DNA of 35,961 nucleotides from Nitrospinota bacterium (GTDB taxonomy: Bacteria > Nitrospinota_A > UBA7883): positions 1 to 35,961 of the forward strand of contig JACQZB010000083.1 of assembly GCA_016207925.1 (NCBI GenBank), in the 5' to 3' direction. The translations under genes were made by a program, and so were the position numbers. Below are positions 1 to 35,961 of this stretch, one piece after another; within the stretch, counting starts at the first letter, position 1, and each line of letters begins with the position of its first letter. The notes beneath the pieces are model-generated. The model made no database searches and was not told where the DNA came from. It saw only the letters and a list, made by a program, of their open reading frames with translations.

Positions 1-19
1 GAACCGCCCCAACAGAAGA

Positions 20-39
20 GGGCGCAGCATGCTGCGCCC
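20..39. repeat. 20-bp perfect palindrome
   Basis: The sequence GGGCGCAGCATGCTGCGCCC is its own reverse complement. It lies beyond the terminator of the cytochrome/porin operon in a stretch (1-110) with no gene that I can support. A second imperfect GGGGC/GCCCC pairing follows at about 78-101. Short GC-rich palindromes of this kind are often dispersed intergenic (REP-like) repeats. Only one copy is visible here, so repeat status is inferred. Confidence 0.5.
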
Positions 40-110
40 CTACCGCCATGACGCGCGGATGGTGTGCAAACGCCGCAGGGGCTTGTAGCCGCTTCGCCCC
101 ATGATTCGCG

Positions 111-154
111 GGGAAAAAATGAACCCGCCCGCCACCTTGCGATGGCGGGCGGGT
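111..154 (-). terminator. Intrinsic terminator of the cytochrome/porin operon
   Basis: A perfect 12-bp stem pairs 123-134 with 143-154 around an 8-nt loop. Read on the minus strand it is followed at once by a run of six T. It lies about 40 bp past the stop codon of the outer-membrane barrel gene, which is where the end of that minus-strand operon is expected. It implies that the operon has only two genes and that no surface cytochrome gene follows in the same transcript. Confidence 0.85.
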
Positions 155-195
155 AGAGGGTGAAGCCTTCCAGCGAGGAGGACTTCGGGCAAAAG

Positions 196-2538
196 CTAGA
201 ATTTGACCTTGGCCACGGCGGAAACCACGCTGACATCGTACGAGTTGTTGGTCACGCCCAACAGCAGGTTGCCGTTGACCGCCGCCGTGCCCGTGGTGGC
301 CCCGGAGGGGTTATACACGTTCACCTCGTCCAGCGCCCAGTCCACGATCTCGAACTTCTCGTACAGGTACTCAAGCCCCAGCGAGAACGCCTTGGTGATG
401 TTGTAGTCCGCCTTGGCGTTGACCGTGGTCAGCTTGTTGGTGATCTCCGTCAGGTACGAGGTGTCCAGCGCCGTGCCGTCCTTGCCCGCGGCGATGCCGG
501 CGCCGATGGCGAGAAACGGCCCGTAGATGCGGTGCGAACCCTTGCCGTCGCTAAACGAGTAGTCCAGCGAGTAGGAGATCGCGTCCACGCCGCCGGAGAC
601 GCCCAGGCCGTACACGCTCACCGTGTCCTCGCCGTCCACCGACCAGTCCATCTTCTCAAACGGCGTGATGCCGGTGTAGGGCGACGCCGTGGCGGCGTTG
701 CTGCGGCGGGAGGATTGCGTGTAGCTGTACTTCTCGTAGTTGTACATCGCGTTGAGCGCCACCATGCTGTTGATCATCCAGTCAACGCTCAACCCATACG
801 TGCTCATCTTGTTGCTGGTGAGGCCGTACAGGCAGTCCGCGCACTCCAGCGCCGGGTAGCCGTTGAACGCTGGCCGCTCGGTGTTGGTTGGGATGTGGCG
901 GTCCATGACCTTGTAGTCTTCGTTGGCGTTAAGGTACGTCAACGTGGCCGACAGGTCATCGGTGGGGTCAAGCTTGGCCAGCAGGTTGATCTCGCCGCGG
1001 TCCTTGTCGCCAATGTCATATTTTTGCAACATCGGCAACTGGGCCACCGTGGCGTTACCCTCGGTCACCTTGCCGCTGGCGATGGTTCCGTAGCCCTCCT
1101 CCTCGGTGATATCCACGTAGTGGTCACCGCGGCGCTGGCTCATTTTATAAGAGGCCTTCACGAACACCCAGCCCATGTCCCCCGTGGGCCGGTAGCTTGC
1201 GGATAGCCGGTAGTTGGTGTCCTTGGAGCTGTCAATCTCCCGGTGGACCCGGTTGTTGGTGATCTGCTCGTAGGTAAGCCCCAGCTTGAACCCTTGCATC
1301 AGGTTCAGGCCCAGGTCGCCGGCCCACGTGGTGTACTCGAAGGAGAGCGGCAGGTTCCGCCGGACCCCGGCGCTGGTGCTGCGGTCAGCGGTGGCGTACT
1401 GGTACCAGTCCACCATCTCAGTTTTGTTGTCGTAGTGGTAGTAGTTGTACCGCACCTTGACGTCCAGCAACTCCACCGGCGCGAAGGACAACACAAAATC
1501 GCGGTTCTGCACGTCCGCCTTGCCGTCCAGGTTGTCACGGGACAGCGCGGCCTGCTTCACCAGCGGGTTGGCCGTGCCCGCCAGGATGAACGGATCGGTC
1601 TGCTTGTGCTGGCCGACGCTCCATAGCCCCGTCAGCCGCCCGTTCATCGGCAGGTTGGCCGCGCCGGACAGCGAGTACTGCATGGCGCTGTTGTCCGGTA
1701 CCAGCACATACTCCGCCGCGGGCGACAGGTTGCCGCCAACGGCGCTGGTGGAGGCCACCCACGGGTTATCGTACCGCGCCGTGTCAATGGCGTTGCTGAA
1801 AGACGAGGTCTGGTAGTTGAACATCAACTTGTAGTCCTCGTCCTGGTAGCCGATCCGCCCGTTCATGATCGTGGAGGTGTAATCAATCGGCTCCTCGGTT
1901 TCACGGATGAACCCGAAGGAGTAGTAGTTGCTCCACGGCCGGGCGCCTTCCCGCTTCTCCTGCGAAACGTCGGCGCTAAAGCGGATGTTCGGCGTGATGT
2001 TGAAGAACACATTGGCCTCGGTGGTCTTGCGATCCAGTTCGAGGTCAATGGGGTGGGTTTGCGCCGCCATCGCCTTGATGGCCTTGTCCGGCGCGCCGGC
2101 CTTGATGGGCGCGGTGTTGGCGGCCTGGATGGCGGCCTGGATGCTGTCATCCACGGTGTACACGCCGTCCGACGGGTTGTTGAAAATGGTCTGGGCGCCC
2201 TCATAGAAATTGTGCGGCGTGGCGTCGTAGTTCAACCCTACCTCCCACTCGCCGTACTTCCCGCCGGACAGGCCGAACTCCTGCGTCCGCCGGCCGATGT
2301 CGTCCGCCGTAAAGCCGATATGGAACACGCTGTCCTTCTCGGCCGTGACCGAGGCGGACGCCGTGGCGCCGTCCTTGATGTCCCGGTACTCGTTGAACTT
2401 GGACATCTGGCTCGACTCGTTCACATTGTCATAGCGCACGGAAGCTTCGCCGCGGGTTTCCCAGTCCCCCGCAAGGGAAGCGGACGGGAACGCCAGCAAG
2501 GCGCCCGCGGCGAGCAGGCTCATCAATTTCGTTCGCAT
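196..2538 (-). CDS. MtrB/PioB-family outer-membrane beta-barrel of a decaheme conduit
   Basis: This is a predicted outer-membrane porin that would sheath the decaheme cytochrome encoded just upstream, so that electrons can cross the outer membrane. The protein starts with a clear signal peptide (basic start, hydrophobic LLAAGALLAF, cleavage after SLA). It continues with many alternating amphipathic strands rich in Tyr/Asp/Asn and ends in VKF, the aromatic C-terminus typical of barrels inserted by the Bam machinery. About 780 residues is a usual size for MtrB/PioB. A CADC pair lies in the second half; Shewanella MtrB has its CxxC near the N-terminus, so this one may be unrelated. I chose the start at 2538 because GGAGGAG lies 4 nt upstream and the signal peptide begins there. 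A second in-frame ATG at 2613, also with a good ribosome site, would add 25 residues before the signal peptide. The family call is firm; the direction of electron flow and the partner are unknown. Confidence 0.85.
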   Translation of the reverse strand: MRTKLMSLLAAGALLAFPSASLAGDWETRGEASVRYDNVNESSQMSKFNEYRDIKDGATASASVTAEKDSVFHIGFTADDIGRRTQEFGLSGGKYGEWEVGLNYDATPHNFYEGAQTIFNNPSDGVYTVDDSIQAAIQAANTAPIKAGAPDKAIKAMAAQTHPIDLELDRKTTEANVFFNITPNIRFSADVSQEKREGARPWSNYYSFGFIRETEEPIDYTSTIMNGRIGYQDEDYKLMFNYQTSSFSNAIDTARYDNPWVASTSAVGGNLSPAAEYVLVPDNSAMQYSLSGAANLPMNGRLTGLWSVGQHKQTDPFILAGTANPLVKQAALSRDNLDGKADVQNRDFVLSFAPVELLDVKVRYNYYHYDNKTEMVDWYQYATADRSTSAGVRRNLPLSFEYTTWAGDLGLNLMQGFKLGLTYEQITNNRVHREIDSSKDTNYRLSASYRPTGDMGWVFVKASYKMSQRRGDHYVDITEEEGYGTIASGKVTEGNATVAQLPMLQKYDIGDKDRGEINLLAKLDPTDDLSATLTYLNANEDYKVMDRHIPTNTERPAFNGYPALECADCLYGLTSNKMSTYGLSVDWMINSMVALNAMYNYEKYSYTQSSRRSNAATASPYTGITPFEKMDWSVDGEDTVSVYGLGVSGGVDAISYSLDYSFSDGKGSHRIYGPFLAIGAGIAAGKDGTALDTSYLTEITNKLTTVNAKADYNITKAFSLGLEYLYEKFEIVDWALDEVNVYNPSGATTGTAAVNGNLLLGVTNNSYDVSVVSAVAKVKF

Positions 2539-2628
2539 TGCGCTCCTCCATGGCGCGCCCGCGCTCTCGCGGGCGGCGCCGGTCACGTCATCACGCTGAT
2601 TGATCGTGTTCATGGCTTCCTCCCTCGA

Positions 2629-3582
2629 TTAGCGGTGGAACCGCGGGCCAGACGGAGAGTTGGACCCGTGGATCTGTTGGTGACAGTTGAGGCATCCCCT
2701 GTTGTACATGAACTGGCCCGTGCCGGTGGTCACATACGCCCCGTTGGCGTCAACCGCGCGCGGATCGGTATAGGCGTTGGAGGGATGGTTGGTGTTCGCA
2801 TGGCACCGCTGGCACAGGAACGGAATCTTGGCCTTGAGCGCCTTGTGGTTGTTCGTGCCGTGCGGGTCGTGGCAGTTGGTGCAGTTCTCGCGCACGGGGG
2901 CGTGCTCCCACAGGAACGGCCCGCGCTTTTCCATGTGGCAGGTGTAGCAGGTTTCATTGACCGTCAGGCCCACCAGCAGCCGCTGGCCGGCCGAGCCGTG
3001 CGGATTGTGGCAGTTGGTGCAGGTCATCTTCCCTTCACGGAAGGGCATGTGGTTCGTGCGCTGGAACTGCGCCTTGCGCTGGGTGTGGCACTGGAAGCAG
3101 GTGTCCTCCACGGTGCCCTTGGCCATCTGGCGCGTCTTGCCCGTTTTCTTCATGATGGTGTGGCAGTCCACGCAGGCCACGCCGTTGGACTGGTGCTGCG
3201 ACCCCTTCCAGTACATCTTGTAATCGTCGTTGGTATGGCACCCCAGGCAGACCTCGTTCTTCTGCGCCGCGGTCAGCGGCGAATGCTTTTTAAACGAAGT
3301 GATCTTGGCCAGGTCATTGCCCCGTCCGTCCTTGGCGTCGGCCATGTGGGCCTCGCCGGGGCCATGGCAGGCCTCGCACCCCTTGGCCTGCATGTCGTTC
3401 CGCGGATTATGCAGCAACACCTTGCCGTGCATCGTCTCGGAGAACGATTCAAAAAAATCCTCGTGGCACAACCGGCAATCTTGCGCCGTGGCGGCGTCCG
3501 CTCCCGGCGGCGCCCACAAAACCCCCGCGGCCGCCCCCATCAACAGCGCGATGAAGGCAAGCCTCCCCAAACATCGTGGCAT
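2629..3582 (-). CDS. Periplasmic decaheme c-type cytochrome (MtrA/PioA/DmsE family)
   Basis: The 317-residue protein has a signal peptide (MPRCLGRLAFIALLMGAAAG, cleavage near ADA-AT) followed by exactly ten CxxCH heme motifs: CRLCH, CEACH, CLGCH, CVDCH, CFQCH, CTNCH, CYTCH, CTNCH, CQRCH and CLNCH. This size and count match the MtrA/PioA/DmsE family, periplasmic electron wires that plug into an MtrB-type barrel. The barrel gene follows after 15 bp to its upstream ATG, so the two form an operon. The start at 3582 is set by GAGGAGG about 6 nt upstream and by the signal peptide; a longer frame runs to 3726 but its extra residues look non-coding. A sigma-54 promoter lies about 80 bp upstream. The role could be metal reduction, metal oxidation or another extracellular redox reaction. 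Confidence 0.92.
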   Translation of the reverse strand: MPRCLGRLAFIALLMGAAAGVLWAPPGADAATAQDCRLCHEDFFESFSETMHGKVLLHNPRNDMQAKGCEACHGPGEAHMADAKDGRGNDLAKITSFKKHSPLTAAQKNEVCLGCHTNDDYKMYWKGSQHQSNGVACVDCHTIMKKTGKTRQMAKGTVEDTCFQCHTQRKAQFQRTNHMPFREGKMTCTNCHNPHGSAGQRLLVGLTVNETCYTCHMEKRGPFLWEHAPVRENCTNCHDPHGTNNHKALKAKIPFLCQRCHANTNHPSNAYTDPRAVDANGAYVTTGTGQFMYNRGCLNCHQQIHGSNSPSGPRFHR

Positions 3583-3662
3583 GATTCTCCTCCTCAATAA
3601 TTGAACTTCAGCCCGCTTTAATACCCCTGAAGTCACCCCGCCCAAGGGTTCAGCTAAGACTA

Positions 3663-3678
3663 AGCAAGGGCTGTGCCT
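3663..3678 (-). promoter_or_regulatory. Sigma-54 (-24/-12) promoter of the cytochrome operon
   Basis: On the minus strand the sequence reads AGGCACAGCCCTTGCT. Against the consensus TGGCACG-N4-TTGCW it keeps GGCAC, the 4-nt spacer and TTGCT, with exactly 10 nt between the invariant GG and GC. Transcription would begin near 3653, giving a leader of about 70 nt before the cytochrome ATG. An NtrC-type activator gene lies immediately upstream, which supports the call. Confidence 0.75.
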
Positions 3679-3790
3679 TCGCCGGACATGCCCCGCGCGG
3701 CGCGCGATTCTGGCAAGCATGGACAATTCAATCAGATTAGGCTGGTCCGCAAAACCACGTTCGTATGGGCCGGGTGGTGGATTATCAGGC

Positions 3791-3819
3791 TTGAGAAAAC
3801 AGGCGGGTTATTTTCTTAA
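3791..3819. promoter_or_regulatory. Candidate enhancer dyad for the NtrC-type activator
   Basis: TTGAGAAAA at 3791-3799 and TTTTCTTAA at 3811-3819 form an inverted repeat (8 of 9 positions pair) with an 11-bp spacer. Its centre is about 150 bp upstream of the predicted sigma-54 transcription start, a usual distance for activator binding. It lies between the regulator's stop codon and the conduit operon. The stem is AT-rich and no T-run follows, so a terminator is less likely. Binding by the neighbouring regulator is inferred. Confidence 0.5.
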
Positions 3820-3859
3820 AACGGATATTGCGCGGGATCAGGCATTCGGGCGCCGCGGG

Positions 3860-5221
3860 CTACTCACCCGCGCCGCCTTCGATTCCCAACTCCCGGACTT
3901 TGCGGTACAGCGACGGCAAACTTACGCCCAGAATTTCCGCGGCGCGTTTTTTATCGTTCTCCGTGGAGCGCAAGGTATCGGCGATCAGGGTACGCTCGTA
4001 GCGATCCAGGGCTTGGCGTAAAAATTGGGGGGAGGGGGACTGGGAGCACAGTTGCCCGAACCCCGCGGGCAGATGCTGTTCATTAATCCATTCCCCGTCG
4101 CACATGATCATGGCGCGCTCGATGATGTTCTTGAGTTCGCGCACGTTGCCGCGCCAGTCGCAGGCCAGGAACGCGGCGATAACCTCCTTGGCGGCGCCGC
4201 GCACGTTCTTGCCGAAATCCGCGTTGAACTGGGCGACGAACCAGTCCACCAGCGGGGGTATGTCCTCGCGCCGGTCCCGCAGGGGCGCGATGGCGATCTC
4301 GAACATCGAGAGGCGGTAATACAAATCCTCGCGGAACCTTCCGGCGGCGGCTTCCTCCTTGAGGTTGCGGTTGGCCGCCGCGAGGATGCGCACGTTGACC
4401 CGCTCCACGCCCCGCCCGCCCAGGGGGATGATTTCGCGCTGCTCGATGGCGCGCAGCAGCTTGCCCTGAAGCTCCACGGGCATGGAGCCGATTTCGTCAA
4501 GAAACAACGTGCCCCCCTCGGCCAGCCGGAAGTACCCCTCGTGCCGCGCCTCGGCGCCGGTGAACGACCCCTTGTAGTGGCCGAACAACTCGCTTTCCAA
4601 CAGGGTGGGAGGGATGGCGGCGCAGTTGACCGGCAGGTAGGGCTGGTCGCGCCGGGGGCTTTTTTCGTGGATGGCGCGGGCCACCAACTCCTTGCCCACG
4701 CCCGACTCGCCGGTGATAAGCGCCGTGCTGGCGGTGGGGCCGATGCGTTCGATCAGGGCGAACACCTCGCGCATGGCCGGGCTGGCGCCCACCATGTGGC
4801 TGTACATGCCGCTGCGGCGCAACGTCTCGCGCAGGGACTGGTTCACGCGCATCAGCTCACGCTCCCGGAACAGGCGGCGGGCCTTGAGCAACAGCTCGGA
4901 AAAGTCGAAGGGTTTGACGATGTATTCCGCGGCGCCCAGCTTGACCGCTTCCACGGCGCTTTCGATGGAGCCGAAGGCCGTCATGATGAACACGGGGGCG
5001 CCGGGCAGAACCGTCTTGAGCCGGCCCATCACCTCCACCCCGTCGGCGCCCGGCATCACCATGTCCAACAGCACCAGGTCGTAGCCGCGTTCGGCGGCGT
5101 GGCGCAGCGCCTCCTCGCCGTCGGCGGCCACGGTGACGGCGTACCCTTCTTCTTCCAGCAGCTCGCGCAGCGAGTCGCGCAGGGCGGTTTCGTCGTCCAC
5201 CACCAGGATGGTTTCAGACAT
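3860..5221 (-). CDS. NtrC-family sigma-54-dependent response regulator
   Basis: The 453-residue protein has three parts in the standard order. The receiver domain (1-120) has its phospho-acceptor at D53 and the conserved Lys at K103. The AAA+ domain (about 145-380) has Walker A GESGVGKE at 171-178, the sigma-54 contact loop as GSFTGA at 218-223 and Walker B GGTLFLDEI. A C-terminal Fis-type helix-turn-helix ends the protein (AAEILGVSLPSLYRKVRELG). All catalytic motifs are intact; Ala to Ser in the GAFTGA loop keeps the essential Thr. The ATG at 5221 overlaps the end of the sensor kinase by 8 bp, so the two are co-translated partners. Likely target: the sigma-54 promoter of the cytochrome/porin operon directly downstream. 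A longer open frame to 5500 lies inside the kinase and was rejected. Confidence 0.93.
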   Translation of the reverse strand: MSETILVVDDETALRDSLRELLEEEGYAVTVAADGEEALRHAAERGYDLVLLDMVMPGADGVEVMGRLKTVLPGAPVFIMTAFGSIESAVEAVKLGAAEYIVKPFDFSELLLKARRLFRERELMRVNQSLRETLRRSGMYSHMVGASPAMREVFALIERIGPTASTALITGESGVGKELVARAIHEKSPRRDQPYLPVNCAAIPPTLLESELFGHYKGSFTGAEARHEGYFRLAEGGTLFLDEIGSMPVELQGKLLRAIEQREIIPLGGRGVERVNVRILAAANRNLKEEAAAGRFREDLYYRLSMFEIAIAPLRDRREDIPPLVDWFVAQFNADFGKNVRGAAKEVIAAFLACDWRGNVRELKNIIERAMIMCDGEWINEQHLPAGFGQLCSQSPSPQFLRQALDRYERTLIADTLRSTENDKKRAAEILGVSLPSLYRKVRELGIEGGAGE

Positions 5222-7118
5222 GGGCCGTCTCCGTGGCGGGCGCCGCGGGCAGGCGCAGGCGGAACACGGTCCCCGCGCCCTTGCGGCTTTCCACGGTGAT
5301 GTCGCCGTCGAGGCCGCGCATGATGTTGTAGCTGACGAACAGGCCCAACCCCACGCCGCGGCCGGGGCGCTTGGTGGTGAAGAACGGCTCGAACACGCGC
5401 CGGGCTTCTTCCTCGCCCATCCCCTCGCCGTTGTCGGCGAAGGTGACCAGCAGGGCGCCGTTCTCGCGGGCGGCGGTGATGGACAGCTCCGCCCCGTCAC
5501 GGCCGGCAGTGGCGTCGGCGGCGTTGAGGATCAGGTTCATGCACACCTGTAAAAAGCTTTGCGGCGCGCCCATCGCCGCCGGAAGGGTTTCGTCAAAATG
5601 GGTGACGATGGCCAGCTTGCGGGCGCGGTTGTCGTAACGCGCCATCTGGATCGCGCCGCGCACCGCCTCGGCCACGTCAAAGCGCTCGCGCAGCCTTCCC
5701 TTGGGCCGCGCGTAATCCAGAAAGTCGCTCACCACGCGCGTCAACCGGCTGATGTGCTCGCGCATGAGCGCGATCTTCTCGCGGGTGAACGGCTCCGCGG
5801 TGCGCCGCTCGATAAGCTGGGCCACGGTGGAAATGGAGGCCAGCGGGTTGCCCACCTCGTGCGCCAGGCCGGTGGTCAGCGCGCCGAGCGACGCCAGCTT
5901 TTCCGCCTGCCGCAGTTTTTCCTCCATCTTCACCCGCCCGGAGACCTCCAGGATTTTTTCCACCACCATCTCCACCTGCCCGTCCGCGCCGAAAATGGGG
6001 TAGGAAGTCAATTCTGCATAGGTCACTCCGCCGTCCTTGGCCTGGCCGGTATGCTTGGTGAACGCCGGTTTGCCGGTCACGAACGTTTCCGCCACGGCGC
6101 AGTCCTCGCACCGTTCCTGCCGGCCATGGATCACCTCATAGCAGTGCTGGCCCAGCACTTCCTCGCGCGGGCGCTTGAGGACGCGCAGCACAAAGTCGTT
6201 GGTCATCACCATGCGGTAGTCGCGGTCAAGCACGGTGACTCCTTCGCCTATGCTGCCAAGCACCGTGCGCAAAAAGGCTTCCGTGCGCTCCAGCCGCTGG
6301 TAATTATCCTTCAACCGCGCGGTCATCTGGTTGAAGCTTTGCGCCAACTCGCCGATTTCATCCCGCCTTCCTTCCAGCGCCGCGTCCTTGGCCGGCCAGC
6401 CCTGCGGCGTGGTGCCGCGCGCGATCCCCGCCAACTCCCGGATCGGCTCGGTGACCGTCCGGCGCAGGGCCACCCACAGCAGAACGGCCACCACCGCCAT
6501 GACCATCGCGAACCCCGCGGTGAGCTTGATGACCAGCGCGCGCAGCGCCGCCTGATCCTCCGCGGTGGACATGGCCACCAGCAAGAAACCGCGCACGGCG
6601 CTTGACCCGCCGTGGCAGCGGTGGCAGCGCTCCTCATTGAGCAGGGGGAACAACATGGCGTGCGAAGCGCGATCCGGGTCGTAGGCGGTCACGGGCAGGC
6701 GCGTTTCCATCGCCTTCTGGAGCATCGGGTCGTTCTGCGCCAGCCCCGCGCCCGCGGGGCGCGGCTCCCGCACATATACGTCGCGGTCAATCCGCGCGGA
6801 CACCGAATTCAACGTGGAAAGGTCGGTAAACGCCGCCGCGCCGTTGGCCTTAAGCGCCTCCACCCGTTCCACGGCGGGGAAACCCTTGAACTTTTGGATG
6901 AGCATGGAGGCGGATTTCATCTCGCCGTTGAGCATGTCCTCGGTGATGTGCGAGGCGATGCTCTCCGACAGCAGCGTCAGCCGCCGCAGTTGCTCCTCGC
7001 GGAACAGATCGGCCACCCACGAGATCAAAGGGACGCCAATGACGGTAAAGCCCACCAACAGCGCGGCGATGATAAGCGTGATGATTTTTTTCCGCAACGA
7101 TTGGTTCACAGCGCCCAT
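5214..7118 (-). CDS. Membrane sensor histidine kinase with periplasmic c-type heme motif
   Basis: The 634-residue kinase has a first membrane helix at about 10-36, then a periplasmic sensor of about 155 residues. The sensor ends in NEERCHRCHGGS, with CHRCH at 175-179 a heme c attachment motif just before the second helix (about 196-218). HAMP, PAS, HisKA (H-box around GLAHEVGNP) and an HATPase domain (NLILNAADAT, then GVGLGL) follow. The PAS domain holds a CEDC pair in a Cys-containing loop. The layout matches heme-family (DUF3365/Tll0287-like) sensor kinases of cytochrome-rich bacteria, which suggests redox or small-ligand sensing. It is transcribed with the NtrC-type regulator (8-bp overlap), next to the decaheme operon. 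Start: the ATG at 7118 has GGGGAG directly against it, so a GTG at 7109 with better spacing may be the true start. Confidence 0.9.
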   Translation of the reverse strand: MGAVNQSLRKKIITLIIAALLVGFTVIGVPLISWVADLFREEQLRRLTLLSESIASHITEDMLNGEMKSASMLIQKFKGFPAVERVEALKANGAAAFTDLSTLNSVSARIDRDVYVREPRPAGAGLAQNDPMLQKAMETRLPVTAYDPDRASHAMLFPLLNEERCHRCHGGSSAVRGFLLVAMSTAEDQAALRALVIKLTAGFAMVMAVVAVLLWVALRRTVTEPIRELAGIARGTTPQGWPAKDAALEGRRDEIGELAQSFNQMTARLKDNYQRLERTEAFLRTVLGSIGEGVTVLDRDYRMVMTNDFVLRVLKRPREEVLGQHCYEVIHGRQERCEDCAVAETFVTGKPAFTKHTGQAKDGGVTYAELTSYPIFGADGQVEMVVEKILEVSGRVKMEEKLRQAEKLASLGALTTGLAHEVGNPLASISTVAQLIERRTAEPFTREKIALMREHISRLTRVVSDFLDYARPKGRLRERFDVAEAVRGAIQMARYDNRARKLAIVTHFDETLPAAMGAPQSFLQVCMNLILNAADATAGRDGAELSITAARENGALLVTFADNGEGMGEEEARRVFEPFFTTKRPGRGVGLGLFVSYNIMRGLDGDITVESRKGAGTVFRLRLPAAPATETAHV

Positions 7119-7200
7119 CTCCCCATGCGCGGCCCGCCACCGCACCGGAAGTATAGTACCATGGACGGGCGGCGCGGGAACGCCGCGGTGAATCCGTCCG

Positions 7201-7806
7201 CTAGAATCCGCCCCGGCGCGCCACTTCGGCCAGCGGCTTGCGTTCGTTGGGCGACTCGCGCTCCCGCAATGCCTGCGGCAGCGTGGCGGGGTCGCCGTAA
7301 TAGCCGATGGCAAGCCCCGCCATCACCTCGTACCGGTCGCGCGGGATGTTCAGCGCCTCGTACACCCGCTCGCGGTGGACTCCGGCCATGGCGTGGGCGT
7401 ACAGCCCCAACAGGCGCGCCTGAAGCGCCAGCGACATCCAGGCCGAGCCGGTGTCGAACTGCGCCCAGCGGTTCTCCTTGCCATCAAACGCGCTGTGGCG
7501 GCGCGCCAGGATGAACGCCAACACCGGCGCCCGGTCGCACCATACCCGGTTGCTGTCCACGAACAACGGGCGGAACCGCGCCAGAAGCGGCTCCTCGCCG
7601 GCATATAAAAATAGCCATGGCTGCTCGTTGTTGGCCGAGGGCGCCCAGCGCGCCGCCTCGAACAGCGACATCAGCGCCTCGCGCGGGACAGGGCGCGATG
7701 CAAAAGCGCGTGGTGACCAGCGGCCGGGGAACAGGGGATCAACCGGCGCCTCGGTGACGCGCTTGTTTTCCGGTGGAGTGGTCATGTTCCCGCTTTCCCC
7801 AGTCAT
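7201..7806 (-). CDS. Nitroreductase-family FMN-dependent oxidoreductase
   Basis: The 201-residue protein has the nitroreductase pattern: an N-terminal SPRAF with following PVPREAL helix, the FMN-contact segment AARWAPSANNEQPWLFLY, and a C-terminal GLAIGYYGDP segment. Such proteins transfer electrons from NAD(P)H to nitro compounds, quinones or flavins; the substrate cannot be told from sequence. The length is normal for the short, dimeric members. ATG 7806 has AAGGA 6-7 nt upstream; a second ATG at 7785 also has a purine-rich site, so the first seven residues are uncertain. It lies upstream of the sensor kinase on the same strand with an 82-bp gap, so cotranscription is possible but not shown. 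Convergence with a redox-sensing kinase may be coincidence. Confidence 0.85.
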   Translation of the reverse strand: MTGESGNMTTPPENKRVTEAPVDPLFPGRWSPRAFASRPVPREALMSLFEAARWAPSANNEQPWLFLYAGEEPLLARFRPLFVDSNRVWCDRAPVLAFILARRHSAFDGKENRWAQFDTGSAWMSLALQARLLGLYAHAMAGVHRERVYEALNIPRDRYEVMAGLAIGYYGDPATLPQALRERESPNERKPLAEVARRGGF

Positions 7807-7865
7807 GACGAATCCTTATAGAGGCGGGTAAGGTGTGATGGCGTTTGTCCGCTCATGACAGACAA

Positions 7866-7956
<91 letters not shown>

Positions 7957-8010
7957 ACGGCGTTTTCGGGGCCGAAAGCGCGCATTGTACCATGGGCCGC
8001 GCCCTTGCGC

Positions 8011-8039
8011 TTGCCTTCCGCCCCGGCCGCCGATACACT
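8011..8039 (+). promoter_or_regulatory. Putative sigma-70 promoter of the PpiC-type gene
   Basis: TTGCCT (8011-8016) and TACACT (8034-8039) are separated by 17 bp and lie about 44 bp before the ATG at 8083. Each hexamer matches the consensus at four of six positions, so this is a moderate match. Confidence 0.35.
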
Positions 8040-8082
8040 ATTCCATTCTACACCTTACTTCTCATATAGGCAGGCGGCGTTA

Positions 8083-9141
8083 ATGCAACCTCGTGTCATT
8101 GCGGTGGTTCTGGTTCTTGCGGTTTCCCTGGGGCTTGGGTATTACGTCAACAGCGCGCTCAAGGCCCGCGTTCCGGAGCCGTCACAGGCCGCCCCGGTGA
8201 GCTTTTCCCTGGACGCCCCCATCAATATAGACTACGACGCCATCCCGCGGGTCATCGCCGAAATCGGCGGCCAGCCGGTGGACCGGGAACGCTATGTGCG
8301 CGCCCTGCGCGGATTCGAGCGCAACGCGCGCCGCGTGGGCCATGGCGGCCCCGCGCCGGACATGGTCGCCCGCGTCAAACAGGACATCCTCGACACGCTT
8401 ATCAACACCGAACTGTTGCTCCAGCGCGCCCAACAGAACGGCGTCACCGTGGCGGACAGCGACGTGGACGCCCAGATTGAGCGTATCCGCGCCAATTTCC
8501 CCGACGCCGACACCTTCGAGCAGACCCTTGAGCGCCAGGGATTGACCGCGGCGGACCTGCGGGAGGAAATCAACCGCGGGCTTCGCATCCAGTTGTTGCT
8601 CGAACGCGAGATCAACCCCCGCGTGCAGGTAAGCGAGGAGGACGCGCGCGCCTACTACGACGGCCACCCGGATGAATACAAGGAAGAGGAAAAGGCGCAC
8701 ACCGCCCACATCCTCGTCCGCGTTGACCCCTCCGCCACCGCGGATCAGCGCGCCGCCGCCCGCGCCAAGGCCGAGGCCGCGCTCGCGCGCGTCACCAAGG
8801 GGGAAGACTTCGCCAAGGTGGCCGCGGAGATCAGCGAAGATCCCGGCAGCGCCCCGCGCGGGGGCGACGTGGGCGCGCTGGCCCGCAACGACGTGGTTCC
8901 CGCTTACGGCGACGCGGCCTTCGCGCTGGAACCCGGCCAGATGTCAGGCGTGGTGGAGTCCCCCTTTGGCTACCACATCATCAAGCTGATCGAGAAAACG
9001 CCGGGGCGCGTGGCGCCCTACGAGGAGGCTCGCGGCGCGATCCTCAACGCGCTTAAGGGGATGAAGACCAACGAGCTGACCCGCGAATACCTGGCCCGCC
9101 TGCGCGGGGAGGTAAAGGTCAAGATTTTCCTGCCATCGTAG
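8083..9141 (+). CDS. Membrane-anchored peptidyl-prolyl isomerase (SurA-N/PpiC)
   Basis: The 352-residue protein begins with a hydrophobic helix (about 5-22) that would anchor or export it. A SurA_N-type chaperone region follows, with IAEIGGQPVDRERYVRAL and repeated paired helices. A parvulin domain comes last, with KAHTAHILVRV, the SEDPGSAPRGGDVG loop and SPFGYHIIKL. These proteins help outer-membrane and periplasmic proteins fold, which fits an organism exporting barrels such as the MtrB-type protein nearby. I chose the ATG at 8083 because the protein-like sequence begins there; the longer open frame from 7855 runs through the tRNA region and is not coding. It is convergent with the DUF1848 gene, 13 bp away. 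Which client proteins it serves is unknown. Confidence 0.88.
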   Translation: MQPRVIAVVLVLAVSLGLGYYVNSALKARVPEPSQAAPVSFSLDAPINIDYDAIPRVIAEIGGQPVDRERYVRALRGFERNARRVGHGGPAPDMVARVKQDILDTLINTELLLQRAQQNGVTVADSDVDAQIERIRANFPDADTFEQTLERQGLTAADLREEINRGLRIQLLLEREINPRVQVSEEDARAYYDGHPDEYKEEEKAHTAHILVRVDPSATADQRAAARAKAEAALARVTKGEDFAKVAAEISEDPGSAPRGGDVGALARNDVVPAYGDAAFALEPGQMSGVVESPFGYHIIKLIEKTPGRVAPYEEARGAILNALKGMKTNELTREYLARLRGEVKVKIFLPS

Positions 9142-9154
9142 GCGCGGCGCCGCG

Positions 9155-10030
9155 TTACAACGCCGGGCCACGCGGCCCGCGGCGGAAATTTTCCAACGCC
9201 GCGGCGGGCGAACGATTGGCGTAGCAGTAGGCGCAGCCCGCGGGGCAAGTGTCATACGCGCCGATGTCCTTGCTGGCGGCGCACCGGCAGCCGAACCGCG
9301 TGGGACGCGGCGCCGCCTCCAGCATTTTTCCCGTAACATCCCCCAAACGCGCGGCGTCCACGCACGCGCCCGGCGGCGCCTCGATAACATCCGCGAATTC
9401 CGGTTCGCAGCAGGTGGCAAGCGCCACCCCCGCGGCGCGCGCCCGTCCCGCCATTTCGCGCAGCAGGCCGCGCAGTTCCGTCCGTTCCGGAGAAAACAGT
9501 CCGACGCCATTTTTTTTTAGCAATGGGTAAAAGTTGCGGTCCAGCTTGCGGTAATGATCCACGAAGGAGACCACGCAAGTGTCCGCCGCTCCCTCAAGCC
9601 GGTCAAGGATTCCCCCGAAGTTTCGCCTGTGCCACTCCGCATCGGTGACGCTGGTCAAAATAACCGGATCGTAGCGCCACACCAGCGCGCGCGGCCCGAA
9701 CTTGCGCGCCACCTCCCGCGCCGCCGCCGCCGCCTTCTCCACGGGAGGGCAGCGCGGATCGAAAAGTTTGGGATAGCCCAGAATCGTCTGCTGGACGTAG
9801 AAGCCGTAGCTCTGGGCGCGCAGTTGGCTGAATTTTGACTTGAGCATCGGGCGCGGATCGCGCGTCCAGAACACGATCCCGTCCACGCTGGCCGCGTCCA
9901 GCGGCACGCGCTCCGTTTTGCCGTTGAAGGGGTTGGGCACCTCGCAGAAGCCCGCCGCGGCGCGCTCCATGAACCAGCCCGAATACCAGGCGGGAATATC
10001 CGTCCGGCGCGACGCGGAAATGATGGTCAT
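9155..10030 (-). CDS. DUF1848 family protein with C-terminal Cys cluster
   Basis: The 291-residue protein matches DUF1848. It begins MTIISASRRTDIPAWYSGW, then NPFNGKTERVPLDAASVDGI, VFWTRDPRPM and FYVQQTILGYP. A C-terminal cluster of Cys (GCRCAASKDIGAY, then CPAGCAYCYAN) could hold an iron-sulfur centre. The family's CxxC-rich tail and TIM-barrel-like spacing have led to comparisons with radical SAM and photoproduct-lyase-like enzymes, but no reaction is established. The ATG at 10030 lies 13 bp after the recN stop, so it is the last gene of the nadK-GGDEF-recN operon. The ribosome site is weak, consistent with translational coupling. Link to DNA repair is only suggested by position. Confidence 0.8.
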   Translation of the reverse strand: MTIISASRRTDIPAWYSGWFMERAAAGFCEVPNPFNGKTERVPLDAASVDGIVFWTRDPRPMLKSKFSQLRAQSYGFYVQQTILGYPKLFDPRCPPVEKAAAAAREVARKFGPRALVWRYDPVILTSVTDAEWHRRNFGGILDRLEGAADTCVVSFVDHYRKLDRNFYPLLKKNGVGLFSPERTELRGLLREMAGRARAAGVALATCCEPEFADVIEAPPGACVDAARLGDVTGKMLEAAPRPTRFGCRCAASKDIGAYDTCPAGCAYCYANRSPAAALENFRRGPRGPAL

Positions 10031-10043
10031 GGGCGATGCGGCG

Positions 10044-11717
10044 TCAGCCGCGTTTGACGCTGGCGAGGGCTTCCTTGGCCCACTTGCGGGCGGCCTTGTC
10101 CGCCTCCTCGCCCGCCGCGCCGCCGGCCATGCGGGCAAGTTCGGCGATCTTTTCCTTCTCGCCCAGGCGGGCGACGGTCACGTTGACCCGGCCGTTTTCC
10201 TCGCTTTTGGTCACGCAAAAGTGCAGGCTGGCCCAGCGCGCCACCTGGGCCAGGTGGGTGACGCAGAACACTTGGCTGCCGCGCGCCAGCGCCGCCATTT
10301 TGGCTCCCAGCCGGTCGGCGGTGACGCCGCCCACGCCGGTGTCAATCTCGTCGAAGATCATCACCGGCGCCGGCTGCGCCCCGGTGATCACCGATTTGAG
10401 CGCCAGCATCAGCCGGCTGATCTCGCCGCCGGAGGCGATTTTGGTCAGCGGTTTGACCGGCTCGCCGGGATTGGCGGAGAACCGCCCGTCGAGCGCGCAG
10501 GGGCTGGCCGGGTCATCCTCATGGCTGATCACCGCCTCCACCGTGGCCTTCTCCAGCGCCAGTTCGGCCAACTGCGCCCCCACGGCGCGGCTGAATTTGG
10601 CGCCTCCCGCCCGGCGCTTTTTATCCAGCGCCAGCGCACGGGCGGCGGCCTTCTCCCCGGTTTCCGCCGCCTGGCGGCGCAGATCCTCCAGGTGGTCGCG
10701 GTCGAACTCCAGCGTGGCAAGCTCGCGGGCGGACTGTTCGTGGAAATGTTGGATTTCCGCTATGCTGTCGCCGTATTTTTTCTTGAGGCTTTTGATCAGC
10801 GCCACCCGGTCGTCAACGACTTCCAGCCGGGCGGGGTCGGCTTCTACGCCATCGGCGTAGGCGCGCAGGGCGGCGGCGGTCTCCTCAAGCTGGATAAGCG
10901 CGGCGTTCGCCGTTTCCGCCAGGGCCGCGGCGGAAGAATCCAGGGCGGCGATGGCGTCCATTCCGGCGCGCGCCTGTCCGGCCAGGTTGATGGCGGAGCC
11001 GTCGCGTTCGTCGAGCGCGTCCAGCGCGCGGCCCGCCAGTTCCAGCAGTTTTTCCGCGTTGCCCAGGCGCGCCTTTTCGGCGGCCAGTTTTTCATCCTCG
11101 CCGGGGATCAATTCTGCTCCGGAGATTTCGGCGCACTGATGCCGCAAAAGGTCAATGCGCCGCTCCATCTCCTTCTGCCCCGTCTCCGCCGCGTCGAGGC
11201 GTTTGCGCGCGGCCTGATGCGCCTCGAAGGCTTCGCGGTACGTTTCGCGCTCGCCGTCGAGCCCCAGGAAGCGGTCGTACAGCGCGCGGTGGGCGCGCGG
11301 ATCCAGCAGCGATTGGCTTTCATGCTGGCCGTGCAGGTCCACCAGCATGGCGCCCGCCGCGCGCATCTGCGCGATGGTGGCCATGGCGCCGTTGAGAAAA
11401 GCGCGCCCCTTGCCTCCCCGCGCCAGCGCGCGCCGGACCAGAAGCTCGCCGTTTTCCGTCTCGAACCCGTTCTCGGCCAGCCACGCCGCCGCGCGCGGCG
11501 CGTCCGCCAGATCGAACACCGCCTCCACGGAGGCCGCGGCCGCGCCGGAGCGTATCATCTCCTCGCTGGCGCGCCCGCCCAGGGCCACCTCCAGCGCGTC
11601 TATCAGGATGGACTTGCCCGCGCCCGTCTCGCCGGTGAGGATATTCAGGCCCGGCCCGAACTCTATCCGCGCCTCGCCGATGATGGCGAAATCGGTGACG
11701 TTAAGTTCGCGCAGCAT
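10044..11717 (-). CDS. recN: DNA repair ATPase RecN
   Basis: The 557-residue SMC-like protein has Walker A GETGAGKS at 29-36 near the N-terminus and a long middle region of charged coiled coil. Its C-terminal half carries the signature region (ASGGEISRLMLALK) and Walker B VMIFDEIDTGVGG. RecN acts in repair of double-strand breaks by recombination. Size and domain order are standard. The ATG at 11717 overlaps the end of the GGDEF gene by 17 bp. NAD kinase just upstream of recN is a frequent bacterial arrangement; here a diguanylate cyclase sits between them. Confidence 0.95.
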   Translation of the reverse strand: MLRELNVTDFAIIGEARIEFGPGLNILTGETGAGKSILIDALEVALGGRASEEMIRSGAAAASVEAVFDLADAPRAAAWLAENGFETENGELLVRRALARGGKGRAFLNGAMATIAQMRAAGAMLVDLHGQHESQSLLDPRAHRALYDRFLGLDGERETYREAFEAHQAARKRLDAAETGQKEMERRIDLLRHQCAEISGAELIPGEDEKLAAEKARLGNAEKLLELAGRALDALDERDGSAINLAGQARAGMDAIAALDSSAAALAETANAALIQLEETAAALRAYADGVEADPARLEVVDDRVALIKSLKKKYGDSIAEIQHFHEQSARELATLEFDRDHLEDLRRQAAETGEKAAARALALDKKRRAGGAKFSRAVGAQLAELALEKATVEAVISHEDDPASPCALDGRFSANPGEPVKPLTKIASGGEISRLMLALKSVITGAQPAPVMIFDEIDTGVGGVTADRLGAKMAALARGSQVFCVTHLAQVARWASLHFCVTKSEENGRVNVTVARLGEKEKIAELARMAGGAAGEEADKAARKWAKEALASVKRG

Positions 11718-12783
11718 GGGCGGCGGCGAGGTCCTCGCCGGTTTTGACCTGGTTGCGGCCGGAGCTTTTGGCCAAATACAACGCCTCGTCGGCGGCGCGC
11801 TGGACGGAGTCATCCGTCATTCCGGCGCCGATCATGGCCAGACCGGCGGAGATGGTGATACGCTCCATCTGGTCGCGCACCACAAATTCGTGTTCCCCCA
11901 CTTCCAGCCGAAGGGCGTTCATCACTCCGGCGGCTTTCTTGGGCGAGGTGTTGCGCAGGATGACGGCGAACTCCTCGCCGCCGTAGCGGAACACGCTGTC
12001 GCGCACGCTCACCCCCGCGCGCAGTTGGCCCGCTATGGCTTTAAGCGCCTTGTCGCCCACCATGTGGCCGTAGGTGTCGTTGATGCGCTTGAAATGGTCA
12101 ATGTCGGCGATGGCCAGCGCGGATTGGCCCCCCTCCCCGCCCGCGCGGCGCGTCTCCTCGGCGAGGGCCTCGTTAAAGGCGCGGCGGTTGAGCAGGCGCG
12201 TCAGGTCGTCGGTGCGGGCCTCCGTGCGCGCGGTTTCCAGGTTGTGCCGCAGTTCGTCGAGCTGGCGGGAGGAGCGCCCCATCTCGTCGCTGATCTCGCG
12301 GTTCTGCTGCGAAATCCGGGTGGTCTCGTCGGCCAGGCCGCGCACGATTTCCGACAGCGTGCGCGCGTCCTGCGGTTCGGCGAAGCGGGTGACCATGGCC
12401 TGCAATTTTTGACCGTAGGTGGCCGAGGCGCCGCTCCACCCCTCCAGGGACTTGACCATCGGTTCGATGATCTTGCGCGAGGCGCCGCTGGCTTCGTCCA
12501 CGGCGCGCATTTCATCGGCGATCTTGCGCTCGCTCTCCTCGCGCAGGTCGCGCCGCAAGAACCGCCGCGTCAGGTCTTCATGCGTCTTTTCGTTGAACAC
12601 CTCGCCGCGGTTGAGCAACTCGTCAATGGCCTGCACCAGTTCCGTCATCGTTCCGCGGAAGTACTCGAACCAGATGCGGTAGTTGTCCGGCGTCAGCGGG
12701 ATGCCCTTGCGCGACATGAAGGGGATCGTGCGCTTGGCGATCTCGGTGGCCCCGGCAGGGGGGCCGCTATGTTGTTCTTCCAC
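11701..12783 (-). CDS. Diguanylate cyclase (GGDEF domain)
   Basis: The 360-residue protein has an N-terminal helical region (1-185) that includes TPDNYRIWFEYFRGTM, a segment common to one group of soluble diguanylate cyclases, then coiled coil. The GGDEF domain (about 190-350) has TDDLTRLLNRRAF at 191-203, ADIDHFKRINDTYGH at 226-240 and GGEEF at 268-272. The intact GGEEF and metal-binding Asp suggest active c-di-GMP synthesis. The inhibitory RxxD site is absent: the matching positions read SVRD, so product feedback through that site is unlikely. No membrane helix is visible. It overlaps nadK by 17 bp upstream and recN by 17 bp downstream. An MshEN-like protein that could bind c-di-GMP is encoded at 19.7 kb. 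Confidence 0.92.
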   Translation of the reverse strand: MEEQHSGPPAGATEIAKRTIPFMSRKGIPLTPDNYRIWFEYFRGTMTELVQAIDELLNRGEVFNEKTHEDLTRRFLRRDLREESERKIADEMRAVDEASGASRKIIEPMVKSLEGWSGASATYGQKLQAMVTRFAEPQDARTLSEIVRGLADETTRISQQNREISDEMGRSSRQLDELRHNLETARTEARTDDLTRLLNRRAFNEALAEETRRAGGEGGQSALAIADIDHFKRINDTYGHMVGDKALKAIAGQLRAGVSVRDSVFRYGGEEFAVILRNTSPKKAAGVMNALRLEVGEHEFVVRDQMERITISAGLAMIGAGMTDDSVQRAADEALYLAKSSGRNQVKTGEDLAAAHAART

Positions 12784-13642
12784 GAAGCCTCTCCCCCCAT
12801 TTAAGTTTGCCGCGCAACAGCTCGTAGTAGCTTTTATACGGCGACTGGATGATGCGCGTCGCTTCCCGCGCCTTGCGGATGCGCAGCCGCATCCCCGGCG
12901 CCATCGCCAGCGCCACCTGGCCGTCGAGGGTGACCGCCGCCTCCCCCCGCGCCGTGGCCGACATGGCCACGCTGATCTCCACGCCGTCGGGAATCACAAT
13001 GGGCCGGTTGGAGAGCGTGTGCGGGCAGATGGGGCTGATGATGATGGCCCCCAGCGACGGATACACGATCGGCCCGCCGGAGGAAAGGTTGTACGCCGTG
13101 GAGCCGGTGGGGGTTGCCAGGATCAAGCCGTCGGCGGTGTAGGAGTTCAGGAACACGCCGTCCACCTCCACGTCCAGATCCACCATCTGGCTGTGCGGCC
13201 CGCGGTGGATGACCACGTCGTTGAGCGCCGTATGCGTTTCGCCGGACTCGCCGCGCTTTTCAACATGAAGGCGCAGCATGATGCGGTCCTCGCAGCGCAT
13301 CTTGCCGGCCAGCGCCATTTCCAGCGCCGGAATCATTTCCTCGTAGGTGAATTCAGTCAAAAAACCAAGGCTCCCCAAGTTCACTCCCAACAGCGGGGCC
13401 GCCGCGCCCTCCATCAGGCGCGCCACGGAGATCATCGTCCCGTCGCCCCCCAGCACCACGATCAGCCCCGCGCGGCGCGCCACGTCGGCGCGCTCCAGGG
13501 TGGAGGTCAACCCCGCCGCCTCGGCGGAACGCCGGTCAATGATATAGTCAACACCCCGTCCGGCTAGCCACGTGGTAAGGCTCACCACCCCCTCCGCCGC
13601 CTGCGGGTGAGTGACTTTGGCGACAATGCCGACCAGGCTCAT
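12767..13642 (-). CDS. nadK: NAD kinase
   Basis: The 291-residue enzyme phosphorylates NAD to NADP. It has the GGDGT motif at 65-69, the NLGSLGFLTEF segment, the NDVVIHRG motif that contacts the substrate, and TADGLILATPTGSTAYN. The C-terminal domain has LSNRPIVIPDG and the DGQ segment. Length and order are normal. I chose the ATG at 13642, where family similarity begins (MSLVGIVAKV); the upstream extension to 13714 looks non-coding. It is the first gene of the nadK-GGDEF-recN-DUF1848 operon and is divergent from bamD. Confidence 0.95.
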   Translation of the reverse strand: MSLVGIVAKVTHPQAAEGVVSLTTWLAGRGVDYIIDRRSAEAAGLTSTLERADVARRAGLIVVLGGDGTMISVARLMEGAAAPLLGVNLGSLGFLTEFTYEEMIPALEMALAGKMRCEDRIMLRLHVEKRGESGETHTALNDVVIHRGPHSQMVDLDVEVDGVFLNSYTADGLILATPTGSTAYNLSSGGPIVYPSLGAIIISPICPHTLSNRPIVIPDGVEISVAMSATARGEAAVTLDGQVALAMAPGMRLRIRKAREATRIIQSPYKSYYELLRGKLKWGERLRGRTT

Positions 13643-13718
13643 GCCGCGGCGCGCCCGGAACTTTGCCCCTGTGGTAACGCCATGCTCACCTTCGGCCTCA
13701 CGTTTTGGAAACAAATCA

Positions 13719-13748
13719 ATTATACTAGGCGGGAAAAGACATGAGCAA
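13719..13748 (-). promoter_or_regulatory. Putative sigma-70 promoter of the nadK operon
   Basis: On the minus strand TATAAT (13724-13719) is preceded at 18 bp by TTGCTC (13748-13743). The start would be near 13712, about 70 nt before the nadK ATG. The -35 overlaps the first codons of bamD, so the two divergent genes would share regulatory space. No convincing forward promoter for bamD was found in the 98-bp gap. Confidence 0.4.
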
Positions 13749-14517
13749 CAAACGGTTCCGCATTCTTACCCGAAGGCTGCTTCCCCTGCTGGCCTTGGCC
13801 GCCGCTTCCGCCTGCCAAAGCGCCCCGGAAGCGCCCAGCCCCGACTCGCAACTGGTCAACAAGGCCAACGAGTCCTACGCCGATGAGCGCTTCACCCAGG
13901 CCGCCGAACGGTACCGCCAGATCAACGACGAACATCCGGATTCCCCCTATCTGCGCCTGGCGCTCCTGGGGCTGGCCGACTCGCTGTACAAGGACACGGA
14001 ATATGTCGAGGCATCGCTGTATTACGAGCGCTTCATCCAGTTGTACCCCCTCGATCCGCTTACGCCGCGCGCGCTGTTTTATCAGGGAATGAGCGCCTAT
14101 CTGGATACCTCCACCAGCGACCGCGACCAGACCAATACGCTCAAATCCATCGAACTGTTCAACTCGTTCCTCGCCGCCTATCCCGCCCATCCGCTGGCGC
14201 CGCTGGCGCGGGAGCGTAAGGGGAACATGGAATCGCAGTTCGCCGAAAGCCATCTGGAGGTGGCCCGCTTCTACTACCGGATCAACCAGAACAACGCCGC
14301 GCTGATCCGCCTGCGGGAGTTCATGCAGGCGTACCCCGCCTCGCCGCTTATGCCGGAGGCGCTGTTCCTGATGGGCGATTGCTACTACCGCGAACAGGCG
14401 TACAAGGAGGCGGGCCGCGCCTTTATCTCCCTTATGGAAAACTATCCCTCCAGCGAATACGCGCCCCAGGCGGCGCGGCTGGCGGAGACCCTTAAGCTGG
14501 AATCCAAAGCGCCATGA
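13741..14517 (+). CDS. bamD: Outer-membrane assembly lipoprotein BamD-like
   Basis: The 258-residue protein begins with a lipoprotein signal: basic MSNKRFRILTRR, a hydrophobic stretch and a lipobox ending at C25 (AASAC). It continues with five TPR-like helical pairs (for example YADERFTQAAERYRQI, then EYVEASLYYERFIQLYP). This matches BamD/YfiO, the essential partner of BamA in inserting outer-membrane barrels. GGGAAAAG lies just before the ATG. Its stop overlaps the start of the DJ-1/PfpI gene (ATGA), so the two are coupled. Similar TPR lipoproteins such as CpoB/YbgF exist, but length, lipobox and repeat pattern fit BamD better. Confidence 0.85.
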   Translation: MSNKRFRILTRRLLPLLALAAASACQSAPEAPSPDSQLVNKANESYADERFTQAAERYRQINDEHPDSPYLRLALLGLADSLYKDTEYVEASLYYERFIQLYPLDPLTPRALFYQGMSAYLDTSTSDRDQTNTLKSIELFNSFLAAYPAHPLAPLARERKGNMESQFAESHLEVARFYYRINQNNAALIRLREFMQAYPASPLMPEALFLMGDCYYREQAYKEAGRAFISLMENYPSSEYAPQAARLAETLKLESKAP

Positions 14518-15047
14518 CGCCCCCGCGCAGCGTTCTGTTCGTCATCGCCCCCGACAAGTTCCGCGACGAGGAATTGCTCCACACCCGCCAGGTTCTCGAA
14601 AAGGCGGGCGCCGAAACCCTCACCGTGTCAACCCGCGCCGGCCCCGCCAAGGGGATGCTGGGGCATGTCGAGCAGGTGGACCTTACCCTCGACGACGTGG
14701 CCGGACGCAATTTCGACGCCTTGGTGGTGGTCGGCGGCTCCGGCTCGCCCGTGGCCCTGTGGGACAATCCGCGCCTGCGCGAGACGATCCAGCGGCATCA
14801 CGCGCTCGGAAAGGTGGTGGGCGCCATCTGCCTTGCGGGCGTGGCGCTGGCGCGCGCGGGAGTTTTGAAAGGGACGCCGGCCACCGTATATAAAACCGAT
14901 GAGACCATGGCGGCCTACCGCGAATGCGGCGTGAAATTCAGTGAGCAGCCGGTGGTGATAAGTGGAAACGTGATAACCGCCAACGGCCCAGCGGCGGCGC
15001 GGGCTTTCGGCCAAGCCATCCGCGACGCCGTGATGGCCGTGAAATGA
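14514..15047 (+). CDS. DJ-1/PfpI family protein
   Basis: The 177-residue protein has the fold's core signatures: SVLFVIAPDKFRDEELLHT with the conserved Glu near residue 19/20, VVVGGSGSP, and the nucleophile elbow VGAICLAGVAL with Cys at C106. The family includes proteases, deglycases and chaperones; which of these applies cannot be told from sequence. The start codon overlaps the bamD stop (ATGA), pointing to co-expression. It ends 15 bp before the convergent small gene. All active-site positions that I can place are present. Confidence 0.88.
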   Translation: MTPPRSVLFVIAPDKFRDEELLHTRQVLEKAGAETLTVSTRAGPAKGMLGHVEQVDLTLDDVAGRNFDALVVVGGSGSPVALWDNPRLRETIQRHHALGKVVGAICLAGVALARAGVLKGTPATVYKTDETMAAYRECGVKFSEQPVVISGNVITANGPAAARAFGQAIRDAVMAVK

Positions 15048-15062
15048 AGTATCGGGAAACCG

Positions 15063-15257
15063 CTACGCCGCGTTGCCGTGGGGGCCGGGGCCGCGCTTGA
15101 TTTTTGAGTAGTGATCGAGGAACTGCGCCACCGCTTCGCTGGTCAACGAGCGTGCCTGCGCCTCATCCGGTGAAATGCGCCGCGCCTCGTCGTAGAAGAT
15201 GTTCACCAAGTCGTAATACCCGGCGCCCAGATTCTCCGCCAACGTTTTAGGACTCAT
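15063..15257 (-). CDS. Small hypothetical protein (64 residues)
   Basis: I do not recognise this protein. It is a short, soluble, mainly helical protein (MSPKTLAENLGAGYYDLVNI, then FYDEARRISPDEAQARS), with an acidic/Arg-rich middle and a Gly/Pro/Asn tail. ATG 15257 has AGGAAA directly upstream and GGAG a little further, which is better than the more distant start at 15305. It is isolated on the minus strand between the DJ-1 gene (convergent) and an AT-rich upstream gap. The coding call rests on the ribosome site and the balanced composition; it could be spurious. Confidence 0.55.
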   Translation of the reverse strand: MSPKTLAENLGAGYYDLVNIFYDEARRISPDEAQARSLTSEAVAQFLDHYSKIKRGPGPHGNAA

Positions 15258-15481
15258 TTTCCTGTTCTCCTTGCCCTTATAACTAGCATGATCGGCGCCA
15301 AACAAAAATCACATTACACCAATTATGCAACTGATGAATAATCATAATATTGCAACGATCAGGACATCTGGCCGGTGTCAGGAAACATAGCGATGCCAGG
15401 GCCGGATTTTCCCTTTTACGTCACTTGTCCAGTCCCGTTTTGCCGGGTGTCAAAAATCCAGCGTCAACATTGGAAGGGGCG
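15258..15481. other. AT-rich intergenic region
   Basis: About 220 bp without a gene. The first 100 bp are much more AT-rich than the flanks and could hold a promoter for the small gene at 15063-15257, but no hexamer pair is convincing. No terminator with a T-run was found for the operon that ends at 15482. Confidence 0.5.
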
Positions 15482-16942
15482 CTACCGCGGTGTCAACAGC
15501 TCCGCCACGCGCTCCGGAGCATGGAGAAAATACGGGTAGTCGCGGGCCGACGCCGCGGCCCATTCCGGCTCGCGCGCGCGCTGGAGAGTTATCTCTTCTT
15601 CTATGGCCCGCCGGGCCGGCGCCAGGGTTTGCGCCATGAGGGCGTTGAGCGCGCCGATGCGGGCGCCGATGGATTTTTTATCCGCGCCGGGCGCCGCGAT
15701 AGCCCGGGCCAGTTCATGTTTCTCCCGCGCCAATTCCGCCGCGGTGGCGTCCGTGAATTTTTCCGGATGCTGCTCCCTATCCCGCTTTTGCGCGGCGAGT
15801 TGGGCGATGGCTTTATGGGGGTCGCGTCCGCGCGCCGTTTCTATCCATCGTGTGCCGGTGGCCAGCGCGTACGATCCCGGTTCCAGCCCGTAGTACCGGT
15901 GGATGATGTCATCGGTGATCTGGTCGTACTTGGAGCCGCCCACGCCATGGATGAACAGATCGCATACCAACAGACGCAGGTACAGCGACAGGGTGATGGC
16001 CTTGGGCCGCACGGCCAACGCGCCGCGCGCAAGGTCCTCCAGGGGATGCGCCGCGCCGCTTTCGGTCATGACGCGCCCGCCATCGGCGGCCATAAACCAC
16101 CGTTCGCGCCCGCGCGCCGTGGCCAGCCAGAAGGGGGCTTCCCACGCGCCGTCCTCGCGCCGGGTCAGATCGGGGAACGGGTTGGCCGGGTAGCGCAGCT
16201 TGTGCTCCTTGCGGTAGCGGGCCAGGGCGCCGTTGTACGTTTCCACGAAGCGCGGCAGATCGCGCGCGATGGCGGCGGCGAACGCCGTAAAAGGACGTTG
16301 GGCGCACAGGCGCGACACAGGCAATTCCAGGTACCCCCGCGCCAGGGCGCCCGCCTCCCATGCGCGGCGCATCTGGATGGCGCGCGCGGAAAAAGAATCC
16401 CCCGAGGGTACCACGCGCTCCCAGCCGCCGCGCCACCGGGCGAAGGCCGCGGCGGGGACGGCGAGCCGTTCATCCGCCATCAGGCGCGCCGCGCCGTCGA
16501 GCCGGGCGCGCAGCGCCCCAAGAGTTTCCACTACGGCGGACTCGTACGTCGTGCCCGGTTGATGTTCATGGAACAGATATTCCACGCGCGCAAGCGCGCC
16601 CTCGCGGACGGTTGGCATGGGAGCGGCGGCGGCGGTGAATTCGTCGGAGTCCACCGTGATATGCAGCGCCGCGGCGCCCAGCGCCTCCGCCCGCGCGGCC
16701 AGAACGAAGTTTTTGACCGCGATACCGGGATGAATGAGCAGCGCATCCTCCAGCGCCCCGCGCCGCGCCTCCGCCGCCAACTCCGCCATCGCCTCGCCGC
16801 CGATCCGCGCGCCGCGCGCCAGAGCGCGGTTCGCGTCCAGCGCGCGCCCATAATTTTCAAGTGAAGGGATGAGCAGGGCGCTCCCGTCCTCCTCCGGCGG
16901 TTTGAGGCCGCGCAGGGAAACAGGGGAACCGGGCAGCGGCAC
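15482..16942 (-). CDS. Conserved hypothetical protein, possible divergent BshC-like enzyme
   Basis: No named family is certain for this 486-residue soluble protein. It resembles hypothetical proteins that I recall from planctomycetes and similar bacteria, with HPGIAVKNF at 71-79, VDSDE at 97-101 and a strongly conserved-looking block DLFIHGVGGSKYDQITDD at 328-345 preceded by RP. A helical, Arg/Glu-rich C-terminus follows (about 375-465). The order resembles BshC, the last enzyme of bacillithiol synthesis: an early nucleotide-binding-like block with an EDHD-type motif, a central RP...FIxGxGExxY block and a late coiled coil. The BshB1-like gene lies 16 bp upstream, which adds context. The start is GTG with GGAAAGG 7 nt upstream. 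BshC identity is a guess that needs structure-level comparison. Confidence 0.4.
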   Translation of the reverse strand: MPLPGSPVSLRGLKPPEEDGSALLIPSLENYGRALDANRALARGARIGGEAMAELAAEARRGALEDALLIHPGIAVKNFVLAARAEALGAAALHITVDSDEFTAAAAPMPTVREGALARVEYLFHEHQPGTTYESAVVETLGALRARLDGAARLMADERLAVPAAAFARWRGGWERVVPSGDSFSARAIQMRRAWEAGALARGYLELPVSRLCAQRPFTAFAAAIARDLPRFVETYNGALARYRKEHKLRYPANPFPDLTRREDGAWEAPFWLATARGRERWFMAADGGRVMTESGAAHPLEDLARGALAVRPKAITLSLYLRLLVCDLFIHGVGGSKYDQITDDIIHRYYGLEPGSYALATGTRWIETARGRDPHKAIAQLAAQKRDREQHPEKFTDATAAELAREKHELARAIAAPGADKKSIGARIGALNALMAQTLAPARRAIEEEITLQRAREPEWAAASARDYPYFLHAPERVAELLTPR

Positions 16943-16958
16943 GGCGGCGCCTTTCCGG

Positions 16959-17642
16959 CTACACCAGGTCGCGCAGGCCGGTAAGGCCCACTGGCTCGTC
17001 GCTGATCACCGGTTCGCCGAACCGCGTCCCGATCAGCCCGCCGAAATACGCGGCCTGTTCGGTGAGGCGCTGGACGATCCATTCCTCCCGGCCCTGCCAG
17101 GCGAATTGCGACTGGTAGGCGCGCACCGCCTCCAGTTTGAGCGCGAACGTATCGGTGACGTCCAGTATGAACGCCGGGGTGACCGGCAGTTTAAGGTGCG
17201 AGGCGTGGTAGCGCAGCAAACGTGGAATCCACCATGGTTCGCCGGGGATGGCGCTCTTGGTGAGCTTGGCGTCGAACCGGGCCTTGTTCATCACCTTCGC
17301 GCCGTCAATATGGTCGGGGTGGGCGTCCACCTCGCCCTGGATGAACAGCAGGTGAGGGCGCAGTCGGCGGTACACGGCGGCTACCATGTGGCGGGCGGCC
17401 ACGGTGTCGGTCAATTCGCGGTTGGGCAGGTCCAGGGTGACGCGGGCCGCCGCGCCAAGTATCCGCGCGGCGCGCGCGGCCTCCTCCATGCGCGTGGCGG
17501 GGTCGCCCTTGGGGGTCGGTTCGCCGTTGGTAAGGTCGAGCAGGGCCACCTGATGGCCCTGGCGGGCGAGCAGGGCCACCGTGGCGCCCAAACCAAGCTC
17601 TATATCGTCGGGATGAGCGCCAACGACGAGGACATTGACCAT
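16959..17642 (-). CDS. bshB1: PIG-L/LmbE-family deacetylase, BshB1-like
   Basis: The 227-residue zinc-dependent deacetylase has the metal-binding motif GAHPDDIELG (HPDD at 10-13) and HPDH at 108-111. The segment DLTNGEPTPKGDPATRMEEA resembles the substrate loop of the family. The C-terminal sequence (EAVRAYQSQF, then AAYFGGLIGTRFGEPVISDE) is the pattern of BshB1, which deacetylates GlcNAc-malate in bacillithiol synthesis. PIG-L enzymes also act on other N-acetyl sugars, so the substrate is inferred. The ATG at 17642 overlaps the glycosyltransferase by 43 bp. No BshA-type (GT4) enzyme is in the window; the adjacent glycosyltransferase is GT2, not a BshA homolog. Confidence 0.75.
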   Translation of the reverse strand: MVNVLVVGAHPDDIELGLGATVALLARQGHQVALLDLTNGEPTPKGDPATRMEEAARAARILGAAARVTLDLPNRELTDTVAARHMVAAVYRRLRPHLLFIQGEVDAHPDHIDGAKVMNKARFDAKLTKSAIPGEPWWIPRLLRYHASHLKLPVTPAFILDVTDTFALKLEAVRAYQSQFAWQGREEWIVQRLTEQAAYFGGLIGTRFGEPVISDEPVGLTGLRDLV

Positions 17643-18328
17643 CGCTCCAGTTCCTTTCGCATGACGCCAAGGTAGTGCCGCAGGCGGCGTTGGGGGTCGT
17701 CCATTTCGCCGCCGAAGGTGCGGTCCAGGTTCTTGTAGATACGCGGAACGGCGATTTCCCTCACCGTCAGACCCAGCCGCCATGCCTGTATCCAGAATTG
17801 CAACGGCATGGCGTAGCCCGGCTCGTCCAGGGCAAGGCGCGCCAGCGCCGCCGTTTTGTAGCACTTGAAGCCGCAGAACGAGTCGGTGAGGCCATAGCCG
17901 GTGATCTGGTTGACAATGGCGGTGATGCGCTGGTTGATAAAGCGCCGGTCTTCCGGCGGCGCGTCCCCGGACGGATCCTCCTCCAGGTAGCGGCTGCCGG
18001 AGAGTACATCGGCGGCGCCGATCTCCTTGAACAGGCGCGGGATCAGGCAAGGCTCGTGCTGCTCATCGCAATCAATGGTCAGCGTCAGATCGTAACCGCG
18101 CTCAACGGCGAAGGCGAAGCCGTCAATCAGGGAACGTCCGTAGCCCAGGTTGGTCTCGTGGCGGATAAGGTGGCACGGGCGCACGGATTCGATGATCGAA
18201 GCGGAGCCGTCGGTGGAGCCGTCGTCCACCACCAGCGTATGGCCGGGGTTGAAGTGGAGGATGCGTTCGAACACGTGGCCAAGCGTGGCGGCCTCGTTGA
18301 ACACCGGAACGACCACGAGCGCTTTCAT
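17600..18328 (-). CDS. GT2-family glycosyltransferase (polyprenyl-phosphate mannosyltransferase-like)
   Basis: The 242-residue protein has a GT-A fold pattern: VVVPVFNEAATLGHVF at the start, VVDDGSTDGS with D35/D36, HETNLGYGRSLIDGF, and TIDCDEQHEP with the DxD-type pair at D86/D88. It resembles dolichol/polyprenol-phosphate sugar transferases that lack the C-terminal membrane helices. It would use an NDP-sugar and a lipid or small-molecule acceptor. It lies between cheX (18-bp gap) and the BshB1-like gene (43-bp overlap). The donor and acceptor cannot be read from sequence. Confidence 0.85.
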   Translation of the reverse strand: MKALVVVPVFNEAATLGHVFERILHFNPGHTLVVDDGSTDGSASIIESVRPCHLIRHETNLGYGRSLIDGFAFAVERGYDLTLTIDCDEQHEPCLIPRLFKEIGAADVLSGSRYLEEDPSGDAPPEDRRFINQRITAIVNQITGYGLTDSFCGFKCYKTAALARLALDEPGYAMPLQFWIQAWRLGLTVREIAVPRIYKNLDRTFGGEMDDPQRRLRHYLGVMRKELERWSMSSSLALIPTI

Positions 18329-18346
18329 GGTGTCCCGCCAGAGGCG

Positions 18347-18811
18347 CTACTGGTCAAACGAGGCTTCGACGACGAACTGGAATCCGCCGTCAATGGTGAA
18401 GGGCATGGCGATGGTGGGGCCGGAGGTGATGCTCTCGATGATGTGGCCCTTGCCGGAGACGATGGTGGGCAGGCCCGCCTCGAAGGTGTAGCCGACCTCC
18501 ACGAGCTTGCGCCGCGCGTCGCCGGAGATCATGTTGGTCAACTCCCCCACGGCGTCGGAGACGTCGGGGCCAAGCTCCGTATAGGATTCGCCGAGCATGG
18601 AGCTGACGATCTTGCAGATCGCCCCGGTGGTGAAGGTGAGCACCACCACCCCCTTGCTCGAGCCGGTCATGCCGATGATGCCGGAGATGTCGCCGATGGC
18701 CTTGCGGTCCGTTTTAAGGAAGGGTTTTCCGGCCACCGGCTTGATCTGCGCCATGGTGGACAGCACGTTGATGGTGGCGGCCAGAAAGGGGTTGATCATG
18801 TCTGATTTCAC
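18347..18811 (-). CDS. cheX: CheX-type CheY-P phosphatase
   Basis: The 154-residue protein has the CheX/CheC fold pattern, with DVSDAVGELTNMISGDARR bearing the catalytic E90-xx-N93 pair. Most of the rest is alternating strands (GVVVLTFTT, TIAMPFTIDGGFQFVV). CheX removes phosphate from CheY-P, setting chemotaxis or other response-regulator signalling. No chemotaxis genes are nearby; it sits between marR and a glycosyltransferase. I chose the GTG at 18811 because AAAGGTGA lies about 5 nt upstream; the ATG at 18799 is an alternative. It could regulate a response regulator other than CheY. Confidence 0.85.
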   Translation of the reverse strand: MKSDMINPFLAATINVLSTMAQIKPVAGKPFLKTDRKAIGDISGIIGMTGSSKGVVVLTFTTGAICKIVSSMLGESYTELGPDVSDAVGELTNMISGDARRKLVEVGYTFEAGLPTIVSGKGHIIESITSGPTIAMPFTIDGGFQFVVEASFDQ

Positions 18812-18830
18812 GTTGTCACCTTTTCGGCGG

Positions 18831-19280
18831 CTAGCGGAACGAGCCGGCCTCCTCAATGCGGGTAAGCGCCACGCCGACCAGCGCCACGAACTGTTCGCGC
18901 TGGCCCTCGTCGAGTTTGTATAAGAGATCGGCGGCGATCCGGTCGGGTATGCGTTCCATCAGCCCCGCCAGCGCCCGTCCTTTTTCATCAAGCGCAAGCC
19001 ACGTTTTGCGCCGGTCCCCGGTGTCGCGCGCGCGTTTGAAAATTCCGCGGGAAACCAGGTTGTTGACCACCCAGGTGGTGGTGCTCGGCGGGGCGTCCAG
19101 CGCCGCGCCCAGGGCGCCGATGGTGATGCGCTCCGCGCGGGCCACCACCTTAAGCGCCTTGCGCTCGGTATCGGTCAACTCGCGGCTCAACAGCGGCACC
19201 GTGCTTTCAATTTGTTGGTAGCGGGTCACAATCAGGTCCACAAGCTCCTTTACCTGGCCGGATTCCCGCGTTGGTTTCAT
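18831..19280 (-). CDS. MarR-family transcriptional regulator
   Basis: The 149-residue protein has a winged helix-turn-helix: LTDTERKALKVVARAERITI, ALGAALDAPPSTTTWVVNNL as the recognition helix, and RDTGDRRKTWLALDEKG as the wing. N- and C-terminal helices would form the dimer. It is the first gene of the minus-strand operon that goes on to cheX, a glycosyltransferase, the BshB1-like gene and the 486-residue gene, so it probably controls its own operon. ATG 19280 has AGGAC close upstream and a good sigma-70 promoter is present. The ligand is unknown; thiol-sensing Cys is absent. Confidence 0.88.
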   Translation of the reverse strand: MKPTRESGQVKELVDLIVTRYQQIESTVPLLSRELTDTERKALKVVARAERITIGALGAALDAPPSTTTWVVNNLVSRGIFKRARDTGDRRKTWLALDEKGRALAGLMERIPDRIAADLLYKLDEGQREQFVALVGVALTRIEEAGSFR

Positions 19281-19316
19281 GTCCTGTCCCGTTACACCCG
19301 CCTGCTCCGAACCTGC

Positions 19317-19345
19317 ATGATACCGGCCCCATGAACGGGCGTCAA
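19317..19345 (-). promoter_or_regulatory. Sigma-70 promoter of the marR-cheX operon
   Basis: On the minus strand TTGACG (19345-19340) and TATCAT (19322-19317) are separated by exactly 17 bp, each matching the consensus at five of six positions. Transcription would start near 19310, about 30 nt before the MarR start codon. No palindromic operator is obvious. Confidence 0.65.
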
Positions 19346-19661
19346 CTCGCACGGGGGAATTTTTGGGCGGAGCCGCGCAACTCCGGCGCGGAAAAGATGC
19401 GATCTGAGAACGGCTGCCGCTTTTCCCCTTTGCCCGCCAACAACTCCGCATCAGGATCAAGCCAAGCGCACGCTCTACCCTTCCACCGCCGGGAAAGGTG
19501 GCTAGAGAATTAAGCGGTTTTTGTTGTGCTTAGCTTATTGTGTTGCGGGCGTCATTTCCTGATCCCCACATTTTTATGACACGTAGCTTTCCCACGCGCC
19601 CCAGGTTCCCCTAGTATATGCGTGGAAACGGTTCATGGGCGATTAACACGGTCAATTGCCC
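19346..19661. other. Intergenic region between marR and the MshEN-like gene
   Basis: Over 300 bp without a supported gene between divergent transcripts. It includes CCACGC/GCGTGG arms spaced by about 22 bp near 19592-19625. Composition is more AT-rich at 19500-19580. No small ORF has a believable ribosome site. Confidence 0.5.
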
Positions 19662-19690
19662 TTGTCATCGCACGGTAAACCCAATACAAT
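19662..19690 (+). promoter_or_regulatory. Sigma-70 promoter of the MshEN-like gene
   Basis: TTGTCA (19662-19667) and TACAAT (19685-19690) are spaced by 17 bp, each close to consensus. Transcription would begin about 20 nt before the start codon, just upstream of AGGGAGGGA. Confidence 0.65.
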
Positions 19691-19718
19691 TCCTCGCTGT
19701 CAGGGAGGGAGCGTGGCT

Positions 19719-20288
19719 ATGCCCATGGAGTCGTTCGAAAGCAGCGCGATCAGCGAATACGAGCGCACACTCGCCCGCGCCCTGTTGCGCAACAACATCA
19801 TCAGCGCCGAGCGCTTTAAGCATTTCATTTCACTGCGCGCCGGGCTGGACCGCGACGGCAGGCGCTACCTGGGCGACATCCTGCTGGAGCGTAAACTTAT
19901 CTCCGAGGCCGACCTTAAGGAGTTTTTCCAGGAGAACAACAGCGCGTACCTGGACTTCATCAAGAGCCTTAACAAAAAAGGGTTCATGTCCAACACGCAA
20001 TTAAAGTCCGTGCTCGACGACCCGGAATCGGCCACCAGCGCCGTGACGGTGGTGGAGCGGCTGGGGTTCATGACCAAGGACAATTTCGTGCGGCTGTTCG
20101 CCAAGAGCGGCCCATCGGTGCGGCTGGGGGAATGGCTGGTCAAGCGCGGTAAAATCACCCAGGCGGCGCTGGACGACGCCTTGGAGGAGCAGGCCATCCA
20201 TACCCTGGAGGATTACCTTTTGTATCACAAGATCCTCGACAAGGGCACACTGGACAAAATCAAGGTCAAACTTGGGTTTGGCGACTGA
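19719..20288 (+). CDS. MshEN/GspE-N-like helical repeat protein, possible c-di-GMP binder
   Basis: This 189-residue protein is built of about six related helical hairpins of the form 'LL..+kIs..dL...L'. The fifth unit (RLGEWLVKRGKITQAALDDA, then LEEQ, 135-158) matches the RLGxxLVxxGxIxxxxLxxALxxQ pattern of MshEN, the c-di-GMP-binding N-terminal domain of type II secretion and pilus ATPases. The unit at 49-70 is a second, weaker match. No ATPase domain follows, so it is a stand-alone domain protein. A strong sigma-70 promoter lies just upstream. Start: ATG 19719 or GTG 19713; both are served by AGGGAGGGA. Binding of c-di-GMP is inferred from the motif; a diguanylate cyclase is encoded at 11.7 kb. 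Confidence 0.7.
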   Translation: MPMESFESSAISEYERTLARALLRNNIISAERFKHFISLRAGLDRDGRRYLGDILLERKLISEADLKEFFQENNSAYLDFIKSLNKKGFMSNTQLKSVLDDPESATSAVTVVERLGFMTKDNFVRLFAKSGPSVRLGEWLVKRGKITQAALDDALEEQAIHTLEDYLLYHKILDKGTLDKIKVKLGFGD

Positions 20289-20354
20289 AACCGTGTAATA
20301 TGGAACGTCTTTTCCGCCGCGCGCGGAGCCTAACATAGATAGGAGACCGTCCTG

Positions 20355-21122
20355 ATGGGATTGATGGAGGGTAAAAACGGTTTGGTGGTGGGCGTCGCCA
20401 ACGAGCGCAGCCTGTCGTGGGGCGTGGCCGAGGCGCTGGCCCGCGAGGGGGCCAAAGTGGCCTTTACCTATGCCGGCGAGGCGTTTGAAAAAAGGGTGCG
20501 CCCGCTGGCGGAATCGGTGGGGGCGGATTTCATCGAGGAGATGGACGTTACCAGCGACGCGCAGATGGACCGGGTGTTCAAGCTGTACGCGGAGCGCTAC
20601 GGGAAGATGGATTTTCTGGTCCATGGCGTCGCCTTTTCCGACAAGAACGAGCTTAAGGGCGCGTTCTACAACACCAGCCGCGGCAACTTCCAGATGACGA
20701 TGGACGTTTCGGTGTACTCGTTCGTGGCCATGGCGCGCCGCGCGCAGGCGATCATGCCGGATGGCGGCGCCATGATCACGCTGACCTTTTACGGCGCGCA
20801 AAAAGCCGTGCCCAACTACAACGTAATGGGCGTGGCCAAGGCGGCGCTGGAGGCTTCCGTGCGCTACCTGGCGGCTGATCTGGGGACGCGCGGCATCCGC
20901 GTCAACGCGTTGTCCGCCGGGCCGGTGAAAACGCTCGCCTCTTCGGGCATCGCCAATTTCAAGGAGATGCTCCACCTCGGCGCGGAGGGGGCGCCCATGA
21001 AGCGCAACGTCACCCAGGAGGAGGTGGGCAAGGCGGCGCTGTTCCTGCTCTCCGACCTTTCCACGGCCACCACGGGCGACTGCCTGTTCGTGGACGCGGG
21101 GTACCACGCCACGGTAAGCTGA
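20355..21122 (+). CDS. fabI: Enoyl-[acyl-carrier-protein] reductase FabI
   Basis: The 255-residue short-chain reductase performs the last step of each fatty-acid elongation cycle, using NADH. It has GLVVGVANERSLSWGVAEAL at the N-terminus (FabI form of the cofactor loop), and PNYNVMGVAKAALEA with the catalytic Y155-x6-K162. The usual first active-site Tyr (E. coli Y146) is F145 here, with a Tyr at the next residue. AGGAGA lies 8 nt before the ATG. It follows the MshEN-like gene by 66 bp on the same strand. The identity is secure; the Tyr to Phe change is unusual and could alter inhibitor sensitivity. Confidence 0.95.
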   Translation: MGLMEGKNGLVVGVANERSLSWGVAEALAREGAKVAFTYAGEAFEKRVRPLAESVGADFIEEMDVTSDAQMDRVFKLYAERYGKMDFLVHGVAFSDKNELKGAFYNTSRGNFQMTMDVSVYSFVAMARRAQAIMPDGGAMITLTFYGAQKAVPNYNVMGVAKAALEASVRYLAADLGTRGIRVNALSAGPVKTLASSGIANFKEMLHLGAEGAPMKRNVTQEEVGKAALFLLSDLSTATTGDCLFVDAGYHATVS

Positions 21123-21147
21123 TTTTTCCCGGCCGCGCGCGCTTTTC

Positions 21148-21873
21148 ATGAAACTGCTCGCCAGCGTTATCAGTGTCACCGAAGCCGGACGCCTTGCGGA
21201 TGTCGCGGCGCTTGTGGATGTCAAGAACCCCGCCCGCGGTCCGTTGGGCGCGCCCGATCCGGCGCTGGTCCGGGAGATTCGCCGCGCATTGGGGCCGTCG
21301 GCCCCGCTTTCCGCCGCGCTGGGCGATCTGGTTCCGGACCGCATGGAGACCGTGGAGCTTGCCCGCCAGATGGCCGAAGCCGGGGCGACCCACGTCAAGG
21401 CGGGCCTTGCGCGCGTGAGCTTTGATCAGGCGCGCGCCACGCTGCGGATGGTCAAGAACGCGCTCGATCCGCGCGTGGCGGTGATCGCGGCGGCGTATGG
21501 CGACGCGGAAGAACTCGGGCTATTCCCCCCCGGTCAATTGCCGGAGCTTGCGCTGGAAGCGGGGATTGACGGGGTGATGGTGGACACCTGCCGCAAGGAC
21601 GGGCGCTCGCTGTTCGACCACCAGAAGCCAGAAACCGTGGGCGAGATCATATCGCGCGCCCGCGCGCTGGGGCTGCAAACCGCTCTGGCCGGCGCCTTGG
21701 GCGAGGCCCATCTCCCCAGTCTGGGCGAGTTGTCGCCGGACTGGGCGGGATTCCGCACGGCGCTTACCGCAAACGGCGACCGGGCGCGGGAAGGCGTGGA
21801 CCGGATGCGCGCGCTGGCGCTTTCGGGGATGCTCGCCGCCGCGCGGGCCACCGCATCGGCGCGGCGCGCCTAG
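21148..21873 (+). CDS. mfnB: MfnB-like (5-formylfuran-3-yl)methyl phosphate synthase
   Basis: The 241-residue TIM-barrel protein belongs to the MfnB/DUF556 family, which condenses two triose phosphates into the furan of methanofuran. It has VDVKNP at about 24-28 with the Lys at K26 and HVKAGL with K84, placed like the two catalytic lysines of the archaeal enzyme, followed by GLFPPGQLPELALEAGIDGV, the phosphate-binding MVDTCRKDGRSL, and ALAGALGEAHL. It is 25 bp after fabI on the same strand. It is convergent with an MfnE-like kinase and the two stop codons share CTAG. Bacteria with MfnB usually carry tetrahydromethanopterin/methanofuran-linked C1 metabolism; no other such gene is visible here. 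Confidence 0.8.
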   Translation: MKLLASVISVTEAGRLADVAALVDVKNPARGPLGAPDPALVREIRRALGPSAPLSAALGDLVPDRMETVELARQMAEAGATHVKAGLARVSFDQARATLRMVKNALDPRVAVIAAAYGDAEELGLFPPGQLPELALEAGIDGVMVDTCRKDGRSLFDHQKPETVGEIISRARALGLQTALAGALGEAHLPSLGELSPDWAGFRTALTANGDRAREGVDRMRALALSGMLAAARATASARRA

Positions 21874-22505
21874 CGGCCCGTGACCCTTGCGGCGCCGGGC
21901 GCGGCGCCATTTTTCAACACCATCGCCATGGCGTCCGGCCGTCCACCGTTGACCACGAACACATCCCACCGCGGGTTGATGAACCTTGGGAACAACGGAT
22001 CGGTCAAGGCGCGCGCTCCCTTCGCCGCGGCGCGGGCGGAGAGCGACGGCGCGGGGGCGTCCGCGCTTTTCACCAGTATCAGGCCGCCGAACCCCAGCCG
22101 CCGGCACAGCCGGGCCGCGATGGTGTCGGAAGTGGCGTCCCAGCTTGCGGGGATGGCGCGGTCGCGCGCGGCCAAGGGATGCGGGGCGATCACCACCATG
22201 CCGCTTTTGGCCAGCGCGCGGCGCGCGGCGGCCAGGGTTTGCGCGATGGTCACGCCGGGAATGGCGCGCGCGACATCGGCCCCGTACCCGTTCATGGCGA
22301 GAATCGCCAGTTCGTGCGCTTCCACCAATGAAAGTTTGCCCCGCGCATACCAGCGCCGGACTTCATCGGCGTAGCTGCCGCCGCCGGGAACGATCACCAG
22401 CGCCCGGCCGCGCGCCAGCCGCGCGATTTCCTTTCCCACCCGGTCCAAGGCGCCCGCGCGCGCCAAGCTGCCGCCGAGCTTGATGACCCAGCGTATGCGC
22501 CGCAT
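21870..22505 (-). CDS. Amino-acid-kinase family protein, MfnE-like
   Basis: The 211-residue protein has the amino-acid-kinase fold: WVIKLGGSL at the start, ALVIVPGGGSYADEVR, EAHELAILAMNGYGADVA, and SWDATSDTIAARL. This is the pattern of the small kinases (COG2054) that include MfnE, which phosphorylates the aminomethylfuran phosphate in methanofuran synthesis. The length matches. It lies 5 bp after the large FN3 protein on the minus strand, so it shares that operon, but it is paired by function with the convergent mfnB. A different small-molecule kinase role is possible. Confidence 0.7.
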   Translation of the reverse strand: MRRIRWVIKLGGSLARAGALDRVGKEIARLARGRALVIVPGGGSYADEVRRWYARGKLSLVEAHELAILAMNGYGADVARAIPGVTIAQTLAAARRALAKSGMVVIAPHPLAARDRAIPASWDATSDTIAARLCRRLGFGGLILVKSADAPAPSLSARAAAKGARALTDPLFPRFINPRWDVFVVNGGRPDAMAMVLKNGAAPGAARVTGR

Positions 22506-22510
22506 GGCGG

Positions 22511-25500
22511 CTACTTGAGCGTCCGCACCTGCACGGGGGCGCTCGGTTCGCTGGCCAGCCCTTCCTTGTCCACGGCCGTCACCACGAAGGTGTAGCTGGA
22601 GTCGGGCTTGAGCTTTTCGGCAAGGAACGAGGCTTTCGCCGTTTCGCCGATCTTGTCCTTGCCGAAGATACCCGCGGAGTACACGACGTACTTCACCACG
22701 TCCGCTTCGGGGTTTGGGTTCCAGGACAACGTCGCCGACGTGGTGGCCGCGGTGACTTGCAGCCCTTCGGGCTTGGCCGGCGCCGGCTTGGTGGAACCTT
22801 CCGCCGGCAGGCTTTCCGGGCTGAGCAGGTTGTCCTTGTCTTCCGCGGCGACGCGGTAGAAATAGGAGGCGCCGTTTTTAAGCCCCTCGTCCACATAGGC
22901 GGCGGCGTTCACCGTGGTGACGGAACGGTAGGGGCCGTCCTGCGACTCCGAACGCAGCACGCGGTAGCCCGCGATGTCCGTTTCGGGATTGGGGTTCCAG
23001 GACAGCGTCACCTTTCCCTTCAATCCCAGGCTGGCCGTAAGGCCGGTGGGCGCGGAGGGGACGGGCTTGGTGACGGCTTTGACGGCTTCCGGCAACTGGC
23101 TCTCCACCCCCACGCTGTTGATGGAGGCGACGGTGTAATAGTATTCCGCGCCGTCGCCAAGCCGCTCGTTCCATCCGCCGGCGTCCTTGAACTGCGCGGT
23201 CTTGGGTTCGCGGATCACCTTGATCTGGACCAGCTTCTCCTGCGAGGAACCGCGATACACGGCATAACCGGCGATTTCCGGATCGGTCAGCGGCAGCCAC
23301 GACACCAGCACCTGCTTGACCAGCCCGGAGGCCGCCTGTACCCCCGTGGGCGGGGCGGGCGGGCCAAACGTCTGACCGTTTACCGCTGGAGACAGGTCGC
23401 TTTCGGCGCCGCCTTTGTTCAGGGCGGACATGCGGTAGAAGTAGGCGGCCCCGTCCTTGAGATCAACGCCCTTCTTGTCGGCATCGGTGTATTCGGTCAC
23501 CGTGCGGTCGGTGATTTCCTTGATCATCTTGAATTCACCATCGCGCGCGGTGTGGCGGTAGATGCGGTAGGCGGCGATTTCGGAGTCGGGATGCAGCGTC
23601 CACGACAGCGACACACTGCGCACCCCGGAGGAGACCACTTGCAGGTTGGCCGGCGGCTTGGGTTTTTGGCGCGAGGCGGCGTTCACCGGTTCGGTCATGT
23701 TGCCGCGCTTGTCCGCCTCGTTATAGGAGACCAGTTTGTACCAGTACGTCACCCCGTCATCCAACGCATGGCCGCGGGTGGAATCCGGCTTGTCGGTGAA
23801 GGAACTGGTGTCGGCGCCTTTCAGGCGGGCGATTTCCTTGTACTCGCCATCCTCGGCCCCGGCGCGATACAACAAGTAGCCGGTGGCTTCCGGATCGCTG
23901 CTGCGCTGCCAGGTGAGCGGTATCTGCCGGATCAGGCCCGATACGGCCCCGGCCATGGTGGGGGGATTCGGCCCGCCCTTGGCGATGACCACACCCGGCT
24001 CGGAAAAGTCCGAGAGGGTTTTTTCGCCGTTATAGGCGCGGACCTTGTAGAAGTAGCGCTTGCCGTCCTCGAGCTTGACGGAGCGCGAGCCTTTATCCAC
24101 CACCTCGATCTCATCCCGCTTATCGGCGCGCTTGAATTCCTCAAAGGGGCCGTCACGGTTCTCCGCGCGGAGGATGAGGTAGCCCTCCACTTCCGGCTCC
24201 GGATTGCGCGTCCAGGTGACGATGTTCTCCCGGAACTTTTCCGAACGCCCGCCAACGCCCGTGGGCGGACTGGGCCGGAAGCGGATCAGGTTGCCCTGGG
24301 CGACGGGGAACTTGGAGTCGAACTCCTTGGTGATCTTCGCCTCGCTGGTGGCGGGGCCGGGGATGGTGATCTTGATTTTTCCGGTGAGCCTTTGGTTTAT
24401 GGCCAGCACTGTTTTGGTTTCGGGATCCACGATGCGCTCGTCGGCGTTGAACGCATAAAATATTTGATCCTTCTGGTAGCCCTGCAGCGTGCCCACGTTG
24501 ATGGTGACATCCTTGGTCAAATCGCCGTCGGACTCCTTTTTGCGCTCGATGATATAGCCGTCCTTGAAGGGCAGCACGGGCAGGGAGCGGGCCACGTGCG
24601 GCGCGTCCTCGCGCCCGGAATACTGCACGTTGCCCGTCTCGTCGGTGGCCTCGATGTAGTAGTTCAACTTGCCCGGCTTGAGGAACAGCGGCGGAATGGG
24701 CGCGGAGTAATCGCCCGAATCGCCGGGGTCGCGCATCCGGTCCTCCACCCACTTCTTGTCCCCCTCCTTGCGGTAGTACACTTTCACGGAGGCCAGTTTC
24801 TTGTTGTCCAGCACGCGCGCCTGGATGACAAGCTCCGAAGCGTCGGACGTGGTGAGCATGGGGGTGTGGAATATGGAGGGCGGCTCCTTGTCCAGTTCGA
24901 TCACGCGCACGGCGAAGGGCGACTGCGCCGAGCCTTCGGTCACGGCATTGCCGCCGATGTCGCGGGTGGAAAGGTAATACTCCAGCCCGGCGGTGGTCAC
25001 CTTCTCGCGCGGGATAACGCCCTCGTACACCCCCTTTTCCACCTGCGTCATGGGGATGGACTCGTACTCCGCCGAGCCGGGGGCGCGGAACAGCAGGCTG
25101 GCCTCGGTAATGCTCTGGTTGTCCTGAATGGCGGCGCGCGCCCTAAAACTGGCGCCCTCCTTGGCCGATTCCACCGCCTGGTGGGAGATGGTGGGCGGCA
25201 CGGTGTCCGAGATTGTCAGCTCCAGGTAGAACTCCGCCCGGCCCGGCTCGAACACCTCAATCTCGCGTTCTTCCGGTTTGTAGCCCTGCTTGACCACCTT
25301 GAGGATGTGGCGGCCCACCAGCAGGTCGCCGACCGTCACCGGCGAAAGGCCGCGCAGCTCGCCGTCCAGCACCACTTCGGCGTCCGAAGGCGCGGTCTGG
25401 ACGATGATGGAGGCCAACGAACGCGCCCGCGCCTGGTCGTACAGCTTGAGCACATGCGGAGGATATTCGGCGGCGGTGAGCTTGCGCTTGGGGTCAAGCG

Positions 25501-25774
25501 TGACGGCCATGGTGAAGGCGCGGCCGGCCTCCTCGGGCTGGTTCAGGCCCAGGTAAACCATGCCCAGCAGGATGTGGGCGGTGGCTTGTTGCTTGGGGTC
25601 GTTGAGCTGCGGCAGAGCGCCGGTCAACGCGGTCAGCGCCTCCTGGAACTCGCCCCGCTGGTAATGCGCCTTGCCCTGCGTGACAAGCTCCGGCCCCGTT
25701 TGCGCCCAAGCCGGATGCGCCCACAGGAGCGCCGCCGCCAACGCGGCGATGAAAAATCTGCCTGCTGACACCAT
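22511..25774 (-). CDS. Exported TPR-PEGA-FN3 multidomain protein
   Basis: The 1087-residue protein has a signal peptide (FFIAALAAALLWAHPAWAQ). TPR-like helices (about 30-120) and a PEGA domain (ASIIVQTAPSDAEVVLDGEL region) follow, then two beta-rich regions with IxDNxxxxxAxLxxR-like patterns (220-430). Six fibronectin type III domains make up the second half, each starting at a Pro-rich link (for example PNPPTMAG, PKPPANLQ, PAPPTGVQ, PSAPTGLT). Such architecture suits an envelope scaffold or binding protein; no enzyme is visible. ATG 25774 is set by AAAGGGG 5 nt upstream. The PEGA gene stops 10 bp upstream and the MfnE-like gene follows by 5 bp, so the kinase-PEGA, FN3 and MfnE-like genes are one operon. 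Confidence 0.85.
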   Translation of the reverse strand: MVSAGRFFIAALAAALLWAHPAWAQTGPELVTQGKAHYQRGEFQEALTALTGALPQLNDPKQQATAHILLGMVYLGLNQPEEAGRAFTMAVTLDPKRKLTAAEYPPHVLKLYDQARARSLASIIVQTAPSDAEVVLDGELRGLSPVTVGDLLVGRHILKVVKQGYKPEEREIEVFEPGRAEFYLELTISDTVPPTISHQAVESAKEGASFRARAAIQDNQSITEASLLFRAPGSAEYESIPMTQVEKGVYEGVIPREKVTTAGLEYYLSTRDIGGNAVTEGSAQSPFAVRVIELDKEPPSIFHTPMLTTSDASELVIQARVLDNKKLASVKVYYRKEGDKKWVEDRMRDPGDSGDYSAPIPPLFLKPGKLNYYIEATDETGNVQYSGREDAPHVARSLPVLPFKDGYIIERKKESDGDLTKDVTINVGTLQGYQKDQIFYAFNADERIVDPETKTVLAINQRLTGKIKITIPGPATSEAKITKEFDSKFPVAQGNLIRFRPSPPTGVGGRSEKFRENIVTWTRNPEPEVEGYLILRAENRDGPFEEFKRADKRDEIEVVDKGSRSVKLEDGKRYFYKVRAYNGEKTLSDFSEPGVVIAKGGPNPPTMAGAVSGLIRQIPLTWQRSSDPEATGYLLYRAGAEDGEYKEIARLKGADTSSFTDKPDSTRGHALDDGVTYWYKLVSYNEADKRGNMTEPVNAASRQKPKPPANLQVVSSGVRSVSLSWTLHPDSEIAAYRIYRHTARDGEFKMIKEITDRTVTEYTDADKKGVDLKDGAAYFYRMSALNKGGAESDLSPAVNGQTFGPPAPPTGVQAASGLVKQVLVSWLPLTDPEIAGYAVYRGSSQEKLVQIKVIREPKTAQFKDAGGWNERLGDGAEYYYTVASINSVGVESQLPEAVKAVTKPVPSAPTGLTASLGLKGKVTLSWNPNPETDIAGYRVLRSESQDGPYRSVTTVNAAAYVDEGLKNGASYFYRVAAEDKDNLLSPESLPAEGSTKPAPAKPEGLQVTAATTSATLSWNPNPEADVVKYVVYSAGIFGKDKIGETAKASFLAEKLKPDSSYTFVVTAVDKEGLASEPSAPVQVRTLK

Positions 25775-25784
25775 GGATACCCCT

Positions 25785-26606
25785 TTATTCAACCGCCAGC
25801 CGCATCGTGAAATCCTCGATGACGGTTATCTCGCGTTTGTAGTCCGAAAGGCCCGGCCGGCGGATAATCACCATGTGCGGACCCGCGGCCAGTTCCGTGA
25901 TCAGCTTGGGTGTTTCGCCATACGCCTTGCCGTCCACGAACACTTGCCCGGCGGGCGTGGAGGTGATATTCAGCGATCCGGTTCTCGCCGGCGCGGCGGC
26001 GGTCCCCTCGGCGGCCTCCAGTTCCGTGTCGGTGAACGCATGGCTCACCGCCGCGGTTTCATTGGGGGCCACCTTCACCGTCTGCGAAAACGGCTTGTAC
26101 GCGGGATTGACCAGTTTCACCGTCACCTGCCCTTCGGGGATATTTTCCACCACTTTCGGGGTGGCGCCCACTTTTTCATTGTTCATGTAGATGTCGGCCC
26201 AGGGCGAAGCGGCGAAGCGGATGGCGCCGAAACCAAGTTTTTCGAGCCGGGCGGCGATTTCCGTCTTCTGCCCCGCCGTGATTTTGGCGGATGCGGCGAA
26301 GGGTTTGTAGCCCTTCATGCTCACGGCGACCTTGTGCGACCCTTCCGCCAGGCGGCCCTTGAAAGGGGCCACGCCCACGGCGGCGCCGTTGCTCTCCACC
26401 GTGGCGCCCTTGGGCGCGTCCACCACTATGTCGCCAAAAGCGCTGGCCAAGGCGATGTTGAGGGTGAAGGGCTTGTCCTTGACGATCTCGAACTCGCCGC
26501 GCGCGTCCGCGTGTCCGGGGAGCATGGCCACGTAGCGATGTTTGCCCGGTTTCAAGTCCCCGCTTTCAAAAGGGGTGACGCCCGCGCGCTGGCCGTCTAT
26601 GAACAA
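25785..26606 (-). CDS. PEGA-domain region of the Ser/Thr kinase gene (frameshifted off)
   Basis: This 273-codon frame encodes four PEGA-like repeats (LFIDGQRAGVTPFESGDLKP, DIVVDAPKGATVESNG, ADIYMNNEKVGATPKVVEN, GQVFVDGKAYGETPKLI). The upstream neighbour's kinase domain ends in a different frame over the same DNA. The PEGA frame is in fact open from 26714. Read upstream of the TTG at 26606 it adds a Pro/Ala linker and the first strand of a PEGA repeat (ARIVSGPEGAE). The domain is therefore cut if translation begins at 26606. The best reading is one kinase-PEGA protein broken by a +1 shift inside the 18-bp repeat. A GGAGGG seven nt before the TTG is noted but probably codes for the repeat. Confidence 0.75.
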   Translation of the reverse strand: MFIDGQRAGVTPFESGDLKPGKHRYVAMLPGHADARGEFEIVKDKPFTLNIALASAFGDIVVDAPKGATVESNGAAVGVAPFKGRLAEGSHKVAVSMKGYKPFAASAKITAGQKTEIAARLEKLGFGAIRFAASPWADIYMNNEKVGATPKVVENIPEGQVTVKLVNPAYKPFSQTVKVAPNETAAVSHAFTDTELEAAEGTAAAPARTGSLNITSTPAGQVFVDGKAYGETPKLITELAAGPHMVIIRRPGLSDYKREITVIEDFTMRLAVE

Positions 26607-27564
26607 CTCCGCGCCCTCCGGGCCGGAAACTATGCGGGCGAGCGCCGGCTCCGGCGCGGGCGCCAGAGCGGGGGCGGGCGCCAGAGCGGGGGCGGGCGGT
26701 CGCGTCCGATTCGGTCAGGCCGCCGAAATCATCCGGCAATTCCGCCATCGCGCGCAGCGCCGTGACCACTTCGTGGCAGGATTTGTAGCGGTCCTTTCTG
26801 TCCTTGGCCATCATCTTCGCGATGACGGCGTTCACCCGGTCCGGCAGCGACGCGTCGAACTGCGTCACCGGCGGCGGCGTGTCCTGGATGATCTTGAAGA
26901 TGATGGAGGTCAGCGTCTCCGCCTCGAACGGCTTCTTGCCGGTGACCATCTCGTAGAACATCACGCCCATGCTGAAAATGTCGCTCTGCCCGTCCACCGT
27001 CTGGCCCTGCACCTGTTCCGGCGACATGTACAACGGCGAGCCGACCGCGTGGCCCGTCTGCGTCACCGACCCCGCGGATTGCAGCCGCGCCAGCCCGAAG
27101 TCGGTGATCTTCACCGTGTTCTTCTGGGTGAGCATGATGTTGCCGGGCTTGATGTCGCGGTGGATGATGCCCTGCTCGTGGGCGAAGGCCAGCCCTTCGG
27201 CCACCTGCATCACCAGCCGGGCCGCTTCCTTGTAGGGGAGCTTTTTGCGCTCCTTGAGCAGGCTGGCCAGGTCGCGCCCCTCGACGAACTCCATGGCGAT
27301 GAAGCTCATGCCGGCTTCTTCGCCCACGTCGTACACAGTGACAATGTTCGGATGCGTCAGTTTGCCGGCGGCGCGCGCCTCGATGAAGAAGCGTTCCAGC
27401 AATTCGCGTTCGCGGTCGGAGTCGCCCACGTCGGCGAGCTTGATGATTTTCAGGGCGAGGAGGCGGTCTATTTTCGGATCGCGGCCCTTGAGCACGATGC
27501 CCATGCCGCCGCGGCCGAGTTCCTTGACGATTTCGTACCGGCCAAGGCTTTTGATTTGATTCAT
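26566..27564 (-). CDS. Ser/Thr protein kinase (Hanks type), C-terminus frameshifted
   Basis: The kinase domain (about 9-270) is complete. It has the Gly-rich loop (LGRGGMGIVLKG), the ATP-anchoring Lys in LALKII, the catalytic loop HRDIKPGN, DFGLAR, and SPEQ in place of APE. No membrane helix follows. After about residue 290 the frame becomes an Arg/Ala/Pro tail that reads the PEGA-coding DNA out of frame (GVVHRRPARG overlaps LFIDGQRAGV). The last 45 residues are therefore artefactual. The intact gene would be about 25785-27564. Related kinase-PEGA proteins occur in deltaproteobacteria and acidobacteria. A good sigma-70 promoter lies upstream at 27652-27680. The FN3 protein downstream may be a partner. 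Confidence 0.85.
   Translation of the reverse strand: MNQIKSLGRYEIVKELGRGGMGIVLKGRDPKIDRLLALKIIKLADVGDSDRERELLERFFIEARAAGKLTHPNIVTVYDVGEEAGMSFIAMEFVEGRDLASLLKERKKLPYKEAARLVMQVAEGLAFAHEQGIIHRDIKPGNIMLTQKNTVKITDFGLARLQSAGSVTQTGHAVGSPLYMSPEQVQGQTVDGQSDIFSMGVMFYEMVTGKKPFEAETLTSIIFKIIQDTPPPVTQFDASLPDRVNAVIAKMMAKDRKDRYKSCHEVVTALRAMAELPDDFGGLTESDATARPRSGARPRSGARAGAGARPHSFRPGGRGVVHRRPARGRHPF
26657..26692. repeat. 18-bp tandem repeat (two copies) in the kinase-PEGA linker
   Basis: CGGGCGCCAGAGCGGGGG occurs twice in a row (26657-26674, 26675-26692) with a 6-bp partial third copy. In the PEGA frame it codes for a Pro/Ala/Leu linker (APAPAL units). It contains runs of five G, a likely place for slippage or base-calling error, and it is where the kinase and PEGA frames separate. 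Confidence 0.8.
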
Positions 27565-27651
27565 CGGTTACATCCGGCCTTGGCGGGCATGACTACCCCC
27601 ACAATCCCTCTCCACAATAAACGCCCACCCTGTCTCGCGGTTGACTGCCCA

Positions 27652-27680
27652 AGTATAGGATATGCAACGCCATATGTCCA
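27652..27680 (-). promoter_or_regulatory. Sigma-70 promoter of the Ser/Thr kinase-FN3 operon
   Basis: On the minus strand TGGACA (27680-27675) and TATACT (27657-27652) are separated by 17 bp; each differs from consensus at one position. The leader would be about 80 nt before the kinase ATG at 27564. Confidence 0.6.
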
Positions 27681-27757
27681 CGTCATTTGAGGGGCGATTC
27701 GGGGGTACAATGAGGGTGACAACCTGGCGCCCGCGCGCCGCATTTTCGAGGTGGATC

Positions 27758-27934
27758 ATGCCGCAAGCGAAAAAACGGATGAACCTGGCGATTGACCTGC
27801 CGGAGGACATCGCCGCCATCGTGGAGCATCACGCCATCATGCGGGCCAAGGATCCCGCCGACATCCTGCAAGAGATCGTCCAGAAGATGTTTGACGACAA
27901 CGCAAGGGAGATCGCCCAAGCGCTCAAGAAATAA
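27758..27934 (+). CDS. Small ribbon-helix-helix-like protein
   Basis: The 58-residue protein has a basic start (MPQAKKRMNLAIDLPEDIA) giving one short beta strand followed by two helices (AAIVEHHAIMR; ADILQEIVQKMFDD). This resembles ribbon-helix-helix DNA-binding proteins, but a family match is not secure. ATG 27758 is preceded by GAGGTGG; the longer frame from 27662 adds a poor N-terminus. It overlaps the convergent YwiC-like gene by 11 bp. A TACAAT hexamer at 27706-27711 could be its -10. Whether it regulates a neighbour is unknown. Confidence 0.6.
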   Translation: MPQAKKRMNLAIDLPEDIAAIVEHHAIMRAKDPADILQEIVQKMFDDNAREIAQALKK

Positions 27935-28752
27935 ACAGCGCCATCAGCTCCCACATCCGCCAGGCGGCGATTGTAAACGCGGCGTAGATAATCCCCAGCC
28001 GCATCTCGGCGAAGCCGATCTTCATGGGGTCCTCCGTCCACGGGCCCGCCGCCACGTCGCCCGCGTTGCGCAGCGTGGCCGCCAGGTGCGGGGCGATGGC
28101 CGCCGCGGGCGCCGCCCCGCCGGAGCCAAGCACGATCCCCGCCACCAGTAAAAGCGCCGCGCCGTGTATCGCCAGCGGCGGCGCGAAATACGCAAGCCGC
28201 GCGCCCAGCGTCACCTGCGGCGCGCCCGTCCGCATCGCTTCCAGCGTCCGCCGCGCGGTGAGCATCCGGTCAACGAACCACAACGTGAACAGAAGATACA
28301 GTATAAGCGCCTGCGCGGTGAACCGGCCTTGCTGGACGTACACCGCCGCCGGGCCGCACAGCGCCAGCCCCGCGATCCCCGCGATCTCCACCGGCAGCGT
28401 CCGCGTGGCCCGCGCCATGCTCGACTGAAAATATCCGCCCGCCAGCAGCGCCGCGGGGACACGGAACCACAACAGGCCCCACCGTCCCATCGCCACCGTC
28501 AAAACCGCGAAGGAGGCCAGCGCCGTTCCCCCGAAGAGCGCAAGCCAGCCCCACAGGCGTTCGCGGTCCGCCCCCGCGGGCGTCCGGGCCAGCATTCGCA
28601 TTGGCGTGAAGGCCAAAAAGCCTCCCAACGCCGCCAGGGTAAGAAGAACGAATCCGGGCCGCCGGCGTGGCGAAGGATCCCGCCGCCAGCGAGACGGTGA
28701 GCACCATCCACGCCCCATGCTCCTTGGGCATAACCGGCTTACCAAGTTTCAT
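27924..28752 (-). pseudogene. YwiC-like integral membrane protein, frameshifted
   Basis: Two overlapping frames together encode a YwiC-like protein. The first begins at ATG 28752 (GAGG six nt upstream) with MPKEHGAWMVLTVSLAAG, the family's N-terminal signature, and reads well to about 28660. The second frame continues with PGFVLLTLAALGGFLAFTP and then five or six further hydrophobic helices to the stop at 27924. The junction needs a +1 shift near 28650-28670, so the gene as given cannot be read through. The function of YwiC-like proteins is not established. It could be a true decayed gene, an assembly error, or in principle a programmed shift, for which I see no slippery signal. Confidence 0.7.
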
Positions 28753-28808
28753 CACACGCCTCAATCAACCCACCGGTTTCCGGAAGGCCGCTGAAAATTC
28801 AAGTTCCT

Positions 28809-28889
28809 GTCATTGCGAGGAGCGATGCGACAAAGCGATCTCAAACCTTTTTATATGGGGCGCGATTGCTTTGCTTCGCTCGCAATGAC
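28809..28889. repeat. REP-like imperfect inverted repeat
   Basis: GTCATTGCGAG at 28809-28819 and CTCGCAATGAC at 28879-28889 form perfect 11-bp ends of an 81-bp element whose arms continue imperfectly (GCGACAAAGCGATC with CGATTGCTTTGCTTC). The GTCATTGCGAG end with internal AAAGCGATC resembles widely dispersed palindromic elements known from many bacterial genomes. It sits between the YwiC-like gene and kdsC. Only one copy is in the window. Confidence 0.75.
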
Positions 28890-28970
28890 GATAAATAGAG
28901 TAATCTCACAGTCTGCTAGAGTATACTTGCCCCTGCCATGGGGGCGATGATTTAAGTCACAGCATAAACC

Positions 28971-29477
28971 ATGTCACGCATAACTTACGAGGAAGCGCTG
29001 GCGCGCGCGCGGCGGATCCGGCTGATCGCCATGGATGTGGACGGCGCGCTCACCGATGGGCGCATCATCTACTCCTCGGGCGGGCGGGAGACCAAGTGTT
29101 TCCACGTCCGCGACGGCTACGGCATCGCGCTGGCGATCCATCGGGGATTGAAGATCGTCTGGATTTCTGGGCGGCAGTCGCAGATCACCACGGACCGCGC
29201 CGCCGAGTTGGGCGTAACCCATGTGATCCAGGGCCGGTTCGACAAACTGGAGGTTCTCACCAACCTGGCCGGCGAGTTGGACGTCGCGCTTGATGAGGTC
29301 GCCTTCATCGGCGACGACGTGATAGACAACGCCGCCATCGCCGCCTGCGGGCTTGGCGTGGCGGTGGCCGACGCCCATCCCGACACGCTCGCGGCGGCGC
29401 GCTGGGTCACCACCCATCCCGGCGGCAAGGGCGCCGTTCGTGAACTCGTTGACCTTGTCCTGAAAGCCCGCGCGTAA
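28971..29477 (+). CDS. kdsC: 3-deoxy-D-manno-octulosonate 8-phosphate phosphatase
   Basis: The 168-residue HAD-type phosphatase lacks a cap domain, as in KdsC. It has the nucleophile motif MDVDGALTDG (D22, D24), WISGRQSQITTDRAAELG, and FIGDDVIDNAAI, which carries the late Asp residues. KdsC makes free Kdo for the lipopolysaccharide core, so it supports a diderm cell. No other Kdo gene is adjacent. A TATACT hexamer at 28922 may be its -10 but the -35 is poor; the ribosome site is weak. A related phosphatase function in sialic acid synthesis is less likely. Confidence 0.92.
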   Translation: MSRITYEEALARARRIRLIAMDVDGALTDGRIIYSSGGRETKCFHVRDGYGIALAIHRGLKIVWISGRQSQITTDRAAELGVTHVIQGRFDKLEVLTNLAGELDVALDEVAFIGDDVIDNAAIAACGLGVAVADAHPDTLAAARWVTTHPGGKGAVRELVDLVLKARA

Positions 29478-29549
29478 CGGCGTGATACACGCCCACCGGC
29501 ATCCGCTGGGCGGGAAATTATCGCTTGCCCCCGGCGTAAAACTTTACTG

Positions 29550-29578
29550 TTGCCACGGGGAAACTCAATATGTATCAT
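29550..29578 (+). promoter_or_regulatory. Sigma-70 promoter of the HDOD-kinase-regulator cluster
   Basis: TTGCCA (29550-29555) and TATCAT (29573-29578) are spaced by 17 bp, each with one mismatch to consensus. Transcription would start near 29585, about 50 nt before the HDOD ATG. Confidence 0.6.
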
Positions 29579-29633
29579 TTCGTAGTATTGGTGGAAAATT
29601 ACTTCTCGAAAGAGGATGGCGCGCCGGTAAGTT

Positions 29634-30509
29634 ATGGTTCTTGCCAACACGGACCCTGAACGAAAGCGTATAGTGATCCAGCGGGTCAGCCAATTGCCGA
29701 CCCTGCCCACCACGCTGGTGAAAATTCTTCAGGCGGCGGAAAACCCTTCCACCTCGTCGGGCGACATCGCGCTGGTGATCAGCAAGGACCAATCCATCAG
29801 TTCGATGGTGCTCAAGCTGGTCAATTCGGCGTTTTACGGTCATTTCCGGAACATCTCCTCCATCTCCCACGCAATCGTGATTTTGGGGATGCAGACGGTG
29901 AAAAGCCTGGCGCTGGGGGCGACCATTTTCCGCACGCAGCCGGGCGCCGGCGTGGCGGCGTTCGACCGTAATGCGTTCTGGATTCACTCCATCGGGGTGG
30001 CCACCATGGCGCGCCGGCTGATGACCAAGGGGGCCGAGGCGCCGGGAGTGGACAAGGAGACGGTGTTCGTCTCCGGGCTGCTGCACGACCTAGGCAAGGT
30101 GGTGTTCGACAACTATTTTAACGAAGAGTATCGCGAGGCGGCGCGGCAGGCCGAGGAAAAGAAAATCACCATCCGCGAGGCGGAGCGGCTGCTGCTGGGG
30201 CTGGACCACTGCGAGGCGGGGCGCTTTCTGGCGCAGAAGTGGCAATTTCCCGCGCCGGTGCTGGAAGCCATCGAACTGCATCACGACATGGAGCGGGCCG
30301 CGGCGGCGGGGGCGCGGGTGGCGGCGCTGGCGCACATCGCCGATTTCGGATGCCAGAAGATCAACCTGGGCAAGAGCGGCAACGGCAAGCCGTCCGCGCT
30401 TGACCCGCGGGCGCTGGAAATTCTCAATATCCCCGAATCGCTGATCGCGGAGACGTTCTCCGAGATAGAGGGCGAGAAGGAGATGATCGAGGGATTCGGC
30501 ATTGACTAG
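29634..30509 (+). CDS. HDOD domain signalling protein
   Basis: The 291-residue protein has an HDOD domain: LPTLPTTLVKILQAAENPST, AILVISKD-type second helix, LVNSAFYGHFRNISSISHAI, GMQTVKSLALG, and SGLLHDLGKVV. HDOD proteins are related to HD phosphohydrolases but usually lack catalysis and act as signalling adaptors. It is the first gene of the cluster HDOD-histidine kinase-regulator; its stop overlaps the TTG start of the kinase gene by 8 bp. The function is likely a partner of that two-component system. The HD pair is present in LLHDLGK, so a hydrolytic role is not excluded. Confidence 0.92.
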   Translation: MVLANTDPERKRIVIQRVSQLPTLPTTLVKILQAAENPSTSSGDIALVISKDQSISSMVLKLVNSAFYGHFRNISSISHAIVILGMQTVKSLALGATIFRTQPGAGVAAFDRNAFWIHSIGVATMARRLMTKGAEAPGVDKETVFVSGLLHDLGKVVFDNYFNEEYREAARQAEEKKITIREAERLLLGLDHCEAGRFLAQKWQFPAPVLEAIELHHDMERAAAAGARVAALAHIADFGCQKINLGKSGNGKPSALDPRALEILNIPESLIAETFSEIEGEKEMIEGFGID

Positions 30510-30795
30510 GCTGGGGGAGGATCCCGCCCTGGAGGCGCGCCTGGCGGAGGTGGAGCGCGAACGGGACACCTACGCCCGGGCGCTGGCGGAGGCCAACGCG
30601 GCCTTCATGGAGAAGGTCAAGGCATTCTCCATCCTCAAGCGCATCGGCGAGTCCAGCGGCGCGCTTCTTCGGCGACAGCGAGAACAGCGGCACGCGGCTG
30701 GCCCTGGGCGAAGGGGTGGCCGGATGGGTGGCGCTGCACGGCTCCTCCATGCTCATCAAGGACGTCACCAAGAGCAAGCGGTTCCAGAAACTTGA
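30502..30795 (+). CDS. N-terminal fragment of the GAF-PAS histidine kinase (interrupted)
   Basis: The frame from TTG 30502 (GAGGG 8 nt upstream) encodes a charged coiled coil (ALEARLAEVERERDTYARAL) and the beginning of a GAF domain (FSILKRIGESSG). It then loses sense: residues past about 55 are Arg/Gly/His-rich and read the kinase DNA out of frame. The rest of the kinase continues in frame +1 from about 30662 (FFGDSENSGTRLALGEGVAG). The usual 50-60 residues in the middle of a GAF domain are absent. The most economical reading is one gene with an internal deletion that also shifts the frame, or an assembly misjoin. Confidence 0.7.
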   Translation: MTRLGEDPALEARLAEVERERDTYARALAEANAAFMEKVKAFSILKRIGESSGALLRRQREQRHAAGPGRRGGRMGGAARLLHAHQGRHQEQAVPET

Positions 30796-32173
30796 ATCCA
30801 AGGTGAGCGACCAGATCAAGTCCATCCTATGCATGCCGATCCAGGGCGAGGAGGAGGTGATCGGCGTGATCAACATGTCGCACCCGGACATCGGCGCCTT
30901 CTCGCGGGAGAACGAGCGGGCGCTGACGCTAATCACCCACCAGGCGGCGCTGGCGTTCAACAACCTGTATCTGCTGGAGCGCATCAAGAGCTTCAACGAA
31001 CGCCTCGAACACGTGGTGGCGGAACGCACGCGGGAACTGCGCTACTCGGAGAGCAAGTACCGCTCCTTCATGGAGCAGGCCGGCGACGCCATTGTGGTGG
31101 CCGAGCGGGGCGGCGAAGGGCGGATCATCGAGGTCAACGACCGCGCCTGCGCCTTCACCGGGCTGATGCGCGAGGAATTGGCCGGCAAACCGCTGGCCAG
31201 CCTGGTGGAGCCGGCGTCGCAGAAGGAACTGAAGGAATTGCTCCACGGCGGCGAGGGAGCGCGCTCCGACATCCGGGTGCGCCGCCATTCGGGCGCCTCG
31301 CTGTATGCGGACATCTCCGCCAACACCATCGTCACGCCGGGGGGCGAGGTGACGCACCTTATCATCCGGGACGTGACCTTGCGCAAGGAACTGGAGGCCA
31401 AGCTCAAGGAGTATTCCGAGCGGCTCGAGGAACTGGTGGAGCAGCGCACGCGCGAGTTGCGCAAGGCGCAGGGCGAACTGGTGCTGGCCTCCAAGATGGC
31501 GGCGGTGGGCGAGTTGGCCTCTGGCGTGGCGCACGAGATCAACAACCCGCTGGCGGTGATCAGCGGCTACGCCGAGGACCTGCTGGACAAGCTGCGGAAG
31601 AAGCTTCCCCTGGAGCCGGACGAGGTGGCCGAGGCGCTTGCCATGATCACCCGCCAGTCCGACCGCTGTCAGGAGATCACCAACAGCCTGCTCAACTTCA
31701 CCCGGACCGAGGAGTTGCGCCTGGCGCTGGTGGACGTAAGCTACGTCGTCCTGCAGGCGATCCATTTCGCCACGCACCGCGCCAAGCGGCGCGAGATCGA
31801 GTTCCAGACGGACTTCGACAAAAGCCTTCCCCACATCACCTCCGACGCCAGCATGATCGAGCAGGTGCTGCTCAACCTGTACAACAACGCCATTGACGCC
31901 ATCGAGGCGACAGGCAAGGTGGTCACCTCCACCCGCCTGGAGGGGCCGAACGTGATCATCAGCGTGCGCGACACGGGCTCCGGCATCCCGCGCGAACTGC
32001 AGGACAAGATTTTCAATCCTTTTTTCACCACCAAGCCCGTGGGCAAAGGGACGGGCCTGGGGCTTTCGATCTGCCACAAGCTAGTGGAGCGGCTGCATGG
32101 CCAAATCGCCGTGAGCAGCGAGGTGGGGGTGGGGACGGAGTTCACCATCGCCTTGCCGGCGAGCCTGATGTAG
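30716..32173 (+). CDS. Soluble histidine kinase (truncated GAF, PAS, HisKA, HATPase)
   Basis: The 485-residue frame begins at GTG 30716 inside a GAF domain (GEGVAGWVALHGSSMLIKDV, then LCMPIQGEEEVIGVINMSHP). Coiled coil, PAS (FMEQAGDAIVVAERG region) and a second coiled coil follow. HisKA has its H-box around SGVAHEINNPLAV, and an HATPase domain follows (NLYNNAIDAIEATG, FNPFFTTKPVGKGTGLGLS). No membrane helix, so it is cytoplasmic. It lies 28 bp before the response regulator. The kinase core is intact, but the GAF domain's first part is missing, so if translated from 30716 sensing may be lost. The start given is only the open-frame limit. Confidence 0.85.
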   Translation: MAGWVALHGSSMLIKDVTKSKRFQKLESKVSDQIKSILCMPIQGEEEVIGVINMSHPDIGAFSRENERALTLITHQAALAFNNLYLLERIKSFNERLEHVVAERTRELRYSESKYRSFMEQAGDAIVVAERGGEGRIIEVNDRACAFTGLMREELAGKPLASLVEPASQKELKELLHGGEGARSDIRVRRHSGASLYADISANTIVTPGGEVTHLIIRDVTLRKELEAKLKEYSERLEELVEQRTRELRKAQGELVLASKMAAVGELASGVAHEINNPLAVISGYAEDLLDKLRKKLPLEPDEVAEALAMITRQSDRCQEITNSLLNFTRTEELRLALVDVSYVVLQAIHFATHRAKRREIEFQTDFDKSLPHITSDASMIEQVLLNLYNNAIDAIEATGKVVTSTRLEGPNVIISVRDTGSGIPRELQDKIFNPFFTTKPVGKGTGLGLSICHKLVERLHGQIAVSSEVGVGTEFTIALPASLM

Positions 32174-32201
32174 GGGATCAAAATTTCGGGGTAGGAACGC
32201 G

Positions 32202-33560
32202 ATGACGACGGACAATAACAAGATACGCCTGCTGATCGTGGATGACGAGGACGCCTTCCGCGAACTATTGGTGCGCCGTTTCGACCGGACGGAGTTCGAG
32301 GTCACCGGCTGCGCTTCGGGGGAGGAGGCGCTGGCCATGGCCCAAACCCGCCTCTTCGACGTGGGTGTGCTGGACATCCGGATGCCCGGCGTGTCGGGCA
32401 TTGACCTGCTGCGCGAGATCAAGAAGACCCAGCCCGACTTCGAGGCGATCATGCTCACCGGCCAAGCCACCATTGATTCGGCCATCGAAGCGATGAAGAT
32501 CGGCGCCTACGACTACCTGGCCAAGCCCTGCAAGCTGTTCGAGCTGGAGATCATCATCCGCAAGGCGTATGAGAAGAAAATGCTGTCGCAGGAAAACCGC
32601 CACCTGCGCGGCGCCTTGCGTAAAAAGCTGGAAGACCGCCACATGGCGGGGTCCTCCCCCCAGCTCACGGAGACGCGCGCGCAGATCGAGCGGATCGGCA
32701 AGCTGGACGACGCCGCGCTGATAACCGGCGAGATGGGTTCCGGCAAGGGTCTGGCCGCGTTCATGATCCACCGCGCCAGCCGCCGCAAGGAGGAGCCGTT
32801 CATCAACGTCAACTGCGGCGTGCTGGCCGAGGGGCTGCTGGAAGTGGAACTGTTCGGCCACGAGGCCGGCGCGTTTGTGGGCGCGGGCAGCCAGAAAAAG
32901 GGCATGGTCGAGACCGCCTCCGGCGGAACGCTGTTGTTGCAGGAGGCGGATCAGCTTTCCCCCTCGCTGCAGGTGAAACTATTGGGCTTTCTGGAAACCG
33001 GGGAGTTCCGCCGCGTGGGGGGCGCCGCCGACCTTGTGGCGGACACGCGCCTGATCTTCGCCACTACGCAGGATCTGTTGCGCCTGACCCAGGCGGGAAA
33101 GTTCCGCGAGGACTTTTACCTTAAAATATCGGCCATTTCCCTCTGCATACCCGCCCTGCGCGAACATAAGGAGGATATTCCCGAAATCGCCGAATACATC
33201 ATCAAGAACCGCTCCCACAGCCCCTCCGCGCGCTCAAAGCGCCTGTCCAAAAAGGCGGTGGACGCGCTGTTGAAGTACGCTTGGCCCTCCAACGTCCGCG
33301 AACTGGAGAACGTGCTGGAGCGGGCCATCGGCCTGGCCGCCAAGAACGTGATCCAGCTTAAGGATCTGCCCATCAGTTTTGAGAAACGCGCGCGCGCCGG
33401 GCGCCAGCGCCACCTGCTAAGCCTGTCGGAAGTGGAGAAGGAGCATATCCTGCACGTGCTCGACGCGGTGAACGGCAACATCTCCCGCGCCGCGCGCATA
33501 CTGGGCATCAGCCGCCCCAAACTGTACCGCAAACAGGAAAAGTACCGCTCCGGGGCGTAA
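32202..33560 (+). CDS. NtrC-like response regulator with degenerate AAA+ domain
   Basis: The 452-residue protein has the NtrC order: receiver domain (D58, K108 present), AAA+ domain and Fis-type HTH (AARILGISRPKLYRKQEKY). The AAA+ part is altered at its key positions. The sigma-54 loop is GAFVGA at 213-218, with the essential Thr replaced by Val. Walker A reads GEMGSGKG at 166-173. Walker B has Gln for Asp (GGTLLLQEAD, Q237). The second arginine-finger region reads FREDFYLKI, so its usual Arg is Lys. Sigma-54 activation and ATP hydrolysis are therefore unlikely, while phosphorylation and DNA binding could remain. It is the output of the HDOD-kinase cluster. The ribosome site GTAGGAA is clear. 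Confidence 0.92.
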   Translation: MTTDNNKIRLLIVDDEDAFRELLVRRFDRTEFEVTGCASGEEALAMAQTRLFDVGVLDIRMPGVSGIDLLREIKKTQPDFEAIMLTGQATIDSAIEAMKIGAYDYLAKPCKLFELEIIIRKAYEKKMLSQENRHLRGALRKKLEDRHMAGSSPQLTETRAQIERIGKLDDAALITGEMGSGKGLAAFMIHRASRRKEEPFINVNCGVLAEGLLEVELFGHEAGAFVGAGSQKKGMVETASGGTLLLQEADQLSPSLQVKLLGFLETGEFRRVGGAADLVADTRLIFATTQDLLRLTQAGKFREDFYLKISAISLCIPALREHKEDIPEIAEYIIKNRSHSPSARSKRLSKKAVDALLKYAWPSNVRELENVLERAIGLAAKNVIQLKDLPISFEKRARAGRQRHLLSLSEVEKEHILHVLDAVNGNISRAARILGISRPKLYRKQEKYRSGA

Positions 33561-33579
33561 CGCCGGCCGGAATACGGCT

Positions 33580-33601
33580 CCGCCATCGAGTCCCATGGCG
33601 G
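33580..33601. terminator. Possible stem-loop after the degenerate regulator
   Basis: CCGCCAT (33580-33586) pairs with ATGGCGG (33595-33601) around an 8-nt loop, about 20 bp after the regulator stop. There is no T-run, so its role as terminator is uncertain. Confidence 0.3.
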
Positions 33602-33665
33602 TTGGCCGATAGAGTGATCCGCTGAACGAAAATGCGGGCAAGACCCTTCGCGTAAATATGGTATT

Positions 33666-33689
33666 CTTGTTGTAAGGAAACAAGGAAAC
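33666..33689. promoter_or_regulatory. Candidate operator of the toxin-antitoxin operon
   Basis: CTTGTT (33666-33671) and AACAAG (33679-33684) form an inverted repeat with a 7-bp spacer, overlapped by a tandem direct repeat AAGGAAAC x2 (33674-33689). It lies 17 to 40 bp before the antitoxin start, where AbrB-type antitoxins often bind to repress their own operon. Binding is inferred. Confidence 0.4.
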
Positions 33690-33705
33690 ATAAGGCGCTC
33701 CACGC

Positions 33706-33945
33706 GTGTTGGCGAAAAAAACGTCCAAGAACCAGCTCACCCTGCCCAAGAAAGTCGCGGGCGCGTTCGAGGGAATAGACTATTTTGATGTTTCGGTTAA
33801 AAACCGGCAGATCATACTAAAACCGGTAAGGGTGACTCCCGCCGAATCAACACTAGACACCGTCCGGGATAAGGTCGCAACGTTGGGGCTGAAGCAAGGG
33901 GACATCGAGGATGCGATCCGCTGGGCCAGAGGGAAAGGCCGTTGA
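33706..33945 (+). CDS. AbrB/SpoVT-like antitoxin
   Basis: The 79-residue protein begins LAKKTSKNQLTLPKKVAGAF, the swapped-hairpin AbrB pattern of antitoxins, then FDVSVKNRQIILKPVRV and a helical tail (GDIEDAIRWARGKGR) that would bind the toxin. The frame opens at GTG 33706, with TTG 33709 as an alternative; upstream in frame is a stop, so it cannot start earlier. Its stop overlaps the toxin start (TTGA), typical of antitoxin-toxin pairs. The codon use is less GC-rich than the neighbours, which fits a mobile module. Confidence 0.8.
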   Translation: MLAKKTSKNQLTLPKKVAGAFEGIDYFDVSVKNRQIILKPVRVTPAESTLDTVRDKVATLGLKQGDIEDAIRWARGKGR

Positions 33946-34340
33946 GCCGCAAGCGGGTTGTTCTGGATACCAATATCGTCATCTCCGCGCTGCTGTTCCG
34001 TGGCATTCATGCGTTGTGGAGGAAGGGGGCGTTTATATTTCTCGCGTCCGCCGGGATTGTCAGGGAATACGCGAAAGTCCTGGCGTATCCGAAATTCAAA
34101 CTGGCGCGGCGGGAGATACAGGCGCTTCTGAACGAGGAGATACTCCCCCATATAGAGCCGGTGACGATTCCGGAACGCGGTGAAACCGTTTCCCGTGATC
34201 CTGACGACGATAAATTTCTGGCCTGCGCCCGCGCGGGCAAGGCGGATTGTCTGGTGAGCGGCGACGCCGATCCGCTGAGTCTTAAAACATATAAGGGATG
34301 CCCCATCATCACCGCCGCCAGGTTCCTGAAGTCGTGGTGA
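33942..34340 (+). CDS. PIN-domain toxin (VapC-like)
   Basis: The 132-residue protein is a PIN-domain ribonuclease of the COG1569 group. Acidic active-site residues are D9 (VLDTNIV), E42 (REYAKVL), D90 (DPDDDKFLACA) and D108 (VSGDADPL). PIN toxins cut RNA and halt growth when the antitoxin is lost. The TTG start overlaps the antitoxin stop and GGGAAAGG lies just before it. All catalytic positions are intact, so the pair should be active. It ends 6 bp before the convergent epimerase gene. Confidence 0.88.
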   Translation: MSRKRVVLDTNIVISALLFRGIHALWRKGAFIFLASAGIVREYAKVLAYPKFKLARREIQALLNEEILPHIEPVTIPERGETVSRDPDDDKFLACARAGKADCLVSGDADPLSLKTYKGCPIITAARFLKSW

Positions 34341-34346
34341 TGGGGT

Positions 34347-35249
34347 TCAAAGTCTCCGTAAGTAGGAAAGATTCTCCGCGGTAAATGTGCGGGGAGTGAC
34401 ACCGAACACGCGCGTCCAGTCCGCATCAGGACACACGTTGCCGCAACGCAGCATGTCCAGTTGATCCACCGTAACGGGGAACCACCCGAACCGGCCAAAC
34501 ACCCTCGCCTGCGGGCGTATGGCGCTCCACGGTACGTTGACCATTGGTTGCTTCGGCTTGCCCAGCGCGGCGGCGATGATTTTCAAAATATCGCGGTAGG
34601 GCAAGGGGTGGACGGCGCACAGGTGAAACACTCGCCCGTGCGTCTCCGGCATGGCAAGCGCGCGGACAAAGCACGGCGCCACGTCTTCCACTGACACAGG
34701 ATCAAGCAAAAATCCGCCGCCGCCGAACACCGGCATCACCGGCGCCCGGGCCATGACCTTCGCCAGCGTCCGGGTGAACTCCATGGCGCCGCCACCTCCG
34801 CCGAAAATCACCGAGGGACGGAAGATCGTCCAGTCCAGCCCGGAGGCCATCACTTCGCGTTCGGCGCGCCATTTGGTGGTCTGGTAAGCGGAAACGCCTT
34901 GTTCGGCGGCGCCGTTGGCGCTCATGTGTAAAAAACGTTTCACGCCCGCGCGCCGGGCGGCTTCCACCACGCGCCGCGTGGCTTGATAGTGAAGTTTCTC
35001 GAAGGTGATTCCGCGCGCGGGAAACTCACGGATGATCCCGATCAGATGAATCACCGCGTCCATGCCCTCCAGGCGCGGGGCGAGCGCGCCGTCCACGTCG
35101 CCGTGGACGATGCGTAACCCATCGGTGAAGGGCAGCTTTTTTTCCGATCCGGGCCGGACGAGCGCGCTGATCCCATGCCCCCTTTCGCGCAGGGCATGGA
35201 GGATGTGATGCCCCACAAATCCCGTGGCGCCCGTGACGAACACGTTCAT
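34347..35249 (-). CDS. NAD(P)-binding epimerase-like protein, NDUFA9 type
   Basis: The 300-residue short-chain protein has the nucleotide-binding motif VTGATGFVGHHI, then VIHLIGIIREFPARGITFEK. The active-site-like segment has YQTTKWRAEREVMAS (Y-x3-K) and the C-terminal part reads RPSVIFGGGGGAMEF. The IREFP motif and the layout match the NDUFA9-like/complex I-associated group of atypical SDRs, which often lack clear enzymatic action. Start ATG 35249 is supported by the Rossmann motif; the ribosome site is weak and a TACAAT lies only 6 nt upstream of it. It is divergent from ald. Confidence 0.85.
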   Translation of the reverse strand: MNVFVTGATGFVGHHILHALRERGHGISALVRPGSEKKLPFTDGLRIVHGDVDGALAPRLEGMDAVIHLIGIIREFPARGITFEKLHYQATRRVVEAARRAGVKRFLHMSANGAAEQGVSAYQTTKWRAEREVMASGLDWTIFRPSVIFGGGGGAMEFTRTLAKVMARAPVMPVFGGGGFLLDPVSVEDVAPCFVRALAMPETHGRVFHLCAVHPLPYRDILKIIAAALGKPKQPMVNVPWSAIRPQARVFGRFGWFPVTVDQLDMLRCGNVCPDADWTRVFGVTPRTFTAENLSYLRRL

Positions 35250-35314
35250 ACCATTATTGTACGGGGAATATCGCGGTTAGGGGTAGGAGCGGCGCCGCGC
35301 GTCAAAAGCGCCCG

Positions 35315-35323
35315 TGCTATAAT
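35315..35323 (+). promoter_or_regulatory. Extended -10 promoter of the alanine dehydrogenase gene
   Basis: TGCTATAAT at 35315-35323 is a perfect extended -10 (TGnTATAAT) about 28 bp before the TTG start. No good -35 is present, as is common for extended -10 promoters. Confidence 0.55.
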
Positions 35324-35350
35324 CACCAAATTTGCTGCGGGGAAACGGCG

Positions 35351-35961
35351 TTGGCGATTATAGGGGTTCCCAGGGAAATCAAAACGGACGAATACCGTGT
35401 GGCCCTTGTGCCTTCCGGCGTCCGCCAACTCACCATGTCCGGGCACGAGGTGCGGGTGGAGCGCGGCGCGGGCGAAAGCTCCGGCGTGTCCAACGGCGAA
35501 TACGAAAGCGAAGGAGCCCGCGTGGTGGACTCCGCCGCCGAGGCATGGGCCGCGGACATCGTGGTCAAGGTCAAGGAGCCGTTGCCCTCCGAGTATCAGT
35601 ACCTGCGCCAAGGGCTGGTTTTGTACACCTACCTTCACCTGGCCGCCGCGCCGGAATTAACCCGCGAACTGATGAACCGCGGCGTCATCGCCATAGGCTA
35701 CGAGACGGCGCAGGATCGTGATGGTTCGCTGCCGCTGCTGGTGCCCATGAGCGAGGTGGCGGGGCGCATGGCAGTGCAGGCGGGCGCTAAGTACCTTGAA
35801 AAAGAACACGGCGGACGCGGTGTGCTGCTGGGCGGCGTTCCTGGAGTGGAGCCGGGCAAGGTGGCCATCCTGGGCGCGGGCGTGGTGGGCTTTAACGCAG
35901 CGAAAATCGCCATGGGCTTGGTCGCGCGCACGCTGGTGCTGGACATCAACCTGCCGCGCCT
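35351..35961 (+). CDS. ald: Alanine dehydrogenase (partial, 5' end)
   Basis: About 203 residues are present before the window ends. The N-terminal domain reads IIGVPREIKTDEYRVALVPS, then VKVKEPLPSEYQYLRQG, LYTYLHLAAAP with the conserved His, and LLVPMSEVAGRMAVQAGAKY, followed by VAILGAGVVGFNAAKIAMG at the NAD-binding domain. This is the typical alanine dehydrogenase order; the related transhydrogenase alpha subunit lacks several of these segments. The enzyme interconverts alanine and pyruvate with NAD. The start is TTG 35351, preceded by GGGGAAA. The remaining 160 or so residues lie beyond the window. Confidence 0.92.
   Translation, partial: MAIIGVPREIKTDEYRVALVPSGVRQLTMSGHEVRVERGAGESSGVSNGEYESEGARVVDSAAEAWAADIVVKVKEPLPSEYQYLRQGLVLYTYLHLAAAPELTRELMNRGVIAIGYETAQDRDGSLPLLVPMSEVAGRMAVQAGAKYLEKEHGGRGVLLGGVPGVEPGKVAILGAGVVGFNAAKIAMGLVARTLVLDINLPR

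Follow-up and report, generated by a model that had tools for sequence, protein, structure and literature searches.

In Geobacter, the sigma-54-type response regulator BccR (GSU0598) governs a cytochrome of extracellular respiration, as we propose for the regulator described here, though its target, CbcBA, is an inner-membrane cytochrome, unlike the conduit considered below. Sigma-54 promoters of Geobacter sulfurreducens share the core TTGGCACGGTTTTTGCT, and Geobacter RpoN affects cytochromes that serve extracellular respiration, with omcB upregulated in an RpoN+ strain (PMC2725144). In D. vulgaris the sigma-54 core reads tGGcacg/tTGCt, and the sigma-54 activator DVU3142 has been described as a regulator of the octaheme Ohc electron transport complex (PMC4641369). 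In Shewanella, omcA and mtrC require CRP (PMC4417206). Outside Shewanella and Geobacter, control of the building of outer-membrane conduits is poorly known.

In this study, we analysed a stretch of 35,961 nucleotides from a Nitrospinota bacterium (contig JACQZB010000083.1, hereafter the window), for which a preliminary description had proposed sigma-54 control of an outer-membrane electron conduit by a dedicated heme-motif two-component system. Our best reading, which we consider likely on the strength of the sequence comparisons below, is that a sigma-54 promoter drives the conduit operon and is controlled by the heme-sensing two-component pair encoded next to it.

Results

The genes of interest lie on the minus strand in the order sensor kinase, NtrC-type regulator, a 277-nt gap, decaheme cytochrome and MtrB/PioB barrel. 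The cytochrome (2629..3582, minus strand; 317 aa, 10 CXXCH motifs) belongs to the DmsE/MtrA family, scoring 267 bits against TIGR03508 (cut-off 192), and the outer-membrane barrel (196..2613, minus strand; an 805-aa ORF) matches PF11854 at 299 bits and TIGR03509 above its cut-off. With a decaheme protein above the TIGR03508 cut-off and an MtrB/PioB barrel adjoining it, the pair is a DmsE/MtrA-MtrB conduit. The best solved relative of the cytochrome is 6r2q (1.9e-66), which we take to be the Shewanella baltica MtrCAB complex, the matched chain being its MtrA; the molecule label in the file differs. The contig starts at window base 1, leaving 195 nt beyond mtrB. Elsewhere in the window, a tRNA-Ser (cga) lies at 7866-7956 on the minus strand, and an ORF predicted at 7855-9141 runs through this tRNA; the start of this peptidyl-prolyl-isomerase-like ORF ('GGEGGIRTHG...') is therefore spurious.

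The intergenic region between the activator and cytochrome genes (3583..3859, minus strand, 277 nt) contains the sigma-54-type element AGGCACAGCCCTTGCT, which runs from 3678 to 3663 on the minus strand with GGCAC (-24) at 3677-3673 and TTGC (-12) at 3667-3664. The GG at 3677-3676 and the GC at 3665-3664 are ten bases apart, giving the exact GG-N10-GC spacing within GGCAC-N5-TTGC. Compared with TGGCACG-N4-TTGCW, the element agrees at 10 of 12 positions; the T at -26 is missing and A, not G, follows GGCAC. Dinucleotide shuffling of the intergenic stretch reached this score in 9 of 1000 cases. The sequence, strand, coordinates, core and spacing given in the preliminary description were all correct on re-reading, and its distance of about 80 bp before the cytochrome start was measured as 81 nt to the ATG (3582-3580), which is preceded by a strong ribosome-binding site, GAGGAGGAG (3587..3595, minus strand). 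Sigma-54 spacing rules applied to the -12 position predict a transcription start at about 3652 on the minus strand and a 5' UTR of about 70 nt.

A search of 192 genomes with the cytochrome as query yielded a single locus (L121) that is orthologous throughout, in a genome of the same class but a different family (G019). Gene order there is the same, with identities to the window of 42% for the kinase, 45% for the regulator, 60% for the cytochrome and 38% for the barrel. The G019 gap carries GGGCACACAAGTTGCT at the position corresponding to the window promoter; this site, TTGGGCACACAAGTTGCTC, keeps GGCAC and TTGC complete, followed by A and T respectively, and lies 159 nt ahead of the start codon, while apart from the core the longest identical word common to the two upstream gaps is 7 nt. 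A class-wide pattern scan independently returned the same site. G019 has 14 such sites in total versus 4 for the control, and from this density the probability that one would fall by chance, in the right orientation, in its 366-nt gap is about 1 in 860 (~0.0012). Conservation of the GG and GC at homologous loci, which the preliminary description had proposed to examine, thus extends in this one orthologous locus to the whole core. Between the predicted G019 promoter and the cytochrome start codon there is also a terminator-like hairpin with a T-run (L121:5746-5766), a possible site of attenuation, and directly after mtrB lies a 645-aa repeat-rich ORF (L121:9258-11195), fibronectin-type-III-like by eye, that may be a surface partner of the conduit.

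The source genome holds a second, divergent kinase-regulator-decaheme-MtrB set (L126, G000:C7:1-10000), in which the cytochrome is 43% identical and the contig ends within the kinase gene. Its gap carries a weaker -24/-12-like site, TGGCATACAATCTGCT, at about 2383-2398; the site, TTGGCATACAATCTGCT, is 104 nt before the start and scores 9, a value reached in 42 of 1000 shuffles. A fourth kinase-regulator-decaheme set was found in an AT-rich genome (G119), where the kinase is without a heme motif and the gap contains no GG/GC site. Two genomes added from the same order gave no further case, and among the named loci, which are mostly proteobacterial, none has an NtrC-type gene directly upstream of a decaheme gene. 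A site is thus present in three of the four decaheme loci with an NtrC-type gene directly upstream. As a control, 300-nt upstream regions were scored for 101 decaheme genes that have no directly adjacent NtrC-type gene; none scored at least 10, and nine scored 9. Scores of at least 10 therefore occur in 2/4 loci with the adjacent gene versus 0/101 without it (Fisher 0.0011, window included), and p is about 0.03 once the window, which had been picked because of its score, is excluded. The conservation evidence is good, although built on few loci. Of the 385 genomes and 79 named loci searched, only the source genome and G019 showed all four parts together with a heme sensor (the best 30 loci of each genome search were read in context). 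A sigma-70-like site was sought in the upstream regions of the window, G019 and L126 loci, and none was found.

Across the 2.67-Mb source genome, GGCAC-N5-TTGC has 10 exact matches versus 22 for its reversed control. The word is thus rarer than the control rather than enriched, and genome-wide enrichment was dropped as support for the promoter. Adding the terminal W to the pattern gives 6 matches versus 5. As to placement, 6/10 matches lie outside every ORF of at least 200 aa versus 13% expected from random window positions, two further matches, AGGCACAGCCCTTGCT included, fall only where an ORF frame seems to extend too far at its 5' end, and several of the ten sit 35-70 nt ahead of an ORF. 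The six sites ending in TTGCW all read TTGCT, and five of them have A after GGCAC, as does AGGCACAGCCCTTGCT. More GGCACA-N4-TTGCT sites outside large ORFs, at L002, L003, L006 and L009, are likely other sigma-54 promoters. rpoN occurs once in the genome, and the activator domain PF00158 has 27 matches, mostly full-length. The pattern by itself is weak; context and conservation raise its weight, and taken together they make it very probable that 3663-3678 is a sigma-54 promoter.

The NtrC-type response regulator (3860..5221, minus strand) comprises a receiver, a sigma-54 AAA+ domain and a Fis-type HTH, with PF00072, PF00158 and PF02954 all above cut-off, and its best solved match is an NtrC-family chain (4l4u, E 4e-107). 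The preliminary description had called this neighbour intact, and we agree, since the receiver Asp (phospho-acceptor D53), the Walker A motif GESGVGKE, the GSFTGA sigma-54 contact loop (4553..4570, minus strand) and the HTH are all present. The GSFTGA variant is not a defect, because it occurs in 11/28 activator domains sampled across five genomes of the clade and is among the activator-competent variants listed in D. vulgaris (PMC4641369). The G019 activator has GAFTNA; in D. vulgaris, GAFTDA and GAFTHA, which vary at position 5, count among the competent forms (PMC4641369). A third ortholog of the kinase-regulator pair, apparently spread over two contigs of another genome (G008), is 44% identical in the kinase sensor and 50% in the regulator. 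In this regulator (L272:874-2220), GYVTKSSDGTTT replaces the GAFTGA loop, which should prevent the protein from engaging sigma-54; no conduit gene lies alongside and the next gene is oppositely oriented. Loss of the loop where no conduit adjoins is consistent with the conduit promoter being the loop's client, as a single case and not as proof. A further NtrC-type regulator within the window (32202-33560, plus strand), directly preceded by a kinase gene (30716-32173), has GAFVGA for GAFTGA (Thr to Val) and may not work with sigma-54.

A possible enhancer, an imperfect inverted repeat with the core AGAAAA-N11-TTTTCT (3783..3827, minus strand), lies about 130 bp upstream of the -24 element; this dyad is expected by chance, is not significant and is not shared with the G019 locus. 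A search of the window and G019 regions for dyads and shared words found nothing in common beyond CCGTTTT, and IHF sites within one mismatch were absent from the window, weak elsewhere and in no case shared. The G019 region has a perfect palindrome, CCGTACTGTAGTACGG (L121:5485-5500), about 155 bp upstream of its -24 element, a candidate enhancer that is absent from the window.

The sensor histidine kinase (5214..7118, minus strand) overlaps the activator gene by 8 nt and is a membrane protein with a periplasmic sensor of the heme-c type, HAMP, PAS, HisKA and HATPase domains; the heme-c motif of the sensor, CHRCH (6612..6626, minus strand), lies between two membrane helices. A sequence search of the sensor against solved structures returned only 3b47 and 3b42 (E 0.0014 and 0.015), which are c-heme sensor domains from GSU0582 and GSU0935, and both were again among the best fold matches of the predicted sensor model (pLDDT 83; E 2e-7 to 1e-5). 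The rmsd of these matches is high, as expected, since the crystals of both domains are swapped dimers (PMC3460858). PF21563 scored 25.6 bits on the sensor, just under its cut-off of 27, and DUF3365 had no Pfam match in the kinase. The sensor has the fold and, at the corresponding place, the one CXXCH that mark Mcp40H-20/GSU0582-like c-heme periplasmic sensors; the GSU0582 and GSU0935 domains belong to chemotaxis receptors, whereas the one described here is part of a histidine kinase that also has HAMP and PAS.

Discussion

The evidence presented here supports part of what was first proposed for this locus: the promoter is conserved, the activator is intact and the sensor is of the c-heme type. 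The word 'dedicated', however, reflects gene order only, since the genome has 27 activator-domain matches. From the arrangement of the genes, we consider the adjacent regulator the likely cognate activator of the promoter, and the conduit is probably turned on by the neighbouring heme sensor. In our model, sigma-54 RNA polymerase would wait at 3663-3678 as a closed complex. In the periplasm, the kinase's c-heme sensor would change state with the surroundings, probably via heme oxidation state or ligation, and the state of the heme would set kinase activity. The kinase (5214-7118) would then phosphorylate the regulator (3860-5221), which would bind the gap ahead of the cytochrome gene, and transcription would begin near 3652.

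The promoter could be sigma-54-dependent and yet be opened by an activator encoded elsewhere, with the adjacent pair serving other targets. The number of activator domains in the genome would allow this, as would the lack of an enhancer common to the window and G019 despite similar recognition helices (SLPSLYRK and SLSSLYRK), but kinase, regulator, promoter and conduit remain together in both genomes and the site recurs at most decaheme loci with an NtrC-type gene directly upstream, making a distant activator improbable. That the match is coincidental, with the cytochrome gene transcribed from a different promoter or by read-through out of the kinase-regulator operon, seems to us slightly more improbable still. 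The rarity of the word relative to its reversed control speaks for coincidence, and the regulator gene, on the same strand just 277 nt away, could supply read-through; on the other hand, the full core stands at the orthologous place in G019, no other decaheme upstream region among the 101 scores as high, the upstream region is without a sigma-70-like site and the genome matches lie mainly outside large ORFs. There is no reason to prefer read-through as the sole source of the cytochrome transcript.

Control of the conduit by the adjacent pair through sigma-54 may also be right while the sensor reports NO or another heme ligand and not redox potential, a variant of our best explanation that does not exclude it. 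When linked to signalling modules, another class of Cache-heme domains (DUF3365/Tll0287) behaves as NO sensors (PMC12889525); for GSU0582, a much higher affinity for NO in the oxidised form has been reported (PMC8396549). Given these observations, redox signalling by the sensor is plausible but not established. We nevertheless regard the NO variant as rather unlikely, since for the nearest solved relatives, GSU0582 and GSU0935, redox-linked loss of the axial methionine has been proposed as the switch (PMC8396549), the target is an electron conduit and not an NO enzyme, and the kinase is unmatched by DUF3365.

If redox is the signal, a further, tentative proposal, to which we give slightly less than even weight, is that the locus is a self-contained module in which the c-heme kinase would read the redox state of the envelope, and its own NtrC-type regulator and sigma-54 promoter would switch the adjoining conduit without leak; the second set in the genome may answer a different signal. 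Since a sigma-54 promoter gives no transcription in the absence of its activator, an energetically costly conduit would stay tightly off until the signal arrives. Equipped with a heme sensor and an activator of its own, and with a tightly closed promoter, such a conduit would constitute a compact, transplantable redox switch, and the module makes a testable claim as to which potential (or ligand) switches the conduit on.

Each part of the locus resembles a described system and departs from it in some respect. The window regulator has the receiver, AAA+ sigma-54 domain and Fis HTH of the NtrC-type regulators of the NtrC1, AtoC and ZraR group, but it misses the curated cut-offs of the NtrC, AtoC and ZraR equivalogs and its partner is a heme-type kinase. 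MtrAB and PioAB outer-membrane conduits likewise consist of a TIGR03508 decaheme cytochrome and a TIGR03509/PF11854 barrel; for the Shewanella conduits, unlike the window locus, we found no report of a sigma-54 site or NtrC-type partner. The Geobacter and D. vulgaris promoter targets cited above include no DmsE-MtrB pair that has a heme-sensor two-component system of its own next to it, and where the window site has A after GGCAC, the consensus of those organisms has G. A literature search found no description of sigma-54 combined with MtrA/MtrB. Sigma-54 promoters, NtrC-type regulators, c-heme sensors and MtrAB conduits are each well known; what appears to be new at this locus is their combination.

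Follow-up and report, generated by a model that had tools for sequence, protein, structure and literature searches.

Gene content of the locus

The window, which is the whole 35,961-nucleotide stretch of Nitrospinota bacterium contig JACQZB010000083.1 that was analysed, contains a tight set of three genes on its reverse strand. In reading order, they encode a DPM1-like family-2 glycosyltransferase (GT2) of 242 aa (17600..18328 (-), PF00535 with E = 6e-21), a BshB1-type PIG-L deacetylase of 227 aa (16959..17642 (-), PF02585 with E = 9e-22) and a BshC-like protein of 486 aa (15482..16942 (-)), which belongs to no Pfam or NCBIfam family and was characterized through its open reading frame, an AlphaFold2 model, Foldseek and hhalign. 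The GT2 gene overlaps the deacetylase gene by 43 bp; the third open reading frame, which begins with GTG, ends with TAG and has no internal stops, starts 16 bp past the deacetylase stop codon, the spacing given in the initial annotation. The deacetylase passes the TIGR04001 equivalog cut-off of 182.5 bits (186.4 bits, and 185.9 bits in a second search), and its solved relatives include BshB1 (6p2t, E = 1.6e-28).

Two co-directional genes lie upstream of the triplet: a CheX-like gene (18347..18811 (-), PF13690 with E = 3e-23) and a MarR-family regulator of 149 aa without cysteine (18831..19280 (-), PF01047 with E = 1.5e-6), whose homologues begin near 19280. Among the compared loci, the CheX gene is retained near the triplet in 13, window counted, and the MarR gene in six; the upstream pair occurs in the window and in only part of the class. 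Further away, the region at 196-3726 (-) encodes an MtrB/PioB-type outer-membrane porin adjoining a multihaem cytochrome, which suggests extracellular electron transfer; a gene at 21148-21873 (+) resembles the 4-HFC-P synthase (PF04476) of a methanofuran-type pathway, an enzyme best known in methanogens and methylotrophs; and the region at 22511-27564 (-) encodes two PEGA proteins, one of them a large fibronectin-III/PEGA protein, next to a gene for a serine/threonine kinase.

Similarity of the third protein to BshC

The initial annotation suggested that the 486-aa protein may be a divergent BshC-like enzyme, citing three segments (HPGIAVKNF, VDSDE and RP...FIHGVGGSKYD) that follow the order of their BshC counterparts and a coiled-coil tail behind them. 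All three segments are present in that order, and the tail appears in the AlphaFold2 model as helices at residues 375-455. Across an alignment of 22 members (the window protein and 21 relatives), H71, G73 and K77 of HPGIAVKNF and D98 of VDSDE are invariant, as are P313, A315, R323, F330, H332, G333, G335, G336, Y339 and D340, so that the motifs are constraints of the family. No convincing Pfam or NCBIfam match was obtained for any of the 22 members, and no description of the family or its pathway was found in the literature. Direct sequence searches of the PDB, whether with the protein or with family profiles, produced nothing beyond chance and coiled-coil matches and were set aside; the link to BshC came solely from fold comparison and profile-profile comparison.

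BshC, the bacillithiol cysteine ligase, is the presumed final enzyme in making the antioxidant thiol bacillithiol, with the assigned role of joining cysteine to GlcN-malate. It consists of a Rossmann core, connecting peptides and a coiled coil, and is related to MshC (PMC4360819). The AlphaFold2 model, calculated from the 22-member alignment (pLDDT 88, pTM 0.84), is BshC-like, which answers the structural check that the initial annotation had named. In particular, Foldseek returned B. subtilis BshC (YllA; 4wbd) with E = 7.9e-9 and a probability of 1.00, the only match below E = 0.001, while VIA-align matched 427 residues to 4wbd with Z = 21.6 and an rmsd of 8.3. The similarity extends over most of the length, and the combination of Rossmann core and coiled-coil domain found in 4wbd is met; the TIGR03998 equivalog cut-off of 265.8 bits is not, and the NCBIfam BshC model matches none of the 22 members. 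Class I lysyl-tRNA synthetase (1irx) came next and shares the catalytic core fold (VIA Z = 16.0), but its Foldseek match is weaker (E = 2.2e-3) and no Pfam tRNA synthetase model matched any of the 22 members. A single-sequence AlphaFold2 model of an intact homologue (L031) reached a pLDDT of only 38 and was excluded.

In the profile comparison, hhalign placed 311 columns of the widened family in register with the BshC profile (score 56.2, P = 4e-6). A local re-run gave a score of 42.7, as compared to 30.7 for the best of 200 column shuffles, the control adopted for this score, and 25.7 for the reversed profile. Block-shuffled controls in the same set-up reached up to 40.0 because they preserve 10-column motifs, and much of the score therefore sits in local motifs. 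The BshC alignment used is genuine, because it retrieved 4wbd at 1e-135. The (T/S)G(H/Q)Q...K, D(S/H)D, RP and GG...Y motifs occur in identical order in both families, where the family's segments align collinearly with TGQQxGLFxGPxYTxYK, DHDF, RP and GGPxEIAY of BshC. Their letters differ, however: the family has GHQPxxxHPGVxxK where BshC has TGQQxGLFxGPxYTxYK, and identity in the profile alignment is only about 11-13%. The active-site equivalences rest on this profile alignment, without a residue-level structural superposition. Overall, judged from a predicted fold and remote profile similarity, the 486-aa protein is an unclassified relative of BshC.

A segment missing from the window's copy

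The window's copy lacks about 27 residues just ahead of HPG, including the GHQP motif that all other members of the 22-member alignment keep, a gap that the initial annotation missed. The gap lies at 16738-16742 and corresponds to an in-frame loss of about 27 codons; the two matching parts are only 3 nt apart, and so no frame can be hidden between them. It may be a true deletion or a fault in the 170-contig assembly, which remains undecided. The absence of an active-site motif from this copy alone raises the possibility that the window protein, the only BshC-like copy in its genome, is a pseudoenzyme or a decaying gene. We consider this quite unlikely, as the reading frame is unbroken, both the operon and the other invariant positions are preserved, the model of the window protein still folds with the pLDDT given above, and an assembly error could account for the gap. 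Decay of this copy would be compatible with any reading of the family and is no argument against the family itself. The functional conclusions are built on the whole BshC-like family.

Distribution and conserved gene order

The BshC-like protein occurs in 20 of the 23 genomes sampled for the window's class, and all 20 have the gene order GT2, BshB1, BshC-like, where the last two genes often overlap by 4 bp. In the genomes without it (G003, G006 and G020), the BshB1 match lies no more than 466 bp from a contig end, so gene loss is not shown there. The same triplet order is found in four other families (f82, f153, f212 and f61), and distant relatives occur in Planctomycetota MAGs and several unrelated families. 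In the phylum of genome G158, which was taken as Planctomycetota by similarity and is called planctomycete-like here, 40 of 245 sampled genomes carry the family. Several of these carriers are single-contig genomes of 4-8 Mb and, by inference, may stem from cultured isolates. The GT2 gene adjoins the BshC-like gene in 12 of 17 planctomycete-like loci examined, and in the genomes checked BshB1 scores above cut-off and is located away from the BshC-like gene. Thus, the linkage to bshB1 from which the initial annotation argued holds in the class and in several families and, where it is broken, the genomes checked nevertheless contain a BshB1.

Some members depart from the common form. A shorter, divergent branch (family f96) is found at L117:5240-6622 and L118:7592-8989, with BshB1 elsewhere in both genomes; the L118 copy directly follows an unclassified 279-aa open reading frame and shares an operon with genes for a MutL-like protein, an aldehyde dehydrogenase and an S9 peptidase. 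A 337-aa member without the coiled-coil region (L116:7364-8377) lies beside a GT2 gene and a BshB1 gene that appears frameshifted.

Canonical bacillithiol genes and the glycosyltransferase

None of the 34 family or class genomes has BshA above cut-off, and no recognisable canonical BshC turned up in the 27 family-positive genomes that both searches covered. Sub-cut-off BshA matches occur in every genome and are generic GT4 enzymes, as they are in bacillithiol-free control genomes. For the window's genome in particular, the search for BshA that the initial annotation had proposed found none above cut-off, and a canonical BshC elsewhere, which could have refuted the BshC-like reading, was not detected at E ≤ 0.001 in that genome or its class. 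With neither BshA nor canonical BshC, BshB1 therefore stands without its usual partners in the family-positive genomes, and the two vacant positions beside it are taken by the GT2 and BshC-like genes. The GT2 gene was considered as a BshA (TIGR03999, cut-off 273.7 bits) and rejected, since it is a PF00535 GT2 and BshA is a GT4. The fold, the collinear profiles and the bshB1 linkage together support the divergent BshC-like reading; the idea that it marks an unrecognised branch is likewise borne out by the lack of any Pfam or NCBIfam model for the 22 members, the missing BshA and the GT2 in its place. Separately, three genomes (G074, G048 and G030; loci L119, L120 and L121) have very divergent BshC matches of 57-80 bits that do not match the BshC-like family, with a PIG-L deacetylase nearby in G074 and G048; these may be another BshC branch.

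The affinities of the GT2 allow for a different product. Its nearest solved structures are dolichol-P-mannose synthase and ArnC, and its best NCBIfam match is the polyprenyl-P-GalNAc synthase PpgS (70.8 bits, well under the cut-off of 370). Because these solved enzymes act on polyprenyl phosphate, the strongest competing reading is a lipid-linked product: the GT2 would form polyprenyl-phosphate-HexNAc, the BshB1-type enzyme would deacetylate it and the BshC-like enzyme would aminoacylate it, yielding an envelope modification and no redox thiol. This route is credible but unlikely, as the recurrent neighbours inspected included neither a glycolipid flippase nor a GT-C transferase, and the deacetylase scores as BshB1, whose substrate, GlcNAc-malate, is soluble.

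Evidence bearing on a possible thiol product

YpdA of S. aureus reduces bacillithiol disulfide and requires Cys14 (PMC6591457). YpdA scored above cut-off in 5 of 27 family-positive genomes, 17 of 48 BshC-positive genomes and 1 of 166 others (Fisher p = 2e-4 for family-positive genomes versus those with neither, without correction for relatedness). The five carriers are the window's genome (G000, 400.8 bits) and four relatives, all in one class, and the co-occurrence is thus only suggestive; most family-positive genomes have no YpdA above cut-off. This co-occurrence points to a soluble disulfide, which counts against the lipid-linked product. The YpdA copies of the family-positive genomes lack Cys14, as do most of those from the examined BshC-positive genomes. 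The bacilliredoxins BrxA/B and BrxC/YtxJ are almost confined to BshC-positive genomes and were not detected in any of the 27 family-positive ones, so the thiol system differs from that of Firmicutes.

The same observations bear on whether the genes simply make ordinary bacillithiol by a non-orthologous route, in which the GT2 would do the work of BshA on malate, the BshC-like protein being no more than a very divergent BshC. A BshB1 above its equivalog cut-off and the YpdA of the window's genome are what such a route would show, but the missing bacilliredoxins and the difference in family between the GT2 and the GT4 BshA make it improbable. Overall, the pattern fits a related but different thiol and, where YpdA is absent, also a non-thiol product. 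That the adduct is cysteine, and the product hence a thiol, is an inference, for which the YpdA co-occurrence is the sole independent hint.

Proposed pathway

The set of GT2, BshB1 and BshC-like genes points to a thiol-like or aminoacyl-sugar pathway that has not been described. Our preferred reading, which we consider probable though far from certain, is that the BshC-like family supplies the final enzyme in a three-step route that parallels bacillithiol synthesis and yields a cysteinyl-type thiol on a different acceptor; the enzyme's activity, amino acid and acceptor have not been shown. First, the GT2 would put an N-acetylhexosamine onto an unidentified acceptor. Second, the BshB1-type deacetylase, to go by its family, would free the 2-amino group. 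Third, as inferred from the fold and the gene set, the BshC-like enzyme would link the carboxyl of an amino acid, by analogy most likely cysteine, to that amine. The predicted product is an aminoacyl-, probably cysteinyl-, glucosamine conjugate, a bacillithiol-like thiol with another acceptor.

This three-step pathway is supported by the BshC fold, the motifs, the three-gene linkage, the lack of BshA and canonical BshC, and YpdA in the window's genome. Weighing against it are the missing bacilliredoxins, a YpdA that is mostly absent and without Cys14, the polyprenyl phosphate used by GT2 relatives, the fair fold match of lysyl-tRNA synthetase (Z = 16.0), the loss of GHQP in the window's copy and the fact that, up to 2015, not even canonical BshC had been shown to be active in vitro (PMC4360819).

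Compared to the BshA-BshB-BshC pathway, the system likewise joins a glycosyltransferase, a PIG-L deacetylase and a class-I-synthetase-like ligase, with YpdA in some carriers; both ligases have BshB1 as partner. It differs in that the BshC-like gene is paired with a DPM1-like GT2, whereas BshC is paired with the GT4 BshA, in that no bacilliredoxins were found and in its tight three-gene operon. The mycothiol pathway (MshA-MshB-MshC) follows the same logic, and MshB is related to the window's deacetylase, though the latter scores far under the MshB cut-off. MshC forms the analogous amide in mycothiol synthesis, but is a paralogue of cysteinyl-tRNA synthetase (PMC2922099).

Implications

The BshC-like family accounts for BshB1 genes that are found without BshA or BshC, and ties that question to testable genes. 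As of a 2015 review, the mechanism of BshC was still unknown and no in vitro activity of the canonical enzyme had been demonstrated (PMC4360819); a second BshC-type family would help resolve the mechanism. Hiras et al. (2018) counted Planctomycetes among the major lineages without a documented or predicted small thiol and urged the study of partial-pathway genomes (PMC6282198). A serious possibility, though just short of an even chance, is that the GT2, BshB1 and BshC-like enzymes make a new low-molecular-weight thiol, a cysteinyl-hexosamine whose acceptor is neither malate nor inositol, in the window's phylum, the planctomycete-like phylum and further lineages; if true, this would supply the small thiol so far missing from the record of groups such as Planctomycetes.
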